A DNA stretch of 64,000 nt from Thermocatellispora tengchongensis (GTDB taxonomy: Bacteria; Actinomycetota; Actinomycetes; Streptosporangiales; Streptosporangiaceae), in the NCBI RefSeq assembly GCF_014202315.1, contig NZ_JACHGN010000014.1, forward strand, positions 1 through 64,000. The letters run 5' to 3'. The notes below the pieces were generated by a model that did not search any database, was not told where the DNA came from, and worked only from the letters and a program-made list of their open reading frames with translations. Every line of letters starts with the position of its first letter. Within the stretch, counting starts at the first letter, position 1. The position numbers and the translations under genes were made by a program. Of this stretch, positions 1-64,000 are shown piece by piece.

Positions 1-150
1 CAAAGGAATCCGTTCCCCACGAACCCGCGGGGGACGGGGTTGTGCATCATGCACTGGCTTTTAGCACACTGTTGAGTTCTCAAGAAACGGACGCGTGCTC
101 TGCGGCCCCGTGAGACGATCTCCCGTGAGCCCTCCAGGGCGTTACTTCCG
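1..150 (-). other. 5' leader of a 16S rRNA operon that lies off the left edge
   Basis: Read on the minus strand, the stretch around 60-90 contains TTGAGAACTCAACAGTGTG. This closely matches the conserved leader in front of actinobacterial 16S rRNA genes, and it is followed near the edge by a GGATTCCTTTG-like segment that in Streptomyces also belongs to the leader. The 16S gene itself is not in the window. The same words occur in some 16S-23S spacers, but the promoters just upstream favour the leader. Confidence 0.7.
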
Positions 151-157
151 CTTGTCT

Positions 158-187
158 ATCTTATCAGGCTTGGGAGGTTTGTGGCAA
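158..187 (-). promoter_or_regulatory. rRNA operon promoter, proximal
   Basis: On the minus strand there is TTGCCA (187-182), an 18-base spacer and TAAGAT (163-158), pointing at the rRNA leader. The match to a housekeeping-sigma promoter is good, and its position just upstream of the conserved leader fits an rrn promoter. Confidence 0.6.
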
Positions 188-234
188 ACCGTCCCGATCC
201 TGGTGGTTCGTCCCCCTTCGGGGACAACCCTTGG

Positions 235-263
235 ACCTTACCCGAATGTCCGGTACGCACCAA
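235..263 (-). promoter_or_regulatory. rRNA operon promoter, upstream
   Basis: On the minus strand there is TTGGTG (263-258), a 17-base spacer and TAAGGT (240-235). With the element at 158-187 this gives tandem promoters about 76 bases apart, as is usual for rRNA operons. The -35 box is only a partial match. Confidence 0.4.
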
Positions 264-447
264 ACCACGCCAGTACGCCCGATCTTCCGGGGAGAGGTTG
301 AGGGTGAGCAGGGCTCCTCGGCCCCGCAGGAAGAAACATTAGCACCCTCATCGGGATCATTGGCCGCTTCCCCGGTAACAATGAGGTCTACCCATGGTGC
401 AGAGACTCCAAACGCCACCGGGGGCCGCACGCTTCCGCCGGCCGCGG

Positions 448-476
448 CGCCGTGGGAGCGGATCGCTCCCACGGCG
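448..476. terminator. Strong hairpin between valS and the rRNA promoters
   Basis: A perfect 13-base stem CGCCGTGGGAGCG is separated by three bases from its reverse complement. It lies downstream of the valS stop and upstream of the rRNA promoters, where it would insulate one unit from the other. There is no T-tract, which is common in high-GC actinobacteria. Confidence 0.5.
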
Positions 477-485
477 ATCTGCGCA

Positions 486-563
486 GGTCAGAGCGGTAGC
501 GGACGCCGCACCCCCACTGCGCGGGGTCAGAGCGGTAGCGGACGCCACGCCCCGACTGCGCGG
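486..563. repeat. Two-copy 39-base tandem repeat
   Basis: A unit starting GGTCAGAGCGGTAGCGGACG begins at 486 and again at 525. The copies differ at a few positions. Nothing else in 264-696 looks coding: the short open frames there have no ribosome site or protein-like composition. Confidence 0.7.
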
Positions 564-696
564 GGCCCGGCAGCGGGACGGCCATCGTGCCCTGAGCGCG
601 GGTCAAGCCCGGCGGTGAAGACGGCGACCTGGCAATGACCCGCCCGCGAACCGCCCGCGAACCGGCCGTGCCCCGGCCGGGACCCGGCTGTGCGGG

Positions 697-3276
697 TCAG
701 GCCGGCGGCAGGGCGGCGAGCTGGGCCTCAAGCCGGGCGATGTCGGCCTCGGCCTGGGTGGCGCGGGCGCGGACCTTGGCCACGACGTCCTCGGGGGCCT
801 TTGCCATGAACTGCTCGTTGCCGAGCTTGCCCGCCGACTGGGCCGCCTCCTTGCGCGCGGCGGCGAGGTCCTTCTCCAGCCGCTTGCGCTCGGCGGCGAC
901 GTCGATGGCCCCCGCGGTGTCGATCTCGACCGCGACCGTGCCCACGACCACCCGGGCCGTGGCGTTGAAGCCGTCGCCCGCGGGATCGAGGCGGAGCAGC
1001 GTACGGATCGCCGGCTCGTGCGCGGCCAACGGCGTGCCTGCCAGCGCCAGGCGGGCGGCGACCCGCTGGCCCGGCTTGAGCCCCTGATCGGAGCGGAACC
1101 GGCGGACCTCGGTGACGAGGTGCTGCACCGCGCGGATCTCCTCCTCCGCCTCCGGCGCGTCGTACCGGGAGTCGGCGACCGGCCAGCTCGCGACCACGAT
1201 GGACTCGCGCCCGGTGAGCGCCCGCCACAGCTCCTCGGTGACGAACGGGATCATCGGGTGCAGCAGCCGCAGCAGCGCGTCGAAGACGTGGCCGAGGACC
1301 AGGCGCGTGTGGTCGAGCCCGGCGGCGAGCTGGATCTTGGCCAGCTCGACGTACCAGTCGAAGACCTCGTCCCACGCGAAGTGGTACAGCAGGTCGGCGA
1401 CCTTGGCGAACTCGAACTCCTCCGACGCCTCGTCCACCGCCCTGATCACGGACTGCAGCCGGGACAGGATCCAGCGGTCGGCGGCGGTCAGGCCGGTGTC
1501 GGGCAGCTCGCCCGCGACCGTGGCGCCGTTCATGAGCGCGAAGCGGGTGGCGTTCCAGATCTTGTTGCAGAAGTTCCGCGAGCCGGCCGCCCACTCCTCG
1601 CTGATCGCCACATCGGAGCCGGGGTTGGCGCCGCGCAGCAGCGTGAAGCGGGTGGCGTCGGCGCCGTAACGCTCGATCCAGTCGAGCGGATCGACGACGT
1701 TGCCGAACGACTTGGACATCTTCTTGCCGAACTGGTCGCGGACCATGCCGTGCAGCGCGACGACCCGGAACGGCGGCTCGCCGTCCATGGCGTACAGGCC
1801 GAACATCATCATCCGGGCCACCCAGAAGAACAGGATGTCGTAGCCGGTGACCAGGACCGAGGTCGGGTAGAACCTGGCCAGCTCCGGGGTCTGCTCCGGC
1901 CAGCCCATCGTGGAGAACGGCCACAGGCCGGAGGAGAACCAGGTGTCCAGGACGTCCGGGTCCTGGACGTAGCCGGCCGGGGGCTCCTCGTCGGGGCCGA
2001 CGCACACGACCTCGCCACCCGGGCCGTACCAGACCGGGATGCGGTGCCCCCACCAGAGCTGGCGGGAGATGCACCAGTCGTGCATGTCATCGACCCAGTC
2101 GAAGTAGCGCTTGGCCATCTCGGGCGGGTGGATGCGGGTACGCCCGTCGCGCACCGCGTCGCCCGCGGCCTTGGCCAGCGGCGAGACGTTGACGAACCAC
2201 TGCAGCGACAGCCGCGGCTCGACCACGGTCTTGCACCGCGAGCAGTGGCCGACGGAGTGCAGGTAGGGACGCCGCTCGTGCACGATGCGGCCCTCGGCGC
2301 GCAGCGCCGCCACGACCGCCGGCCGCGCCTCGAACCGGTCGAGCCCTTCGAACGGCCCGTGGGCGGTGATGACGCCGCGCTCGTCCATGATGGACAGCGA
2401 CGGCAGCGAGTGGCGGCGGCCGATCTCGAAGTCGTTGGGGTCGTGGGCCGGGGTGACCTTGACCGCGCCGGTGCCGAACGCCGGATCGACGTGCTCGTCG
2501 GCCACGATCGGGATGCGCCGCCCGGTGAGCGGCAGCTCGACCTCGCGGCCGACCAGGTGCGTGTAGCGCTCGTCGGAGGGGTGGACCGCCACCGCGGTGT
2601 CGCCGAGCATGGTCTCGGCGCGGGTGGTGGCCACCACGATCGCGTCGTCGCCGTCGCCGTAGCGGATCGAGACCAGCTCGCCCTCGTCCTCGCTGTGCTC
2701 GACCTCGATGTCGGACAGCGCGGTCAGGCAGCGCGGGCACCAGTTGATGATGCGCTCGGCGCGGTAGACGAGCCCGTCGTCGAACAGCCGCTTGAAGATG
2801 GTCTGGACGGCCCGCGACAGGCCCTCGTCCATGGTGAACCGCTCGCGCGACCAGTCGACGCCGTCGCCGAGCTTCTTCATCTGGCCGAGGATGCGCCCGC
2901 CGGACTCCTCCTTCCACTGCCAGACGCGCTCCACGAACGCCTCGCGGCCGAGGTCGTGCCGCGACAGGCCGTCCTTGGCGATCTCGCGCTCCACGACGTT
3001 CTGGGTGGCGATGCCGGCGTGGTCCATGCCGGGCAGCCACAGCGTCTCCATGCCGCGCATGCGGGCGCGGCGGGTGAGCGCGTCCTGGATGGAGTGGTCG
3101 AGCGCGTGGCCGATGTGCAGGGAGCCGGTGACGTTGGGCGGCGGAAGCACGATCGAGTACGGCTCGCGGTCGCTGCCCGGGTCCGCCCGGAAGTACCCCT
3201 CGGATACCCAGCGCTCGTAGCTCCGGGTCTCGACGTCGGCGGGCGTGTACTGGGTTGGCAGCTCTGGCGTCGTCAC
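697..3276 (-). CDS. valS: Valine--tRNA ligase
   Basis: Cytoplasmic class I aminoacyl-tRNA synthetase that charges tRNA-Val and edits misactivated threonine. The 859-residue length is normal for bacterial ValRS. The HIGH signature is at residues 54-57 in [13 protein letters not shown], and KMSKS is near residues 519-523. The editing domain lies between them, and the C-terminus is the usual charged coiled coil that contacts the tRNA. The start is GTG. A TAGAAT box (3288-3283) places the transcript start at the GTG itself, so this gene probably has its own leaderless promoter, separate from clpX upstream, whose terminator-like hairpin lies between them. Confidence 0.97.
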
Positions 3277-3282
3277 GTGACG

Positions 3283-3288
3283 ATTCTA
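3283..3288 (-). promoter_or_regulatory. -10 box of valS (leaderless)
   Basis: TAGAAT on the minus strand ends seven bases before the GTG start of valS, so transcription would begin at the start codon. No clear -35 element is visible. Confidence 0.4.
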
Positions 3289-3360
3289 GGGCCGGGCCGC
3301 ACCCGTTCCGTATCCGTTCGAGCGCGGGGCGGATCACGCGTCGCGCGCGCCCCGGCATGC

Positions 3361-3396
3361 GAACGGCCGGCGGTGATCGTCACCGCCGGCCGGTTC
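3361..3396 (-). terminator. clpX terminator hairpin
   Basis: A near-perfect inverted repeat with arms built on GGCCGGCGGTGA (one bulged base) and a loop of about three to four bases lies 20-55 bases after the clpX stop. It lacks a T-tract. Confidence 0.6.
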
Positions 3397-3415
3397 AGGC
3401 GTGTTCGCGCGCCCG

Positions 3416-4699
<1,284 letters not shown>

Positions 4700-4845
4700 C
4701 CCAGATACTCCTTTGCGTGGGACCGCCCTGCTGCCGCGGTCCGTTTCTTTCGCCCCCGGCCCGATACCGGGTGCGAAAAGTCATCCCGCTCAGGTTTCGA
4801 CGTTACCGTCTTCCGGGCCCTCAGTGAGCCCCCTAGCGGCGAGTC

Positions 4846-4882
4846 GCACCGGAACGTGCCCAATTGGGCACCGTTCCGGTGC
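4846..4882 (-). terminator. clpP2 terminator hairpin
   Basis: Long inverted repeat with arms GCACCGGAACG(G)TGCCC around a central AATT, starting about ten bases after the clpP2 stop. It should end most clpP1-clpP2 transcripts before clpX. Confidence 0.6.
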
Positions 4883-4892
4883 GCACGATCCG

Positions 4893-5537
4893 TCAGCTCG
4901 CGACCGCTTGAGCGCGCTTCTTCCGCGACGGAATGATGTCGTCTACCAGGCCGTACTCCTTCGCCTCCTCGGCGCTGAGGATCTTGTCGCGCTCGATGTC
5001 GCGACGGACCTGGTCGGCGGTCTTGCCCGAGTGCCTGGCCACGATCTCCTCCAGGAGCGAGCGCATCCGCAGGATCTCGCGCGCCTGGATCTCGATGTCG
5101 CTCCCCTGGCCGCCGCCCTCGGTGGAGGGCTGGTGGATCAGGACGCGGGCGTTGGGCAGCGCGAACCGCTTGCCCGGCGTACCGCCGGCGAGCAGGACCG
5201 CGGCGGCGGAGGCCGCCTGGCCCAGGCACACCGTCTGGATCTCCGGCCGGACGAACTGCATCGTGTCGTAGATCGCCGTCATGGCGGTGAAGGAGCCGCC
5301 CGGCGAGTTGATGTAGATGCTGATGTCACGGTCGGGATCGAGCGACTCCAGCGTCAGGAGCTGGGCCATCACGTCGTTGGCCGACGTGTCGTCGATCTGC
5401 ACCCCGAGGAAGATGATGCGGTCCTCGAAGAGCTTGGTGTACGGGTTCATTTCCTTGATCCCGTATGTCGTCCGCTCGGTGAACGACGGGATCACATAGC
5501 GGCCGTTGATGTCTCCCGGCCGGATCAGCTCAGTCAC
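4893..5537 (-). CDS. clpP2: ATP-dependent Clp protease proteolytic subunit ClpP2
   Basis: Serine protease subunit that in actinobacteria forms a mixed ClpP1P2 tetradecamer. The chosen GTG (reading VTELIRPGD) follows an AAAGGG ribosome site and gives 214 residues, the same as mycobacterial ClpP2; the frame stays open further upstream inside clpP1 but has no better start. Visible features are the INSPGG oxyanion strand, the nucleophile in GQAAS, the histidine in LIHQPS and the aspartate in the ERDKI region. Only 11 bases separate it from clpP1, so the two are co-transcribed. Confidence 0.95.
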
Positions 5538-5548
5538 CTTTCGCCCTT

Positions 5549-6193
5549 TCAGGAGACGGCACCGCTGGAGGGCACCTGCCGCGCGCTGCGCACCACGTGG
5601 TCGATGAAGCCGTAGTCCTTGGCCTCGTCGGCGGTGAACCAGCGGTCGCGGTCGGAATCCTTCTCGATCTGTTCGAGCGGCTGGCCGGTGTGGTAGGCAA
5701 TACGCTCGGCCAGGGTCTTCTTCACGTAGAGCATCTGCTCCGCCTGGATGGCGATGTCGGCGGCGGTTCCGCCGATGCCACCGGAAGGCTGGTGCATCAT
5801 GATGCGGGCGTGGGGCAGTGCGTAACGCTTGCCGTGGGCGCCGGCGCAGAGCAGGAACTGCCCCATCGAGGCGGCGAGGCCCATGGCGACGGTGCACACG
5901 TCGTTAGGCACATACTCCATCATGTCGTAGATCGCCATACCTGACGTCACCGAACCGCCCGGCGAGTTGATGTACAGGTAGATATCGCGTTCGGAGTCGT
6001 CGGCCGCAAGCAGCAGCAGCTCCGCGCAGATTCGGTTGGCGATCTCGTCGTTGACCTGGGAGCCCAGCACGATGATGCGCTCGCGCAGCAGCCGCTGATA
6101 AAGCTGGTCTTCGAGCCGGAACGAGCCGTTGGGCTGGCTCGACGAGGCGGGCTCGAAGCCGTTCGGCTGGTAGAGGGTCGGCGGGCTGGTCAC
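5549..6193 (-). CDS. clpP1: ATP-dependent Clp protease proteolytic subunit ClpP1
   Basis: First gene of the clpP1-clpP2 pair. The catalytic serine is at about residue 109 (GLAAS) and the histidine at about 134 (MMHQPSGG), with the acidic residue in the DSDRDR segment. I chose the GTG at 6193 because GGAAGG lies seven bases upstream and because a TAGGGT -10 box and a ClgR-type operator lie just before it. An ATG at 6265 would add 24 residues but would place the -10 box inside the gene. Confidence 0.93.
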
Positions 6194-6237
6194 AGCGTCA
6201 CCTTCCGATGCGTCGTAAACGATTGGCTTTGCCTGTG

Positions 6238-6243
6238 ACCCTA
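6238..6243 (-). promoter_or_regulatory. -10 box of clpP1
   Basis: TAGGGT on the minus strand, about 45 bases before the GTG start of clpP1, with the ClgR-type operator about 50 bases further upstream. Confidence 0.4.
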
Positions 6244-6282
6244 ACGCCCGTCGTGGACCTGACATGCCCCCTCCGAGGTGCT

Positions 6283-6296
6283 GTTCGCTGTCGGCG
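6283..6296. promoter_or_regulatory. Candidate ClgR operator upstream of clpP1
   Basis: GTTCGC, five bases, then GCG. This is exactly the GTTCGC-N5-GCG motif described for the Streptomyces activator ClgR, which turns on clpP1P2 and lon. It lies about 90 bases upstream of the clpP1 start and near -59 relative to the predicted transcript start, a normal site for an activator. Confidence 0.6.
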
Positions 6297-6299
6297 CAG

Positions 6300-7318
6300 G
6301 TAGGTCCCCAAGGGGTTTGAGGACCGCCGGCCCGTACAGCCCCACGCTAGACCGGCCAACCGCACCAAGCCCCTTCAACCCCGAAAACTCCCCACGCTCA
6401 ACCGGCATTCACCGTCAGGCCCCCGGTTCCAGATCTTTGGGACAAGCTTTCGCGATAGGCGGGACCGCGCTTGCCCCACCATGACCAGCCCTTGGCCCGC
6501 CCCTCCCGGCCATCGAGAAGCCCCGCTCATCCTCAGCGACCGGCGCAAGGTCCGTGTCGCCCGGGCGGGGCGTAGCGCGGTACCGGAGGCGCGGGGCCAT
6601 ACGTGCGGGGCGCAGCCCGGTCTCTGGAGGCGGCGCGGGCGCCGGCGGGCGGCAGACGGCCGGAGCACGGCGCGATGCCGAAGCGCGGGACGGCACGCGG
6701 GCAACACGCGGCGCGAGCCGGGCACAGGGCGAGCGCGGGCGTGACGTAGCCCGGGGCGAAGGCGCGGGCGTGACGTAGCGCGGTACCGGAGCACGTGCGG
6801 GCGCGGCGTGGTCTCTGGAGGGGCCCGGTGCCAGAGCGCCACCATTTCACGACGCCACACTTCTACCAGGGGAAACTTTCACACCACTCCTGTCAGTGCC
6901 ATTCGGCCATACGCCGGCGCTTGAGGGCTGGGCGCATGCATGCGCCGGGCGGGATGCGGGCCCAAGGTGCCCGTGCGGGGGCCCAGGGCGCGGGCACGGC
7001 GCCCTGCGCCGAGGCGGCGGGGGAGGCTGAGGGCGGGGTGGGCGGCGCGCGACCACACGGACGGGAGCGGTACGCCGGCGCGCTGTGGACGAGCGGGGCA
7101 TGGATGGCGGCGCGCCGTCGGGGGCGGGTGCCACGCGGACCGGGACACGGTGCGCAGCGCGGTAGGGGCAGGCGAGCCGGGCGTGGATCGCGACGGGGAG
7201 GCGGACGCGCGTGTACATGCCGGTGTCTGCGACGCCTGTCGCGGGCCCGCGCCCCGCGTGAGGCTGCAAGCGCACCGCCGCCACCGTCTCTCGTTCAGGA
7301 CGTCGATGCCCCCAACGC
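6300..7318. other. Long spacer between clpP1 and tig, no gene seen
   Basis: About 1 kb of extremely GC-rich sequence. Open frames occur in several frames, but none has a ribosome site with a protein-like composition. It contains scattered repeats: CGTAGCGCGGTACCGGA near 6569 and 6774, and GCGCGGGCGTGACGTAGC near 6735 and 6760. In many actinobacteria tig and clpP1 are nearly adjacent, so the length is unusual. Confidence 0.5.
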
Positions 7319-7354
7319 GTACGCCCCCGTCGCGAGGCTGCGACGGGGGCGTAC
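7319..7354 (-). terminator. tig terminator hairpin
   Basis: Perfect 15-base stem (GTACGCCCCCGTCGC and its complement) with a six-base loop, starting about 40 bases after the tig stop. Confidence 0.7.
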
Positions 7355-7391
7355 GGTGACGCGGTGAGCCGAAGAGGTGGCGCCGGCGTGC

Positions 7392-8783
7392 CTACTCGGC
7401 GGGCTTGTCGGTCGCCTGCTCCTCGGACGGCGCCTCGGCGGACTCGCCCTCGGCCGGAGGGTTGATCTCGGCGTAGATGGCCTTGAGGTCGACCTCGTTG
7501 CCGTTCTCGTCGACGACCTTGGCGGCGTCGCCGAGGACGGTCTTGGCCTTGTCGCGGACGATCTCGACCATGGCCAGCGTGAGCTGGTCGTTGTCGGCGA
7601 GGTGCTGGGCGAGGGTGTTGGGGGCCACGCCCAGCTCCATGGCGCGGCGGACGACGAAGTTGGTGAGCTCCTGCTCGGAGACGCCGAGGTCCTCCTGCTT
7701 GACGATCTTGTCGAGCACGAAGCCGGTCTTCAGCGCCTTGGCGGCGGTCTGCTCGAACTCCTGGAAGCGCTCCTCTTCCGTGGTCTGGTAGAGGCGGAAG
7801 AACGCGTCGCGGCTGAGGCCGCTGTCGGCGATCTGGTGCTCAAGGTTGTGCTTGCGCGCGTCGATCTCGGTCTTCAGCGCGCTGTCGGGCAGCGGGATGT
7901 CGATCTGCTCCAGGAGGGCGTCGAGCGCCTTGTCGCGGGCCTCCATGACCTGCTGCACGATCTTGTTGCGGCGGACCTGCCCGCGCAGGCTCTCGCGCAG
8001 CTCCTCCAGCGTGTCGAACTCGCTGGCGAGCTGGGCGAAGTCGTCGTCGAGCTCGGGGAGGACCTTCTCCTTGACCGACTTGACGGAGACCGTGATCTGG
8101 GCCTCCTCGCCCGCGTTCTGGCCGCCGACCAGCTCGGAGGTGAAGACCTTCTCCTCGCCCGCGGACATGCCCTCCAGGGCGGCGTCGAGGCCCTGCAGCA
8201 CCGAGCCGGCGCCGACCTCGTACGACACCTCGCTCGCCTGCTGCTCCTCGATGTTCTTGCCGTCGATGGACGCGGCGAGGTCCATGACGACGTAGTCGCC
8301 CTTGCGCGCCGGGCGCTCGACGCCGGTGAGGGTGGCGAAGCGCTGGCGCAGGGAGTCGAGCTGCGCGTCGATGTCGGCGTCGGAGACCTCGGCCGTGCTG
8401 ACCGTCACCTCGATGCCCTGGTAGTCGGGGAGGTCGAAGTTGGGCCGGATGTCCACCTCGGCGGTGAACTCGACCTGCTGACCGTCCTCGATCTTCGTGA
8501 CCTCGATGTCCGGCTGGCTGACCGGGAAGATGTCGCTCTCGTCAACGGCCTGGCCGTACAGCTTCGGGACCGCGTCGTTGAGCGTCTCCTCCAGCACCAC
8601 TGCGCGGCCGAAGCGCTGCTCGATGATGCGAGCAGGGACCTTGCCGGGGCGGAAACCGGGGACGCGCACCTGCTGCGCGACCTTCTTGTACGCCGCCTTC
8701 ATGCTTTCGCCGAGTTCCTCGAACGGTACCTCGACGGTGAGCTTCACCCGGGTCGGGGTGAGCTCCTCGACAGCGGTCTTCAC
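7392..8783 (-). CDS. tig: Trigger factor (ribosome-bound chaperone and prolyl isomerase)
   Basis: Binds the ribosome exit tunnel and holds nascent chains. The 463 residues fall into the three known domains. The N-terminal ribosome-binding domain carries the signature GFRPGKVP near residue 44, an FKBP-type prolyl isomerase domain spans roughly 155-240, and a helical C-terminal chaperone domain follows. The acidic Glu/Ala/Pro-rich tail is common in actinobacteria. The ATG follows AAGGAG. Its neighbours clpP1, clpP2 and clpX are the classic association. A strong hairpin ends the unit. Confidence 0.96.
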   Translation of the reverse strand: MKTAVEELTPTRVKLTVEVPFEELGESMKAAYKKVAQQVRVPGFRPGKVPARIIEQRFGRAVVLEETLNDAVPKLYGQAVDESDIFPVSQPDIEVTKIEDGQQVEFTAEVDIRPNFDLPDYQGIEVTVSTAEVSDADIDAQLDSLRQRFATLTGVERPARKGDYVVMDLAASIDGKNIEEQQASEVSYEVGAGSVLQGLDAALEGMSAGEEKVFTSELVGGQNAGEEAQITVSVKSVKEKVLPELDDDFAQLASEFDTLEELRESLRGQVRRNKIVQQVMEARDKALDALLEQIDIPLPDSALKTEIDARKHNLEHQIADSGLSRDAFFRLYQTTEEERFQEFEQTAAKALKTGFVLDKIVKQEDLGVSEQELTNFVVRRAMELGVAPNTLAQHLADNDQLTLAMVEIVRDKAKTVLGDAAKVVDENGNEVDLKAIYAEINPPAEGESAEAPSEEQATDKPAE

Positions 8784-8974
8784 GGGGTGGTCTCCTTGAT
8801 CAAGCTTCGAGTGATCGCGGGCGCGTCAAGTCGTGTACGGCTACCGCGGCAAGCGCGCCGCGCCCACATGTGCGGCGCTGATCACAACCATCTGGACATG
8901 CTCGAAAGTGGCGCGTGTCCAGCGCCGCCCGCCAGTCTAAGGCAGATGAACACATCTGGACGACGAAGCTACCG

Positions 8975-9841
8975 TCAGATCTCCTTCATGATCTTCAGGA
9001 GAATGGCCACGGTCTCGTCGGGCGTGGTGCTCACCGCGCACAACCGCTCCATGACCTCGCTGTAGCGGTCGACCTCCTCGCGCTTGTCGAGATACAGCGC
9101 GCTGGCGAGCTGCTCGACGTACACGACGTCGGGAAGCTCGGGGTCCTGGAAGCGCAGGATGCTGAACGCGCCGCCCTCGGCGCTGTGCCCGCCGAAGCTG
9201 AACGGCATCACCTGGATGGTGATGTTGGGCTGGCGCATGAGGTCGAGCAGGTGCTCGATCTGCGCCCGCATCACGTCGGCGCCGCCGATGGGCCTGCGCA
9301 GGGCCGCCTCGTCGATGACCGCCCAGAAGAACGGGCCGCCCCCGCCGTCGAGCACGCGCTGACGCTCCATCCGCAGGTCGACACGCCGGGAGATCTCGTG
9401 CGAGCTGAGGCCGGCGGCGCCGGCGGTGATCACCGCGCGGGCGTACTCCTTCGTCTGCAGCAGGCCGGGGATGAACTGCACCTCGTACGTGCGGATGCGC
9501 GAGGCCGCCTCCTCCAGGCCGACGTATGCCTGGAACCACGACGGGAGCAGGTCGTTGAAGCGGTGCCACCACCCCGGCTCGTTGGCCTTGAGCACGAGTT
9601 CCATGACGGGCATGCGCGCCTCCTCGTCCTCCACGCCGTACAGGGTGAGGAGGTCGGCCACGTCGCGCTCCTTGAAGCCGACCCGGCCGAGCTCCATCCG
9701 GCTGATCTTGGATTCGGAGCCGCGGATGAGGTGGCCGGCCTCTTCGCGCGAGATGCCCTTGGCCTCCCGCAACCGGCGCAGTTGGGAGCCCAGGAGGATG
9801 CGCAGCGCCGTGGGACCTGCTCCCGGCTGAGTCTGCGTCAC
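8975..9841 (-). CDS. XRE-family regulator with DUF5753 (WhiJ/Scr1-like)
   Basis: DNA-binding protein of 288 residues. The N-terminal helix-turn-helix (about residues 14-70) includes LRRLREAKGISREEAGHLI and SKISRMELGR. The C-terminal DUF5753 domain contains the typical WFQAYVGLEEAA, YEVQFIPGLLQT and YVEQ motifs. Actinomycete genomes carry many copies, usually beside a DUF397 peptide or an anti-sigma-type ATPase. Here the partner is the divergent ATPase at 10084, and no DUF397 gene is visible. The shared 240-base intergenic region holds TGCA-centred palindromes that it may bind. Confidence 0.88.
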   Translation of the reverse strand: MTQTQPGAGPTALRILLGSQLRRLREAKGISREEAGHLIRGSESKISRMELGRVGFKERDVADLLTLYGVEDEEARMPVMELVLKANEPGWWHRFNDLLPSWFQAYVGLEEAASRIRTYEVQFIPGLLQTKEYARAVITAGAAGLSSHEISRRVDLRMERQRVLDGGGGPFFWAVIDEAALRRPIGGADVMRAQIEHLLDLMRQPNITIQVMPFSFGGHSAEGGAFSILRFQDPELPDVVYVEQLASALYLDKREEVDRYSEVMERLCAVSTTPDETVAILLKIMKEI

Positions 9842-9961
9842 GTCGCCTCCCTCTCGCTTGGGCCAGCGGACACAGTGTCACCACTTCCGGCCGCTATGAC
9901 AAGGTCTCAACCTCGTGTCCGATTCGCAAGCCGGAAGTCGTAACCGCCCATGCGGTTGCAC

Positions 9962-9981
9962 AATGCAGGTGCACGTGCATT
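9962..9981. promoter_or_regulatory. Palindrome AATGCA-N8-TGCATT in the divergent promoter region
   Basis: Perfect 6-base inverted repeat with an internal TGCACGTGCA palindrome, between the XRE regulator and the ATPase gene. A likely operator of the XRE protein. Confidence 0.45.
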
Positions 9982-10020
9982 TGGGTCTTGCAGCGGACGT
10001 AAGCGGTGACCCATGATGGC

Positions 10021-10050
10021 CTAGTGCATATTGGGCTAATGGTGCACTAG
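10021..10050. promoter_or_regulatory. Palindrome CTAGTGCA-N14-TGCACTAG upstream of the ATPase gene
   Basis: Perfect 8-base arms overlapping a possible promoter (TTGGGC at 10031, 18 bases, TAAATC at 10055). It shares the TGCA core with the site at 9962, so both may bind the same regulator, probably the divergent XRE protein. Confidence 0.5.
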
Positions 10051-10083
10051 TCCGTAAATCGGCAACGTTACGGAGATGTCAAC

Positions 10084-10629
10084 ATGGGACCGGGAGGGGT
10101 CGGCCGGATGGTGGATGAACCGGTGTCCACCGCTGACCGCCTGCAGATACAGCGGCGACTCGGCTTCGCGGAACTGCTGTACGCGCGGGCGTCCGACACG
10201 GCGACGTGCCCCCTCCCGCCGCAGGCCGACTCGGTGAAGCTGGCCCGTGACGTCACCCGGAACACGCTGCGGAACTGGGGCCTGAACGACCTCGGCGACG
10301 ACGCCGCCCTGGTGGTCTCGGAGCTGGTCACCAACGCCGTCCGCTATGCGATGTGCCCCCGCGGCACCAGCGGCGAGCTGCCCATCACGCTGATGCTGCT
10401 GCGCCTCATGCCGCACGTGCTGCTCGCCGTGGCCGACCCGAGCGACGAGGCTCCGGTGCCCAAGGAGCCCGACTTCATCTCCGAGAACGGCCGCGGCCTG
10501 TACATCGTGGAGACCTACAGCCAGCGCTGGGGCTGGGACCGGCTGGAGAACGGCGGCAAGGCCGTGTGGGCGCTGTTCGGCGGCGACGGCTTCGTGACGG
10601 GGCCGGGCCAGGCCGGCGCGGCCGGATGA
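10084..10629 (+). CDS. ATP-binding anti-sigma-type regulatory protein (HATPase)
   Basis: GHKL ATPase of the RsbW/SpoIIAB-like family, 181 residues. The N box is SELVTNAVRY, the G1 region is VADPSDEAP and the G2 region is NGRGLYIVE. Such proteins in actinomycetes bind or phosphorylate anti-sigma-antagonist partners or act with XRE regulators. The ATG follows GGAG at nine bases; a later in-frame GTG is possible. It is divergent from the XRE-DUF5753 gene, the common pairing for this family. Confidence 0.85.
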   Translation: MGPGGVGRMVDEPVSTADRLQIQRRLGFAELLYARASDTATCPLPPQADSVKLARDVTRNTLRNWGLNDLGDDAALVVSELVTNAVRYAMCPRGTSGELPITLMLLRLMPHVLLAVADPSDEAPVPKEPDFISENGRGLYIVETYSQRWGWDRLENGGKAVWALFGGDGFVTGPGQAGAAG

Positions 10630-10783
10630 CACGTATGTAATAAGGACAGCGGCGGCGGACCTTACGGCCCGGCCGCAACCGTCCACCCCTGGCGTGTCCG
10701 AGCCGAACCCGGGCCAGAGCCGAACCCGGGCGGGACCTGGGACCGGGATGGGACCGGGACCGGACGGGCCGGTCCTGGACCAC

Positions 10784-10860
10784 TGGTCGGGGCGGCGGGA
10801 TTTGAACCCACGACTTCGTGCACCCAAAGCACGCGCGCTACCAAGCTGCGCCACGCCCCG
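10784..10860 (-). tRNA. tRNA-Pro (anticodon TGG)
   Basis: On the minus strand the acceptor stem CGGGGCG pairs with CGCCCCG. The D-loop has AGCTTGGTAGC and the anticodon loop reads TTTGGGT. The T-arm GGTTCAAATCC is canonical. The CCA end is encoded (10786-10784). Confidence 0.95.
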
Positions 10861-10950
10861 CTGGCGCCGGGTACGCAAGCTCCCGCGAACTCCGGTACGC
10901 TTACGCCCTGACGACCGGAAGAAGTCTAGACCAGACCACGACCGGCTCGC

Positions 10951-11024
10951 GCGGACGTAGCTCAATGGTAGAGCCCCAGTCTTCCAAACTGGCTACGCGG
11001 GTTCGATTCCCGTCGTCCGCTCCA
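10951..11024 (+). tRNA. tRNA-Gly (anticodon TCC)
   Basis: The acceptor stem GCGGACG pairs with CGTCCGC. The D-loop has AGCTCAATGGTAGAGC, and the anticodon loop CTTCCAA sits between CCAGT and ACTGG. The T-arm GGTTCGATTCC is canonical and CCA is encoded at the 3' end. It is divergent from tRNA-Pro, about 90 bases away. Confidence 0.96.
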
Positions 11025-11031
11025 CCAGGCG

Positions 11032-11071
11032 AAAAGGCCAGGTCATCCGGGATTCCGGACCCTGGCCTTTT
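11032..11071 (+). terminator. Terminator after tRNA-Gly
   Basis: Inverted repeat AAAAGGCCAGGTC / GACCCTGGCCTTTT with a T-rich end, seven bases after the CCA of tRNA-Gly. One of the few hairpins here followed by Ts. Confidence 0.75.
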
Positions 11072-11144
11072 CGTCGCTTTATCGGCTTTTGTCCAAATTT
11101 GCCGTCTGGCTCGATTACGCGGAGTCTCCCTCCAGGAGGTTCAC

Positions 11145-11495
11145 ATGAGCGAACGCGTGGCCGGTCCCGAAGAGCGTTTCACGGCGATCGCGGAGGAACT
11201 CCTCACGCTGGCGGGCGTGACCCAGACGGCGAGCGTGTACGACGCGCGGCCCGGGTTCGGCTCCTCGGCGCTCAAGGTGGGCGGCAGGATCTTCGCCATG
11301 CTGGTCCGGGGCGGCCTGGTGGTGAAGCTGCCGAGCCGGCGGGTCGAGGAGCTGGTCGCCGCGGGCGCGGGCGAGCGGTTCGACCCCGGTCACGGCCGGC
11401 CGATGCGCGAGTGGCTGGCCGTGGCGCCGTCCGCCGCGGAGGACTGGCTCGCCCTGGTGCACGAGGCCCGGGAGTTCGTCGCGGCCTTGGCCTGA
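11145..11495 (+). CDS. TfoX N-terminal-like small protein
   Basis: Protein of 116 residues. The middle reads GFGSSALKVGGRIFAM, followed by VVKLPSRRVEELVAAG and GERFDPGHGRPMREW, which is the pattern of the TfoX/MmcQ-like fold common in actinobacteria. The molecular role is unknown; E. coli TfoX affects competence, but most actinobacterial members are uncharacterised. The ATG follows a strong AGGAGG at five bases. A longer upstream frame runs through tRNA-Gly and is not the gene. Confidence 0.82.
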   Translation: MSERVAGPEERFTAIAEELLTLAGVTQTASVYDARPGFGSSALKVGGRIFAMLVRGGLVVKLPSRRVEELVAAGAGERFDPGHGRPMREWLAVAPSAAEDWLALVHEAREFVAALA

Positions 11496-11596
11496 CCTCG
11501 CCTGCACGTGCATCGCCCTCCACGGCCGCCGGGCCGGGAACACGCGGGGACGGCCCGGGGTTTGCGCGGGGTGGAGGACGAGCGAGGAGGCGCGTC

Positions 11597-12493
11597 ATGG
11601 GCGACTACGGACGGGCGCTGGAGTTCGGGTACTTCCTGGTGCCGGCGGCGGGCGATCCGCTGCTGGAGCGGGCCAGGCTGGCCGATGATCTCGGGCTGGA
11701 CCTCATCGGGGTGCAGGACCATCCCTACCAGCGGCGATACGTCGACACGTGGACCCTGCTCACCATGATCGCGGCGGTGACCGGCCGGATCAGGGTGTTC
11801 CCCGACGTGGTCAGCCTGCCGCTGCGTCCCCCGGCGGTGCTGGCCAAGTCCGCCGCCAGCCTGTCGCTGCTCAGCGGCGGCCGGGTGGAGCTGGGCCTGG
11901 GCGCGGGGGCGTTCTGGGAGGCCATCGAGGCGTACGGCGGCGCGCGGCGGACGCCCGCGCAGGCCCTGGCCGCGCTCGACGAGGCGATCACGGTGATCCG
12001 GAAGGTCTGGTCGGGCGAGCGCAACCTGCGGTTCGAGGGCGAGCACTACCGCCTGGCCGGGGCACACTCCGGGCCGGTGCCGCCGCGGCCGATCGAGTTG
12101 TGGCTGGGCGTGGGCGGGCCACGGGCGCTCGCGCTGGCCGGGGCGCGGGCCGACGGGTGGCTGCCGTCGTCCACCTGGGCGACGCCGGAGCGGCTGCCCG
12201 AGCTGATCGCGCGCCTGGACGAGGGCGCCGTGGCGGCGGGCCGCGACCCGCGCGACGTCCGCCGCCTCTACAACGTCAACGGCGCGATCACCGAGCCCGG
12301 CGGCCCCTCGGCGGGCTTCCTGAACGGGCCGCCGGAGCAGTGGGCGGACGAGCTGACCGACCTGGCCCTCGGCTACGGGCTGGACACGTTCGTCCTGTGG
12401 CCCGAGGGCGACCAGGAGCGGCAGCTCCGCCGTTTCGCCGAGGAGGTCGTGCCGGAGGTGCGCGAGCGCGTCGCCAAGGAACGCGAGGGCTGA
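11597..12493 (+). CDS. LLM-class flavin-dependent oxidoreductase
   Basis: Predicted FMN or F420-dependent oxidoreductase of the bacterial luciferase-like family, 298 residues. A TIM barrel is suggested by repeated beta strands such as RVELGLGAG and by the substrate-side segment WLGVGGPRALALAG. The segment GIQDHPYQ-like VQDHPYQRR is typical of F420-type LLM enzymes. The ATG follows GAGGAGG. The substrate cannot be read from sequence. It follows the TfoX-like gene by about 100 bases on the same strand. Confidence 0.88.
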   Translation: MGDYGRALEFGYFLVPAAGDPLLERARLADDLGLDLIGVQDHPYQRRYVDTWTLLTMIAAVTGRIRVFPDVVSLPLRPPAVLAKSAASLSLLSGGRVELGLGAGAFWEAIEAYGGARRTPAQALAALDEAITVIRKVWSGERNLRFEGEHYRLAGAHSGPVPPRPIELWLGVGGPRALALAGARADGWLPSSTWATPERLPELIARLDEGAVAAGRDPRDVRRLYNVNGAITEPGGPSAGFLNGPPEQWADELTDLALGYGLDTFVLWPEGDQERQLRRFAEEVVPEVRERVAKEREG

Positions 12494-12638
12494 GCATTAC
12501 GGCTCGCCGAAACACGTTACGGATCGCGGATTGACCGGAAAGACTTACACGGAGTCACCGGGCCGGGGTCTTACCGTGACCCTCCCGGAGGCCGACACTG
12601 GGTTGATCTGACGGACTCCCCGTAGACGTGGAGGCACG

Positions 12639-13997
12639 GTGAGCGAAGCGACCAGAGTGCTGCTCGACGAGTCACGGATTCCCCGCGCGTGGTACAACAT
12701 CGTGCCCGACCTGCCCGCCCCGCCGCCCCCGCCGCTGCACCCGGGGACCCGCGAGCCGGTCGGGCCCGAGGACCTGGCGCCGCTGTTCCCGATGGACCTG
12801 ATCGCGCAGGAGGTGAGCGCCGAGCGGTTCGTCGCGATCCCCGACGCGGTGCGCGACGTCTACCGCCTGTGGCGGCCGACGCCGCTGATCCGGGCGCGGC
12901 GCCTGGAGCGCGCCCTCGGCACCCCGGCCAGGATCTACTACAAGTACGAGGGCGGCTCCCCCGCCGGCTCGCACAAGCCCAACACGGCGGTGCCGCAGGC
13001 GTACTACAACGCCCAGCAGGGCATCCGGCGGCTGACCACCGAGACCGGCGCCGGGCAGTGGGGCTCGTCGCTGGCGTTCGCGTGCGCGCAGTTCGGCCTG
13101 GAGTGCGAGATCTGGATGGTGCGCGCGTCGTACGACCAGAAGCCGCACCGCCGCTCGCTGATGCAGGTCTACGGCGCGACCGTGCACGCCAGCCCGTCGC
13201 CGGTGACCAAGGCGGGCAGCGCGATCCTGGCCGAGAACCCCGACTCCCCCGGCAGCCTGGGCATCGCGATCAGCGAGGCGGTCGAGGTCGCGGGAGGCGC
13301 CGACGACACCCGCTACGCGCTGGGCTCGGTGCTCAACCACGTGCTCATGCACCAGACCGTGATCGGCGAGGAGGCGCTGGAGCAGCTCGCGGCGTTCGGC
13401 GAGACGCCCGATCTGATCATCGGGTGCACCGGCGGCGGCTCCAACTTCGCCGGGCTGACGTTCCCGTTCATCCGGGAGAAGCTGGCCGGGCGGATCTCGC
13501 CGGAGATCAGGGCGGTGGAGCCGGCCGCGTGCCCGTCCTTCACCCGCGGCAGGTACGCCTACGACTTCGGCGACACGGCCGGGTTCACCCCGCTGCTGAA
13601 GATGCACACGCTGGGGCACGGCTTCGTGCCCGACCCCATCCACGCGGGCGGCCTGCGCTACCACGGCATGTCGCCGCTGCTGTCGCACATGTACGAGCTG
13701 GGCATGTTCCAGGCCGTGGCCAAGGGCCAGCGCGAGTGCTTCGAGGCGGGCGTGCGCTTCGCGCGCACCGAGGGGATCGTCCCGGCGCCCGAGCCGACCC
13801 ACGCGCTCGCCGAGGCCATCTCCGAGGCGCTGCGCTGCAAGGAGACCGGCGAGGAGAAGGTGATCCTGACGGCGCTGTGCGGCCACGGGCACTTCGACCT
13901 GAACGCCTACGACCGCTACCTGTCGGGCGCGATGGAGGACTTCGAGCTGCCGCAGGACCGCATCGAGGAGGCGCTGGCGACGCTGCCCGGCGTCTGA
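12639..13997 (+). CDS. TrpB-like PLP-dependent enzyme (TrpB2 type)
   Basis: Second-type tryptophan synthase beta subunit. The PLP lysine is in GSHKPNTA at residue 113, and the glycine-rich phosphate loop is GCTGGGSNF. The 452 residues include the long N-terminal segment of TrpB2, which canonical TrpB lacks. TrpB2 proteins can join indole and serine without TrpA; other amino-acid substrates have been proposed. There is no trpA or trpC nearby, so a salvage or specialised role is more likely than a trp operon. The GTG start follows GGAGG. Confidence 0.88.
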
Positions 13998-14071
13998 GTC
14001 CCGTCCCGCCCCTCCCCAAGTGCGACAAATCACAATTTTCGGGTGCTTGTCAGCGTTCCACCGGCTTCAGG

Positions 14072-14089
14072 AAGATCGATCTTTACTAT
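14072..14089 (+). promoter_or_regulatory. AAGATCGATCTT palindrome next to a -10-like TACTAT
   Basis: A perfect 12-base palindrome (14072-14083) abuts TACTAT at 14084, about 220 bases before the phosphatase start. A possible operator-promoter. The rest of 13998-14309 holds no convincing gene apart from the short frame at 14203. Confidence 0.3.
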
Positions 14090-14202
14090 GCTCGTTCCTG
14101 AGCAGCCGGTGGCGTCCGCCACCTCGCGGGACGGCCGGCTCCGCACAGCGTCGTGCGCGGCGGGCGCGTCAGGCCCGCGAATCAGGGAGGGGCGGGAGCA
14201 GG

Positions 14203-14313
14203 GTGAGCGCATTCGACGGCGGCGCGGCCGGCCGCGGCCTGCCCCGGGCCGCACACCCGGCCGGGGCCGTCGAGCACGTCACGTCGCACGCCGGGCGGGA
14301 CGACGGCGAATGA
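14203..14313 (+). CDS. Possible 36-codon leader frame coupled to the PP2C phosphatase gene
   Basis: GTG start (reading VSAFDGGAAGRG) after a GGGAG-rich stretch. It ends at a TGA that overlaps the ATG of the next gene. The overlap suggests translational coupling, but the sequence has no recognisable similarity and could be fortuitous in this GC-rich stretch. Confidence 0.25.
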   Translation: MSAFDGGAAGRGLPRAAHPAGAVEHVTSHAGRDDGE

Positions 14314-16028
14314 CCGCCTACTTCGTCGTCAACCCGCCCTCTCCCGATCGCAAGCGGCTCGGCAGCCCGGCCTCCACCAAGGAACAGCTCGCGCTGCTCA
14401 ACGAGGCGAGCCGGAGGATCGGCAGCACCCTCAGCCTGAGCCAGACCGGCCGGGAGCTGACGGACGTCGCGGTGCCGCGCTTCGCCGACGCCGCGGACGT
14501 GCTGGTGCACGACCGGCTGGTCACCGAGGGCGAGTTCCCCGCCCGGCCCGCCGACGGGTCGGCGGTGGTGCGCCGCATCGCGCTCGGCACCAGCTCGCGC
14601 GCCGACGACTACCGCGCCGCGTTCCCGATCGACGAGGTCGCGGTCTACCCCTCCTGGTCGCCGTACGCGCGGTGCGTGGCCACGAGCCAGCCGATCCTGT
14701 ACCCGCGGATGGACGCGATGACCGCCAGGGAGCTGGCGATCCTGGCCAAGCGCGACGTCGTGGGCGCCCTGCTGGAGGACAGCTCGTTCCTCGTGGTGCC
14801 GTTGCAGGCCAGGGGGCGGGTGCTGGGCTTCGCGGTGTTCACCCGCTCGCCCGACAGCTCCCCGTTCCATGAAAAGGACGTGCAGCTCGCCGAGGAGCTG
14901 GCCGCGCGCACGGCGCTGTGCCTGGACAACGCCCGCCTGTACGACCGCGAGCGCCGCACCGCGCTCACCCTGCAGAGCAGCCTGCTGCCGACCGACCTGC
15001 CCGCGCCGCCCGGCCTGGAGATCGCCTCGCGCTACCTGCCGGCCAGCGACCTGACCGGGGTCGGCGGCGACTGGTACGACGTGATCCCGCTGCCCGGCCA
15101 CCGTACGGCCCTGGTCGTGGGCGACGTGATGGGGCACGGCACCCGGGCGGCGGCCACGATGGGCCAGCTCCGCACCGCCGCCCGCACGCTGGCCAGCCTG
15201 GACCTGCCGCCCAGCGAGGTGCTGTTCCGGCTGAACCGGATGACCCAGGACCTGGATGCCACCCAGATCGCGACCTGCGTGTACGCGACGTACGACCCGA
15301 TCACGCACTCCTGCGCCATCGCCCGCGCCGGGCACGTGCCGCCGGTGCTGCTGCGGCCCGACGGCAGCACCGAGCTGATCGAGCTGCCGCCCGGCCTGCC
15401 GCTGGGCATCGGCGGCGACCCGTTCGAGATGCGCCAGTTGACGCTGCCGCCCGGCAGCGTCCTGACGCTCTACACCGACGGCCTGGTGGAGAGCCGCGAC
15501 CGCGACCTGGACTCCGGCATCCGCGACCTGCGCCGGCTGCTGGAGTACTCCCACCAGGACCTGGAAGACCTGTGCGACGCGACCATCGCCACCCAGCGGC
15601 CGGGCGACGAGCGCGACGACATCGCGCTGCTGCTGGCCCGGGTGCGCGACCTGTCGCCGTCGGAGTACGTGACCTGGACGCTGCCGTTCGAGGCGCAGTC
15701 GGCGGCCGAGGCGCGCCGGCTCGTACGGGCGACGCTGCGCGCGTGGGGGCAGAGCGCGATCCTGGACGTCACCGAGCTGATGGTCAGCGAGTTGGTGGCC
15801 AACGCGGTCAACCACGGCACCGGGCCGATCGAGCTGAGCCTGCTGCGCGGCGCCACGCTGCTGTGCGAGGTGGCCGACCGAAGCCCGCAGCGGCCGGTGC
15901 GCTGGGAGCCCGAGGCGGACGACGAGGCCGGGCGGGGCCTGAACCTGGTCAACCGCTTCTCCTACCGCTGGGGCACCCGGCCCACGGCCACCGGGAAGAT
16001 CGTGTGGTGCGAGGTGCGCCTGCCCTGA
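14310..16028 (+). CDS. GAF-SpoIIE phosphatase-HATPase signalling protein
   Basis: Protein of 572 residues with three modules. A GAF-like sensor covers about residues 20-200. A PP2C/SpoIIE phosphatase (about 220-445) has the metal-binding motifs GGDWYDV, VGDVMGHG, LYTDGLVE and DDIALL. A C-terminal GHKL ATPase (about 450-570) has SELVANAVNHG and GRGLNLV. Such proteins control partner-switching of sigma factors by dephosphorylating anti-sigma antagonists and binding sigma partners. I chose the ATG at 14310 because the GAF domain begins shortly after; the upstream extension is an Arg/Gly-rich artefact. Confidence 0.9.
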   Translation: MTAYFVVNPPSPDRKRLGSPASTKEQLALLNEASRRIGSTLSLSQTGRELTDVAVPRFADAADVLVHDRLVTEGEFPARPADGSAVVRRIALGTSSRADDYRAAFPIDEVAVYPSWSPYARCVATSQPILYPRMDAMTARELAILAKRDVVGALLEDSSFLVVPLQARGRVLGFAVFTRSPDSSPFHEKDVQLAEELAARTALCLDNARLYDRERRTALTLQSSLLPTDLPAPPGLEIASRYLPASDLTGVGGDWYDVIPLPGHRTALVVGDVMGHGTRAAATMGQLRTAARTLASLDLPPSEVLFRLNRMTQDLDATQIATCVYATYDPITHSCAIARAGHVPPVLLRPDGSTELIELPPGLPLGIGGDPFEMRQLTLPPGSVLTLYTDGLVESRDRDLDSGIRDLRRLLEYSHQDLEDLCDATIATQRPGDERDDIALLLARVRDLSPSEYVTWTLPFEAQSAAEARRLVRATLRAWGQSAILDVTELMVSELVANAVNHGTGPIELSLLRGATLLCEVADRSPQRPVRWEPEADDEAGRGLNLVNRFSYRWGTRPTATGKIVWCEVRLP

Positions 16029-16065
16029 TCCGGGGGAGCCGGATCATGATCATGGCGAGATAACG

Positions 16066-16076
16066 TGTACCGTACA
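16066..16076. promoter_or_regulatory. TGTAC-C-GTACA palindrome upstream of the MFS gene
   Basis: Perfect 11-base palindrome in front of the exporter. The flanks extend the match to the site at 22122 upstream of the marR-type gene: both read TATGTA, then GTACAC, on the minus strand. A likely common operator. Confidence 0.55.
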
Positions 16077-16093
16077 TAGGTCTTGCCTGCATC

Positions 16094-17581
16094 GTGCCGA
16101 GAGGTCCTGGTTTGGCCGTGACATCCGTGCGAAGACCCGGCGTGCTCGTCGTCGTCCTCTCGCTGTGCGGGATCGTCGTATCCCTGATGCAGACCCTGGT
16201 CATCCCCCTCATCCCCGATCTCCCGCGCCTGCTCGACACGACGCCGGCCAACGCCTCCTGGGTGGTGACGGCGACGCTGCTCGCCGCGGCGGTGTGCAAC
16301 CCGGTCAGCGGCCGGCTGGGCGACATGTACGGCAAGCGGAGGATGATCCTGCTCTCGCTGGCCATGATGGTCGCCGGCTCGGCGATCTGCGCCCTGACCA
16401 GCTCGCTCGGCCTCGTGGTGTTCGGCCGGGTGCTGCAGGGCTGCGCGGTCGGGGTGATCCCGCTCGGCATCAGCATCATGCGCGACGAGCTGCCGCCGCG
16501 CCGGCTCGGCTCGGCGATGGCGCTGATGAGCGCCACGCTGGGCGTGGGCGGCGCGATCGGCCTGCCGCTGGCCGCCTTCGTGGCCCAGCGCGCCGACTGG
16601 CACGCGCTGTTCTGGCTGTCCGCCGCCGTGGGCGTGCTCAACCTGCTGCTGGTGCTGTTCCTGGTGCCGGAGTCGCCGGTACGGGCCGGGGGCCGCTTCG
16701 ACCTGCCCGGAGCGCTCGGCCTCACCGCGGGGCTGGTCTGCCTGCTGCTCGCGGTGTCCAAGGGCGGCGACTGGGGCTGGGGCAGCCCGCTCACCGTCGG
16801 CCTGTTCGCCGGCGCGGCCGTGATCCTGCCGCTGTGGGCCTGGGCCGAGCTGCGCATCCGCGCGCCCCTGGTGGACCTGCGCACCACGGCCAGGCGGCCG
16901 GTCCTGCTCACCAACCTGTCGTCGGTGTGCGTCGGGTTCGCGCTGTTCGCGATGTCGCTGATCCTGCCGCAGGTGCTCCAGGCCCCGCCGGAGACCGGTT
17001 ACGGCCTGGGCCTGTCGCTGCTGGAGACCGGGCTGTGCCTGGCCCCGAGCGGGCTGGTCATGATGATCCTCTCCCCCGTCTCCGCCCGCGTGTCGCGGCG
17101 CTGGGGCCCCAAGACCGCGCTGGTGGGCGGCGCAGCGATCATGGCCCTCGGGTACGCCGCGAGCATCGGCCTGCTGGCCTCGGCCTGGCAGGTCGTGCTC
17201 GCCACCATCGTGATCTCGGCCGGGCTCGGCCTGGCCTACTCCTCGATGCCCGCACTGATCATGGGCTCGGTGCCCACGACCGAGACGGCCGCCGCGAACG
17301 GGCTCAACGCGCTGATGCGCGCGATCGGCACCTCCGTCTCCAGCGCGGTGATCAGCGTGGTGCTGGCGCAGCTCACGCTGGGCCCGGCGCCCTCGCTCAC
17401 CGGCCTGCGGGTCGGCCTCGCCCTGGCCGCGGGCGCGGCCCTCGCGGGCCTGCTCATCGCCATCGCGATCCCCCGCCCCGGCCGCGGCGCCCCGAGCGTG
17501 GCCACCGGCGCGGCGACGGATGCGGGCACGCACGCCCACGCGGACACCGACGCGGACCGGGCCGCCGCCAAGCGCGTCTGA
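16094..17581 (+). CDS. MFS drug-efflux transporter (DHA2/EmrB-QacA type)
   Basis: Integral membrane exporter of about 495 residues with around 14 hydrophobic segments. It has the MFS motif GRLGDMYGKRR after the second segment and the central charged loop typical of the DHA2 group. The substrate is unknown. The GTG at 16094 has no good ribosome site; a TTG at 16112 follows GAGAGG and may be the true start, six codons in. The promoter region carries a palindrome shared with the marR-type gene 6 kb away, which suggests regulation by that protein. The Ala/Thr/Asp-rich tail is hydrophilic. Confidence 0.9.
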   Translation: MPRGPGLAVTSVRRPGVLVVVLSLCGIVVSLMQTLVIPLIPDLPRLLDTTPANASWVVTATLLAAAVCNPVSGRLGDMYGKRRMILLSLAMMVAGSAICALTSSLGLVVFGRVLQGCAVGVIPLGISIMRDELPPRRLGSAMALMSATLGVGGAIGLPLAAFVAQRADWHALFWLSAAVGVLNLLLVLFLVPESPVRAGGRFDLPGALGLTAGLVCLLLAVSKGGDWGWGSPLTVGLFAGAAVILPLWAWAELRIRAPLVDLRTTARRPVLLTNLSSVCVGFALFAMSLILPQVLQAPPETGYGLGLSLLETGLCLAPSGLVMMILSPVSARVSRRWGPKTALVGGAAIMALGYAASIGLLASAWQVVLATIVISAGLGLAYSSMPALIMGSVPTTETAAANGLNALMRAIGTSVSSAVISVVLAQLTLGPAPSLTGLRVGLALAAGAALAGLLIAIAIPRPGRGAPSVATGAATDAGTHAHADTDADRAAAKRV

Positions 17582-17663
17582 CGATTCGCCCCGCGCGGAC
17601 GGCGGCGGGGCCGGGCCGCCGCCGGGCGCATCCGGCCGATCGCCGGGCCCGGCGGGCGGCGGT

Positions 17664-17741
17664 TCAGCGGGCCGTGGGGCGCTTGCCGTGGTTCGCCTTC
17701 TTCTTCTTGCGTGCCCGTCCCTTGCGCGCGCGTCGGGCCAT
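17664..17741 (-). CDS. bL37 family ribosomal peptide (25 residues)
   Basis: Very short, highly basic peptide: an Arg/Lys-rich first half (RKGRARKKKK) and the ending ANHGKRPTAR. The ANHGKRP signature and the size match bL37, the small actinobacterial 50S protein seen in mycobacterial ribosome structures. The ATG follows GGAGGT at eight bases, so translation is well supported. It stands alone, convergent with the MFS gene and divergent from the DeoR-type gene. Its size makes it easy to miss in automatic annotation. Confidence 0.82.
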   Translation of the reverse strand: MARRARKGRARKKKKANHGKRPTAR

Positions 17742-17920
17742 GTCGCAGACCTCCGCTCGTTGCCGACGATGTGACGTACGTCTCACGATCCAGTGACGTC
17801 GTCCCGCGCACAAGCCGTAACCGGCTTTGATTCGGGTTTCACGCAGGAGTCATCACCAATCGAACATGACCCATCGCCGTCTCTGTCATAATTTGGTGGA
17901 ATCTGTTGGAAGGAGTGGCC

Positions 17921-18739
17921 ATGCTCGCACAGCAGCGCCAGCAGACGATCCTCGAACGCGTCCGGCGCGACGGGGGCGTTCGCGTCGCCGACCTGGTGCG
18001 CGAGCTGGGCGTCTCCGACATGACCATCAGGCGCGACCTGGAGGCCCTGGCCGAGCGCGGGCTGGTGGAGAAGGTGCACGGCGGCGCCACCGCCGCCGGT
18101 CCCGGCTCGACCGAGGAGCCCGGGTTCACCGCCAAGTCGGCCCGGCAGCGGGCGGAGAAGGACGCGATAGCGCGCCGCGCCGCCGCGCTGGTGCGGCCCG
18201 GCACGGCGGTGGCCCTGTCCGCGGGCACCACGATCTGGACGCTGGCGCACCACCTGGTCGACGTGCCCGACCTCACCGTCATCACCAACTCGGTGCGGGT
18301 GGCCGACGTGTTCCACCGGGCGCCGCGCCCCGACCGCACGGTGGTGCTGACCGGCGGCGTGCGCACGCCGTCCGACGCGCTGGTCGGGCCGGTCGCGGTC
18401 GCCGCGATCCGGCGCCTGCACGTGGACACGCTGTTCCTGGGCGTGCACGGCATGAGCGTGCGCGCCGGGTTCACCACCCCGAACCTCCTGGAGGCCGAGA
18501 CCGACCGCGAGCTGGTCGCCTCGGCCACCCGCCTGGTGGTGCCGGCCGACCATACCAAGTGGGGCACCGTCGGCATCAGCACCATCGCCGAGCTGTCCGA
18601 GGCCCACCTGGTGATCACCGACGAGGGTCTGCCGCAGGCGGCCCGCGAGGAGCTGGCCGCGCACGTGGGCGGCCTGATCGTGGCCGAGGGCCGCGCGTCC
18701 GCTCCCCCGGCCGGCTCCGGACCCGACGACCCCACCTGA
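17921..18739 (+). CDS. DeoR/GlpR-family transcriptional regulator
   Basis: Sugar-metabolism repressor of 272 residues. The N-terminal winged helix carries the family signature, with VRVADLVRELGVSDMTIRRD and then LEALAERGLVEKVHGGA. The C-terminal sugar-phosphate-binding DeoRC domain (about 80-235) contains the usual GTTIWTLA and VLTGGVRTPSDALVGP. The ATG follows AAGGAG at five bases. It lies 25 bases upstream of galT and is almost certainly co-transcribed with it, so it probably responds to galactose or a related sugar phosphate. A CATAAT -10-like box lies at 17887. Confidence 0.92.
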   Translation: MLAQQRQQTILERVRRDGGVRVADLVRELGVSDMTIRRDLEALAERGLVEKVHGGATAAGPGSTEEPGFTAKSARQRAEKDAIARRAAALVRPGTAVALSAGTTIWTLAHHLVDVPDLTVITNSVRVADVFHRAPRPDRTVVLTGGVRTPSDALVGPVAVAAIRRLHVDTLFLGVHGMSVRAGFTTPNLLEAETDRELVASATRLVVPADHTKWGTVGISTIAELSEAHLVITDEGLPQAAREELAAHVGGLIVAEGRASAPPAGSGPDDPT

Positions 18740-18764
18740 CCTCGACGCCGGAGGGACCACCAGC

Positions 18765-19850
18765 GTGAAACGCACCATCACCCACCTCGCCGACGGGCGC
18801 GAGCTGATTTACTTCGACCGCCGCGACGACGCCGACAGGAGCGCGATCGACCAGCGCGACCTGCCGCCGCGCCCGCTCGCCTCGGAGCTGCGCCGCGACC
18901 CGCTGACCGGCGAGTGGATCGCCGTCGCCCGGCATCGCCAGACCCGCACCTTCCTGCCGCCCGCCGACGAGTGCCCGCTGTGCCCGTCGGCGCCCGGCAG
19001 GCCGACCGAGATCCCGGCCGCCGACTACGACGTGGTGGTGTTCGAGAACCGCTTCCCGTCCTTCTCCTCCCACCTCGGGGAGTACGCCGAGGTGGGCGGG
19101 CTGAGCGAGGTGCGTCCGGGCGTCGGCAGGTGCGAGGTCGTGTGCTTCACCTCCGACCACGGCGCCTCGTTCTCCTCGCTCTCACCCGAGCAGGTCGCGC
19201 TGGTCATGGAGGCGTGGATCGACCGCACGGCCGAGCTGTCGGCCATGCCGGGAGTGGAGCAGGTGTTCTGCTTCGAGAACCGGGGCGCGGAGATCGGCAT
19301 CACGCTGGCGCACCCCCACGGCCAGATCTACGCCTACCCGTACGTCACGCCGCGCACCCGCCGGATGCTGGCGATGGCCGCGGAGCACCGGGAGCGTACG
19401 GGGGGCGACCTGTTCGCCGACGTGCTCGCGGCCGAGCAGCGGGCGGAGGTGCGCGTGGTGGCGCGCAACGAGCACTGGACCGCGTTCGTGCCGGCGGCGG
19501 CCCGCTGGCCGTTCGAGGTGCACCTGTATCCGCACCGGGGGGTGCCGAGGCTGGGCGCGCTGACGGCCGAGGAGCGCGCCGCGTTCGCGCCGCTCTACAC
19601 CGGCGTGCTGCGCGCGCTCGACGGCCTGTTCGGCGTGCCGATGCCGTACGTCGCGGCCTGGCACCAGGCGCCCGTACGCGAGGGCGCCGACCTGGCCTAC
19701 CTGCACATGGAGCTGTTCAGCATCCGCAGGGCGCCGGGCAAGCTGAAGTACCTGGCCGGGTCGGAGTCGGCCATGGGGGCCTTCGTGAACGACGTGGTGC
19801 CGGAGGAGGCCGCGCGCATGCTGCGGGAGGCGGCGGCGATAACGGACTGA
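18765..19850 (+). CDS. galT: Galactose-1-phosphate uridylyltransferase
   Basis: Leloir-pathway enzyme that exchanges UMP between UDP-glucose and galactose-1-phosphate. It has 361 residues. The nucleophilic histidine is in the diagnostic HPHGQIYAYP, and ECPLCPS near the N-terminus is a zinc-binding pair. The GTG start follows GGAGGG. galE and galK are not adjacent. The upstream DeoR-type gene is its likely regulator. Confidence 0.95.
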   Translation: MKRTITHLADGRELIYFDRRDDADRSAIDQRDLPPRPLASELRRDPLTGEWIAVARHRQTRTFLPPADECPLCPSAPGRPTEIPAADYDVVVFENRFPSFSSHLGEYAEVGGLSEVRPGVGRCEVVCFTSDHGASFSSLSPEQVALVMEAWIDRTAELSAMPGVEQVFCFENRGAEIGITLAHPHGQIYAYPYVTPRTRRMLAMAAEHRERTGGDLFADVLAAEQRAEVRVVARNEHWTAFVPAAARWPFEVHLYPHRGVPRLGALTAEERAAFAPLYTGVLRALDGLFGVPMPYVAAWHQAPVREGADLAYLHMELFSIRRAPGKLKYLAGSESAMGAFVNDVVPEEAARMLREAAAITD

Positions 19851-19927
19851 TCACCGCTTGATTTCAGCTTAGAGTCGCATGACTGTCGTTTTACCACTAA
19901 CATCCTCACACATCGGCTGTACCAGTC

Positions 19928-20053
19928 GACTCGCCTAATCCCGGGCGCCTCGCCCGGGAACCGGGGACCCAGGTTCATGGGGTGAATCCACGGCGCCGCA
20001 CGCCGCGGTAGGGCTCGCTCTCGGCCCGAACCCGTCAGCTAACCCGGTCGGCG
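19928..20053 (+). ncRNA. Cyclic di-AMP riboswitch (ydaO/yuaA type)
   Basis: The leader of the next gene carries the conserved elements in order: CGCCTAATCC, the hairpin CCGGGCGCCTCGCCCGG, GGGGACCCAGG, GGGGTGAATCC, then CCGAACCCGTCAGCTAACCC and GGTCGGCG closing the outer stem. These match the ydaO-yuaA motif, which in actinobacteria turns off genes for resuscitation factors and wall hydrolases when c-di-AMP is high. The ribosome site of the downstream GTG begins within ten bases of its end. Confidence 0.85.
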
Positions 20054-20070
20054 GCAGGAGAGGAGTATGC

Positions 20071-21162
20071 GTGGCGGCCCAGCCCCCCACGTCCCGTAAG
20101 CCCAGCAAGACCGGTAAGCCCAGTAAGACCGGTAAGTTCAGCAAGAACAGCACGAACAGCACGTCCGGCGGAGCCGGCGCACTGCACCACCCGTCATCGC
20201 TGCTGCGCGGCGTGGCGCTCGCCGCCTGCGTGCTGGCCGCCGCCGGCGCCATCGCCCTCGGCCCGGCGAGCAGCGGAGCGGCGGAGCCCAAGCCGAGCAA
20301 GGCCGCGCTGAAGGCCGAGCTGGCCAAGCTCAACAAGCAAGTGGACAAGCTCATCGCCGAGTACGGCGCCAAGCGCGCCGAACTGGCCGAGGCGCAGAAG
20401 GCCGAGCGGGCGGCGCGCGAGAAGCTGACCGCCGCCCAGGAGGCGTACGAGCGGGCCACGCGCGAGGTCGGCGACATCGCCCAGCTCCGCTACCAGGCCG
20501 GCGACGACGACCTGCCCGCGTTCCTGTTCGGCCAGAGCGCGGGCGGCGCGGCGCTGCTGCAGCAGATGGCCGAGCGGCAGAGCGCGTACCTCGCGGGATT
20601 CGCCACCGCCCGCGACGAGCGCGAGAAGGCCGCCGAGGAGGCGGAGAAGCTCACCGGGAAGATCCGCGGCCAGGCCGAGGACGTCAACCGGAGGCGCAAG
20701 GAGGCCGAGAAGCTGATCGGCCAGATCGAGCGCAAGCTGGACCAGCTCGTGCCCGCCGCCTCAGGCAAACGCTCCGACGGCACCTGGAGCCCCGAGTTGC
20801 CCACGGGCCCCGACAACATCACGCCGCGCACCCGGCTGATGCGCGATGAGATCAAGGAGCGGTTCAAGCTGCCCTTCACCGTCGGCTGCTTCCGCAACGA
20901 CGGCGGCGGGGGCGAGCACCCCCTGGGCCGCGCCTGCGACTTCATGCTCAGCAGCGGCGGCGCCATGCCCAGCGCCGCCAACCTGGCCCTGGGCGACCAG
21001 ATCGCCGCCTGGACCATCGAGAACGCCGCCAAGCTGGGCGTGAAGTACGTCATCTACAAGCAGCGCATCTACAACATCGCCTCCCCCGGCTGGCGCGCCA
21101 TGTCCGACCGCGGCAGCATCACCCAGAACCACTTCGACCACGTGCACGTGTCGATGTACTGA
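20071..21162 (+). CDS. Secreted coiled-coil protein with peptidase-like C-terminal domain
   Basis: Predicted cell-wall protein of 363 residues. It has a basic N-terminus with short KPSKTGK repeats, a hydrophobic signal or anchor (about 45-68) and a long coiled coil (about 76-230). The C-terminal domain contains EHPLGRACDFM and HFDHVHVS, the metal-ligand pattern of M15/VanY-like peptidoglycan peptidases. The layout resembles hydrolase activators and wall endopeptidases. The GTG follows AGGAGAGGAG. The c-di-AMP riboswitch directly upstream fits a role in wall remodelling. The exact bond cleaved is unknown. Confidence 0.85.
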   Translation: MAAQPPTSRKPSKTGKPSKTGKFSKNSTNSTSGGAGALHHPSSLLRGVALAACVLAAAGAIALGPASSGAAEPKPSKAALKAELAKLNKQVDKLIAEYGAKRAELAEAQKAERAAREKLTAAQEAYERATREVGDIAQLRYQAGDDDLPAFLFGQSAGGAALLQQMAERQSAYLAGFATARDEREKAAEEAEKLTGKIRGQAEDVNRRRKEAEKLIGQIERKLDQLVPAASGKRSDGTWSPELPTGPDNITPRTRLMRDEIKERFKLPFTVGCFRNDGGGGEHPLGRACDFMLSSGGAMPSAANLALGDQIAAWTIENAAKLGVKYVIYKQRIYNIASPGWRAMSDRGSITQNHFDHVHVSMY

Positions 21163-21180
21163 CACGCGCCGAGGCGGGGC

Positions 21181-21543
21181 TCAGGCGCGGCGGCGGGGCT
21201 TGGGGAGCGTGGCCGAGATCACCTCGTGGGCCTCGGCGACGATGTCCTCGATCTCGGTCCAGTCCAGGCCGGGGACGTCGAGGTAGACCCCGAGCCAGCC
21301 GCGGTGGCCGACGTACGGGGGGCGGAAGAACCGCTCGGGGTCCTCCGCCACCCGCGCCTCCTGGGCCCCGGGCGGCGCCGCGCACCAGAACGCCAGCCGG
21401 TCGTCGTGGTGGTGGTCGGCGTACATGACGAAGGTCTTGCGCCCTCGGGCGAACCAGGTGGGCTCGCCGTGGCTGAGCTTCTCCACGGTCTCGGGGAAGC
21501 CCATGCAGATCCGGCGCAGTCTCTCCAGCGGGTCGTCTGCCAT
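21181..21543 (-). CDS. MmcQ/YjbR-family protein
   Basis: Protein of 120 residues. The family pattern is visible as CMGFPETVEKLSHGEPTWFARGRKTFVM near the N-terminus and YVGHRGWLGVYLD and WTEIEDIVAEAHE later. Members have a DNA-binding-like fold, but their cellular role is not established. It follows the marR-type gene by 21 bases on the same strand and is probably the second gene of that operon. Confidence 0.88.
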   Translation of the reverse strand: MADDPLERLRRICMGFPETVEKLSHGEPTWFARGRKTFVMYADHHHDDRLAFWCAAPPGAQEARVAEDPERFFRPPYVGHRGWLGVYLDVPGLDWTEIEDIVAEAHEVISATLPKPRRRA

Positions 21544-21564
21544 GGCGGCCTCCGGGTAGGGCGG

Positions 21565-22098
21565 TCAGGGGGTCTGCACCGGGTCGCCCGCCAGGGCCTC
21601 GGCCACGAGGCGGTCGAAGCGGGCGGTGTCGGCCGGGGTCGCGATCGACGCCTCGGCGAAGCGGGCGAGCATGCGGGCGAAGACCTCGCGCTCCTGGGGG
21701 TCCCAGTCGGCGAGGACGCGGCCGAGGTGCTCGCGGCGGTAGCGGGCCACGGCCTCACGGACGCGGTGGCCGGCCTCGGTCAGCACCAGGCGTACGCGGC
21801 GGGCGTCCACGCGTGAGGCCGCGCGCTCGACGAGTCCGGCGGCGATGGCGTCGTTGACCAGGCGGCTGGCGGTCGAGGGATCGACGTCCACCTGCTCGGC
21901 GACGCCGCCCACGGTGACCTCGGCGCACTCGCGGCTGAGCCGGTGGACGGCGTTGACGACGATGATGTTGGACATCAGGACGGGCCGGCCCGGGTCGCCC
22001 CCGGCCTTGCGCGAGCGCAACTGCCGGGTCCAGATCCGGCGCAGCCGCAGCAGGGCCTCGTCGATCAGGGTGACGTCCTGCTTCTCCTGAACCTCCAC
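21565..22098 (-). CDS. MarR-family transcriptional regulator
   Basis: Dimeric winged-helix repressor of 177 residues. The recognition region reads VTVGGVAEQVDVDPSTASRLVNDAIAAGLVER, and the wing reads RVDARRVRLVLTEAG. The GTG at 22098 has a weak ribosome site; an internal GTG (reading VTLIDEALL) follows GGAG and is an alternative. A TGTACGATACA palindrome 24 bases upstream points to autoregulation. The same element precedes the MFS exporter at 16094. Confidence 0.9.
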   Translation of the reverse strand: MEVQEKQDVTLIDEALLRLRRIWTRQLRSRKAGGDPGRPVLMSNIIVVNAVHRLSRECAEVTVGGVAEQVDVDPSTASRLVNDAIAAGLVERAASRVDARRVRLVLTEAGHRVREAVARYRREHLGRVLADWDPQEREVFARMLARFAEASIATPADTARFDRLVAEALAGDPVQTP

Positions 22099-22121
22099 GC
22101 CCCCAGGCTACCGCAGAAATG

Positions 22122-22132
22122 TGTACGATACA
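22122..22132. promoter_or_regulatory. TGTA-CGA-TACA palindrome upstream of the marR-type gene
   Basis: Eleven-base palindrome 24-34 bases before the start codon. On the minus strand TATGTATCGTACAC agrees with TATGTACGGTACAC upstream of the MFS gene at 12 of 14 positions. Confidence 0.55.
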
Positions 22133-22176
22133 TACATCCTGGAGCCCCCGGCGTGGCCGGCCCCAGCCTAGCGGGA

Positions 22177-23478
22177 TCAGCCGGTCAGGCGGACCGGGTT
22201 CACCAGGTCGGCGTACATGAGCAGGCCGGCCATGACGATCATGAGCAGCGCCATCGCGTACGTCAGCGGCAGCGCCTTGGCGATGTCCACGTGCCCCGGC
22301 GTGGGCCGGCGCATGATCCGGGCGTAGGCGCGCTTGATCCCCTCCCACAGCCCGCCGGCGATGTGGCCGCCGTCCAGCGGGAGCAGCGGGAGCAGGTTGA
22401 ACATGCCGACCGCGAGGTTGAACCCGGCCAGCAGGTTGATGAAGAACACGATCTTGCTGTCGACCGGGGCCTCCGAGGCGGCGATCTCACCGCCGATGCG
22501 GCCCGCGCCGATCACCCCGATCGGGCCGTTGATGTCGCGTTCCTCCCCGGAGAACGCGGCGTGCCACACGCCCACCAGCTTCTCCGGCAGCCGGATCAGC
22601 GAGCCCGCCGTGGCCGCGGTCAGCTCCCACATGTGCGCGGTGACCGCGCCGATGCTCTGCCGCTCGTTCGCGACCACCGCGGAGACGCCGAGGTAGCCCA
22701 CGCCCTTTTCGATCTTGTTGGGGTCGTCCAGCGACTCGCGGTCCTGGGCGATCAGGTTGGCGGTGAGAGTGAGCGGCTTGCCGTCGCGCACGACGCCGAT
22801 CGCCACGGGGCCGGCCTTCTCGGCGCGGATGGCGCGGGTGGCCTCCTCCCAGGTGCTGATCTGGACTCCGCCGACCGACACGATGCGGTCGCCGGGGCGC
22901 AGGCCCGCGCTCGCCGCCGGGCTGGCCGGGTCGCTCGCGGTGCACTCGGGGTTCTGCTCGTAGGACTGCTGGGTCTTCACGCACGCCGGGACGGTGGCGA
23001 TCACGGTCTGCTGGGTCGGCACGCCGAAGCCCATCAGCACCACCGCGAACAGCACGAAGGCCAGCACGAAGTTCATCGCCGGGCCGCCGGCCATGATGAT
23101 GACCTTCTGCCACCACGGCTTGCGGTAGAACACGCGGTTCTCGTCGCCCGGCCGGACCTCCTCAAGCGCCGCCTCGCGGGCGGTCTCGATCAGGCCCTGC
23201 CACGGGCCCGTGGCGGCGCTGCGCAGCTTGCCGTCGTCCTGAGCCCGGGGCGGGAGCATGCCGATCATGCGGATGTAGCCGCCGAACGGGAGCCACTTGA
23301 TGCCGTACTCGGTCTCGCCGCGCCGCCGCGACCACAGGGTGGGGCCGAAGCCGACCATGTACTGCGTGACGCGTACGCCGAACCGCTTCGCCGGGACGAG
23401 GTGGCCGATCTCGTGCAGGCCGATCGAGATCATCAGTCCGATGAGGAAGATGACTATCCCGACGACGTACCAGATCAC
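22177..23478 (-). CDS. Site-2 intramembrane zinc protease (M50, Rip1/RseP type)
   Basis: Membrane metalloprotease that cuts anti-sigma factors or other proteins within the bilayer. It has 433 residues. The zinc motif HEIGH is at residues 22-26 in the first membrane segment, and the LDGGH motif carrying the third ligand is near residue 368. A PDZ domain lies in the middle (GLRPGDRIVSVGGVQI). In many actinobacteria it sits between dxr and ispG, but here neither is adjacent. The segment NLLAGFNLAVGMFNLLPLLPLDGGH is the diagnostic last helix. It may control sigma factors linked to wall stress. Confidence 0.93.
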   Translation of the reverse strand: MIWYVVGIVIFLIGLMISIGLHEIGHLVPAKRFGVRVTQYMVGFGPTLWSRRRGETEYGIKWLPFGGYIRMIGMLPPRAQDDGKLRSAATGPWQGLIETAREAALEEVRPGDENRVFYRKPWWQKVIIMAGGPAMNFVLAFVLFAVVLMGFGVPTQQTVIATVPACVKTQQSYEQNPECTASDPASPAASAGLRPGDRIVSVGGVQISTWEEATRAIRAEKAGPVAIGVVRDGKPLTLTANLIAQDRESLDDPNKIEKGVGYLGVSAVVANERQSIGAVTAHMWELTAATAGSLIRLPEKLVGVWHAAFSGEERDINGPIGVIGAGRIGGEIAASEAPVDSKIVFFINLLAGFNLAVGMFNLLPLLPLDGGHIAGGLWEGIKRAYARIMRRPTPGHVDIAKALPLTYAMALLMIVMAGLLMYADLVNPVRLTG

Positions 23479-23579
23479 CTGTGGAACCCCCGTTACCGAG
23501 AAGTCGCTAGCTTCTCAAGGCTAACCGAATCTTGCCCGGCTCAGCCCGCTTCGTACCGATCGGTCGGTAAGGCGCGGGG

Positions 23580-24695
23580 TCACGGGCGCCAGATGAGCAC
23601 CAGGGCGCAGTCATCGCTGTGACCGGCCGACATCGAGTTGACCAGGGTGCGCGCACCCGAGCTGAAGCCCGAGGGCACCAGCCGCTCGGCCTCGCCCAGC
23701 AGCCGGTCGAGCCCGGCGTCGATGTCGCGCCCCGGCTGCTCGATCAGGCCGTCGGTGTAGAGCATGAGCGCGTCGCCCTTGCGCAGCACCCCGCTGTCGG
23801 GCTCGCAGTGCAGGTCGGGCACCACGCCGAGCACCACGCCCTTGGCGGTGGCGATCCGCCAGGTGCCCGTGCCCGACTCGAACTTCACCACCGGCGGATG
23901 CCCGGCGGAGGTGATGACGTACTCGCCCGTGGTGAGGTCCAGGCTCAGGTGCACGGCGGTGACGAAACCCTCACCCTCGCGCTGGCGGTGCAGGTAGGCG
24001 TTGCACGCGGGCAGGAACTCAGGCACCGAGCCGAGCAGCCCGCCGAACGTGCCCGACAGCAGCAGCGCCCGGGTGCCGGCGTCCACGCCCTTGCCCGAGA
24101 CGTCCACCAGGGCGAGCTCCAGCCGGTCGTCCTGGCGGGTGGAGACCAGGAAGTCGCCGCCGAAGGACGAGCCGCCCGCCTGCTTGAGCACCACCTTGGC
24201 GCCCCAGTCCTTGGGCAGGGCGGGCATCTCGCTCTGGCTCTTGAGCCGGTCGCGCAGTTCCAGCAGCATCGCGTCGCCGCGCAGCCCCTGCACGCCGAGC
24301 TTGCCCCGCGTACGCGACATCAGGGCGGCGAGCACGGCGGTGAAGCCCATCGTGACCAGCAGTCCCGGCCCGATCGCCGGCGAGCCCCGCACCGCCCAGA
24401 CGTAGACCAGAGCCACCGCGACCGCGCCCAGCAACATGACCAGGCTGCGCAGCCGGAGCTGCAGCCCGCCGACCAGCGTGACCAGGATCAGCAGGGCCGG
24501 TGAGAACCACTCGGTCACCGTGTGCGCCGCGAGCACGCCGATCAGGAGCGTGAGCGCGACCAGGGCGAGCAGGAGGTTGCGGTCCTTTCCCAGGATCTCG
24601 CGCCGCACGAAGCGGACGGTGCGCACCAGAAGGGGCACTCGGACCAGTAGCGCGCGGAGCCGTGGAGGGATCAGCGGCGCCGGACGGGAACTCAT
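23580..24695 (-). CDS. Membrane-anchored SpoIIE-type PP2C phosphatase
   Basis: Protein of about 371 residues. The N-terminal third has several hydrophobic helices (for example LLLALVALTLLIGVLAA). A cytoplasmic PP2C/SpoIIE domain then carries FGGDFLV, VDVSGKGVDAG, LYTDGLIE and SDDCALV. It probably dephosphorylates an anti-sigma-factor antagonist. I chose the ATG at 24695; a GTG at 24767 would add 24 residues but has no better ribosome site. It is divergent from the Eis-like gene. Confidence 0.87.
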   Translation of the reverse strand: MSSRPAPLIPPRLRALLVRVPLLVRTVRFVRREILGKDRNLLLALVALTLLIGVLAAHTVTEWFSPALLILVTLVGGLQLRLRSLVMLLGAVAVALVYVWAVRGSPAIGPGLLVTMGFTAVLAALMSRTRGKLGVQGLRGDAMLLELRDRLKSQSEMPALPKDWGAKVVLKQAGGSSFGGDFLVSTRQDDRLELALVDVSGKGVDAGTRALLLSGTFGGLLGSVPEFLPACNAYLHRQREGEGFVTAVHLSLDLTTGEYVITSAGHPPVVKFESGTGTWRIATAKGVVLGVVPDLHCEPDSGVLRKGDALMLYTDGLIEQPGRDIDAGLDRLLGEAERLVPSGFSSGARTLVNSMSAGHSDDCALVLIWRP

Positions 24696-24813
24696 GATGC
24701 GCTCGACTGTATCGGTCTCGGCACGGATTGGGCAGCCCACTTGACCAACGCCTTGATCGTTAAACACGGATATTGGGTGGCCGCCGGGACGTGCAGCGCC
24801 ATACGTTGGCGAG

Positions 24814-26046
24814 ATGAGCGGCTTTCCGATCAGGCCCCTGTCCGAATCAGAATGGGACGCCTACGTACGCGTCTGGGTCGAGGCTTTCAACTCCGCGGAC
24901 ACACCGGCGATATTCGACCGCTTCCGCGCCATGACCGAGTTCGACCGCACACTCGCCGCCTTCGACGGCCCCGAAGTGGTCGGCAACACCGCGGCCCTGT
25001 CGTTCACCATGACGGTGCCGGGGGCGACGACGCCGGTGGCGGGCGTGACCGGCGTCGCCGTGCTGCCCTCGCACCGCCGCCGCGGCATCCTGTCCGCCCT
25101 CATGCTGCGGCAGCTCACCGACCTGCACGAGGGCGGCGAGCCCGTGGCCGCGCTGTACGCCTCCGAGGCCGCCATCTACGGGCGGTTCGGTTACGGCCGC
25201 GCCGCCGACTCCCTGCTGTTCGACATCCCCACCCGCGGTTCCGCGTTCGGGCCCGGCGTGCCCGAGGACCCGTCGCTGCGGCTGCGGGTGGCCCGCCCGG
25301 CCGAGGCGCGCAAGGAGTTCGAGACGGTGTTCGAGGCCGTGCGCGCCGAGCGCCCCGGCCAGTACGCCAGGACCGCCGCGCGGTGGGACCAGTTGCTCGC
25401 CGACGAGGAGCACGACCGCGAGGGCGCGGGCCCGCTGCGCTGCCTCATCGCCGAGGACGGCTCCGCGGCGCGCGGCTACGCGCTGTTCCGGGTGAAGGCG
25501 AACTGGAGCGCCCACGACACCCCCGAGGGCGAACTGCGGCTCAACGAGCTGTACGCGACCGACCCGGCGGCGTACGCGCTGATCTGGCGCGGCGTGCTGG
25601 ACCGCGACCTGGTGCGCACGGTCAAGGCGTGGAGCCGCCCCGTGGACGACCCGCTGATCCACCTCATCGCCGAGCCGCGCAACCTGCGTGCGACCTGGCT
25701 GGACGACCTGTGGATCAGGCTGGTGGACGTGGACCGGGCCCTGGCGGCGCGGGCGTACTCGGCGCCGGTGGACGTGGTGGTGCAGGTGGAGGACGCGCGC
25801 TGCCCGTGGAACGCGCGGCGCTGGCGGCTGTCGGGCGACGGCTCGGGCGCCCGCTGCGAGGCCACCTCGGACGCGGCCGACCTGACGCTCCCGGTCTCGG
25901 CGCTCGGTGCGGCGTACCTGGGCGGGCGGCCCCTGTCGGCGTACGGCGGCGCCGGGCTGGTCGCCGAGCACACCCCCGGCGCCCTGCGGGCGCTGTCCAC
26001 GGCGATGTCCTGGGAGCCGCGCCCCTGGGCGGGATCGGTCTTCTGA
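24814..26046 (+). CDS. Eis-like GNAT N-acetyltransferase
   Basis: Protein of 410 residues with the tripartite layout of Eis. The N-terminal GNAT domain has the acetyl-CoA loop VAVLPSHRRRGILSALM, a second GNAT-like region follows, and the C-terminal domain is SCP2-like. The final residues GSVF provide the C-terminal carboxylate that acts in catalysis in mycobacterial Eis. Eis acetylates aminoglycosides and other amines at several positions; the natural substrate here is unknown. Confidence 0.9.
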   Translation: MSGFPIRPLSESEWDAYVRVWVEAFNSADTPAIFDRFRAMTEFDRTLAAFDGPEVVGNTAALSFTMTVPGATTPVAGVTGVAVLPSHRRRGILSALMLRQLTDLHEGGEPVAALYASEAAIYGRFGYGRAADSLLFDIPTRGSAFGPGVPEDPSLRLRVARPAEARKEFETVFEAVRAERPGQYARTAARWDQLLADEEHDREGAGPLRCLIAEDGSAARGYALFRVKANWSAHDTPEGELRLNELYATDPAAYALIWRGVLDRDLVRTVKAWSRPVDDPLIHLIAEPRNLRATWLDDLWIRLVDVDRALAARAYSAPVDVVVQVEDARCPWNARRWRLSGDGSGARCEATSDAADLTLPVSALGAAYLGGRPLSAYGGAGLVAEHTPGALRALSTAMSWEPRPWAGSVF

Positions 26047-26081
26047 CCGTCCGGCCCCCTCGACGCGCGACGGACGTGCGC

Positions 26082-26087
26082 TAGGGT
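26082..26087 (+). promoter_or_regulatory. -10 box of the small gene at 26095 (leaderless)
   Basis: TAGGGT ends eight bases before the ATG, so transcription would start one base before the start codon. Confidence 0.45.
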
Positions 26088-26094
26088 CGGGATC

Positions 26095-26244
26095 ATGGCA
26101 CTGCAGAGCTTGCAGATCACCGCGATCACGGCCATGCGGGCCCGCGACGTCTCGCGCCCGACGAAGGAGCAGCAGGAGGCCGCGGACCGGCGGCCTCTAC
26201 GCGATGAGATGCCGCGGCGCGAATCGCGCCGCGGCCGCGACTGA
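26095..26244 (+). CDS. Small hypothetical protein, 49 residues, leaderless
   Basis: Starts MALQSLQITAITAMRARDVSRP and continues with an Arg/Glu-rich hydrophilic tail. There is no ribosome site, but TAGGGT is placed for a leaderless transcript. The MRARDVSRP segment recalls short hypothetical proteins of streptomycetes, from memory and unverified. No function is proposed. It lies between the Eis-like gene and rpiB (opposite strand). Confidence 0.5.
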   Translation: MALQSLQITAITAMRARDVSRPTKEQQEAADRRPLRDEMPRRESRRGRD

Positions 26245-26286
26245 TCTTTCTTTACGGGACCGCCGAAGGGCTGAGGGGCCGCGGGA

Positions 26287-26754
26287 TTACGGCAGCGGCG
26301 GGAGCTGGCCGATCGTCTCGTACGAGGCGATCTGCGCGATGCGCCTGCTGTGCCGCTCGTCGCCCGAGAACGCCGTGGCCAGGAAGGTCTGGACGAGCTT
26401 GGTGGCCTCCTTGGCGGTGTGCTGACGGGCGCCGACGCTGACGACGTTGGCGTTGTTGTGCTCGCGGCCGAGCCGGGCGGTGTCCTCGTTCCAGGCGAGC
26501 ACGGCGCGGATGCCGCGCACCTTGTTGGCCGCGATCTGCTCGCCGTTGCCCGAGCCGCCGATGACCACGCCCAGGCTGCCCGGGTCGCCGGCCACGCCCT
26601 CGGCCGCGCGCAGCACGAACGCCGGGTAGTCGTCCTCGGGGTCGTAGACGAACGGGCCGCAGTCGGTCACCTCGTGCCCGTACTCCTTCAGCACGGAGAC
26701 GAGGTGGTTCTTCAGCTCATAGCCGGCATGGTCGGCACCGATGTAGACACGCAC
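26287..26754 (-). CDS. rpiB: Ribose-5-phosphate isomerase B
   Basis: Interconverts ribose-5-phosphate and ribulose-5-phosphate in the pentose phosphate pathway. It has 155 residues. Signature segments are GADHAGYELK at the N-terminus, GGSGNGEQIAANK in the active-site loop and HNNANVVSVGAR. The loop has SGNGE, the mycobacterial type in which a glutamate replaces the catalytic cysteine of E. coli RpiB. The GTG start (VRVYIGADHAG) fits the family N-terminus; the frame stays open upstream. It is divergent from def. Confidence 0.93.
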   Translation of the reverse strand: MRVYIGADHAGYELKNHLVSVLKEYGHEVTDCGPFVYDPEDDYPAFVLRAAEGVAGDPGSLGVVIGGSGNGEQIAANKVRGIRAVLAWNEDTARLGREHNNANVVSVGARQHTAKEATKLVQTFLATAFSGDERHSRRIAQIASYETIGQLPPLP

Positions 26755-26849
26755 CCGTCCAGTCTGGCAGGTTCGCCTGCCGGGTACGAGCCGGCACCCG
26801 GTAAGGTAATAGCCGCAACCCATGAGCAGTCCTTACAGGAGAGCGCCCG

Positions 26850-27341
26850 ATGCGTGACATCCGTAAGATCGGCGACCCGGTCCTGCGCACCCCGGCCGCC
26901 CCGGTCACCGAGTTCGACCGCGACCTGCGCCGCCTGATCGACGAGATGTTCGAGGCCATGTACGCCGCCCGCGGCGTCGGCCTGGCCGGGCCGCAGATCG
27001 GCGTGTCGCGCCGCCTGTTCGTCTACGACATGGAGGGCGGCCGGAAGGGGCACGTGATCAACCCGGTGCTCACCGTGGACGACCCCGAGGAGGTCGTCGA
27101 CGAGGAGGGCTGCCTGTCCGTGGTGGGCAGGTCGGGCGGCACTCCGCTGTACGCCCCCACGCCGCGCGCCGCCGGCGTCACCGTCACCGGCGTGGACAAG
27201 CTGAACCGGCCGATCCGGATCAAGGCCCGGGGCGGCCTGGCCCGCTGCTTCCAGCACGAGACCGACCACCTCGACGGCAAGCTCTACATCGACCGCCTGC
27301 CGCGCGAGGCCGCCCGCAAGGTCCTGCTCCAGGTCCCCTGA
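26850..27341 (+). CDS. def: Peptide deformylase
   Basis: Metalloenzyme that removes the formyl group from new proteins. It has 163 residues. The three motifs are GVGLAGPQIG, EGCLSV (metal cysteine) and QHETDHLDG (two metal histidines and the catalytic glutamate). Motif 1 has glycine where most enzymes have a second alanine (GLAAPQ), which hints at a second, specialised PDF rather than the main one. The ATG follows AGGAG. A TAAGGT -10-like box lies near 26800. Confidence 0.93.
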   Translation: MRDIRKIGDPVLRTPAAPVTEFDRDLRRLIDEMFEAMYAARGVGLAGPQIGVSRRLFVYDMEGGRKGHVINPVLTVDDPEEVVDEEGCLSVVGRSGGTPLYAPTPRAAGVTVTGVDKLNRPIRIKARGGLARCFQHETDHLDGKLYIDRLPREAARKVLLQVP

Positions 27342-27343
27342 AC

Positions 27344-27431
27344 GCCCGCTCAGGGCCCGCTCACCCCGGGCCCGCTCAGGGCCCGCTCACCCCGGGCCCG
27401 CTCACTCAGGGGCCGCTCACTCAGGGGCCGG
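27344..27431. repeat. Tandem repeats after def
   Basis: A 26-base unit (GCCCGCTCAGGGCCCGCTCA followed by CCCCGG) occurs twice, at 27344 and 27370. It is followed by two copies of a 16-base GCCGCTCACTCAGGGG-like unit that run into the stop region of the convergent gene. Confidence 0.7.
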
Positions 27432-27881
27432 TGGTTCGGGGGCCCTTTCCTCGGGGGCGCGGCGCCTGCCGCGCAGCACCGGCCACAGCGCGAGCGCCGC
27501 GCCGGTCAGCCCCATCAGGGCGACCACCACCCACTCGTTCGACCCGCCGGGACCGTAGACGTGGCCGCTGCGCCCGATGTCGTAGGCGCGGGTGCTCTCT
27601 CCCGCGGTGAACATGCCGCGGTCGGAGCCGTAGAAGCCGACGCCCGTGCGGCGCACCCGACCGTCGGCGGAGACGAACCGGCCCAGCCAGGTGCACTGCT
27701 CGTGCCCCGGGTGCCGCACGCACTCCAGGCCGGTCGCGGTGAAGGTGCCCGGGATGCCGTCGGCGCGGTAGGCGGCGACGGCGGCGGGCGCGCTCTGCGC
27801 GGCGAGCAGGAACAGCAGCACCCCGCTCGCCACGACCACCACGTCGAAGGCGCTCAGCCTGCGGGCGCGCCCCTCCGTCAC
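27417..27881 (-). CDS. Two-helix membrane protein of unknown function
   Basis: About 154 residues from a GTG (VTEGRARRLSAFD). There is one hydrophobic helix near the N-terminus (VVVVASGVLLFLLA), an extracytoplasmic loop with two cysteines (LECVRHPGHEQCTW) that may form a disulfide, a second helix (VVVALMGLTGAALALW) and a basic, Pro/Glu-rich tail. The outline resembles DUF3592-like proteins but I cannot assign it. It begins ten bases after the aldehyde dehydrogenase stop, so it is probably in that operon. Confidence 0.65.
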   Translation of the reverse strand: MTEGRARRLSAFDVVVVASGVLLFLLAAQSAPAAVAAYRADGIPGTFTATGLECVRHPGHEQCTWLGRFVSADGRVRRTGVGFYGSDRGMFTAGESTRAYDIGRSGHVYGPGGSNEWVVVALMGLTGAALALWPVLRGRRRAPEERAPEPPAPE

Positions 27882-27891
27882 GGGCCCCGCC

Positions 27892-29298
27892 TCACAGCTG
27901 CAGCGATTTGATCTCCAGGAACTCCTCCAGGCCGTACTCGCCCAGCTCACGCCCGATCCCGGACTGCTTGTAGCCGCCGAAGGGGGCCATCGGGTTGAAC
28001 TGGCCGCCGTTGATGGAGACCTGGCCGGTGCGCAGCCGGCGGGCGAGCGCGACCGCGCGCTCCTCGGTGCCGGCCCAGACCGCGCCCGACAGGCCGTACG
28101 GCGTGCCGTTGGCGATCTCGACGGCCTCGTCCTCACCGGTGTAGGGGATGATCGACAGCACCGGGCCGAAGATCTCCTCCTGCTCGATCGTCATGCCGGG
28201 CGCGACGCCGGCGAAGACCGTGGGCAGCACGTAGTAGCCGCGCTCCAGGGGGCGCTCGGTGCCGCCGGTGACCAGGCGCGCGCCCTCCTCCTCGCCGCGG
28301 TTGATGTAGCGCACGACGCGCTCGCGCTGCGCCGCCGAGACCAGCGGGCCCAGCCGGGTGCCCTCGTCGAACGGGTCGCCGACGGTGTACTTCGCGGCCG
28401 CCTCGACGGCCAGCGCGACCACCTCGTCGTACTGGTCGCGGTGCACGATCATGCGGGTGAGCGCGGAGCAGGTCTGGCCGGAGTTGACGAAGGCGGCGCC
28501 GACGCCGACCTTGACCGCCGCCACCAGGTCGGCGTCGGGCAGGATCACGTTGGCGGACTTGCCGCCGAGCTCCAGCGCGACCCGCTTGACGCCCTCGGCG
28601 GCCAGCGCGGCCACCCTGCGCCCGGCCCTGGTGGAGCCGGTGAAGGAGACCATGTCCACCTCGGGGTGCGCGGCGATGGCCTCGCCGACCACCGGCCCGC
28701 GCCCGCTGACCATGTTGAACACCCCGGGCGGCAGCCCGGCCTCCTCCAGGATGCCGGCCAGCTCGTACGCCGCCAGCGGCGCGACCTCGCTCGGCTTGAG
28801 CACCACCGTGCACCCGGCGGCCAGCGCCGCGCCGACCTTGCACACCACCTGGTGCAGGGGGTAGTTCCACGGGGTGATCGCGCCGACCACGCCCACGGGC
28901 TCCTTCAGCACCCGCGAGTTGCCGACGCGCCCGCCCTCGAAGTCGTAGGTCTCGGCCAGGCGGGCGTAGGAGGACAGCACGCCGGCCGGCATGAGGGTCT
29001 GCACCTTCAGCGCCAGGCCGTACGGGGCGCCCATGTCGGCGGCGATGACGCGGGCGATGGGGTCGGCGCGCTCGGAGAGCATCTCGGCGGCCGTGGCCAG
29101 GATCTTGCCGCGCTCGGCGGGCGCGGTGGCGGCCCAGGAGGGGAAGGCGGCCCTGGCGGCGGCGACGGCGGCCTCGACGTCGTCGGGTGAACCGGCCGGG
29201 ACCCGATCGATCACCTCTTCCGTGGCGGGGTTGACGACGTCGATGCCCTCGTCCGACGCCGACGGCGCCCATGCTCCGTTCACATACAGGTGACGCAT
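27892..29298 (-). CDS. Aldehyde dehydrogenase family protein
   Basis: NAD(P)-dependent oxidation of an aldehyde to the acid. It has 468 residues. The cofactor and active-site motifs are clear: [20 protein letters not shown], the general-base glutamate in [10 protein letters not shown], the catalytic cysteine in [11 protein letters not shown] and EEIFGPVLS. The substrate is unknown. I chose the ATG that reads MRHLYVNG; one three codons upstream is equally possible. It heads a two-gene unit with the membrane protein at 27417. Confidence 0.93.
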
Positions 29299-29468
29299 GT
29301 CTCCCATCCTCGCGCGCGAAGTGCCGGAAGGCGAGCGCGCGGGCATGACGGGAACGCCCGCGGCCCGGTCACGCCCTGCGACGGATCGTCTCGCGTCGAG
29401 CGTAAAGCCCAGGGCCGGGACGCGGGCGGTTACCCGTCAGATCGGATACCGCTTACCCGCGGGCACGC

Positions 29469-30113
29469 TCAGTCGAAGATCGGCCCACGGGTGCGGGAGC
29501 GCTTGATCTCGAAGAAGCCGTCGGTGCCCGCGACCAGCAGCACGCCGTCCCACAACCTGCCCGCGGCCTCGCCGCGCGGCGCGGGCGAGACGACCGGGCC
29601 GAAGAAGGCGATCTTGCCCTCGGGGCCGTCCACCGCGATGACCGGGGTGCCGACCTCCTGGCCCACCAGGCCGATGCCCTCGGCGTGCGAGGCGCGGATG
29701 TACTCGTCGTGCTCGGTGGAGTCGATCGCGGAGACCAGCCCGGGGTCGAGACCCGCGGCCTCCAGCGCCTCGGCGAGCGTGGCGGGGATGGCCTCACGGT
29801 CCTTGACCCGGCCCTGGTTGTGGAAGCGGACGCCGATCTCGGTGTAGAGGCGGCCCAGCACCTCCTCGCCGTACTTGGCCGCGGCGGCGGCCACCACGCG
29901 CACCGGGCCCATGGCGCCGACGAGCATGCGGCGGTAGTCCTCGGGGATGTCCTTGTCCTCGTTGAGCACGGTGAGGCTCATCAGCCGCCACCGGGGCTCG
30001 ATCGGACGCACGTCCGCGACCTCCAGCAGCCAGCGGGACGTCATCCACGCCCACGGGCAGGAGGGGTCGAACCAGAGGTCCACCGGAACCTTGGGTGTCA
30101 CGGCATCGGTCAT
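29469..30113 (-). CDS. DsbA-like protein of the Rv2466c (mycothiol-dependent reductase) family
   Basis: Protein of 214 residues. The N-terminal thioredoxin-like segment reads VDLWFDPSCPWAWMTSRW, and HNQG and GTPVIAVDG are shared with mycobacterial Rv2466c, a mycothiol-dependent nitroreductase. Here the active site is CPWA instead of CPWC, so only the first cysteine remains. A monothiol mechanism using mycothiol is plausible. The C-terminal EIKRSRTRGPIFD matches the family end. The ATG follows AGGGA at eight bases. It is divergent from pepN. Confidence 0.88.
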   Translation of the reverse strand: MTDAVTPKVPVDLWFDPSCPWAWMTSRWLLEVADVRPIEPRWRLMSLTVLNEDKDIPEDYRRMLVGAMGPVRVVAAAAAKYGEEVLGRLYTEIGVRFHNQGRVKDREAIPATLAEALEAAGLDPGLVSAIDSTEHDEYIRASHAEGIGLVGQEVGTPVIAVDGPEGKIAFFGPVVSPAPRGEAAGRLWDGVLLVAGTDGFFEIKRSRTRGPIFD

Positions 30114-30276
30114 GGCAGTGTCCCTGACGTTTGAGGCGGTATGTCCGGTCAAGCACAACCGGATCTTTCCTGTGCGGCATTCCCCGGTCAGCCGTGGCAG
30201 GATTCAGAACATCCGTTCCGCGACGAGGCGGAGAGGAAGGACACCGCGCGACCGCGCCGTGCGAAGGGGAGTGGAT

Positions 30277-32844
30277 GTGGCAGGCAATCTCACGCGTGAC
30301 GAGGCACGGGAGCGAGCCCGGCTGCTGCAGGTACGGTCGTATGCGGTGGCGCTCGACCTGACCGAGGGCGAGGAGCGGTTCGAGAGCGTCACCACGGTGC
30401 GTTTCTCCGCCGCGCAGCCCGGGGCCGAGACCTTCATCGACCTGGCCGGGGCCCACGTCCGCAGCGTCACGCTGAACGGCGTCGAGCTCGACGTCTCGGC
30501 CTACGACGAGGAGAACGGCCGCTTCCCCCTCACCGGCCTGGCCGCCGACAACGAGCTGGTCGTCGATGCCGACTGCGCCTACATGCACACCGGTGAGGGC
30601 CTGCACCGTTTCGTCGATCCGGTCGATCGGAAGGTCTACCTGCACACGCAGTTCGAGACCGCCGACGCCCACCGCATGTACGCCTGCTTCGACCAGCCCG
30701 ACCTCAAGGCGACCTTCGAGCTGACCGTGCTCGCGCCGGCCGACTGGCAGGTCGTCTCCAACGCGGCCCCCGACGAGATCATCGAGCTGGAGGAGCACCG
30801 CGGCCGGCACGGCACCCTCCAGGCGGCCAAGCGCTGGCACTTCCCGCCGACCCCGGTGATGTCCACCTACATCACCGCGCTGGTGGCGGGCCCGTACCAC
30901 AAGGTGACCGACGAGCACGACGGCATCCCGCTGGGGATCTACTGCCGCTCCTCGCTCGCCGAGCACCTCGACCCCGAGAACATCTTCGAGGTCACCAAGC
31001 AGGGCTTCGACTTCTTCCACCGGGTCTTCGGGGTGCGCTACCCCTTCGGCAAGTACGACCAGCTCTTCGTGCCGGAGTTCAACGCGGGCGCGATGGAGAA
31101 CGCGGGCTGCGTCACCTTCCTGGAGGACTACGTCTTCCGCTCGCGGGTCACCGACGCCATGGTGGAGCGGCGCGCCGAGACCATCCTGCACGAGATGGCC
31201 CACATGTGGTTCGGCGACCTCGTCACCATGCGCTGGTGGGACGACCTGTGGCTGAACGAGTCGTTCGCCACCTACATGTCGGTGCTGTGCCAGGCCGAGG
31301 CCACCCGCTGGGGCCAGACCGCGTGGACGACGTTCGCCAACGTGGAGAAGTCCTGGGCCTACCGGCAGGACCAGCTTCCCTCCACCCACCCGATCGCCGC
31401 CGACATCCCCGACATGCAGGCCGTGGCGGTCAACTTCGACGGCATCACCTACGCCAAGGGCGCGAGCGTGCTCAAGCAGCTCGTGGCCTACGTCGGGCTG
31501 GACAACTTCCTGGCCGGCGTGCGCGACTACTTCAACGAGCACGCCTGGGGCAACACCACGCTCGCCGACCTGCTCACGGCGCTGGAGCGCACCTCCGGCC
31601 GCGACCTCACCTCCTGGTCCAAGGAGTGGCTGGAGACCGCCTGGGTCAACACGCTGCGCCCCGACTTCGAGACCGACGCCGAGGGCCGCTTCACCCGGTT
31701 CGACGTGCTGCAGGAGGCCCCGGCCGACTACCCGACGCTGCGCTCCCACCGCGTCGCGATCGGCCTGTACTCCATGGACGGCGGCGTGCTGCGGCGTACC
31801 AAGCGGGTGGAGCTCGACGTGGTCGGGGCCCGCACCTCCGTCGCCGAGCTGGCCGGCGTGGCGCAGCCCGACCTGGTGCTGCTCAACGACGACGACCTCA
31901 CCTACGCCAAGATCCGCCTCGACGAGCGCTCGCTGCGCACCCTGGTCGAGGGCGGCATCACGGCCTTCGCCGACTCGCTGCCGCGGGCGCTGTGCTGGTC
32001 GGCCGCCTGGGACATGACCCGCGACGCCGAGATGGCCACCCGCGACTACGTCAAGCTGGTCATCGCGGGCGCGCCGTCCATCGCCGACATCTCGGTGGTG
32101 CAGGCCGTGCTGCGGCAGGCCAGGCTCGCGGTGCAGCAGTACGCCGACCCGGCCTGGCGCGAGACCGGCCTGGCGACCATGGCCGCCGCGCTGCGCGACC
32201 TGATCGGCTCCGCCACCCCGGGCTCGGACCACCAGCTCGCCTACGTCAACGCCTTCGCCGCCGTGGCGTCCTCGCCCGACGACCTGGCGTACGTGCGCGC
32301 GATCCTCGACGGCGAGTCGGTCCCCGAGGGCCTGACCGTGGACGCCGACCTGCGCTGGACCCTGCTGCACGCCCTGGTCAGCGGCGGGGTCCTGGGCGAG
32401 GCCGAGATCGAGGCCGAGCTGGCGCGCGACGCCACCGCCACCGGCGAGCGCTCCGCCGCGATGTGCCGCTCGGCGATCCCCACCGCCGAGGGCAAGGCCG
32501 CCGCGTGGGACACGATCGTGGAGGGCAAGCTCAGCGGGGCCCTGTTCCGCTCCACCCTCCTCGGCTTCGCCGACCCGCGCCACGTGGACCTGCTCGAACC
32601 GTACGCGGAGAAGTACTTCGCCGAGGTCGGCCAGATCTGGAAGAACTGGACCCCCGACATGGCCCAGAACTTCGTGGTCGGCTGCTACCCGGCCCTGCTC
32701 ATCGCCCCGGGCACGATCGAGCGCACCGACGCCTACATCCGCGCCGAGGACCCGCCGCACGCCCTGCGCCGCCTCCTGCTGGAGGGCGCCGACGGCGTCC
32801 GGCGCGCGCTGAAGGCCCGCGAGAAGGACGCCGCCGCGTCCTGA
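30277..32844 (+). CDS. pepN: Aminopeptidase N (M1 zinc metallopeptidase)
   Basis: Removes N-terminal residues from peptides. It has 855 residues, the normal length for actinobacterial PepN. The substrate-binding GAMEN is at residues 271-275. The zinc ligands are His305 and His309 with catalytic Glu306 in HEMAH, and Glu328 exactly nineteen residues after the second histidine. A tyrosine in the SYAKGA-like ITYAKGASV region stabilises the transition state. The C-terminal ERAP1-like helical domain follows. The GTG start follows AAGGGGAG at five bases; the frame is open upstream but without similarity. Confidence 0.95.
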   Translation: MAGNLTRDEARERARLLQVRSYAVALDLTEGEERFESVTTVRFSAAQPGAETFIDLAGAHVRSVTLNGVELDVSAYDEENGRFPLTGLAADNELVVDADCAYMHTGEGLHRFVDPVDRKVYLHTQFETADAHRMYACFDQPDLKATFELTVLAPADWQVVSNAAPDEIIELEEHRGRHGTLQAAKRWHFPPTPVMSTYITALVAGPYHKVTDEHDGIPLGIYCRSSLAEHLDPENIFEVTKQGFDFFHRVFGVRYPFGKYDQLFVPEFNAGAMENAGCVTFLEDYVFRSRVTDAMVERRAETILHEMAHMWFGDLVTMRWWDDLWLNESFATYMSVLCQAEATRWGQTAWTTFANVEKSWAYRQDQLPSTHPIAADIPDMQAVAVNFDGITYAKGASVLKQLVAYVGLDNFLAGVRDYFNEHAWGNTTLADLLTALERTSGRDLTSWSKEWLETAWVNTLRPDFETDAEGRFTRFDVLQEAPADYPTLRSHRVAIGLYSMDGGVLRRTKRVELDVVGARTSVAELAGVAQPDLVLLNDDDLTYAKIRLDERSLRTLVEGGITAFADSLPRALCWSAAWDMTRDAEMATRDYVKLVIAGAPSIADISVVQAVLRQARLAVQQYADPAWRETGLATMAAALRDLIGSATPGSDHQLAYVNAFAAVASSPDDLAYVRAILDGESVPEGLTVDADLRWTLLHALVSGGVLGEAEIEAELARDATATGERSAAMCRSAIPTAEGKAAAWDTIVEGKLSGALFRSTLLGFADPRHVDLLEPYAEKYFAEVGQIWKNWTPDMAQNFVVGCYPALLIAPGTIERTDAYIRAEDPPHALRRLLLEGADGVRRALKAREKDAAAS

Positions 32845-32958
32845 CCGCGCCCCCGCCACAGGCCGGGCCCGCGCGATATGGGCGGGGCCCGGCCGCGGCG
32901 GTGCTAGCCTGCACTGATTGACAGTCAGGGCCACTGGCGTGTGCGGGGGGATGTTGCC

Positions 32959-34371
32959 GTGCTGGGACCGGGGACGATCCTCGGCGATCGTTACCGCTTG
33001 GACCTGCGCCTGGGCGGCGGGGGCATGGGCGAGGTGTGGCGCGCGGAGGACCTCGTGCTGGGCCGTACGGTGGCGGTCAAGGTGCTGCTGCCCGCGCTCA
33101 TGGACGACCCCGGGTTCATCACCAGGTTCCGCGGCGAGGCACGGGCGATGGCCTCGCTGCGCCACCCCGGCGTGGTGGACGTCTACGACTACGGCTCGTG
33201 CGGCCTCGACGACGGCAGCCAGGTCAGCTACCTGGTCATGGAGCACGTCGAAGGCGAGTCGCTGGACAAGACGCTGCGCCGCGGCCCGCTGTCGCACTCC
33301 GCCGCCATGCGGCTGGTCGCGGAGGTCGCCGACGCGCTGGCGGCGGCGCACGCGCAGGGCATCGTGCACCGCGACGTCAAGCCGGCGAACCTGATGGTCC
33401 GCACCAACGGCGCGGTCGCGCTGACCGACTTCGGCATCGCCAAGGCCGCCAGCGGCGACCAGCTCACCACCCGCGGCATGGTGCTCGGCTCGGTGGGCTA
33501 CTGCGCGCCCGAGCAGGCCACCTCCGGTGTGGTGACCCCGGCGGCCGACATCTACTCCCTGGGCGTGGTGGGCTACCAGTGCCTCACCGGCAAGCCGCCG
33601 TTCGAGGGCGAGACCCCGATCCAGATCATCTTCAAGCACCTCAACGCCGTCCCGCCGACGCTGCCGCCAGACGTGCCCGAGGCGCACCGCCAGGTGGTGG
33701 AGCGGGCGATGCGCAAGGACCCCGCCGCGCGGTGGGCGTCCGCGGCCGAGATGGCCGAGGCGGCGCGGCGCGCCGCCACCGACCCCGGCGCCGCCGTGCT
33801 GCCCGACCCGGGCGCGGAGTCCCGCGACGACGACCCCACGGCCGACGTCCGCGGCGCGGCCCCGGCCCCCACGGTCGCGACCGGCGGCGACGCGGCGGGC
33901 CGGCGCAGGCGGGCGATCACGATCGCGGCCACGGCGGGCGCGGCGGCGCTGGCGACGGTCACGCTCGGCGCGGCGGTGCTGCTGGCCGGGTCCGGCACGC
34001 AGACGACGCTCTCGCCGCGTACGGGCGGCGTCGAGCAGACCGTCTCGCCCACCGCCGAGCAGGTCAGGCCCGGCACCGGGCCCGACGGCGGGCCCGCCAC
34101 CCGCCGGCCGCGCAAGCAGGCGGGGAGCCCCGCTCCCACGGCGAGCCTCAGCGGCACCCCCACGCCGACCTCCGTGCCGACCGGCACGGCCACGCCCTCG
34201 CCCACCGAGGAGCCCACCCAGAGCCCGAGCGAGGAGCCGTCCCAGCCGCCCTCGACCCCCGACCCGGGCCAGGAGGAGCCCGAGCCGACGGTCGAGCCGT
34301 CCGAGGAGCCCAGCGCCGAGCCGAGCGCCAAGGTCCCCGACGTGCAGTGCGTCCGGGCGCCGTGCCCCTAG
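32959..34371 (+). CDS. Transmembrane serine/threonine protein kinase
   Basis: PknB-type kinase of about 470 residues. The glycine loop is LGGGGMGEVW (about 18-27) and the ATP lysine is Lys41. The catalytic loop is HRDVKPANL, the metal-binding motif is DFG and the P+1 region is YCAPEQ. A single membrane helix follows near residues 318-340, then a Pro/Thr/Ser/Glu-rich outer tail of about 120 residues that ends in a short cysteine pair (CVRAPC) and has no PASTA repeats. I chose the GTG after GCGGGGGGA; another GTG is six codons upstream. It opens a signalling cluster with an FHA protein and a second kinase. Confidence 0.92.
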   Translation: MLGPGTILGDRYRLDLRLGGGGMGEVWRAEDLVLGRTVAVKVLLPALMDDPGFITRFRGEARAMASLRHPGVVDVYDYGSCGLDDGSQVSYLVMEHVEGESLDKTLRRGPLSHSAAMRLVAEVADALAAAHAQGIVHRDVKPANLMVRTNGAVALTDFGIAKAASGDQLTTRGMVLGSVGYCAPEQATSGVVTPAADIYSLGVVGYQCLTGKPPFEGETPIQIIFKHLNAVPPTLPPDVPEAHRQVVERAMRKDPAARWASAAEMAEAARRAATDPGAAVLPDPGAESRDDDPTADVRGAAPAPTVATGGDAAGRRRRAITIAATAGAAALATVTLGAAVLLAGSGTQTTLSPRTGGVEQTVSPTAEQVRPGTGPDGGPATRRPRKQAGSPAPTASLSGTPTPTSVPTGTATPSPTEEPTQSPSEEPSQPPSTPDPGQEEPEPTVEPSEEPSAEPSAKVPDVQCVRAPCP

Positions 34372-34452
34372 TGCCCCCGCCCGACGGTCCCGCTTGGACA
34401 CGCTTGGACGGGTAGCGTCCGGAGCGCGGCATTTCCATGAGATCGTTCCACC

Positions 34453-35412
34453 ATGGATTCGGCTCACGAACTGCTGGTCGAACTCGCGCGGCGGCACGCG
34501 TTCGCCGATCTCGGCGCGCTCGCGCCGCGCGTGCTGCCCGACGGGGAGGAGATCGCCGCGGTCTGCGAGTTCGGCCAGCGGCTGCTGTCGCTGGACGCGG
34601 AGGACTTCGCGGCCGAGGCGCGGGCGGTGCCGCCCGACCTGCGCCGCCGGGCCCGCGCCTGCCACATGCCGCAGACGCCGCGGGAGCAGCCGCGGGGGGC
34701 GCTGGCGTCGCTGCGCCCGGCGTACGGGCTGCTGCTTGAGGTGATCGCGGTCCGCTGGCACCGCAGGGAGCTGAGCCCGATGATGGCCGCGGTGCACATC
34801 GCGGCGGAGTACCTGCCGCTGCTGGCGTTCGAGCCGGTGCTCGGGCACGCGGGCGACCCGGTGCTGTGGCCGGAGGGGCTGAGCGCGGCGGGCAGCAGGT
34901 TCGGCGTGATCGGCGACCGGGACTGCGACCACACCAAGGCCGAGCAGTCGGCGGCCAACCGGACGCTGCGGGTCGCGGTCGAGCCGGGCGAGGGCTGGCG
35001 GGCGTACTTCGACCGGCAGCACAGCCAGGTCGCGGGCGCGCTGGCGACGTGCGTGGCCGGGTGCCGCAACCCGTGCGCGGCGATGGACTGGGTGGCGCCG
35101 TCCGCACGCGAGGACCTGGCCGTGCGCGCGAAGGTGGCGCTGATGTTCGCCGACACCCCCCTGGTGCGGCTGCGCCACGCCGCCCCCGTGGGGCACGGGT
35201 TCGGCGTGCCCTCGCCGGAGGAGGTGCTGGACGCCTGGCACCGCAGCCGCGCCGCGCTGGACCACAACCCGGTCGGGCACGGCGCCACGCTGGACGACGA
35301 CTTCCCGCTGCCGGGCCTGCCGAGCCTGTTCTCGGCGGTCGCCGCCGCGCACGTGGAGCCGGCCACCCTGCTGGACGACATCGCGGCCCACCTGATCGCC
35401 CGGATGAGCTGA
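34453..35412 (+). CDS. Hypothetical protein in the kinase/FHA cluster
   Basis: Cytoplasmic-looking protein of 319 residues with no domain I recognise. It is rich in alanine, arginine and leucine, with cysteine pairs around CVAGCRNPC. There is no signal sequence or membrane helix. The ATG follows only a weak ribosome site. It lies between a kinase gene and a convergent FHA gene, so it may be a substrate or partner of the phospho-signalling system; that is inference from position only. Confidence 0.75.
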   Translation: MDSAHELLVELARRHAFADLGALAPRVLPDGEEIAAVCEFGQRLLSLDAEDFAAEARAVPPDLRRRARACHMPQTPREQPRGALASLRPAYGLLLEVIAVRWHRRELSPMMAAVHIAAEYLPLLAFEPVLGHAGDPVLWPEGLSAAGSRFGVIGDRDCDHTKAEQSAANRTLRVAVEPGEGWRAYFDRQHSQVAGALATCVAGCRNPCAAMDWVAPSAREDLAVRAKVALMFADTPLVRLRHAAPVGHGFGVPSPEEVLDAWHRSRAALDHNPVGHGATLDDDFPLPGLPSLFSAVAAAHVEPATLLDDIAAHLIARMS

Positions 35413-35414
35413 GC

Positions 35415-35470
35415 CCCGGCTCTACCGGGAGCGGCGCGGCTCTACCGGGTGCGACGCGGCTCTACCGGGG
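35415..35470. repeat. Three copies of a short CGGCTCTACCGGG repeat
   Basis: Units of about 25 bases containing GGCTCTACCGGG occur three times between the converging stops of the hypothetical gene and the FHA gene. The last overlaps the FHA stop. They may act as a shared terminator region. Confidence 0.5.
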
Positions 35471-36196
35471 GCGGCGGGCGAGGGGCGGGAGCAGCGCGAG
35501 GTCGTCGGCGGTGACCAGGTTGAACCGGAGCGCGAGCGAGACCAGCGCGTGCCGCTGCCAGTCGGCCTTGCCCTCCCCCTGCGGCGGCTTGACGTGCAGC
35601 TTCTTCTCGGCGAGGTAGCCGATGTGGAAGCCGACGGCGGTGCGGCTGAGCCCGAGCGCGGGCAGCCGGTCGATGATCTCCGGGATCGTGGGGATGCGCG
35701 AGGTGGCCGGGTCGAGCAGCCGGGGCTCGCACAGGGCGACGAGGATGCGGAAGTACTTCGCGTCGCGGTCGAGGGGGAAGGCCACGACGGTCTCCGCGCC
35801 CCCGCGCGGCCCGCCTCCGGGGGCGTGCACGTGCTGGGGCGCGAAGACCAGGAAGGAGATCGTGCCGTCCACCGCGGGCAGCGTCACCCGGGAGAACTCG
35901 AAGGGGATGGGCGCGCCCATCCGGCCGGGCGGGATCTTCACGAACTCTCCGCCGCCCTCGGGGTTCTCCACGACGTACGTCTTGGCCGCGCTGAGGTTGG
36001 ACATCAGCCAGTAGTCGCCGACCGCGGCGATCTCTCCGGCGCGCCGCGAGACGGCCGGATCGTCCAGGACGATGTCCACGGGGGCTCCCGGCGCCCCGCG
36101 CCCGAACACGGCCTGCTGCCCGGGCGCGAGCTCCAGGGAGTAGGGCCGCTCCGCCGACGGGACCGCGGACATCTGGATCAAGATCGTGCTGCGCAT
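35462..36196 (-). CDS. FHA-domain protein
   Basis: Protein of 244 residues. The N-terminal half looks like a forkhead-associated domain: VFGRGAPGAPVDIVLDDPAVSRR carries the glycine-arginine and serine-arginine of the phosphothreonine-binding site, and YVVENP follows. The C-terminal half (about 140-244) is helical with a helix-turn-helix flavour (LGLSRTAVGFHIGYLAEK). It may read phosphorylated sites made by the neighbouring kinases. Its gene is convergent with the hypothetical gene and divergent from the kinase-transglycosylase gene. Confidence 0.82.
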   Translation of the reverse strand: MRSTILIQMSAVPSAERPYSLELAPGQQAVFGRGAPGAPVDIVLDDPAVSRRAGEIAAVGDYWLMSNLSAAKTYVVENPEGGGEFVKIPPGRMGAPIPFEFSRVTLPAVDGTISFLVFAPQHVHAPGGGPRGGAETVVAFPLDRDAKYFRILVALCEPRLLDPATSRIPTIPEIIDRLPALGLSRTAVGFHIGYLAEKKLHVKPPQGEGKADWQRHALVSLALRFNLVTADDLALLPPLARRPR

Positions 36197-36434
36197 CGGC
36201 GGGACCCTAGCCGGGGGTCACCCGATATGTCCAGCCTTGGCAGGTACGGCGAACGCGCGCTTCGTGATCCGCACTCCGGCGGCGTGACTCCTCATCGTTT
36301 CCATCCCATCCATCCTGGCCCGGCTGGGCCGCTTACCGCCTTCGATCCTGGCCGCGCCGGCGTACGAAGGGAATCTGGTAGCTGACAGGGTGGTTCTCGC
36401 GAAGTCGTGGACGGCGGTCGGATCTGCGGCCATC

Positions 36435-38126
36435 ATGAAACGGGTGACGGCTCCCTCCCGTGCCGGCCGCTACCGGATCGAGCAGATCATCGGCGTCGGC
36501 GGCTTCGCGTCGGTGTACCTCGCCCACGACGACGAGCTGCGCTCACCGGTCGCCGTCAAGATCCTCGCCGACAACTGGGCCCGGCAAACCCATATCCGCG
36601 AGCGGTTCCTGCAAGAGGCGCGGCTGCTGCGCCGGGCCGACTCCCACCGCCTGGTGCAGGTCTTCGACATCGGCACCCTCGACGACGGCAGGCCGTACTT
36701 CGTGATGACCTACGCCGACCGCGGCACCCTGGAGGACCGCATGGGCGGGGCGCCGATGCCGGTTGACTCGGCGCTGGACGTGGTGGAGGAGATCGGCCGG
36801 GGCGTGGCGGTGCTGCACAGCATCGGCGTGGTCCACCGCGACCTCAAGCCGTCCAACGTGCTGTTCTGCGCCCGGCCCGAGGGCGGCGAGCGGGTGATGG
36901 TGGCCGACCTCGGCATCGCCAGGTCCGCCGACCACCTGTCGGGGCTCACCCTGCCCGCGGGCTCGCCCGGCTACCAGGCGCCCGAGCAGCTCCGCGTGGA
37001 CGGCGCGCCCGACTCGCGGGCCGACGTGCACGGGCTGGGCGCGCTGACCTACCACCTGCTGACCGGCAGGGTGCCGGGCAGGCACGGCGAGCGGGTGCCG
37101 CCGTCGGCGGCGCGGCCCGGCGTGCCCGAGCCGATCGACGACGTCGTGATGTGCGCGCTCCACCCCGACCGCGACCGGCGCTGGCCCGACGCGGCGGCGT
37201 TCATCTCGGCGCTGGTCACCGCGCGGGCCGGCCACCGCCCCGCCCTTCCCGCGGCGCCCGCTCCCCCGGCCGGCCCTTTCCAGGCCGTCCCTCCGCAGCC
37301 CGGCCCTCCCCAGGCCGTCCCTCCGCAGCCCGGCCCTCCCCAGGCCGTCCCTCCGCAGCCCGGCCCTCCCCAAGCCGTCCCTCCCCAGGGCGGCCCGCCG
37401 CAGGCCGGCCCCGTCGCTGCCGAGGAGGAGCCGCGGCCCGGGAGCCGGATGCGCCCTCTGCTGGCGGGCGGCGCCGCCGTCGCGGTGGCCGCGGCGGGCA
37501 CGGCCGTGGCCATCATGGCGCTCGCCGGGAACCCTCCCGAGGCCGGCGGCAGCGCGGGCACATCCGCCGCCTCCGGCCGCCCGGCCTCCCCCGCGGCGTC
37601 GTCCGTGGCCTCCCCCGGGGCGTCGTCCACTGCGTCGTCCACTGCGTCGTCCGCGGCCTCCTCCGACGCCTGGTTCCGGCCGGGCGCCGACGTCCCCGAG
37701 CGGTACCGGCCGCTGATCGTCCAGGCCGGTACGACCTGCGAGCTGCGCGGCCTGTCCCCGGCGCTGATCGCGGCGATGCTGAAGGCCGAGAGCGGCTTCG
37801 ACCCCGGCCTGTCCGACCCGGCCAACGACGAGTACGGCATCGCCCGCTGGACCCCGTCGGTGCTGCGGCACTGGCAGCCGGGCGGCTACTCCCGCCCCGA
37901 GCCGCGCCCGCCGCTCAGCCCCGAGCTGTCGATCCCGGCGATGGGCCGGTTCATGTGCGGCCTGGGCCCGCGGATCGCCGACGTCCCCGGCGACCCGGCG
38001 ATCAACCTGGCCGCGCTCTACCGCAGCGGGGTGGAGCCGGTGCGCAAGGCGGGCGGGGTGCCGGCGCGGTGGCGCGAGTACACCCAGAAGGTCGCGGCGT
38101 ACCTGCGCGAGTACTCCCCCGCCTGA
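36435..38126 (+). CDS. Serine/threonine kinase fused to an extracellular transglycosylase-like domain
   Basis: Protein of 563 residues. The kinase domain (about 12-275) has the glycine loop GVGGFASV (20-27), Lys42, HRDLKPSN (Asp136) and ADLG in place of DFG. A proline-rich linker with four PPQPGPPQAV repeats and one membrane helix (about 339-365) follow. An Ala/Ser-rich spacer leads to an outer domain (about 416-562) with LSPALIAAMLKAESGFDP and YGIARWTPSVL, the pattern of lysozyme-like SLT domains; Glu452 is the likely catalytic residue. It could sense or cut peptidoglycan. A GTG at 36390 is an alternative start. Confidence 0.88.
   Translation: MKRVTAPSRAGRYRIEQIIGVGGFASVYLAHDDELRSPVAVKILADNWARQTHIRERFLQEARLLRRADSHRLVQVFDIGTLDDGRPYFVMTYADRGTLEDRMGGAPMPVDSALDVVEEIGRGVAVLHSIGVVHRDLKPSNVLFCARPEGGERVMVADLGIARSADHLSGLTLPAGSPGYQAPEQLRVDGAPDSRADVHGLGALTYHLLTGRVPGRHGERVPPSAARPGVPEPIDDVVMCALHPDRDRRWPDAAAFISALVTARAGHRPALPAAPAPPAGPFQAVPPQPGPPQAVPPQPGPPQAVPPQPGPPQAVPPQGGPPQAGPVAAEEEPRPGSRMRPLLAGGAAVAVAAAGTAVAIMALAGNPPEAGGSAGTSAASGRPASPAASSVASPGASSTASSTASSAASSDAWFRPGADVPERYRPLIVQAGTTCELRGLSPALIAAMLKAESGFDPGLSDPANDEYGIARWTPSVLRHWQPGGYSRPEPRPPLSPELSIPAMGRFMCGLGPRIADVPGDPAINLAALYRSGVEPVRKAGGVPARWREYTQKVAAYLREYSPA
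37278..37395 (+). repeat. In-frame 30-base repeats encoding PPQPGPPQAV
   Basis: About four near-identical 30-base units in the kinase gene encode the proline-rich linker before the membrane helix. They are likely to vary in number between strains. Confidence 0.8.
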
Positions 38127-38244
38127 TACGCCCCGGCGCGCGCTCTCGCGCAGGCCCGCCTGACCGGCCCGGGCTCTCGGACGGCCCCCACGCGACCGGC
38201 GGGCGCTGTTCGTGTGCCCCGGCCTGACCCGGTTCGGGCCGGGG

Positions 38245-38616
38245 TCAGGCGCGGCGTACGGCCTGCTCGGCCAGGGCGTTCACGCCGTACACCACGCCGC
38301 CGGCCAGGTCGCCGGCGGCGAGCCTGGTCGCCATGGCCGTGGCGACGAGCCGGCACCTGCCGTCGGGCAGGTCGCGGCGGGCGTGCTCGCCGGTGACGAT
38401 CTCCAGGGCCCGGCCGGCGAGGTCCACGTAGATCAGCACGGCCCGGCCGGCGTCCTCGCCGAGCGCGGCGTGCAGGCGCTCGGCGTACCGCCTGCGCCCC
38501 TCGCGGGCGCCGCCGAGGAAGACCGCGAAGCGCAGCCCGGTGCGGCGCTCGGCCCGGCCGATCGCCTCGCGGATGTCCCCCGCCTCCAGGGTGGTGATCC
38601 TGGGCACGGCGCTCAC
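38245..38616 (-). CDS. DUF5130 (TPM-like) family protein
   Basis: Protein of 123 residues from a GTG (VSAVPRITTLEAGDI). Segments LEAGDIREAIGRAERRTGLRFAVFLG and AVLIYVDLAGRALEIVTGEHARRDL resemble the TPM-like fold annotated as DUF5130 in mycobacteria. The role is unknown. The start overlaps the stop of the gene at 38613 by four bases (GTGA), a sign of translational coupling. Confidence 0.75.
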   Translation of the reverse strand: MSAVPRITTLEAGDIREAIGRAERRTGLRFAVFLGGAREGRRRYAERLHAALGEDAGRAVLIYVDLAGRALEIVTGEHARRDLPDGRCRLVATAMATRLAAGDLAGGVVYGVNALAEQAVRRA

Positions 38617-38915
38617 CACCCCGCCGAGGCGCCGCCGACGCCGGGACCGGGCTCGGCGGTCTCGGCCAGCGCCGGCCAGTCGATCTCGGGCACCGAGACC
38701 CAGCCGGGGCGTCCGTCCACCAGCACCAGGGTGGAGTCGCCCACGCCGTGCTCGCCGTGCCCGGGGCCGCCGAACCACACCACGTCGTCGCGCGGGCCGG
38801 GCGCCCCGCGCGGTTCGCGGGCCCTGCCGGGCAGCGCCACCGCCGCGGCGATCACGATGAACAACCCCGTGGATACCCCGATGAGTACGCCGAGCACCTC
38901 TGCCGCGCTGTCCAC
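38613..38915 (-). CDS. Small membrane protein upstream of the DUF5130 gene
   Basis: Protein of 100 residues. One N-terminal membrane helix (VLGVLIGVSTGLFIVIAAAVAL) is followed by a cytoplasmic part with WFGGPGHGEHGVGDSTLVL. No named family is recognised. Its stop overlaps the next start by four bases. Confidence 0.7.
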   Translation of the reverse strand: MDSAAEVLGVLIGVSTGLFIVIAAAVALPGRAREPRGAPGPRDDVVWFGGPGHGEHGVGDSTLVLVDGRPGWVSVPEIDWPALAETAEPGPGVGGASAGW

Positions 38916-39357
38916 ACGCAGAACGTAACCCCGCCGCCGCGGGCCGTCGAGGCGCGTTCTCGGCCGGAAGGGCGACGGGCGGATAACGGCGGCCCGGATC
39001 GGCCCCTGGGGACGCGCCTTTGCCCTGGTCGTGGCCGCCTCGGAGCCATCCTGAAGGTGACAGTTGCGTACGCCCCGGCGGCCCTTTCGCCCCGGCGCCG
39101 AGGTGTACGGGCAGCGTACGGGCGGTGCCTCCGGGTGGCCGCCGGGGTGCGTTCCGTCCCAGCCCAGCCACCCCGGGAACCCTGCCGGTAAGATCGGAGC
39201 AGTCCGACATCGACCCGGCGTGACCCGCTGCCCGTATCGGAGTTGTCTAGAGAGGAAGGGTATAGATACCCGGTTCTGGACCTACCGAAGCGGGTATAGG
39301 CGGCCACAAAAGTGTGAACTAGGGAAGACTAGGCAATCCGACGACGTCTCAACTACG
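38916..39357. other. Intergenic region upstream of the NERD gene
   Basis: No gene is seen. The part from about 39220 is notably AT-richer than its surroundings and includes the palindrome at 39258 and a second half-site at 39291. Confidence 0.5.
39258..39271. promoter_or_regulatory. GGGTAT-AG-ATACCC palindrome
   Basis: Perfect 14-base palindrome about 90 bases before the NERD gene. A further CGGGTATAGG half-site lies at 39291-39300. TATA-like words inside make overlap with a promoter plausible. Confidence 0.45.
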
Positions 39358-40185
39358 GTGAGTTACGTGGATCACGGCCAGACTCCGGAAGACGGTCACA
39401 CAGAGTCACCAATCTGGGTCAGTGACCGGCCTGAACAGTCCTCGGGCCGCCCGGCCCCGCGCGCATCGACCTACGCGCCGGTCGAGCGGGTCTCGCTGCG
39501 CGGCCTCCTCCAGGAGCCCAAGTACCGCCACCTTCGCCGCCGCGTGGTCATCGCCGTGCTCGCGGGCATCATCATCGGCATCCTGATCGCCGACTGGCGC
39601 GCCGGGGTGACCGGGGCCGTGCTCGCCGCCATCGCCGACACGATCTACCGTGCGCGCTCGGCGTCCTCGGTGCCGGCCTGGCGCCGGCCGTCGGTAGCGG
39701 AGCGGCGCACGGAGGCGCAGCTCAAGAAGCTGGAGCGCGGCGGCTACCGCACCCTCCACGCGCGGGCGATCCCCGGGAGCGAGGCGCAGATCGACCATCT
39801 CGTCATCGGGCCGACCGGCGTGTACGCGGTCGACTCCGAGAAGTGGGACAAACGCCTGCCGGTGCGGGTGCAGTCGGGCAAGCGGCTCTTCCACGGCCCC
39901 TTCAACCAGAAGCCGCGTCTGGACGAGGCGGCGTGGGAGGCCGCGCAGGCGAGCGAGCTGATCACCAAGAAGCTCGACCGCGAGGTGACCGTGGTGCCGT
40001 CGCTGGCGATCTACGGCCCGGCGATCCCGTGGAAGATCCTCAGCATCCGGCAGGTGGACGTCTTCGAGGGCAGCCGGGTGCGCAAGTGGATCACCAAGCG
40101 GGAGCGCTCGCTGACCGACACCGAGATCGACCAGATCTACGAGGCCGCGTCCCAGGTGCTCCCGCCGCGTTACGCCGAGTCCTGA
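39358..40185 (+). CDS. NERD-domain membrane protein
   Basis: Protein of 275 residues from a GTG ([13 protein letters not shown]). It has a basic stretch and one hydrophobic helix ([16 protein letters not shown], about 64-80). A NERD nuclease-related domain follows (about 115-215), with [19 protein letters not shown] and [20 protein letters not shown], where the acidic residues and lysine mark the nuclease-like core. The function is unknown; NERD proteins are proposed to act on DNA or RNA. No strong ribosome site precedes the start. Confidence 0.82.
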
Positions 40186-40400
40186 CCCGCGCCGTCGTCC
40201 CGGCGCCGCAGTCCCGGCGCCGCAGTCCCGGGTCCCCGGCGGTCGAACAGCCGGTCGAACAGGCCGTGCTCAGGGGCCCCGACCCGGGCCGCCGTCCCGG
40301 GTGCCGGACTGTCGCGTCTCAACCGCCGGGCGGGCGGCCGTACCATGGAAAGACTCGCCTGCGCCCGCAGGACTGCCGGTCTTCGATGGGAGAACGCGTC

Positions 40401-42239
40401 ATGCCCGCCCTCAGGTCTCGTACGGTCACTCACGGCAGGAACATGGCCGGAGCCCGGGCCCTGCTCCGGGCGACCGGTGTAGCCGGCAGCGACTTCGGCA
40501 AGCCGATCGTCGCCGTGGCCAACAGCTTCACCCAGTTCGTGCCGGGCCACGTGCACCTGCGCGAGGTCGGCGACGTGGTGGCCGCGGCGGTGCGTGAGGC
40601 GGGGGCGATCCCGCGCGAGTTCAACACCATCGCGGTCGACGACGGCATCGCGATGGGCCACGGCGGCATGCTGTACTCCCTGCCCAGCCGCGAGCTGATC
40701 GCCGACGCCGTGGAGTACATGGTCAACGCCCACTGCGCCGACGCGCTCATCTGCGTCTCCAACTGCGACAAGATCACCCCGGGCATGCTGCTGGCCGCGT
40801 TCCGGCTCAACATCCCCACGGTGTTCGTCTCCGGCGGCCCGATGGAGGCCGGCAAGTCGGGCGGGCGCAAGCTCGACCTCATCGACCCGATGATCGCCTC
40901 CGCCGACGACAGCGTCTCCGACGCCGACCTGCTGCAGATGGAAGAGAGCGCCTGCCCCACCTGCGGCTCGTGCAGCGGCATGTTCACCGCCAACTCGATG
41001 AACTGCCTGGCCGAGGCGATCGGGCTGGCGCTGCCGGGCAACGGCACCACCCTGGCCACCCACGTCGCGCGGCGCGGCCTGTTCGAGAAGGCCGGGCACA
41101 CCGTCGTGGAGCTGGCCAGGCGCTACTACGAGCAGGACGACGAGAGCGTGCTGCCGCGCTCGATCGCCACCCGCGACGCCTTCGAGAACGCCATGGCGCT
41201 GGACGTCGCGATGGGCGGCTCGACCAACACGATCCTGCACCTGCTGGCCGCGGCCCGCGAGGCGGGCGTCGACTTCGGCCTCAAGGAGATCAACGAGCTG
41301 TCGCTGCGGGTGCCGTGCCTGTGCAAGGTGGCCCCGGCCACGGCGAAGTACCACGTGGAGGACGTCCACCGGGCGGGCGGCATCCCGGCCATCCTGGGCG
41401 AGCTGGACCGGGCCGGGCTGCTGCACCGCGACGTGCCCACGATCCACTCCGCCACGCTGGGCGAGTACATCTCCTCGTGGGACCCGAAGTCGCCGACCGT
41501 GCTGCCCGAGGCACTGGAGCTGTGGCACGCGGCCCCCGGCAACGTGCGTACGGTCAAGGCGTACTCGCAGGACGCCCGCTGGGAGTCGCTGGACCTGGAC
41601 CGCGAGGAGGGGTGCGTGCGCGACCTGGAGCACGCCTACACCCGCGACGGCGGCCTGGCGGTGCTCTACGGCAACCTCGCCCTCGATGGCGCGGTGGTCA
41701 AGACGGCGGGCGTCGATGAGTCGATCTGGCGCTTCTCCGGCCCCGCGGTGGTGTTCGAGTCGCAGGAGGACGCGGTCGAGGGCATCCTGAACAACCGCGT
41801 CAAGGCCGGCGACGTGGTCGTGATCCGCTACGAGGGCCCCAAGGGCGGCCCCGGCATGCAGGAGATGCTCTACCCGACCTCGTTCCTCAAGGGCAAGGGC
41901 CTGGGCAAGGTGTGCGCGCTGGTCACCGACGGCCGCTTCTCCGGCGGCACGTCCGGTCTGTCCATCGGCCACGCCTCTCCCGAGGCGGCCGAGGGCGGCC
42001 TGATCGCGCTGGTCGAGGACGGCGACATCATCGAGATCGACATCCCGGGCCGGTCGATGGTGCTCAAGGTCGCCGAGAGCGAGCTGGCGGCCCGCCGCGA
42101 GCGCCTGCTGGCCGAGCTGGGCGGCTTCCGCCCGCGCGAGCGCCACCGCCCGGTGAGCGCGGCCCTTCAGGCGTACGCGGCCCTGACCACCTCCGCCAGC
42201 ACGGGCGCCTCCCGCGACCTCACCCAGCTCTCCCGCTGA
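40401..42239 (+). CDS. ilvD: Dihydroxy-acid dehydratase
   Basis: Third enzyme of branched-chain amino-acid synthesis: it dehydrates dihydroxy-isovalerate and dihydroxy-methylvalerate to the keto acids. The 612 residues match the E. coli type. The N-terminus [21 protein letters not shown] is diagnostic. Iron-sulfur ligands are the cysteines in [10 protein letters not shown] and in [11 protein letters not shown]. The ATG follows GGGAGAA at eight bases; an in-frame ATG five codons upstream is less likely. No other ilv genes are nearby. Confidence 0.96.
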
Positions 42240-42240
42240 C

Positions 42241-42515
42241 ACCGGCTCACCGACACTCCACCGGCGGGCGTCGACCAACGCCCGCCACCCCACCCGATCA
42301 CACCGGCCGGCCGCCGCTCCACCGGCGGGCGGGGATCGACGCCCGCCCACCCCACACACCTCCCCCGGTCACACCGGCACCCCCACACTCCACCGGCGGG
42401 CGGCGGCCGGCGCCCGCCACCCCACCCAGTCACACCGACTCGCCGGCGCTCCACCGGCGGGCGGCGATCGGTGCCCGCCTGCCCCACCCACCTCCCCCGG
42501 TGACACCCCACCGGT
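42241..42515. repeat. Array of four hairpin repeats after ilvD
   Basis: CTCCACCGGCGGGCG occurs at 42256, 42317, 42388 and 42449, each followed by a complementary CGCCCGCC that can fold back. Spacing alternates 61, 71 and 61 bases, so a roughly 132-base block is duplicated. There is no gene in this stretch. It may terminate ilvD transcription or be a REP-like element. Confidence 0.75.
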
Positions 42516-42562
42516 GAGCCGGAGATCGACGATGTGTTCTAAAAATTGTCGGCATCCACAGG

Positions 42563-42568
42563 TAAAAT
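42563..42568 (+). promoter_or_regulatory. -10 box of the WYL gene (leaderless)
   Basis: TAAAAT lies so that the transcript would start at the A of the ATG at 42575. The surrounding bases are AT-rich compared with the region. Confidence 0.45.
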
Positions 42569-42574
42569 CAAGGT

Positions 42575-43066
42575 ATGGCTAACGTCATCACGCCTGCCGC
42601 CCCCACCCGCTCGCTGACGACCGCCGAGATCGCCGCTCTCGCCCTCTCCCTCGCCCACCTCGGCGCGGGACCCCAGTCCGTCACCGCACGGCGCGGCCTG
42701 CGCCACGCGTTCGAGCACCTGGAGCTCGACGACGACGTCATCGCCACCACCCTCGCCACCCTGACCACCCCGCTCCCCGCCGACGTCGCGACCCGGGCCC
42801 GGGTCATCGCCGACGCGATCACCGACCGTCTGGTGATCCGCCTGCACTACCGCGACGCGGGCGGCCGGATCACCGCCCGCGAGGTCGATCCGGTGACCTG
42901 CCTGGTCCACCGCGAGTACTGGTATCTCGTGGGCATGTGCCGCATGCGCCGCGCGATCCGGGCCTTCCGGTTCGACCGGATCATCGCGGTCGAGCCGACC
43001 ATGATCCCCGCCCGGCCGCACCTCGCCGAGCGCTTCCTGCCGTTCCAGCGCCGCAAGGCCGCGTAA
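42575..43066 (+). CDS. WYL-domain protein
   Basis: Protein of 163 residues. An N-terminal helical region is followed by a WYL-like domain (about 88-155): RLVIRLHYRDAGGRITAREVDPVTCLVHREYWYLVGMC then FRFDRI. WYL domains bind nucleic acid or nucleotides and usually sit behind a winged helix; here the HTH is missing or very divergent, so this may be a stand-alone or truncated regulator. It probably has a leaderless transcript. Confidence 0.82.
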   Translation: MANVITPAAPTRSLTTAEIAALALSLAHLGAGPQSVTARRGLRHAFEHLELDDDVIATTLATLTTPLPADVATRARVIADAITDRLVIRLHYRDAGGRITAREVDPVTCLVHREYWYLVGMCRMRRAIRAFRFDRIIAVEPTMIPARPHLAERFLPFQRRKAA

Positions 43067-43134
43067 GCGACGATTGACACGACACTGACCCCTCGATCCG
43101 GACTTTCCACCACGGACCATGGCACAGTCCCCAC

Positions 43135-44019
43135 ATGGGGGTTCGGATCAGGGGTGTGCGTCTCGCCCTGTGCGCGGCGCTCCCACTGACGGTCTGCGGC
43201 GGCGCCGCGGGCCCCGCGCCCACGCCGCCCCAGCCCGTCGTCGTGAGCCGGTGGGCGCCCGCCGTGAACCCCCGGCCGACCCCTGGATTCGACGAGGCCG
43301 CACGGCGGCGGCTGGTCCGGGCCCTGGACTCCTACCTCGCCGACCGCCCCGGACGCGCGGCCCTGGCGGTGTACGACCGGGTGACGGGGGTCCGCTTCGG
43401 CTACCACCAGCGCCCGCCGATCATGCTCGCCAGCGTGGCCAAGGTGGACATCCTGGCCGCGCTGCTGCTGCGGGCGCAGGAGCGAGGGCGCCTTCTCACC
43501 ACCGAGGAGCGCGAGCTGGCCGACCGGATGATCACCGTGAGCGACAACGACGCCGCGCGCTCGCTCTACGCCGAGATCGGCGGGCGCGAGGGCCTGCGCG
43601 GCGCGCTGCGATCCCTCGGCGTCATCGGGCTGCGGCCGGTCGATCCGCACTCGGGGATGAGCACGAGCACCCCGGCCGCCCAGATCAGGGTGCTGGAGAC
43701 GCTGACCAGCCCCGCGAGCCCCATCGGCAGGGCCGGCCGCCGGTACGCGCTGCGCCTGATGTCCTCGGTCGCCGGCGAGCAGGCGTGGGGCGTGAGCGCG
43801 GCGGCGGGCCCCGGCGAGAAGGTGGCGCTGAAGAACGGGTGGCTGCCGGCCGAGGCGCACGGCGGCCTGTGGACCGTCAACAGCATCGGCCGCCTGCGCG
43901 GCGACCGGCACGACCTGCTGATCGCCGTGCTATCCGAGCGCAATCCCGACCTGGCCACCGGCATCGCGACCGTCCAGGAACTGGCCCGCCTGACCGCCCG
44001 CGCCGTACGCGGCCCCTGA
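43135..44019 (+). CDS. Secreted serine hydrolase, class A beta-lactamase-like
   Basis: Protein of 294 residues with an N-terminal export signal ending near LTVCGGA, possibly a lipoprotein site though valine before the cysteine is not ideal. The active-site motifs of the class A family are present: SVAK (serine and lysine), SDN and KNG in place of KTG. The last variant and the lack of a clear omega-loop EXXLN make true beta-lactam hydrolysis uncertain. A TTGACA lies at 43074, 60 bases upstream. Confidence 0.85.
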   Translation: MGVRIRGVRLALCAALPLTVCGGAAGPAPTPPQPVVVSRWAPAVNPRPTPGFDEAARRRLVRALDSYLADRPGRAALAVYDRVTGVRFGYHQRPPIMLASVAKVDILAALLLRAQERGRLLTTEERELADRMITVSDNDAARSLYAEIGGREGLRGALRSLGVIGLRPVDPHSGMSTSTPAAQIRVLETLTSPASPIGRAGRRYALRLMSSVAGEQAWGVSAAAGPGEKVALKNGWLPAEAHGGLWTVNSIGRLRGDRHDLLIAVLSERNPDLATGIATVQELARLTARAVRGP

Positions 44020-44046
44020 CCCGGCCCCGCGCCGCGGACTCGGCGC

Positions 44047-44259
44047 TCAGCCGCAGCAGCCGCCCCCGCAGCACCCGCCGCCGCCCCCGCCCGCGGGGGC
44101 CTTCGCGCTCGCGCCGCCGGTCACCGCGACCGTGGACAGGAGCTTGACGGTGTCGTCGTGCCCCGCGGGGCAGGTGGCCGGCGCGTCGGCCTGGGCCATG
44201 GGACGGGTCAGCTCGAAGGTGTGGCCGCACGCGCGGCACCGGAACTCGTAACGCGGCAT
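44047..44259 (-). CDS. FmdB-family zinc ribbon protein
   Basis: Protein of 70 residues beginning MPRYEFRCRACGHTFEL. The first CXXC pair and a later CPAGH form the zinc ribbon. The tail is glycine/cysteine-rich (GGGGGGCCGGGCCG), a common ending for actinobacterial members. The function is unknown; some members have been linked to amidase or regulatory roles. A TATCCT box six bases before the ATG would give a leaderless transcript. Confidence 0.88.
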   Translation of the reverse strand: MPRYEFRCRACGHTFELTRPMAQADAPATCPAGHDDTVKLLSTVAVTGGASAKAPAGGGGGGCCGGGCCG

Positions 44260-44353
44260 GACAGAAGGATACGCATCCCGCACCGGGTCAAAACGGGGTG
44301 CGGGCCCGGCAAAGCTCTGGGCGAGCACAAGGGCAGCGCCGGCGCGCACAAGG

Positions 44354-44488
44354 GAGAGGCACGCATCGGGGAGAGGCACGCATCGGGGAGAGGCACGCAT
44401 AGGCAGTGGGCACGCCACAGACAGGGACACGCCACAGACAGAGACACGCCACAGACAGAGACACACCACAGACAGAGGCACGCATAAG
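44354..44488. repeat. Two adjacent 17-base minisatellites
   Basis: GAGAGGCACGCATCGGG repeats from 44354 (two full copies and one partial), then CACGCCACAGACAGAGA from 44411 in four copies. Both have a period of 17 bases. The stretch 44260-44558 has no gene; in one minus-strand frame it reads as a Cys/Leu/Val-rich repeat that I regard as fortuitous. Confidence 0.85.
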
Positions 44489-44558
44489 GGAACCGCCGCG
44501 GGCTCCGGACGGGTCCGGCGCCCGCGGCGGTCACTCGTCCGCGGTCGGGCTGACGAGG

Positions 44559-45068
44559 CTAGGCCGCGGTCTCCGCGAGGTAGGGCGCCCACTGCGGGTC
44601 GCCGACGAGCTGCGCGCCGATGAGCCGCCAATGGGCGCCTCGTGGCACCACCGGGGCGACGCGCAGCGCCCACCCCAGCTCCTCCAGCAACTTGTCGGCC
44701 TTGCGGTGGTTGCACGCCATGCAGGAGGCCACGCAGTTCTCCCACGTGTGCGTGCCGCCCCGGGATCGCGGGATGACATGGTCGATGGTCTCGGCCCGCT
44801 GCCCGCAGTACGCGCAGCGGTAGTCGTCGCGCCGCATCAGCGCCGCGCGCGTGAGGGGGATCCGAGACCGGTAGGGGATACGGACATATCTCCTGAGCCT
44901 GATGACCGACGGCACATCCAGGGTGCGGCTGGCGGAGCGCAGCACCGCGCCACGCCCGTCACGGTGGATGACGTCGGCCTTCTCCCTGAGCACGAGCACG
45001 ACGGCCCGATGCAGGGAGAGGGTGGTCAGGGGTTCGAAGGTGGCATTGAGCAGCAGAACCTGGCGCAT
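44559..45068 (-). CDS. HNH endonuclease-type protein
   Basis: Protein of 169 residues. The zinc-bound HNH core is complete: CXXC at 85/88, Asp96-His97 in DHVIPRSRGG, Asn111 and a second CXXC at 116/119, ending NHRKA. The N-terminal 80 residues (VLLLNATFEPLTTLSLHRAV) are the typical actinobacterial extension. It is widely conserved on actinobacterial chromosomes and probably has a housekeeping role in DNA metabolism. The ATG follows GGGAGAGG. Confidence 0.9.
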   Translation of the reverse strand: MRQVLLLNATFEPLTTLSLHRAVVLVLREKADVIHRDGRGAVLRSASRTLDVPSVIRLRRYVRIPYRSRIPLTRAALMRRDDYRCAYCGQRAETIDHVIPRSRGGTHTWENCVASCMACNHRKADKLLEELGWALRVAPVVPRGAHWRLIGAQLVGDPQWAPYLAETAA

Positions 45069-45259
45069 CAGCGGGCCTCTCCCGCAGTACGCGAAATGTC
45101 GGCGGCCGCGCCGGGGCGCGACCGGGGTTGTTGTGGCCCGCTCTCTTGGGGCCCGTTCGCTTCCGTCACAGGGACCTCCGCCGGACGGCCCAACGGATGG
45201 TCACCACGGCACCGTCCTCCACCAGTCTGGCCTTCGACTCCGCTCTCCCGCCACCCCAT
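45068..45259 (-). CDS. Possible 63-codon frame overlapping the HNH start
   Basis: An ATG-initiated frame rich in Gly, Arg, Pro and Glu ends at a TGA overlapping the ATG of the HNH gene. It has no good ribosome site or similarity that I recognise. The HNH gene has its own strong ribosome site, so this frame may be fortuitous. Confidence 0.2.
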   Translation of the reverse strand: MGWRESGVEGQTGGGRCRGDHPLGRPAEVPVTEANGPQESGPQQPRSRPGAAADISRTAGEAR

Positions 45260-45318
45260 AACGCCGGGCCGGAATGACGCGAGAGACGCCTGTGCCTGTT
45301 ATCCCCGTCCTGGGCGCT

Positions 45319-45348
45319 GTTTACTCCGTTCGACAACCCCGTTTACTC
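45319..45348 (+). promoter_or_regulatory. Direct repeats GTTTACTC upstream of the S9 peptidase
   Basis: GTTTACTC at 45319 and 45341, 22 bases apart (two helical turns), about 90 bases before the gene. A -10 box TAGGGT lies at 45421, eight bases before the ATG, which predicts a leaderless transcript. Confidence 0.35.
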
Positions 45349-45433
45349 GCCTCGTCCACAGGCCGGAAAACCGCTGTCCACAGGCGCCCCGCCGACTCCT
45401 CGTACGGCCCCGCGAAAATGTAGGGTTCCAGCC

Positions 45434-47500
45434 ATGACGCGACTGCCTTACCCGCCGGCCCGCCGTGACGAGGTTCTTGACAACCTGCACGGCACGGCGG
45501 TCCCCGATCCGTACCGGTGGCTGGAGGATCCGGACGATCCGGCCACCAAGGAGTGGCTGGCCGCCCAGAGCGCTCTGCTCGACTCGGCGCTCCGCCGCCG
45601 ACCGAAATTCAAGGAGCGGATCGCCGAGCTGTTGCGGTCCGGCACGATCGGGCCGCCGGTGTGGCGCGGTGAGCGCCAGTTCTTCATGCGCCGCACCCCC
45701 GACGAGGAGCACGCGGTGCTCTACACGGTCGATCCCGGCGGCTCCGAGCGCGCGCTGATCGACCCGATGCGGCTCGACCCGTCCGGGCTCACCACGCTCG
45801 ACTCGTGGCAGCCCGACAAAGAGGGCCGCCGGCTGGCGTACCAGATCTCGGTGGGGGGCGACGAGGAGTCCAAGCTCCACGTCCTCGACGTCGCCACCGG
45901 CGAGGTGGTCGAAGGGCCGATCGACCGCTGCCGCTACTCGCCGATCGCGTGGCTGCCGGGCGGCGAGGCGTTCTACTACGTGCGCCGGCTGCCCCCGGGC
46001 GAGGTGCCCGAGGGCGAGGAGCAGTTCCACCGTCGTGTCTACCTGCACCGGGTGGGCGCCTCCGCCGAAGACGACGATGTGCTGATCTTCGGCGAGGGCC
46101 TGGAGAAGACCAACTACTACGGCGTGTCGGTCTCCCGCGACGGCCGCTGGCTGACGATCTCGGCCTCGCGCGGCACCGCGCCGCGCAACGACCTGTGGGT
46201 GGCCGACCTGTCGGCCTGCGACCCGGAGCGGCCCGAGCTGGTCACCGTGCAGCAGGACGTCGATGCCCAGACCTCGCTGAGCTTCGGCCGCGACGGCCGG
46301 CTCTACGTCTTCACCGACCGCGACGCGCCCAGGGCGCGCGTGTGCGTGACCGACCCGGCCCAGCCGGGCTACGAGCACTGGCGCGACCTGATCCCCGAGG
46401 ACCCCGAGGCGGTGCTGTCCGACTTCGCGATCCTCGACGACCTCGACCGTCCCGTCATGCTCGTCGGCTGGACCCGGCACGCGATCAGCGAGATCACCGT
46501 GCACGACCTCGTCACCGGCGAGCGCATCGGCGAGGTGCCCACGCCCGGCCTGGGCACGATCGGCGGCATCGTCGAGCATCCCGACGGCGGCCACGAGGCG
46601 TGGTTCGGCTACACCGACAACACCACCCCGCCCTCCATCCAGCGCTACGACGCCCGCACCGGCGAGACCACCCTGTGGGCGGCCTCCCCCGGCGCGGTCG
46701 AGGTGCCCGCGGTCGACACCGAGCAGGTGGTCTACCGCTCCGCCGACGGCACCGAGGTGCGCATGCTGGTCATCTCCCGCCCCGGCGCCGAGGGCCCCCG
46801 CCCCACCATCCTGTACGGCTACGGCGGCTTCGGCATCTCGATGACGCCCGGCTACTCCGCCTCGATCCTCACCTGGGTGGAGGCAGGGGGCGTCTACGCC
46901 ATCGCCCAGCTCCGCGGCGGCGGCGAGGAGGGCGAGCAGTGGCACCGCGCGGGCATGCTCGCCAACAAGCAGAACGTCTTCGACGACTTCCACGCCGCGG
47001 CCGAGCACCTCATCGCCACCGGCGTCACCACCCCCGAGATGCTCGGCATCTCCGGCGGCTCCAACGGCGGCCTCCTCGTCGGCGCGGCCCTGACCCAGCG
47101 CCCCGACCTGTACGCCGCGGTGGTCTGCAGCGCCCCCCTGCTCGACATGATCCGCTACGAGAAGTTCGGCCTGGGCGCCACCTGGAACGTCGAGTACGGC
47201 TCCGCCGAGGTCCCCGAGGAGTTCGCCTGGCTCCACGCCTACTCGCCCTACCACCACGTCCGCGAAGGCGTCGCCTACCCGGCCACCCTGTTCTCGGTGT
47301 TCCAGTCCGACACCCGCGTGCACCCGCTGCACGCCTGGAAGATGTGCGCGGCCCTCCAGCACGCCCAGTCCGCCGACCGCCCGATCCTCCTGCGCAACGA
47401 AACCGAGGTCGGCCACGGCGCCCGCGCCGTGAGCAAGTCGGTAGACCTGGCCGCCGACCAGCTCAGCTTCCTGGCCGACCACACCGGCCTCGGCGAGTGA
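45434..47500 (+). CDS. Prolyl oligopeptidase family serine peptidase (S9A)
   Basis: Protein of 688 residues that cleaves small peptides, typically after proline. The N-terminal start VLDNLHGTAVPDPYRWLED is the family hallmark. A beta-propeller occupies the middle. The C-terminal alpha/beta hydrolase has the nucleophile in GGSNGG, the aspartate in SDTRVHPLHAWKM and the histidine in VGHGAR. No signal peptide is seen, so it is cytoplasmic. Confidence 0.94.
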   Translation: MTRLPYPPARRDEVLDNLHGTAVPDPYRWLEDPDDPATKEWLAAQSALLDSALRRRPKFKERIAELLRSGTIGPPVWRGERQFFMRRTPDEEHAVLYTVDPGGSERALIDPMRLDPSGLTTLDSWQPDKEGRRLAYQISVGGDEESKLHVLDVATGEVVEGPIDRCRYSPIAWLPGGEAFYYVRRLPPGEVPEGEEQFHRRVYLHRVGASAEDDDVLIFGEGLEKTNYYGVSVSRDGRWLTISASRGTAPRNDLWVADLSACDPERPELVTVQQDVDAQTSLSFGRDGRLYVFTDRDAPRARVCVTDPAQPGYEHWRDLIPEDPEAVLSDFAILDDLDRPVMLVGWTRHAISEITVHDLVTGERIGEVPTPGLGTIGGIVEHPDGGHEAWFGYTDNTTPPSIQRYDARTGETTLWAASPGAVEVPAVDTEQVVYRSADGTEVRMLVISRPGAEGPRPTILYGYGGFGISMTPGYSASILTWVEAGGVYAIAQLRGGGEEGEQWHRAGMLANKQNVFDDFHAAAEHLIATGVTTPEMLGISGGSNGGLLVGAALTQRPDLYAAVVCSAPLLDMIRYEKFGLGATWNVEYGSAEVPEEFAWLHAYSPYHHVREGVAYPATLFSVFQSDTRVHPLHAWKMCAALQHAQSADRPILLRNETEVGHGARAVSKSVDLAADQLSFLADHTGLGE

Positions 47501-47550
47501 CCCAGCCGGCAGATCCCTCCCGATCTGCCGGCCCAAGGTCCTCACCGCCA

Positions 47551-47750
47551 GGCCCAAAAGGTCCTCGCCCGGGCCGCTTCGCGCGTCCGGCCCTACGTGC
47601 GGCTCAGGCAGCGCCACGGCCAAAAGGGCCTTGCCCACGGCGCTTCGCGCGTCCGGCCCTACGTGCGGCTCAGGCAGCGCCACGGCCAAAAGGTCCTCGC
47701 CCGGGGCGCTTCGCGCGTCCGGCGCTCCGCGCGGCTCGGGCTGTGCTCAT
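47551..47750. repeat. Three-copy 66-base tandem repeat after the S9 peptidase
   Basis: Units at 47551, 47618 and 47684 start GGCCAAAAGGTCCTCGCCC or close variants and contain GCTTCGCGCGTCCGGC. They run into the hairpin-rich core at 47747. Together they fill the 460 bases after the S9 stop, where no gene is seen. Confidence 0.8.
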
Positions 47751-47820
47751 CGGGGGGCACGGCCCCCCGAACCCCCGGTCACGAGGGGCAAGCCCCTCGT
47801 GGCTCCCCGCTGGCGCCCAC
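47747..47820 (+). repeat. Left copy of a long inverted repeat (hairpin-rich core)
   Basis: About 74 bases containing CGGGGGGCACGGCCCCCCG and CGAGGGGCAAGCCCCTCG hairpins and ending CCGCTGGCGCCCAC. The reverse complement, nearly identical, is at 49491-49564. Partial similarity extends outward through the GGTCCTCGCCC units on both sides. Confidence 0.85.
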
Positions 47821-47960
47821 CCTTACCGGAGATCGCCCACTCGCTCCCGAGCACACACCCCCACGCGCGCGGGCTCTCAGCATCCGCACATGCGCCCCAG
47901 CGGCCGACGCCCACCCGAACCCCTGATCCCAATCGGGTAGCACCACCACACCACAGGCGG

Positions 47961-48410
47961 CTAACGGGCCACAGGCCAGAATTTCGGCGGCGATATCGCA
48001 GGATCGCACACCCGTATGCGGCTTCCCACCGTCGGATCCACGCCCCGCAACATGATCAGCCGCTGCCCGTCGGCCTCCTCCAGCAGCGCCAAGGCGCTCG
48101 GCAGCCCTGCGGCGACCGTCGCGATCGCGATCCCGATACCGGCCAAGCCGGGATGCTTGTGCGAGTACTCGATTCGATGCACCCGCGAGGCGGCGACAGC
48201 CGCCACCTCACGAGGACGCTGCATCTGACGCCCGTCGTTGGTGAGCACGATGTGGAAGCCTTCGGCCGCAGCCTGCGGGTAAAGGCTTTCGTCGCGGGTG
48301 CCCGACCAGCCTGGCAGATCCAGCAAGTGGACGATCTCGTGGTTCAGGATGAAGGCGGTCAGCGCCTGGTGCAGCGGGCGGGGGACGTTCTCATCCAGCA
48401 GCGGCCTCAC
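47961..48410 (-). CDS. DUF5615 PIN-like toxin candidate
   Basis: Protein of 149 residues from a GTG after AGGGAA. It starts VRPLLDENVPRPL, with the paired acidic residues of DUF5615/Mut7-type PIN-like nucleases, and has VLTNDGRQMQRPRE in the middle. Family members pair with DUF433 genes and are proposed RNase toxins. Its start overlaps the upstream DUF433 gene by 20 bases, so the two form one operon. Lower GC and more relaxed codon use than the neighbours suggest transfer. Confidence 0.82.
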   Translation of the reverse strand: MRPLLDENVPRPLHQALTAFILNHEIVHLLDLPGWSGTRDESLYPQAAAEGFHIVLTNDGRQMQRPREVAAVAASRVHRIEYSHKHPGLAGIGIAIATVAAGLPSALALLEEADGQRLIMLRGVDPTVGSRIRVCDPAISPPKFWPVAR

Positions 48411-49041
48411 GCTGTTCCCTGGGGGGCTCGTAACTGTCGACGTAATCAGCGAAATCGGCGGCATCCAGTGCGGCCATGGCACTCACGCTCGGGTAGTAAT
48501 CGCCGATCCGCTCTGGTGGAACCCCATCTCGCAGCAGCGCCGCCACTTCGTCGTACGGCACGCGGGTGCCCTCGATCACCGGCATGCCACCCCGCACCCC
48601 CGGATCGATCGTGACATGCTCACGGGGCCGCAGCAGATCCGGGATGTGCCGGCCATCGCGGTAGAACGGGCGCAGCACGTCCACCAGCTCGTGGATGACC
48701 AGGTTGCCCCTGCGGTGGACGAGGTCGGTCGCCTGATCAGGCTCGATGAGGTAGATGGTCGAGCCGTTGGCCGCCAATCGGTAGGCCGACAAGTGCTCGC
48801 GTTCACGCAAGTCGTCGCGGAGGGTGTCGAGCGCCCTGCGGATCTTCTGCAGCGAGGCGTCGTTGCGGAGTTTCACACAGGTACGCAGCGCGATCAGGTC
48901 GCGGAAGGAGTAGAGCACCGGCCGGGTCGCGGAGATCTCTGGCACCAGTACGGCGCCGCGCTCGGTGGCCTTGCGCCAATGGGCGAGCTGGCGAAGGGTA
49001 GCCCCCGACAACGCCGCCGCCAGCTTCGGACTGTAGGACAC
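48391..49041 (-). CDS. DUF433 antitoxin candidate with N-terminal MerR-like region
   Basis: Protein of 216 residues. The N-terminal part (YSPKLAAALSGATLRQLAHWRK, then YSFRDLIALR) looks like a MerR-type DNA-binding domain. The C-terminal DUF433 domain (about 145-205) reads VTIDPGVRGGMPVIEGTRVP then YDEVAALLRDG. The DUF433-DUF5615 arrangement is typical of toxin-antitoxin-like pairs. The combined DNA-binding and antitoxin regions suggest autoregulation. The ATG has a weak ribosome site. Confidence 0.82.
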   Translation of the reverse strand: MSYSPKLAAALSGATLRQLAHWRKATERGAVLVPEISATRPVLYSFRDLIALRTCVKLRNDASLQKIRRALDTLRDDLREREHLSAYRLAANGSTIYLIEPDQATDLVHRRGNLVIHELVDVLRPFYRDGRHIPDLLRPREHVTIDPGVRGGMPVIEGTRVPYDEVAALLRDGVPPERIGDYYPSVSAMAALDAADFADYVDSYEPPREQREAAAG

Positions 49042-49490
49042 CCCGCTTCACCTCCCCCACCCTCACCTGTCCATGGTCATTGTCCCAGACATCCACGTCC
49101 TCCACGCGTCATTACTCGCTCCAATTCAGATGCCGGACCGCGGCGAACTCGACACATTCCAGAAGGGGCGGAACGAGCGGGTTGATCCCCATGCGCACGG
49201 CCATCAGGCTGTGCGCTTCACCCCTCGAAGGCCGCAGCACATCGCCCTTCCACCCCGGGCAACGGGACACCCTGGACAACGGGATTTGTCCAGATGTGTC
49301 CGGATGCGTCCCCGTTCGGGAGAAGGTGGCGGGAGGGCCTCGCGTTTCCGCTGGTCCCGGCATCCACCTCCCCCATCCCTTGAGGAAGATCCGCCGTGAC
49401 CCGGACACTTCCTGGCGACGTTGGTGATTTCGGTCATGATGCCGGGAGGATGGCCGCTCTGGGGGCAAACGGGCGGTCTTGGGTGACGTG
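49042..49490. other. Non-coding region between the DUF433 gene and the right repeat
   Basis: Several short open frames but no gene I can support. It contains GTCCAGATG/GTCCGGATG direct repeats near 49288-49310 and, at 49325-49354, a 30-base element that recurs at 57088-57117. Confidence 0.4.
49325..49354 (+). repeat. Dispersed 30-base element, copy 1
   Basis: GGCGGGAGGGCCTCGCGTTT and flanks match 27 of 30 bases with 57088-57117. Function unknown. Confidence 0.55.
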
Positions 49491-49564
49491 GGCGCCAGCG
49501 GGGAGCCACGAGGGGCTTGCCCCTCGTGGCCGGGGGTTCGGGGGGCCGTGCCCCCCGATGGGCG
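49491..49564 (-). repeat. Right copy of the long inverted repeat
   Basis: Reverse complement of 47747-47820 with only a few differences, carrying the same two hairpins. It is followed by two partial units ending in GCGAGGACCTTT (49565-49665) that correspond to the 66-base repeats on the left. Confidence 0.85.
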
Positions 49565-49782
49565 CTGCCCGAGCCGCGCGGAGCGCCACGGGCGAGGACC
49601 TTTGAGCACTGCCCGAGCCGCGCACAGCGCCGGACGCGCGGAGCGCCACGGGCGAGGACCTTTTCAGCCCTGGGGTGGCCCGAGCCGGCGGGGCGTGGAC
49701 CTTGGCGGTGCGGGCCGAGGGGCGCTTCGAATGTTCCCGCCTGGGTCTGAGGTCGGGGTCGTACCAACTCTGAGCAGGGCTT

Positions 49783-49798
49783 TCAACCAGATGGTTGA
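49783..49798. promoter_or_regulatory. Operator TCAACC-AGAT-GGTTGA of the arsR-type operon
   Basis: Perfect inverted repeat overlapping the -35 box TTGACG (49795-49800). It shares the TCAAC/GTTGA core with the site at 49827. Confidence 0.6.
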
Positions 49799-49824
49799 CG
49801 GATGGGCAGGCCGCGTTCTAGAGT
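49795..49824 (+). promoter_or_regulatory. Promoter of the arsR-type operon
   Basis: TTGACG, an 18-base spacer and TAGAGT, about 35 bases before the ATG. Flanked by two palindromic operators. Confidence 0.65.
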
Positions 49825-49826
49825 CG

Positions 49827-49846
49827 TTTCAACCAAGGAGTTGAAA
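49827..49846. promoter_or_regulatory. Operator TTTCAAC-N6-GTTGAAA over the transcript start
   Basis: Perfect 7-base arms directly downstream of the -10 box. A repressor bound here and at 49783 would bracket the promoter. Confidence 0.6.
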
Positions 49847-49858
49847 AGAGGGGGATGG

Positions 49859-50254
49859 ATGACACCGGACGCGCTGTCCCGAGTCTTCGCCGCCCTCGCG
49901 GACCCGACGCGGCGGGACATGGTGGCCCGGCTCTCGGAGGGCGATGCGACCGTGAGCCAGCTCGCCGAGCCGTACCGGATGTCGTTGCAGGCCGTCTACA
50001 AGCACTTGCGGGTGCTTGAGGAGGCCGGGATCGTCAGCCGGCCGCCAGGGCCGCAGCCACGGTCCGTGCGCCTGGAGATCCAGGCCCTCGACCTGATGGA
50101 CACCTGGATCGAGCGCTACCGGAGCCGGGCCGAGCAGCGCTACCGACGACTTGACGCCGTCCTCGCGGCGATGAACGGAGACGAACATGAACAAGATCAC
50201 AGAGACGGTCATCGAAGCCGACCCGAAGGTGCCGGTCATCCGGACGGCCCGTGA
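49859..50254 (+). CDS. ArsR-family transcriptional regulator
   Basis: Winged-helix repressor of 131 residues of the non-metal ArsR subgroup paired with SRPBCC genes. The HTH reads ALADPTRRDMVARLSEGDATVSQLA and the recognition helix region YRMSLQAVYKHLRVLEEAGIV. No metal-binding cysteines are seen. The ATG follows AGAGGGGG. It heads an operon with an SRPBCC protein and a TIGR03086-type protein, whose genes overlap it and each other. Two TCAAC palindromes around the promoter suggest autorepression. Confidence 0.92.
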   Translation: MTPDALSRVFAALADPTRRDMVARLSEGDATVSQLAEPYRMSLQAVYKHLRVLEEAGIVSRPPGPQPRSVRLEIQALDLMDTWIERYRSRAEQRYRRLDAVLAAMNGDEHEQDHRDGHRSRPEGAGHPDGP

Positions 50255-50669
50255 CTTCGCGGCGACGCCCGAGCAACTCTTCCGCGCCCACACCGATCCC
50301 GCGCTGTTCGCCCAGTGGGTTGGTCCCGACGGCACGTCCACGCGGATCGAGCGCTGGGACGCGTCCACCGGCGGCAGTTGGCGGTACGTCTCGGTGCACG
50401 AAGGCACGGAGTACGGGTTCCACGGCTGTTTCCACGAGGTACGGCCGGACCGTATCGTGCAGACCTTCACGTTCGACGGCGATCCCGACGGGGTCGCGCT
50501 GGAGACGATGTGGTTCGAGGACCTGGGCGACGGCCGTACGCGGCTGCGGACGCAGTCGCTGGTGGACAGCTTCGAAAGCCGCGACGCGTGGCTGCGCAGC
50601 GGTATGGAGGTCGGTGTCAACGACGGGTACGCGAAGCTGGAAAGGCTGATCGCCGATGGCGCTGTCTGA
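50187..50669 (+). CDS. SRPBCC (AHSA1-like) protein
   Basis: Protein of 160 residues with the hydrophobic-pocket START/AHSA1 fold: TARDFAATPEQLFRAHTDPALFAQWVGP at the N-terminus and GGSWRYV and YGFHGCFHEV in the sheet. Such proteins bind small hydrophobic ligands, and they often follow ArsR genes of this type. The start overlaps the end of the arsR-type gene by 68 bases in another frame. Confidence 0.9.
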   Translation: MNKITETVIEADPKVPVIRTARDFAATPEQLFRAHTDPALFAQWVGPDGTSTRIERWDASTGGSWRYVSVHEGTEYGFHGCFHEVRPDRIVQTFTFDGDPDGVALETMWFEDLGDGRTRLRTQSLVDSFESRDAWLRSGMEVGVNDGYAKLERLIADGAV

Positions 50670-51228
50670 CCACCCGGCCGAGCGGCACCGGCAGGTCGCC
50701 GGGCTGTTCACCGACCGGGTCCGCGGCACCCGATCCTGGGACGCGCCGTCCCCGGTCGCCGGCTGGGCCGCCCGCGACGTCGTGCGGCACCTGACCGAGT
50801 GGTTCCCCGGGTTTCTCGCCTCCAGCGCCGGCATCGAACTGCCCCGCGGGCCGTCGGTGGACGAGAACCCGGTCAGCGCGTGGCAGGTTCACTGCGACGG
50901 CGTGCAGGCGGTGCTGGACGATCCGGAGACGGCGCACCGGGAGCTCACCAACCCGCACATCGGCCGCCTGCCTCTGGCGACCGCGATCGACCGGTTCTAC
51001 ACCGCCGACGTGTTCATGCACACCTGGGATCTTTCCCGGGCCACCGGCCAGGACGACCGGCTGGACCCTGACTTCTGCGCCCAGCTCCTCGGCGGGATGG
51101 AGCAGATGGAGCAGGTCCTCCGCTCTTCGGGCCAGTACGGCGCCCGGGTCGAGGTGCCCGACGGTTCGGACGCCCAGACCAGACTGCTGGGTTTCATCGG
51201 CCGCGACCCGTTCTGGCCGGGGCGGTGA
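50656..51228 (+). CDS. TIGR03086-family (DinB/mycothiol-maleylpyruvate isomerase-like) protein
   Basis: Protein of 190 residues with a four-helix-bundle metal-binding fold. SPVAGWAARDVVRHLTEW and DVFMHTWDLSRATG carry the histidines of the family. It may be a mycothiol-dependent transferase; the substrate is unknown. It overlaps the SRPBCC gene by 14 bases and completes the operon. Confidence 0.88.
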   Translation: MALSDHPAERHRQVAGLFTDRVRGTRSWDAPSPVAGWAARDVVRHLTEWFPGFLASSAGIELPRGPSVDENPVSAWQVHCDGVQAVLDDPETAHRELTNPHIGRLPLATAIDRFYTADVFMHTWDLSRATGQDDRLDPDFCAQLLGGMEQMEQVLRSSGQYGARVEVPDGSDAQTRLLGFIGRDPFWPGR

Positions 51229-51361
51229 GCCGCAGCACACCGCGGTTCTGGTGAACGCGGGGTGGAAGGGGCGGCGACCGCCGGCCTTCCATCCCGTGTT
51301 GGGCGCGCGAGTCCGAGCCGTCAGCCGTCAGCCCCGGCCCTGCCCGGGCCCCTCGGGCCTT

Positions 51362-52210
51362 TCAGCGGGGGAAGATGATGGTCTTGTGGCCGTCCAGCAG
51401 GATGCGCTGTTCGGCGTGCCAGCGGACGGCGCGGGCCAGTGCCTGGCACTCCAGGTCGCGGCCGATGGCGGCGAGGTCTTCGGGTGAGTGGGTGTGGTTG
51501 ACCCGGGCGACCTCCTGCTCGATGATCGGGCCCTCGTCGAGCACCGGGGTCACGTAGTGCGCGGTGGCGCCGATCAGCTTCACGCCGCGGGAGAACGCCT
51601 GGTGGTAGGGCTTGGCGCCCTTGAACGACGGCAGGAACGAGTGGTGGATGTTGATCACCCGGCCGGCCAGCTTGCCGCACAGGTCCTCCGAGAGCACCTG
51701 CATGTAGCGGGCGAGCACCACCAGGTCGGCCTGGTAGTGCTCGACCAGGGTGAGCACCTCGGCCTCCTGCCGGGGCTTGGTCTCGGGCGTGACCGGCAGG
51801 TGGTGGTAGTCGATCCCGTACGACTGCGTCAGCGGGCGCAGATCGGGATGGTTGGACGCCACCGCGACGATCTCGATGTCGAGCAGGCCGGAGCGTACGC
51901 GGAACAGCAGGTCGTTCAGGCAGTGGCCGAGCTTGCTCACCATGACCAGCACCCGGGGGCGTACGGCCAGGTCGCGGAGTTTGAACTCCATGCCGAAGTC
52001 GGGCGCCAGCGCCGCGAACGCCGCGTGCAGCTCGTCGGCGGGCAGGTCGGAGAGGAACTGCACCCGCATGAAGAAGCGCTCGGCGACCCGGTCGCCGAAC
52101 TGCTGGCTCTCGGTGATGTTGCACCCTCGTGCCGCCAGCAGCCCCGAGACGGCCGCGACCACGCCCGGCCGATCCGGGCAGGACAGCGTCAGGACGTACT
52201 CCGCACTCAC
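51362..52210 (-). CDS. purU: Formyltetrahydrofolate deformylase
   Basis: Hydrolyses 10-formyltetrahydrofolate to formate and tetrahydrofolate, balancing one-carbon units. From the GTG (VSAEYVLTLS) it has 282 residues, close to the E. coli enzyme. An N-terminal ACT domain (LSCPDRPGVVAAVSGLLA) is followed by the formyltransferase domain with the active-site motif NIHHSFLPSFKG, then IGATAHYVT and LDEGPII with the catalytic aspartate. An ATG ten codons upstream is the alternative start. Confidence 0.95.
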   Translation of the reverse strand: MSAEYVLTLSCPDRPGVVAAVSGLLAARGCNITESQQFGDRVAERFFMRVQFLSDLPADELHAAFAALAPDFGMEFKLRDLAVRPRVLVMVSKLGHCLNDLLFRVRSGLLDIEIVAVASNHPDLRPLTQSYGIDYHHLPVTPETKPRQEAEVLTLVEHYQADLVVLARYMQVLSEDLCGKLAGRVINIHHSFLPSFKGAKPYHQAFSRGVKLIGATAHYVTPVLDEGPIIEQEVARVNHTHSPEDLAAIGRDLECQALARAVRWHAEQRILLDGHKTIIFPR

Positions 52211-52384
52211 CTGTGGGCTCCATTCGTTTCGCGCACGCACAGCGCAGGGTACATGGCCGGGCGACCCGCCGGTTCCCTGATCGCCGCAACTGCCTCAGCG
52301 GTCACACCGGCCCGGCGGTCACCGGGACCACCCTGGGTAGATATTTCTGCATAAATCATCTCTATCCGGGCAGAGCTGCGATGC

Positions 52385-53320
52385 ATGACCACCACGCTGG
52401 TGACGCTCGCATGCCTGTTCGCCTTCGTCACCGGCATCAACGACGGCGGCGCCGTCCTGGGGACGGGCCTGAAGGTGCCGAGCGTACGGCCCCTGTTCGG
52501 GCTGCTCGCGCTGATGCTGGCGGTCGCGGTCGTGCCCATGATCACCTCCCGGGTCGCGCTGACGTTCACCACCCGGCTGACCCCGCTCACCGGCACGCTG
52601 GGCCGGCTTGCCATGATCGTCGCGGTCGTGGCCGCCCTGACGGTGGTGATCGCGCTGAGCGTGCGCGGCCGGCCCACCAGCCTCACGCTGGCCATCGTCG
52701 GCGCGGTCACCGGCGCCGGGCTCGGCTTCGGGCTGCCGATCTCGCCGGGCGCGGTGGCGTTCGTGCTGGTGGTCGGGCTGGCCGCGCCGTTCGCCGGCGC
52801 GTTCGTCGCCACGGTGACCAGCGGCCTGCTGGTCACCCTGACCACCACCCGGGCGCTGCCGGGCTGGCACCGTGCCGGGTTCGCGGTCCAGTGCCTGGCC
52901 TACGCGGCCAACGACGGGCAGAAGATGCTCGCGGTGTTCATGGTCGCGCTCGGCTTCTCCGGCGCGCCGCCGGAGATCTGCGCGCTGACCGCGGTGCTGT
53001 TCGGCCTCGGCGCCCTGTACGGCCTGCCGCGCGCGGGCCGCACGCTGATCCGGGAACTGCTCGCCTCCCGCCCCCTGCACTCGGTCTCCGCCGAGCTGGC
53101 CAGCGGCGCGACCGTGATCGGCTGCGCGGCGGCGGGCGCGCCGGTCAGCATGACCCAGGCCATCGCCGGCGGCATGATCGGCGCCGGTGTGTTCGAAAGC
53201 AGCCGCCGGGTGCGCTGGCAGGCGGCGATGAAAATCGTCATAGCCTGGATGGTGACGCTGCCGGTGAGCGGCCTGCTCGCAGGGGTGGCGGCCCTCGTGG
53301 TGAAGGGGGTGGCCGCGTGA
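52385..53320 (+). CDS. Inorganic phosphate transporter (PiT family)
   Basis: Membrane protein of 311 residues with about nine hydrophobic segments. The PiT signature occurs twice, as GINDGGA near the N-terminus and AANDGQK in the second half. It takes up phosphate (or metal phosphate) with protons. It is shorter than E. coli PitA, as is usual in actinobacteria. It overlaps the DUF47 gene by four bases (GTGA), so the two are translationally coupled. Confidence 0.92.
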   Translation: MTTTLVTLACLFAFVTGINDGGAVLGTGLKVPSVRPLFGLLALMLAVAVVPMITSRVALTFTTRLTPLTGTLGRLAMIVAVVAALTVVIALSVRGRPTSLTLAIVGAVTGAGLGFGLPISPGAVAFVLVVGLAAPFAGAFVATVTSGLLVTLTTTRALPGWHRAGFAVQCLAYAANDGQKMLAVFMVALGFSGAPPEICALTAVLFGLGALYGLPRAGRTLIRELLASRPLHSVSAELASGATVIGCAAAGAPVSMTQAIAGGMIGAGVFESSRRVRWQAAMKIVIAWMVTLPVSGLLAGVAALVVKGVAA

Positions 53321-53949
53321 AGCGACTGCGGCGCGTGCTGAGCATGATGAACGGCCGGATGGACCCCGCCCTGACCGACGCGCTGCTCGGCCAGCTCTCG
53401 GCGACCCGAGACGGCGCCTGGCTCGCCATGGCGATGATCGGCGGCGAGGTGGACCGGACGAGCGCGCACGAGAAGATGCGCGTCATCGAGCACCGGGGCG
53501 ACCAGTGGCGGGCGCGGCTCGTCGGGGAGCTGTCCGGCGCGCTGGTCACACCCATCGACCGTGAGGACCTGTTCCGCCTGTCCCGCTCGATCGATGACAT
53601 CCTGGACTCCCTGCGCGACTTCGTCCGCGAGTCGTACCTGTACCGTGTGCCCGGCCAGCGCCGCTTCGCCCCGATGCTCGACCAGATCATCACCGGAATC
53701 GAGGCCCTGGAGACCTCCGTACGCGACCTGGCCGCGAGCGCGAGCGCGGCCGGGCACGACGCGCTGGAGGCGAAGAAGATCGGCGGCAACATCCAGCGGA
53801 TGTACCAGTACGAGATCGCCCGTATCTTCGCCGACGAGGTGACGTCGCAGGCGATGAAGGAACGCGAGCTGGTACGCCGGCTGGAGATCGTGGCGGTCGC
53901 GATCAGCGACGCGGCCGACGCCATCGCCGACGGGGCCATGAAACGGTGA
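53317..53949 (+). CDS. DUF47 (PhoU-like) phosphate transport regulator
   Basis: All-helical protein of 210 residues. EHRGDQWRARLVGEL and FRLSRSIDDILDSLRDFVRE carry the acidic metal-binding motifs of PhoU-like bundles. Such proteins are thought to regulate the Pit transporter encoded just upstream. Starts at a GTG overlapping the transporter stop. Confidence 0.92.
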   Translation: MKRLRRVLSMMNGRMDPALTDALLGQLSATRDGAWLAMAMIGGEVDRTSAHEKMRVIEHRGDQWRARLVGELSGALVTPIDREDLFRLSRSIDDILDSLRDFVRESYLYRVPGQRRFAPMLDQIITGIEALETSVRDLAASASAAGHDALEAKKIGGNIQRMYQYEIARIFADEVTSQAMKERELVRRLEIVAVAISDAADAIADGAMKR

Positions 53950-53957
53950 GGAGTGAC

Positions 53958-54419
53958 GTGGATCAGAGTGACAAGCCGACCGAGCGCCCGGCGGCGCGGG
54001 TGATCTGCTTCGACGGCGAGGGCCGGGTCCTGCTGCTGCACTGGCGCGACCCCGTGGACGGCCGCACCCAGTGGGAGCCGCCGGGCGGCGGCATCGATCC
54101 CGGCGAGACCCCGCTGGAGGCCGCCCGCCGCGAGCTGCACGAGGAGACGGGCCTTCCCGGCGACGCCGTACGCGAGGATCTGTGGATCCCGGTGCCGCGC
54201 GACACCCGCTGGCGCGGCCGCCGCTACGTCAGGACCGAGCCGTTCTACGTCGCCCGCTTCCCCGGCGCGCCCGAGGTGACCCCGATGGCCTTCACCGACG
54301 GTGAGATCGACACCTATCTCGGCCATGCCTGGCTCAGCCTGGCCGAGATTGCGGCCCTCCCCGACGCCCTGGAACCGCCGGACCTGATCCGCATCATCGA
54401 AACGCTCATGAAGCAGTAG
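53958..54419 (+). CDS. NUDIX hydrolase
   Basis: Protein of 153 residues from a GTG after GAGGAG. The Nudix box is complete: GGGIDPGETPLEAARRELHE followed by ETGL, with the metal-binding glutamates in RELHEE. The substrate (a nucleoside diphosphate linked to X) is not predictable. It is nine bases downstream of the DUF47 gene and probably in the same operon. An earlier GTG at 53946 is possible. Confidence 0.9.
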   Translation: MDQSDKPTERPAARVICFDGEGRVLLLHWRDPVDGRTQWEPPGGGIDPGETPLEAARRELHEETGLPGDAVREDLWIPVPRDTRWRGRRYVRTEPFYVARFPGAPEVTPMAFTDGEIDTYLGHAWLSLAEIAALPDALEPPDLIRIIETLMKQ

Positions 54420-54557
54420 GAGGATTTTCCCTCCGAGTAGCAAGAATCTCTACCGAAGGGGAGCGAATTTTCCACCTACCCTCCGGGAGAAATCTTCGGG
54501 GGAAAATCCTCCACCCGGCCGCCAAAGACCTCCTCCCGCTGCGGAGGGAGGATTTTC
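54419..54557. repeat. Three copies of GGAGGATTTTC around converging gene ends
   Basis: GGAGGATTTTCCC at 54419-54431, its exact complement at 54500-54512 and a third GGAGGATTTTC at 54547-54557. The AT-rich core stands out in this GC-rich genome. The first two can pair as a long hairpin between the converging Nudix and TPR genes, so a bidirectional terminator is possible. Confidence 0.5.
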
Positions 54558-54612
54558 ATCCACTCGGGGGACAAATCTGCACCCGGCGTCGCCCGGACGC
54601 CGGGTGCGGGCG

Positions 54613-56646
54613 TCAGCGGCCGAGGGCCTCGCGGATGTCCGGGTCCTCGGGGTCGAGGTCGAAGGCGAGGCGCAGGTCGGCCGCCGCCTCCTGCTCCCGG
54701 CCCAGGGCGCGCAGGGCCGTGGCCCGGTTGAACAGCAGGCCCGCGCGCTCCTCGGCGTCCGCCAGCTCGATGGCGCGGCTGAGATCCGCCACCGCGCCCG
54801 CGGCGTCGCCCGCCTCGAAGCGCAGGATGCCGCGGTTGGCCCAGGCCGTGCCGAGCCCGGGATCGGCGCGCAGGGCCTCGCCGAAGGCCCGTTCGGCCTC
54901 CTCGTGGTTGCCCTCGGCGGTCTCCACCTGGCCCAGCACCGACCACAGGTGGGCGTTGCGGGGGTCGATGGCGAACCCGGCGGTGACGTCCGCCCGCGCC
55001 TCGGCCGGCCGCCCGGCCATCGCCCACAGGCCGGCCCGGTTGATGTAGGCGTCGAGGTAGCCCGGGTCCAGCTCGATCACCCGGCCGAGATCGGCGAGCG
55101 CGGCGTCCTGCTCGCCGAGCGCGATGCGCAGCTCGGCCCGGTTGTAGTACGCCTCCGGCAGGGGCGGGCTCAGCCGGATCGCGGCCTCGTAGTCGTTCAG
55201 GGCGCCGTCGAGCATTCCCAGCCGGAACAGCAGGTTGCCCCGTTCGAGGTAGTAGTCGGGGAAGGCCGGGTCGAGCGCGATGGCCGCGTTGTAGTCCTCC
55301 AGGGCCTCCTTGGTCTGCCCGCGCCCGGCCAGGAGCTGGGCCCGGTTGGCGAGCAGCACCATGCGGTGCTGGAGGTGGCGGCCGGGTGGCAGGTCGCGCA
55401 CGGCGAGGTCGATCGCCGACTCCACCAGCTCCAGCGCCGCCTCCGGACGGCCGAGGCGCAGTTCGATCAGCGCCCGCCCGTTGCGGTCGAAGCCCAGCTT
55501 GAACGCCCGGTCGGCGCGGTCGGGCAGCAGCGTGGAGATCGCGATGGCCGTGTTGATCCAGCCCATCGCCCGGTCCAGGTCACGCTGCGCCGGGTCGGGA
55601 TGCCGGGCGTCCAGCATCGCGCTGCCGTACGCCGCCGCCGCGTGCACGGCCGGCTTGGTGCTGACCCGCCTGGCCCGGTTCCACAGCCGCCACGCCTCGT
55701 CGTGCCGGCCCAGCCCCGCCATCGCGGTCGCCGTGCGCTGGAGGAACCGCCACCACAGGTCCGAGTCCTCCGCGACGACGGCCAGCCCGCGCATGCCCAG
55801 GTCGGCGACCGCGTCGAGGAACCCCTCGGTCACGCAGTGGTCCACCGCCGCCCACAGCGCGGCGGCCCCGGCGCCGCCCGGGTCGCCGCCGTGCTCGCGG
55901 TGGTACGGGATCGCGCCCAGCTCCGCCCCCGGCTCGCCGTTCCGGATCAGCTCCTCGGCGCGCCGGTCGTGCAGCGCCGCCCGCTCCCCCGGGTCCAGCG
56001 CCTCGTACGCGGCCACGATCCGCGGGTCGTCCTCGGACCCGTCGCTGTCCACGTACGCGCGCGCGGCCTCGGCGCCGAAGGCGAGATCGGGCTCCGGGAC
56101 AGGCGGGGCGTACGCGGTACGGCCCCGGAACGCCTCGGGCGCGGGCCCGCCGGCACAGGCCACGACGGTCAGCAGTTCCGGGTCGATGCGGCGGGCCAGC
56201 ACGATCAGCAGCTCGCGGTCGGTGGCGTCGGCCTCGTGCACGTTCTCCACGACCAGTACGGAGCGGCGCGGGGCGCAGGCGCGTACGAACTCGGTGATCC
56301 CGTTGGCGAGGCGCAGCGAGCGGCGGGGCGCGGGCACGAGAATGCGCTCGTCCTCGGCCAGGCGCGCGTCAAGCGTCTCATCCGGGACCGGCACCAGCTC
56401 CCGCAGATCGGGCGCGACACTGCGAATCTCGATATGCCGGGCGGCCACCTCGCCGGGATGGCGCGCCAGCGCGCCCGGCACGAGCGCACGCAGCAACGCG
56501 CTCCCCACCGCATAGGGCCCGCGCACTCGCCGATGCGCGTTCACCACGGGCGCGATCAATGGGAGCGGCCCCCACGAGGCGCGCTCCCCCGCCCTGTCAC
56601 GAGAGAGCGCACCCCGGAGCCACAAGTGGCAGGAGTGGTCTATCAC
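54613..56646 (-). CDS. TPR protein with degenerate ATPase-like N-terminus
   Basis: Protein of 677 residues. The N-terminal 200 residues resemble the ATPase part of large regulators: SVLVVENVHEADATDRELLIV looks like a Walker B region, but no Walker A lysine is found, so nucleotide hydrolysis is doubtful. From about 300 to the end there are many tetratricopeptide repeats, for example NRAQLLAGRGQTKEALEDYNAAIALDP-type units. The GTG start overlaps the TGA of a 24-residue peptide gene by four bases, which implies coupled translation. No HTH, membrane helix or enzyme domain is seen. Confidence 0.88.
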   Translation of the reverse strand: MIDHSCHLWLRGALSRDRAGERASWGPLPLIAPVVNAHRRVRGPYAVGSALLRALVPGALARHPGEVAARHIEIRSVAPDLRELVPVPDETLDARLAEDERILVPAPRRSLRLANGITEFVRACAPRRSVLVVENVHEADATDRELLIVLARRIDPELLTVVACAGGPAPEAFRGRTAYAPPVPEPDLAFGAEAARAYVDSDGSEDDPRIVAAYEALDPGERAALHDRRAEELIRNGEPGAELGAIPYHREHGGDPGGAGAAALWAAVDHCVTEGFLDAVADLGMRGLAVVAEDSDLWWRFLQRTATAMAGLGRHDEAWRLWNRARRVSTKPAVHAAAAYGSAMLDARHPDPAQRDLDRAMGWINTAIAISTLLPDRADRAFKLGFDRNGRALIELRLGRPEAALELVESAIDLAVRDLPPGRHLQHRMVLLANRAQLLAGRGQTKEALEDYNAAIALDPAFPDYYLERGNLLFRLGMLDGALNDYEAAIRLSPPLPEAYYNRAELRIALGEQDAALADLGRVIELDPGYLDAYINRAGLWAMAGRPAEARADVTAGFAIDPRNAHLWSVLGQVETAEGNHEEAERAFGEALRADPGLGTAWANRGILRFEAGDAAGAVADLSRAIELADAEERAGLLFNRATALRALGREQEAAADLRLAFDLDPEDPDIREALGR

Positions 56647-56717
56647 CCCTTGTGGATGACGCTGGCGTTACCGGTGAGCTTGGCGAGACCCGGCTTGCGC
56701 ACGATGATTTTCTTCAT
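56643..56717 (-). CDS. 24-residue cationic peptide, coupled to the TPR gene
   Basis: Starts MKKIIVRKPG, continues through LAKLTG and ends NASVIHKG; strongly basic, without cysteine or a signal peptide. The ATG lies after GAGGGGAG. A promoter (TTGTGG, 18 bases, TAATTG) sits about 30 bases upstream. The stop overlaps the TPR gene start (GTGA). It could be a RiPP precursor, a signalling peptide or a partner of the TPR protein. Short peptides of this KKIIVRKPG style occur in actinobacterial peptide clusters, from memory and unverified. I do not assign a function. Confidence 0.6.
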   Translation of the reverse strand: MKKIIVRKPGLAKLTGNASVIHKG

Positions 56718-56744
56718 GTCTCCCCTCAAACTCGACTTAGGCTT

Positions 56745-56774
56745 CAATTATTCGGGCAAAGCGGAAATCCACAA
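56745..56774 (-). promoter_or_regulatory. Promoter of the peptide-TPR unit
   Basis: TTGTGG (56774-56769), an 18-base spacer and TAATTG (56750-56745) on the minus strand. Lies in an AT-rich stretch upstream of the peptide gene. Confidence 0.55.
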
Positions 56775-57249
56775 GCGTTCTAGCGAGAATCATCCTTACT
56801 TGCTTCGACACCATCCCCTACCCCCGATCGCCATTTCCCCGAAATTAGCCCGATACCCTCCGGACTCACCGTCTTACCGAACGAGATTCGACCTGCGAAA
56901 CGGCTTGTCATAGGGGGTGGGGTTCAGACCTGATGCAAGGGAGGAACCTGGGACCACGGCGAGGCGAAGGACCGAAACCCGATACGTGACGTGATCGGCA
57001 GGCTACGGCGACCCGGCCGTACGGCCGCCCGGAACCAGCAGGCCGCGTCACACGAGACGGCCTAGGGTCTGTCGCCGTCGGGGAGGAGGCGGCGGGAGGG
57101 CGTCGCGTTTCCGCAGGGGCGCGTGGGCGGCGCGGCAGCGCACATGGCGGAGCACCGCGCGTGCGTGGCGGGATGCCGCACGTGCCGTGGGCGGCGGGTT
57201 GCAGGTGGCCGCGTCGGCGGGATGCCGGTGGCCGGGTGAGGGCCGGTGG
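56775..57249. other. Intergenic region with AT-rich part and a dispersed repeat
   Basis: 56720-56920 is clearly richer in A and T than the genome around it and fits a regulatory region for the peptide gene. 56920-57249 holds no gene; it contains copy 2 of the 30-base element at 57088-57117. Confidence 0.5.
57088..57117 (+). repeat. Dispersed 30-base element, copy 2
   Basis: GGCGGGAGGGCGTCGCGTTT and flanks match 27 of 30 bases with 49325-49354. Confidence 0.55.
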
Positions 57250-57768
57250 TCAGAGGGGGTTGGGGGAGGTGATTTGGTGGGTCTGGTCGGGGACCAGGGG
57301 TTTTTCGACGTAGATGACGGTCAGGCCGCCCACCTCGGTGCGGCGGGTCTCGCGCCAGCCGTACTTGTGGTACAGGCTGAGGGCGGCGCGCTGGTTGAGC
57401 GTGGTGTCGCCGCGTACGACCCGGTAGCCGAGGGACAGGGCGCTGGACTCCAGGGTGCGCAGCATCAGCTCACCGAAGCCGCGGCGCTGGTACTCGGGGT
57501 GGACCCGCAGGCGGCACATCTCGGCCGCCTCGTCGTCGATCCGGCGTAGGCCGCCCATGGCCACGAGGCGCCGGCCGGTGGCGCCGGGGACCTCGCCGAC
57601 CAGGAACTCGCCCCGGTCGGCCAGGTAGATCTCGTGGATGCGGGGGAAGTCGTCGTCGTAGTACACCCCGTCGCCCGAGGCCAGGCCCACCTGGGCCATG
57701 CAGATCTGGTGCAGGGCACACACGGCTTCGAGGTCAGACCAGCGGTAGCGCCTGATCGTCAAGGTCAT
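57250..57768 (-). CDS. GNAT-family N-acetyltransferase
   Basis: Protein of 172 residues. The acetyl-CoA-binding motif A is CRLRVHPEYQRRGFGELMLRTLE, followed by motif B near LNQRAALSLYHKYGWRET. The substrate is unknown. Its ATG is three bases after the stop of the XRE-TPR regulator gene, so the two are co-transcribed and the acetyltransferase may be controlled by, or work with, that regulator. Confidence 0.9.
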   Translation of the reverse strand: MTLTIRRYRWSDLEAVCALHQICMAQVGLASGDGVYYDDDFPRIHEIYLADRGEFLVGEVPGATGRRLVAMGGLRRIDDEAAEMCRLRVHPEYQRRGFGELMLRTLESSALSLGYRVVRGDTTLNQRAALSLYHKYGWRETRRTEVGGLTVIYVEKPLVPDQTHQITSPNPL

Positions 57769-57771
57769 GCA

Positions 57772-59652
57772 TCAACCCTCCTGACCGGTACGCGGCGAGG
57801 TGATGGAGGTGATGGGGGTGACGGAGGCCAGGGGGCCTGAGTCGTCGGAGCCATCGGCCTCGCCGGGGCCGGTCATGGATTCCGGAGAAGCGGTGTCGGT
57901 CGGGTCGGGAGAGGGGGTGGGGGCTGCGGCGGGCGTGGCGGTGGCCGGGGGCTGGGGGGACGCGGCCTCGCGCTCGGAGGCCAGGCGGAGCTTCTCCAGG
58001 GCCTCGGCCGCGGCGGAGTTGTCCTTGTCGCTCCGGCTGCTCTTGCGCCCGGACGAGACGGTGGCCAGCGCGACCGTGGTGTCGAGGTTGGCCAGCGACG
58101 CCTCGGGGTTGGGCTTCTTCAGCAGTTCGCGGTAGGGCTCCAGTAGGGGGTGCCTGGGGTTCTTGGCCGCGACGGCCTTGGCCAGCTCGTCGGCGCGCTT
58201 GATCACGATGTCGGCGCGGTAGCTCGCCTCCAGCTCCGAGAGCAGCTTGTAGCCGATCTCCATCGCCTCGTCGAGGTCGCCCTCCAGCACCTTGCACTTG
58301 GCCCGGTCGAAGCGGATCAGCACCGGGTCGAGCCACTCGGACGGGCCGTACTTGGTGAGCGCCTGCTCCAGCACCAGGTCGGCCTCCAGGGCCTGGCCCA
58401 GCTTGACCAGCGCGTCGCCCTGGTGGAAGTAGAGCTGGCGCTCGGTGTAGCCGAAGGTGGCGTCGTCCTTCTCGTTGGCGCTCATCTGGGCGAAGGCGGC
58501 CCTGGCCCGTGACAGCGCGCGCTTGGCCTGGTCGACGACGTCCTTGCGGCCGCTGCCGGAGAGCATGGCCAGCGCGCGGGCCTCCACGACCGGGGCCATC
58601 GCCTGGGCCGCGCACGGGGTCTGGCCGGCGAGGTCGCGGCTCTTCTTGGCCAGGTTCAGCGCCTCGCGCGGGTCGCCGAGGTAGAGCGGGACCAGGGCCT
58701 CGCGGGCGCACACCCAGGCGCGCAGGGCGCGGTTGCCGGTCTCGTCGGCGGCGGTGCGGCCGGTCCGGAAGAAGGCCCGGGCCAGGCGGTGGTCGCCGAG
58801 GTTGATCATGATCATGCCGCCCAGGCCGGCGAGCTGCGCGGCCATGTGGCACAGCCGGTCCTGCAGGTCGATGGGCTGGCGCCGGTCCATGGCCTTGCGG
58901 ACGGCGCTGAACTCCAGCATCACGTCGCACAGCAGGCGCAGCGGCGGGGTGTTCATGTACTGGCGGCCGAACCCCGCCAGCGCCTCCTCCCACTGGTCGA
59001 GCATCGCCGGCGACACCGTGGCCGAGACGAGGGTCTCGTCCATGCGGCGGCGGATGTTCTCGATGGCGCCCAGCACCGGCGCGGCCAGCTCGGCCTGGAC
59101 GGTGGCGGGGTTGGTGAGGACGGTCAGCAGGCTGGTGCGGAGGATGTTCTCGTCCTCCTCGTTGGCCGCCGATCCGGGGTCGGGCCCGGCGGGCTGGATG
59201 TACAGCTCGCGGTGGGAGTTGCGCAGGTCGATGCGGGTCACGTTGCCGTCGGAGTCGCCGCGCATCACACCGGGCATGCGGTGGCCGTGGCCGCAGATGC
59301 ACGGCCCGTCGTAGCCGAGGTTGGCCGGCTCGACCCGGTAGACCGAGCACAGGTAGTGGAGGTATTCGGGGCCGGGGCGCTTGAGGCCGCTCTCGTAGGA
59401 CGACAGCAGGGTCTCGCCCATGCCCGGCTGTGACTTGCCGTCTCGGGCGAACAGGGCGCGCACCTGCTCGATCACGTCGGCCAGCGCGATCCCGTGCGCC
59501 AGGCGCTGGCTCTTGATCCGAGTCGTGCCGTAGTCGGCGGAGCACTCCTCGTAGATCATGTCGGCGATCTGGGCCGTGCTGCGGCCGGCGGCCAAACCTT
59601 TGGCCCGTATCTGCCGCGCGATCTCCGTTTCTCTGTGTTGCCTGCCGGACAT
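57772..59652 (-). CDS. Large XRE/TPR-type transcriptional regulator
   Basis: Protein of about 626 residues. The N-terminal part resembles actinomycete XRE regulators: RETEIARQIRAKGLAAGRSTAQIADMIYEEC, then LLSSYESGLKRPGPEYLHYLCSVYRV. A short CICGHGH segment may bind metal. Residues 150-560 are mostly helical TPR-like repeats, and the tail is Pro/Thr/Ala-rich and disordered. I chose the ATG after GGAGAGGGG; a GTG at 59712 would add 20 basic residues. It is divergent from the small gene at 60035. Confidence 0.82.
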   Translation of the reverse strand: MSGRQHRETEIARQIRAKGLAAGRSTAQIADMIYEECSADYGTTRIKSQRLAHGIALADVIEQVRALFARDGKSQPGMGETLLSSYESGLKRPGPEYLHYLCSVYRVEPANLGYDGPCICGHGHRMPGVMRGDSDGNVTRIDLRNSHRELYIQPAGPDPGSAANEEDENILRTSLLTVLTNPATVQAELAAPVLGAIENIRRRMDETLVSATVSPAMLDQWEEALAGFGRQYMNTPPLRLLCDVMLEFSAVRKAMDRRQPIDLQDRLCHMAAQLAGLGGMIMINLGDHRLARAFFRTGRTAADETGNRALRAWVCAREALVPLYLGDPREALNLAKKSRDLAGQTPCAAQAMAPVVEARALAMLSGSGRKDVVDQAKRALSRARAAFAQMSANEKDDATFGYTERQLYFHQGDALVKLGQALEADLVLEQALTKYGPSEWLDPVLIRFDRAKCKVLEGDLDEAMEIGYKLLSELEASYRADIVIKRADELAKAVAAKNPRHPLLEPYRELLKKPNPEASLANLDTTVALATVSSGRKSSRSDKDNSAAAEALEKLRLASEREAASPQPPATATPAAAPTPSPDPTDTASPESMTGPGEADGSDDSGPLASVTPITSITSPRTGQEG

Positions 59653-59712
59653 CCCGGCCCCTCTCCCCTTGCCAGCCTTGCGGCGTGGCCGCTTCCCGAC
59701 CGGTCCACTCAC

Positions 59713-60034
59713 GCTGACACAGCGTAGTTCACAGGTTGCACTGCGCCTATGGAAAATGATGAACCAGTGCCGGGCGCCTGGAAACGCTCGGTCATGGCCA
59801 TCGGCTAAGGATCGTCCTCCCCCGGACTGCTTCTTTCAACCCACTTGGGAGAACGCCCCTCCTGAGAGGGGTTTACGGTGCGTTGACCGCGTCGTCGTAC
59901 TGAGTCATGTTGGGCCAACAGCAACGTCAGGCGCCATGGGAAGGGCGCCTCGGCATTGCCGACGACGAAGACGACGAAGACGAAGACGTAGCCGAAGACG
60001 ACGTAGCCGAAAAGCACGACAAGGAGGCACGAAG
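59713..60034. other. Divergent promoter region with a GAC/GAA-rich leader
   Basis: Contains a CCCCTC/GAGGGG hairpin near 59855, a promoter pointing right (TTGACC at 59883, 17 bases, CATGTT at 59906) and, at 59960-60015, a low-complexity run of GACGAAGAC units in the leader of the gene at 60035. A short acidic frame over the run has no ribosome site. Confidence 0.45.
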
Positions 60035-60319
60035 GTGGGGGAGGACGACTGCGGGCACCTCGAACGACTGGTGTCGGAGCTTGACGCCAGAGGGTTGCTG
60101 GCCCGCGTGGTACGCACCCAGTCGGGCCGCGCGTTCGTACGCGTGATCAACCCGAACGCGACCAGTCTCGCCGAGAACGTCACCTGCAGGCAGGTTCCGG
60201 TCCCGGACCACCGCGATTGGTACTACTGGTGGTCGTGGGGCGAAAGGATGCACCGGGCGGACGATCCCGCCGGTGCCGCGACGAAGGTCGCACGCGTGCT
60301 CGCCGCGGTGGGGGAGTGA
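60035..60319 (+). CDS. Small conserved-looking hypothetical protein
   Basis: Protein of 94 residues from a GTG after AAGGAGG at seven bases. The first half is helical (CGHLERLVSELDARGLLARVV), then comes VRVINPNATSLAENVTCRQV and an aromatic stretch WYYWWSWGERMH. Proteins ending in this WxxWWSWGE style are frequent next to XRE regulators in actinomycetes, from memory. No function is known. It is divergent from the XRE-TPR regulator and is probably controlled by it. Confidence 0.75.
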   Translation: MGEDDCGHLERLVSELDARGLLARVVRTQSGRAFVRVINPNATSLAENVTCRQVPVPDHRDWYYWWSWGERMHRADDPAGAATKVARVLAAVGE

Positions 60320-60735
60320 GGTAGGCGGTGGACCGGTGGGGCGCAGCCACCGGAGCCTCCACCGCACCTGACCGCGGCCGTACGGGGTCGGCGGGGTGGC
60401 GCCGGTGCGGAGCGTCCCCCGATGCCGTCTCACCGCGGCACGGCGGGATGCTGGCCCGCCCCGCCGGCTCCGCGGCGCGCGGGCCGGTTCGCGCCTCGAC
60501 GTGAACCGGCCCGCGCGCCGGACCCGGCGATAACGCCATGAAGCCCCCTTTCCGGCATGTCACGTGGCGCACGACACGTGCCGGGAAGGGAAGGGGGATC
60601 CCCTCCTGGAACGGCACGGGACACGCTTCCGGGTGCGTGCCCCGTCCGGGCCGTCCGTCACCGGAGCGTCCGGTTCCCGCCCCCGCGGCCCCGGGGCCGG
60701 ACAACCCCGTCTCCCCGGCGTGATGTGACGGCGGC
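60320..60735. other. Non-coding stretch before the mscS-type gene
   Basis: No gene is supported. It carries the terminator hairpin at 60475-60518; otherwise only short unsupported frames. Confidence 0.4.
60475..60518 (+). terminator. Strong hairpin after the small gene at 60035
   Basis: Perfect 16-base stem GCGCGCGGGCCGGTTC with its complement and a 12-base loop. Probably ends transcription of the gene at 60035. No T-tract. Confidence 0.55.
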
Positions 60736-60793
60736 CGGTTCGGTCGGCAATATTGAAGAGTCTTGCCGACTTTACTCATTGCCGACCGAACCG
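60736..60793. promoter_or_regulatory. Long inverted repeat with TTGCCGAC sites upstream of the mscS-type gene
   Basis: CGGTTCGGTCGGCAAT (60736-60751) and its exact complement (60778-60793), 26 bases apart. A third TTGCCGAC lies between them at 60763-60770. It ends four bases before the ribosome-site region of the next gene. It could be an operator array or an RNA hairpin that controls translation. Confidence 0.6.
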
Positions 60794-60812
60794 ATCCGGG
60801 GGGATCCACCTC

Positions 60813-61808
60813 GTGTACCTGATGCTGTCTCCCACACCGGTGCCCCCGGCACCGGACCCTGAGGCGGTCATGAACAACCTGGTCCGCAGTTGCGGTGACA
60901 ACCAGGGCTTCATCTGCCCAGCGCTGAACACGCTGTTCCCGCAGGGCATGGGTACATGGGTGCCGCTCGTGGCGAGCCTGGCCGACCTGGTGCTGATCCT
61001 GGTCGTCGGCCTCCTGCTGCGCAAGCTCGCGCAGCGCATCATCGACCGCGTCGTACGCCGGGCCGCGTCCACCACGCTGCCCGCGCGGCTGCGCGGCCGT
61101 ACGCTGAGCAGCAGCGAGGAGGCCGCGCTGCTGCTGACCGAGCGGCGCAAGCAACGCGCCGAGACCATGGGCTCGGTGCTCAAGCACATCGCCACCGTCG
61201 TGATCATCGGCACGACCCTGCTGACCATCCTCAGCCGCCTGTCGATCCCGATCGCCCCGCTGCTCACCAGCGTCGGCATCATCGGCGTCGCGGTCGGCTT
61301 CGGCGCCCAGGAGCTGGTCAAGGACTTCATCGCGGGCATGTTCATGCTGCTGGAGGACCAGTACGGCGTCGGCGACGTGATCGACGTGGGCCCGGCCGTG
61401 GGCACGGTCGAGGCGGTGACGCTGCGCATCACCAGGCTGCGCGACCTGGACGGCCGGGTCTGGTACGTGCGCAACGGCACGATCACCCGGGTGGGCAACG
61501 AGTCGCAGGGCTGGTCGCGGGCGGCCGTGGACGTGCCGGTCGCGTACGACGCCGACGTGCCGGCCGTACGCGAGCTGTTGCAGCGCGTGGCCGCCGAGCT
61601 GTGGGAGGACCCGGAGTTCCGCGACAAGATGATCGTGGAGGAGCCGCAGGTCTTCGGCATCGAGCAGATCTCCGACACCGCGATGATCTTCCGGGTCAGC
61701 GCCAAGACCCTCCCTGCCCAGCAGGCGGCGGTGGCCCGCGAGCTGCGCATACGGGTCAAGTCGGCGCTCGACCAGGAGTCCATCCCGCTCGCGGCGGCGG
61801 CGGGCTGA
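60813..61808 (+). CDS. MscS-family mechanosensitive channel
   Basis: Small-conductance channel that releases osmolytes on hypo-osmotic shock, 331 residues. There are about three membrane helices, then the pore helix and cytoplasmic signature VGFGAQELVKDFIAGMFMLLEDQYGVGDVI. The beta domain contains VRNGTITRVGNESQGW. The GTG follows GGGGGGAT. The long inverted repeat directly upstream suggests specific control. Confidence 0.9.
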   Translation: MYLMLSPTPVPPAPDPEAVMNNLVRSCGDNQGFICPALNTLFPQGMGTWVPLVASLADLVLILVVGLLLRKLAQRIIDRVVRRAASTTLPARLRGRTLSSSEEAALLLTERRKQRAETMGSVLKHIATVVIIGTTLLTILSRLSIPIAPLLTSVGIIGVAVGFGAQELVKDFIAGMFMLLEDQYGVGDVIDVGPAVGTVEAVTLRITRLRDLDGRVWYVRNGTITRVGNESQGWSRAAVDVPVAYDADVPAVRELLQRVAAELWEDPEFRDKMIVEEPQVFGIEQISDTAMIFRVSAKTLPAQQAAVARELRIRVKSALDQESIPLAAAAG

Positions 61809-61856
61809 GCGCGGCCCCGGCCCGTACGGTCTTTTAGGTGGCATAAGGTGAGTGAC

Positions 61857-62264
61857 ATGTCAGGCAACGCCGGCGAGCACGACGTACAGGTCTCCTTCTA
61901 CGAGGCCGTGGGAGGCGAGGAGACCTTCCACCGCCTGGTGCACCGGTTCTACCAGGGTGTGGCGGACGACCCGCTGCTGCGCCCGCTCTACCCGGAGGAC
62001 GACCTCACCGGAGCCGAGGACCGGCTGCGGATGTTCCTCATCCAGTACTGGGGCGGGCCGACCACCTACAGCCAGCAGCGCGGCCACCCCCGGCTGCGCA
62101 TGCGGCACCACCCGTTCGTGATCGGCTCCGCCGAGCGCGACGCGTGGCTGCGCCACATGCGCGACGCGGTCGACTCGCTGGAGCTGCCCGCCGAGCTGGA
62201 GAACCGGCTGTGGGACTACCTCGTGTACGCGGCCCACAGCCTCGTCAACGCCCCCGACGCGTGA
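61857..62264 (+). CDS. Truncated hemoglobin, group II (trHbO type)
   Basis: Protein of 135 residues. The globin pattern is present: [37 protein letters not shown], then LIQYWGGP with the group II tryptophan region, and MRHHPFVIG with the proximal histidine. It binds oxygen or NO. TAAGGT at 61844 ends eight bases before the ATG, so the transcript is probably leaderless; a GTG three codons upstream is the alternative. Confidence 0.93.
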
Positions 62265-62302
62265 GCGCATAAGGCGGCGTGGGCCGGGGCAGCCCAAGAC
62301 AC

Positions 62303-63853
62303 ATGAACAACCCCTGGTGGCGCGACGCCGTCGTGTACGAGATCTACGTCCGCAGCTTCGCCGACGCCTCGGGCGACGGCGTGGGCGACCTGGCGGGCGT
62401 ACGCTCCCGCCTGCCCTACCTCGCGGAGCTGGGCGTGGACGCGATCTGGCTGACCCCGTTCTATCCCTCCCCGATGGCCGACGGCGGCTACGACGTCGCC
62501 GACTACCGCGACGTGGACCCGCTGTTCGGCACGCTCGCCGACTTCGACGCGATGGTGGCCGAGGCGCACGCCCTGGGCCTGCGCGTGCTGGTGGACATCG
62601 TGCCGAACCACAGCTCCTCCGCCCATCCGTGGTTCCAGGCGGCCCTCGCGGCCGAGCCCGGCAGCCCCGAACGCGCCCGCTACATCTTCGTGGACGGCGG
62701 CGAGCTGCCGCCCAACAACTGGCAGTCCACCTTCAGCGGCCCCGCCTGGACCCGGGCCCCCGACGGGCAGTGGTACCTGCACCTGTTCGCCCCCGAGCAG
62801 CCCGACTTCAACTGGCGCGACCCCGACGTGCAGGCCGACTTCCTGGAGACGCTGCGGTTCTGGCTGGACCGGGGCGTGGACGGCTTCCGCATCGACGTGG
62901 CGATGGGCCTGTTCAAGGCCGAGGGCCTGCCCGACACCCCGCCCGAGGACCAGGCGTTCAGGGCCGAGTCGCCCATCTGGGGCCGCCCGGAGGTGCACGA
63001 GGTGTACCGCGAGTGGCGCAAGGTGCTCGACTCCTACCCCGGCGAGCGGATGGCGGTCGGCGAGGTGTGGACCGACTCCGCCGAGGACCTGGCCCGTTAC
63101 GTGCGCCCCGACGAGCTGCAGCAGAGCTTCAACTTCGCCTGGCTCCAGGCGCCGTGGTCGGCCACCGCCTTCCGCACGGTGATCGAGGACACGCTGGGCA
63201 CCGTGCCCTCCCCCACGTGGGTGCTGTCCAACCACGACGTCGTACGCCACCGCACGAGGTACGGCGAGGCCGATCCCGGCACCGGTCTGAGACGGGCCAA
63301 CGCCGCCCTGCTGACCATGCTGGCCCTGCCCGGGTCGGCATATCTCTACCAGGGGGAGGAACTCGGCCTCCCCGAGGTGAAGGATATTCCCCCGGAAGCC
63401 CGGCAGGACCCGATCTTCCACCGCAGCCGGGGCACCCTGACGGGCCGCGACGGCTGCCGGGTGCCGCTCCCCTGGTCCGGCGCCGAGCCGCCGTACGGCT
63501 TCGCGGCGCCGGGCGTACGGCCGTGGCTGCCGCAGCCCGCGGAGTGGGCCGAGCTGAGCGCCGAGCGCCAGACCGGCGACCCCGGCTCGACCCTGGAGTT
63601 CTACCGCCGGGCCCTCGCGCTGCGCCGCGCCCTGGTGCCCTCGCTCCCCGACGACATCACCTGGCTGGACGGGGCGGACACCGAGGACGCGCTGTTCTTC
63701 GCCCGCGGCGGGCTGATCTGCGCGATCAACTGCGGCCTCGGCCCGGTGCGGCTGCCGCCGCACAGCGAGGTCCTGATCGCCACGGCGCCCGCCGAGGCGG
63801 ACGTCCGTACGGGCGTGCTCCCGCCGGACGCGGCGGCCTGGCTGCGCGCCTGA
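62303..63853 (+). CDS. GH13 alpha-glucosidase-type enzyme
   Basis: Cytoplasmic glycoside hydrolase of 516 residues in the oligo-1,6-glucosidase/trehalose-cleaving branch. It starts WWRDAVVYEIYVRSFADASGDG. The four conserved regions are present, with the nucleophile Asp198 in FRIDVAMG, the acid-base Glu254 in VGEVW and Asp312 in NHDV. The exact substrate (maltose, isomaltose, trehalose or sucrose) is open. It follows the globin gene by 38 bases. Confidence 0.93.
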   Translation: MNNPWWRDAVVYEIYVRSFADASGDGVGDLAGVRSRLPYLAELGVDAIWLTPFYPSPMADGGYDVADYRDVDPLFGTLADFDAMVAEAHALGLRVLVDIVPNHSSSAHPWFQAALAAEPGSPERARYIFVDGGELPPNNWQSTFSGPAWTRAPDGQWYLHLFAPEQPDFNWRDPDVQADFLETLRFWLDRGVDGFRIDVAMGLFKAEGLPDTPPEDQAFRAESPIWGRPEVHEVYREWRKVLDSYPGERMAVGEVWTDSAEDLARYVRPDELQQSFNFAWLQAPWSATAFRTVIEDTLGTVPSPTWVLSNHDVVRHRTRYGEADPGTGLRRANAALLTMLALPGSAYLYQGEELGLPEVKDIPPEARQDPIFHRSRGTLTGRDGCRVPLPWSGAEPPYGFAAPGVRPWLPQPAEWAELSAERQTGDPGSTLEFYRRALALRRALVPSLPDDITWLDGADTEDALFFARGGLICAINCGLGPVRLPPHSEVLIATAPAEADVRTGVLPPDAAAWLRA

Positions 63854-63860
63854 CCCAGGT

Positions 63861-64000
63861 TCAGCCGTCGGCGTCGCGCAGCGCCCCGGCCTCCCCCCGG
63901 CCGTCCGAGGCGGAGGGAGGCCGCCCCTCCCCCGGCCGCCCCGCCGCGCGCCGCACCCGCTCGGCCGCGACCGGGATGAGCGGCACCGCGGCGAGCGCCA
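63861..64000 (-). CDS. C-terminal end of a minus-strand gene, cut by the window edge
   Basis: The minus-strand frame ending at the TGA at 63863-63861 is open to the edge. It reads LAAVPLIPVAAERVRRAAGR, followed by a Gly/Glu/Pro/Ala-rich tail. The hydrophobic start and charged end look like the last membrane helix and tail of a membrane protein, but too little is present to name it. It is convergent with the GH13 gene, with only seven bases between the stops. Confidence 0.5.
   Translation of the reverse strand, partial: ALAAVPLIPVAAERVRRAAGRPGEGRPPSASDGRGEAGALRDADG

Follow-up and report, generated by a model that had tools for sequence, protein, structure and literature searches.

Among the described systems closest to the locus reported here are the RRNPP systems, in which a short peptide gene lies directly beside the gene for a tetratricopeptide repeat (TPR) receptor. 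Rap proteins, which lack a DNA-binding domain, act by binding another protein, and in the Rgg-SHP systems the protease Eep serves the SHP peptides. The TPRs of O-GlcNAc transferase (OGT) offer a further comparison, with asparagines that hold peptide backbones along the repeats. RRNPP peptide-TPR systems are treated in PMC10075063, which describes the signals of Actinomycetota as typically small molecules. In daptide and epipeptide systems, a membrane HExxH protease (MpaP, NF041824; YydH/LiaK, NF058609) stands beside a short precursor peptide, and PMC10036551 describes the daptide protease as removing the leader in an RRE-dependent manner. Regulators of the AfsR/STAND type, as presented in PMC10936776, place a nucleotide-binding-type domain ahead of a TPR array (NOD plus TPR). 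Among the literature matches listed, nothing on a peptide-TPR pair of the present kind was found, and the main text of two RRE papers (PMC12710340 and PMC7470986) contains none of the terms tetratricopeptide, TPR, and M50.

The pair described here lies in a 64,000-nucleotide stretch of Thermocatellispora tengchongensis DNA (hereafter the window). It resembles RRNPP systems in that a short peptide gene stands directly beside a TPR gene (at 84 of the 94 places examined with the peptide as query), in that no DNA-binding domain is recognized in the TPR protein, as in Rap, and in that some relatives of the pair carry an M50-type protease. It differs from them in its occurrence in Actinobacteria, in a peptide that has no evident secretion signal and is nearly fixed across the genera sharing the window's form, in the lack of a protease in that form, and in its putative pseudo-AAA N-terminal domain and stop-start overlap. 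The membrane HExxH protease beside a short precursor-like peptide in three-gene relatives recalls the daptide and epipeptide proteases; however, its scores lie far below the curated cut-offs, no shared modifying enzyme is recognized, a TPR gene is present instead, and the window's form has no protease. The putative order of domains in the TPR protein is that of AfsR/STAND regulators, but the SARP domain and the Walker A lysine are missing and a coupled peptide is added. Asparagines line the repeats as in OGT (1w3b), but there is no transferase domain, and what is shared is only a repeat fold common to many proteins.

The peptide gene (56643 to 56717, minus strand) runs from an ATG start to a TGA stop and encodes 24 residues, MKKIIVRKPGLAKLTGNASVIHKG; it is preceded by its own Shine-Dalgarno sequence, GAGGGGAG (56720 to 56727, minus strand), as read from the DNA. 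The TPR gene (54613 to 56646, minus strand) encodes 677 residues from a GTG start that shares the bases GTGA (56643 to 56646, minus strand) with the peptide stop. The peptide has no match in Pfam or NCBIfam, and reading of its translation, rather than a predictor, revealed no long hydrophobic segment or evident secretion signal. No gene for an exporter or a modifying enzyme was recognized beside it within the window on reading of the ORFs. The same genome contains a second pair (L104), with the peptide MKKIIVHKPGPVTLKGAASAKHEG.

Relatives were sought in two ways, with the TPR protein as query and, independently, with the peptide alone. Searched against 150 genomes from this family of soil actinobacteria, the peptide matched 96 places at E ≤ 1e-3, and 94 of these were examined (G121:C8 and G099:C1:7460726 were left out); besides the places at which a TPR gene follows, they comprise one contig end, one place without an intact peptide frame (L112), and eight peptides alone. 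A TPR match at E ≤ 1e-100 is present in 70 of the 150 genomes, 66 of which also have a peptide match at E ≤ 1e-3, and the remaining four (G013, G031, G102, and G114) carry divergent peptides at the expected place. None of the 150 genomes has the peptide at E ≤ 1e-3 without a TPR match at E ≤ 1e-100. Both queries together yielded 128 distinct places, a count biased by the loci gathered via the TPR protein: 103 two-gene loci, 15 three-gene loci, and 10 without a TPR gene, the last including one chance match and one contig end.

Across 56 distinct peptide ORFs, codons 2 to 24 show a pS of 0.51 against a pN of 0.17, and ungapped identity is 0.77 over the peptide versus 0.28 in the 72 bases just upstream; because the sequences share ancestry, the figures are descriptive and should not be taken as probabilities. 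Residues K2, K8, L14, G16, S19, and H22 are invariant in the peptides of the window's form together with the closer ones of the second two-gene form. The peptide frame is thus a conserved protein-level gene under purifying selection. The preliminary description had proposed a translationally coupled peptide gene, to be refuted if, among other outcomes, the frame were not conserved next to homologous TPR genes; the frame is indeed conserved there, with pS well above pN.

The loci fall into three forms. The window belongs to the RKPG group, with 63 loci, 62 of which encode a 24-residue peptide; the HKPG group comprises 49 loci after removal of a chance match (L099). The sequence of L055 breaks off 378 bases past its peptide. 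These two groups were assigned by residue 7 alone, with L021, which has Cys there, counted as RKPG, and with L039 as an exception that falls among the RKPG rows on the tree. In the three-gene form, seen at 15 loci, or 16 with L155, which is absent from the locus counts because its peptide scored below the cut-off, a gene of ~400 to 480 codons separates the peptide gene from the TPR gene. Pairs of the same form are often found at a common chromosomal position.

The TPR protein consists of a putative degenerate AAA-like N-terminal domain followed by ~11 TPR-type helix pairs (54616 to 55878, minus strand; residues 257 to 677), which match Pfam TPR_2 at 3e-36 along with other TPR models. AlphaFold predicts a solenoid whose repeats, beginning near residue 257, are modeled with confidence (mean pLDDT, 82.7). 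The OGT TPR domain (1w3b, 3.7e-12) heads the Foldseek rows, although repeats fill such lists, and a VIA-align comparison of the whole model covered mostly residues 257 to 677; L005, whose TPR start looks broken, was omitted from the structure alignment. N389, N434, N502, N536, and N640 are kept in 94, 94, 94, 94, and 93 of 94 relatives, respectively, across all three forms. Four of them (N434, N502, N536, and N640) occupy the same place in four repeats, while N389 sits in an earlier helix; the equivalent place in three other repeats holds Asp, Val, or a mixed residue, with asparagine missing in two of seven repeats and present in one repeat in 38 of 94 relatives. On the predicted model, this array with its invariant asparagines, as in peptide-binding TPRs, forms a putative peptide groove. 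A role in anti-phage defense was considered and set aside: the only PADLOC match was to PrimPol within TPR residues 463 to 528 (4.4e-5), and three other proteins gave none.

The N-terminal domain has been reported to retain a Walker B-like region without the Walker A lysine, and our analysis bears this out. A Walker B-like strand, VLVVENVHEAD (56227 to 56259, minus strand; residues 130 to 140), is present, and A139 and D140 together with the nearby D143, E145, R152, and R153 are conserved in nearly all relatives. The P-loop position holds GPYA, with no lysine (56509 to 56520, minus strand; residues 43 to 46), whose P44 and Y45 are nearly invariant. The Walker A pattern GxxxxGK[ST] is found neither in the window protein nor within the N-terminal 420 residues of 95 relatives, and the AAA_16 match is weak (residues 81 to 156, 5.1e-4, 21 bits against a cut-off of 32.6). 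Foldseek with residues 1 to 237 returned AAA-type proteins and MalT among its rows, all weak (best E, 0.011; query TM ≤ 0.38), and a sequence search of solved structures gave only chance-level rows for this domain.

Taken with the conserved peptide, these features suggest that the peptide could serve inside the cell, uncut, as a ligand or subunit for the TPR protein, a reading to which we give an even chance. We favor it over three others, in descending order: a processed peptide, a leader peptide acting only in cis, and a ligand of an NsdA-family regulator.

According to the first of these alternatives, the 24-mer is a RiPP precursor or secreted signal that is cut, modified, or exported by an enzyme encoded elsewhere, with the TPR protein as receptor or accessory; we consider this unlikely, though it has the most to be said for it among the rivals. 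One point in its favor, which also bears on the origin proposed below for the uncut ligand or subunit, is the third gene of the three-gene relatives. On reading, its product shows several hydrophobic stretches; a HExxH motif is present in all 15 proteases looked at, with a conserved TDxY further on, and Pfam M50 appeared, below its cut-off, in two of six scanned. The profile of these proteases can be aligned end to end with that of a second M50-type family (hhalign, 4.9e-72). Six members of that second family were scanned against NF041824, the model of the daptide intramembrane metalloprotease, and two matched, at scores well short of the cut-off of 300 bits: L168 (5e-8, residues 26 to 374, 32.5 bits) and L166 (1.5e-5, 24.3 bits). 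L168 also matches YydH/LiaK (NF058609, 0.029). No direct match to NF041824 at E ≤ 1 was obtained for five three-gene proteases, and PqqD matched none of the protease N termini scanned, so the label RRE-like is indirect for this protein. A sequence search of solved structures with the protease profile returned none.

By these profile relationships, the third gene encodes a membrane HExxH protease that is a distant relative of the daptide leader peptidase. The three-gene form thus has the look of a RiPP precursor accompanied by its own leader peptidase, the RRE being inferred. At E ≤ 1e-5, the protease profile matches 40 of the 150 family genomes, the close type accounting for 13 of these; elsewhere in the class it matches six genomes, including three with the close type. 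Outside the family, the peptide profile picks out these same three (G305, 4.4e-7; G386, 7.6e-4; G524, 2.2e-3), whose matches exceed a weak background. As a separate matter, a leader code shared with the second protease family was looked for and is not supported, a fitting leader-like peptide standing by only one of 12 proteases (L164).

The window's own genome argues against a processed peptide there. Neither protease family was found in it (one search matched 40 of 150 genomes, and another had no positive control), nor was PqqD (the control matched in 3 of 14 genomes), and no RRE-bearing maturation enzyme was found beside the peptide gene. On reading of ORF starts, no modifying-enzyme gene was recognized as common to the loci. 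In favor of this alternative, the short basic N terminus KKIIVRK could bind as a strand. The earlier suggestion of a peptide-signaling or RiPP system stands in part: a RiPP connection appears through the M50-type protease of relatives, and the conserved asparagines suit a peptide-binding array, whereas for signaling the window's form has no evident secretion signal, exporter, modifying enzyme, or protease.

In a tree of 95 TPR proteins, the two-gene rows form one group nested among the three-gene forms (SH-aLRT, 99); the tree is a quick one, made without bootstrap, with several long end branches and rooted on one Umezawaea protein, beside whose gene no peptide was found. Peptide types track this tree, with 4 changes versus 40.7 after shuffling. 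Protease loss is the simplest reading of the nesting, though not proof. We then compared the leader (peptide residues 2 to 15) with the tail (residues 16 to 24) in pairs of loci binned by TPR identity, pairs that share history. Three-gene pairs at 30 to 55% TPR identity keep the leader (0.76 to 0.80) and not the tail (0.29 to 0.32), and at 65 to 80% both are kept (0.89 and 0.85); no three-gene pair falls in the 55 to 65% bin. RKPG pairs show the reverse, with 0.66 for leader and 0.81 for tail at 55 to 65% and 0.77 and 0.91 at 65 to 80%, although at 45 to 55% (n = 5) the values are 0.66 and 0.64, and HKPG pairs at 55 to 65% have 0.67 and 0.53. Constraint thus appears to have moved from leader to tail in the RKPG group, an inversion that is not uniform.

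The tails align without gaps (LTGTSSVIHKG against LTAAACSIYKNPN), with Tyr at the place of His22 in 13 of the 14 distinct peptides on the LTAAACSIYKNPN side. Three-gene tails differ between distant loci, and several contain Cys and Tyr, which speaks for a processed peptide; in these distant pairs a conserved leader is joined to a variable core, a combination absent from the RKPG group, where the tail is nearly fixed, which speaks against one. Conservation of Gly24 is partly forced, because the GTG of the TPR start overlaps it.

The peptide-TPR pair therefore seems, as far as sequence comparison can indicate, to descend from a RiPP-like precursor cassette that lost its dedicated protease. In the presumed ancestor, the peptide would have been a precursor: its leader would have bound the protease through an RRE-like domain of that enzyme, and its tail would have been set free. 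The window's lineage would then have lost the protease and come to use the peptide whole, as the uncut ligand or subunit that we favor. A single promoter would then give a short mRNA, on which ribosomes finishing the peptide would reinitiate at the overlapping GTG, so that production of the TPR protein would be linked to translation of the peptide. Mainly through its tail GxSSVIHKG, the peptide would occupy the groove that the asparagines line in the TPR array, and it would set the state of the TPR protein, whose STAND-like N-terminal domain no longer has the lysine that binds ATP. That protein may in turn act by binding another protein, one candidate partner being the NsdA-family regulator encoded upstream.

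The coupling itself invites the second alternative, in which the act of translating the small ORF regulates the TPR gene in cis, by coupling or arrest, and the product is otherwise idle. The four-base overlap, a feature singled out for checking in the preliminary description, is retained in 60 of the 62 RKPG-group pairs having a TPR gene (overlapping starts in this group are GTG in 59 of 61), and the short conserved ORF comes straight after a conserved promoter-like element. This element, TTG-N19-AATAAT in the window (56747 to 56774, minus strand), bears out the promoter of its own that had been proposed for the peptide, its far end coinciding with the upper end of the unit as first described, although a generic sigma-70 scan of the upstream region found no site. 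The pattern TTG-N19..22-AATA[ACT]T occurs upstream of 50 of 63 RKPG-group peptides (0.59 in Markov shuffles), 16 of 49 HKPG-group peptides (0.24), and none of 15 three-gene peptides (0.00), its last base lying 27 to 50 bases from the start codon. The AT-rich upstream region noted earlier is likewise evident, with a mean AT content of 0.50 across 120 upstream bases versus 0.29 for the loci in the RKPG group.

Several observations nevertheless make a purely cis-acting leader improbable in our view. The constraint is on amino acids, not bases; TPR similarity in the HKPG group often begins only tens to about 170 bases after the peptide, with an overlapping start in 10 of 41 pairs, mostly TTG; a gene of more than 1 kb intervenes in the three-gene form; and peptides persist where the TPR gene is gone. 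Folding of eight RNA stretches gave z scores of −1.50 to 0.84, not above chance; on these stretches a conserved RNA element or attenuator finds no support. TTCGG/CCGAA arms are present in some upstream regions. In the three forms, upstream regions containing a CCGRAWA-like core number 11 of 63 (shuffled mean 2.18, maximum 5), 6 of 50 (1.26, maximum 6), and 0 of 15; a palindromic operator built on these elements was rejected, the promoter pattern being the better explanation.

The neighborhood of the pair calls for one correction, since the preliminary description, in stating that no HTH gene adjoins it, overlooked a gene for an NsdA-family regulator that lies two genes upstream in the same orientation (57772 to 59712, minus strand; NF053720, 132.3 bits against a cut-off of 75). 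The HTH is deduced from the family, Pfam giving none at E ≤ 0.01. A GNAT acetyltransferase gene (57250 to 57768, minus strand), also outside the pair, recurs in 5 of 13 loci compared. The weakest alternative, that the peptide serves this regulator while the TPR protein is a modulator or sponge, could draw on the NsdA-family gene upstream in 9 of the 13 loci and on four orphans (L118, L175, L183, and L208) where an NsdA-like gene (by reading) and the peptide persist after loss of the TPR gene, but we find it very improbable, because the shared neighborhood reflects a chromosomal place shared by descent, HKPG pairs (L015 to L017 from Acrocarpospora, and L117, L121, and L122 from three other genomes) adjoin SMC-like and FtsY-like genes (by reading) instead, and no NsdA-like gene was seen, again by reading, by three-gene cassettes.

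The orphans, eight intact peptides with no TPR gene in reach, are informative in themselves. L204 and L205 differ by five synonymous changes and one non-synonymous change, and the four orphans just named show a pS of 0.34 to 0.71 and a pN of 0.08 to 0.22. These four carry the His of the HKPG group while sitting in the NsdA place. That such peptides outlast their TPR neighbor, together with the L204/L205 changes, suggests that the peptide may have a function independent of the neighboring TPR gene, and since a TPR paralogue is encoded elsewhere in all eight orphan genomes, this function could still be exerted in trans. The peptide may thus act in trans or on another target such as the NsdA-family protein.

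A broader proposal, which we put forward tentatively and with less confidence than the uncut ligand or subunit itself, is that these loci represent an Actinomycetota class of intracellular peptide-receptor pairs. Such pairs would have arisen once a RiPP-type precursor had been left without its leader peptidase: the entire peptide would have become the built-in ligand of a pseudo-STAND TPR protein, constraint would have shifted from the leader to the tail, and a stop-start overlap would link the two genes. The present analysis maps an unnamed small gene in a bacterial family known for antibiotics and links it to RiPP leader peptidases. Its three forms, with three genes, two genes, or the peptide alone, provide a natural series for how a processed peptide may become a partner used whole, and they supply testable candidates for peptide-TPR control in actinobacteria of the Streptosporangiaceae type. 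If the class of peptide-receptor pairs is real, then the three-gene relatives would represent a protease-dependent peptide signaling cassette in Actinomycetota.

Directly upstream of the pair formed by the peptide and TPR genes, and on the same minus strand, lie a GNAT gene (57250-57768) and an NsdA-family regulator gene (57772-59712). In Nonomuraea, Streptosporangium, and Microtetraspora relatives, NsdA-like genes are retained upstream of the pair, and an NsdA-like gene, identified by reading, is also kept at four loci that have lost the TPR gene, at two of which a GNAT gene was seen. In Streptosporangium sp. KLBMP 9127 (locus L005), the TPR frame does not start at the overlap (about 5988-6090, locus coordinates), an irregularity that likely reflects a frameshift or sequencing error.

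Where a membrane HExxH protease gene lies between peptide and TPR genes, the TPR gene is followed in L105 (8735-9856), L106 (2593-3669), and L111 (2283-3362) by a gene for an old-yellow-enzyme-like flavoprotein, so named from its N-terminus. A large divergent gene lies upstream of these three cassettes; the one in L106 reads as AfsR-like from its N-terminus. In L107, a cassette of the three-gene form whose host falls outside Streptosporangiaceae, the peptide, MKKIVVRKPGTVRLTAMACYCYGCCCCGGRAAI (4159-4260, minus strand), has a Cys-rich tail.

Genes of a second M50-type protease family in L157 (5355-6449, plus), L158 (7938-9026, minus), L160 (5120-6214, plus), and L161 (7689-8753, minus) are preceded by the genes at these coordinates, each of about 360 codons and sharing the start LKECxxExxGDEL; AfsR-like regulator genes lie nearby. 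Just upstream of another gene of this family, in L164, the short ORF MRREVILVKIEIKRVENTRLTQLIHPDS (7490-7576, minus) resembles the KIxIRKxxxxRLT leader.
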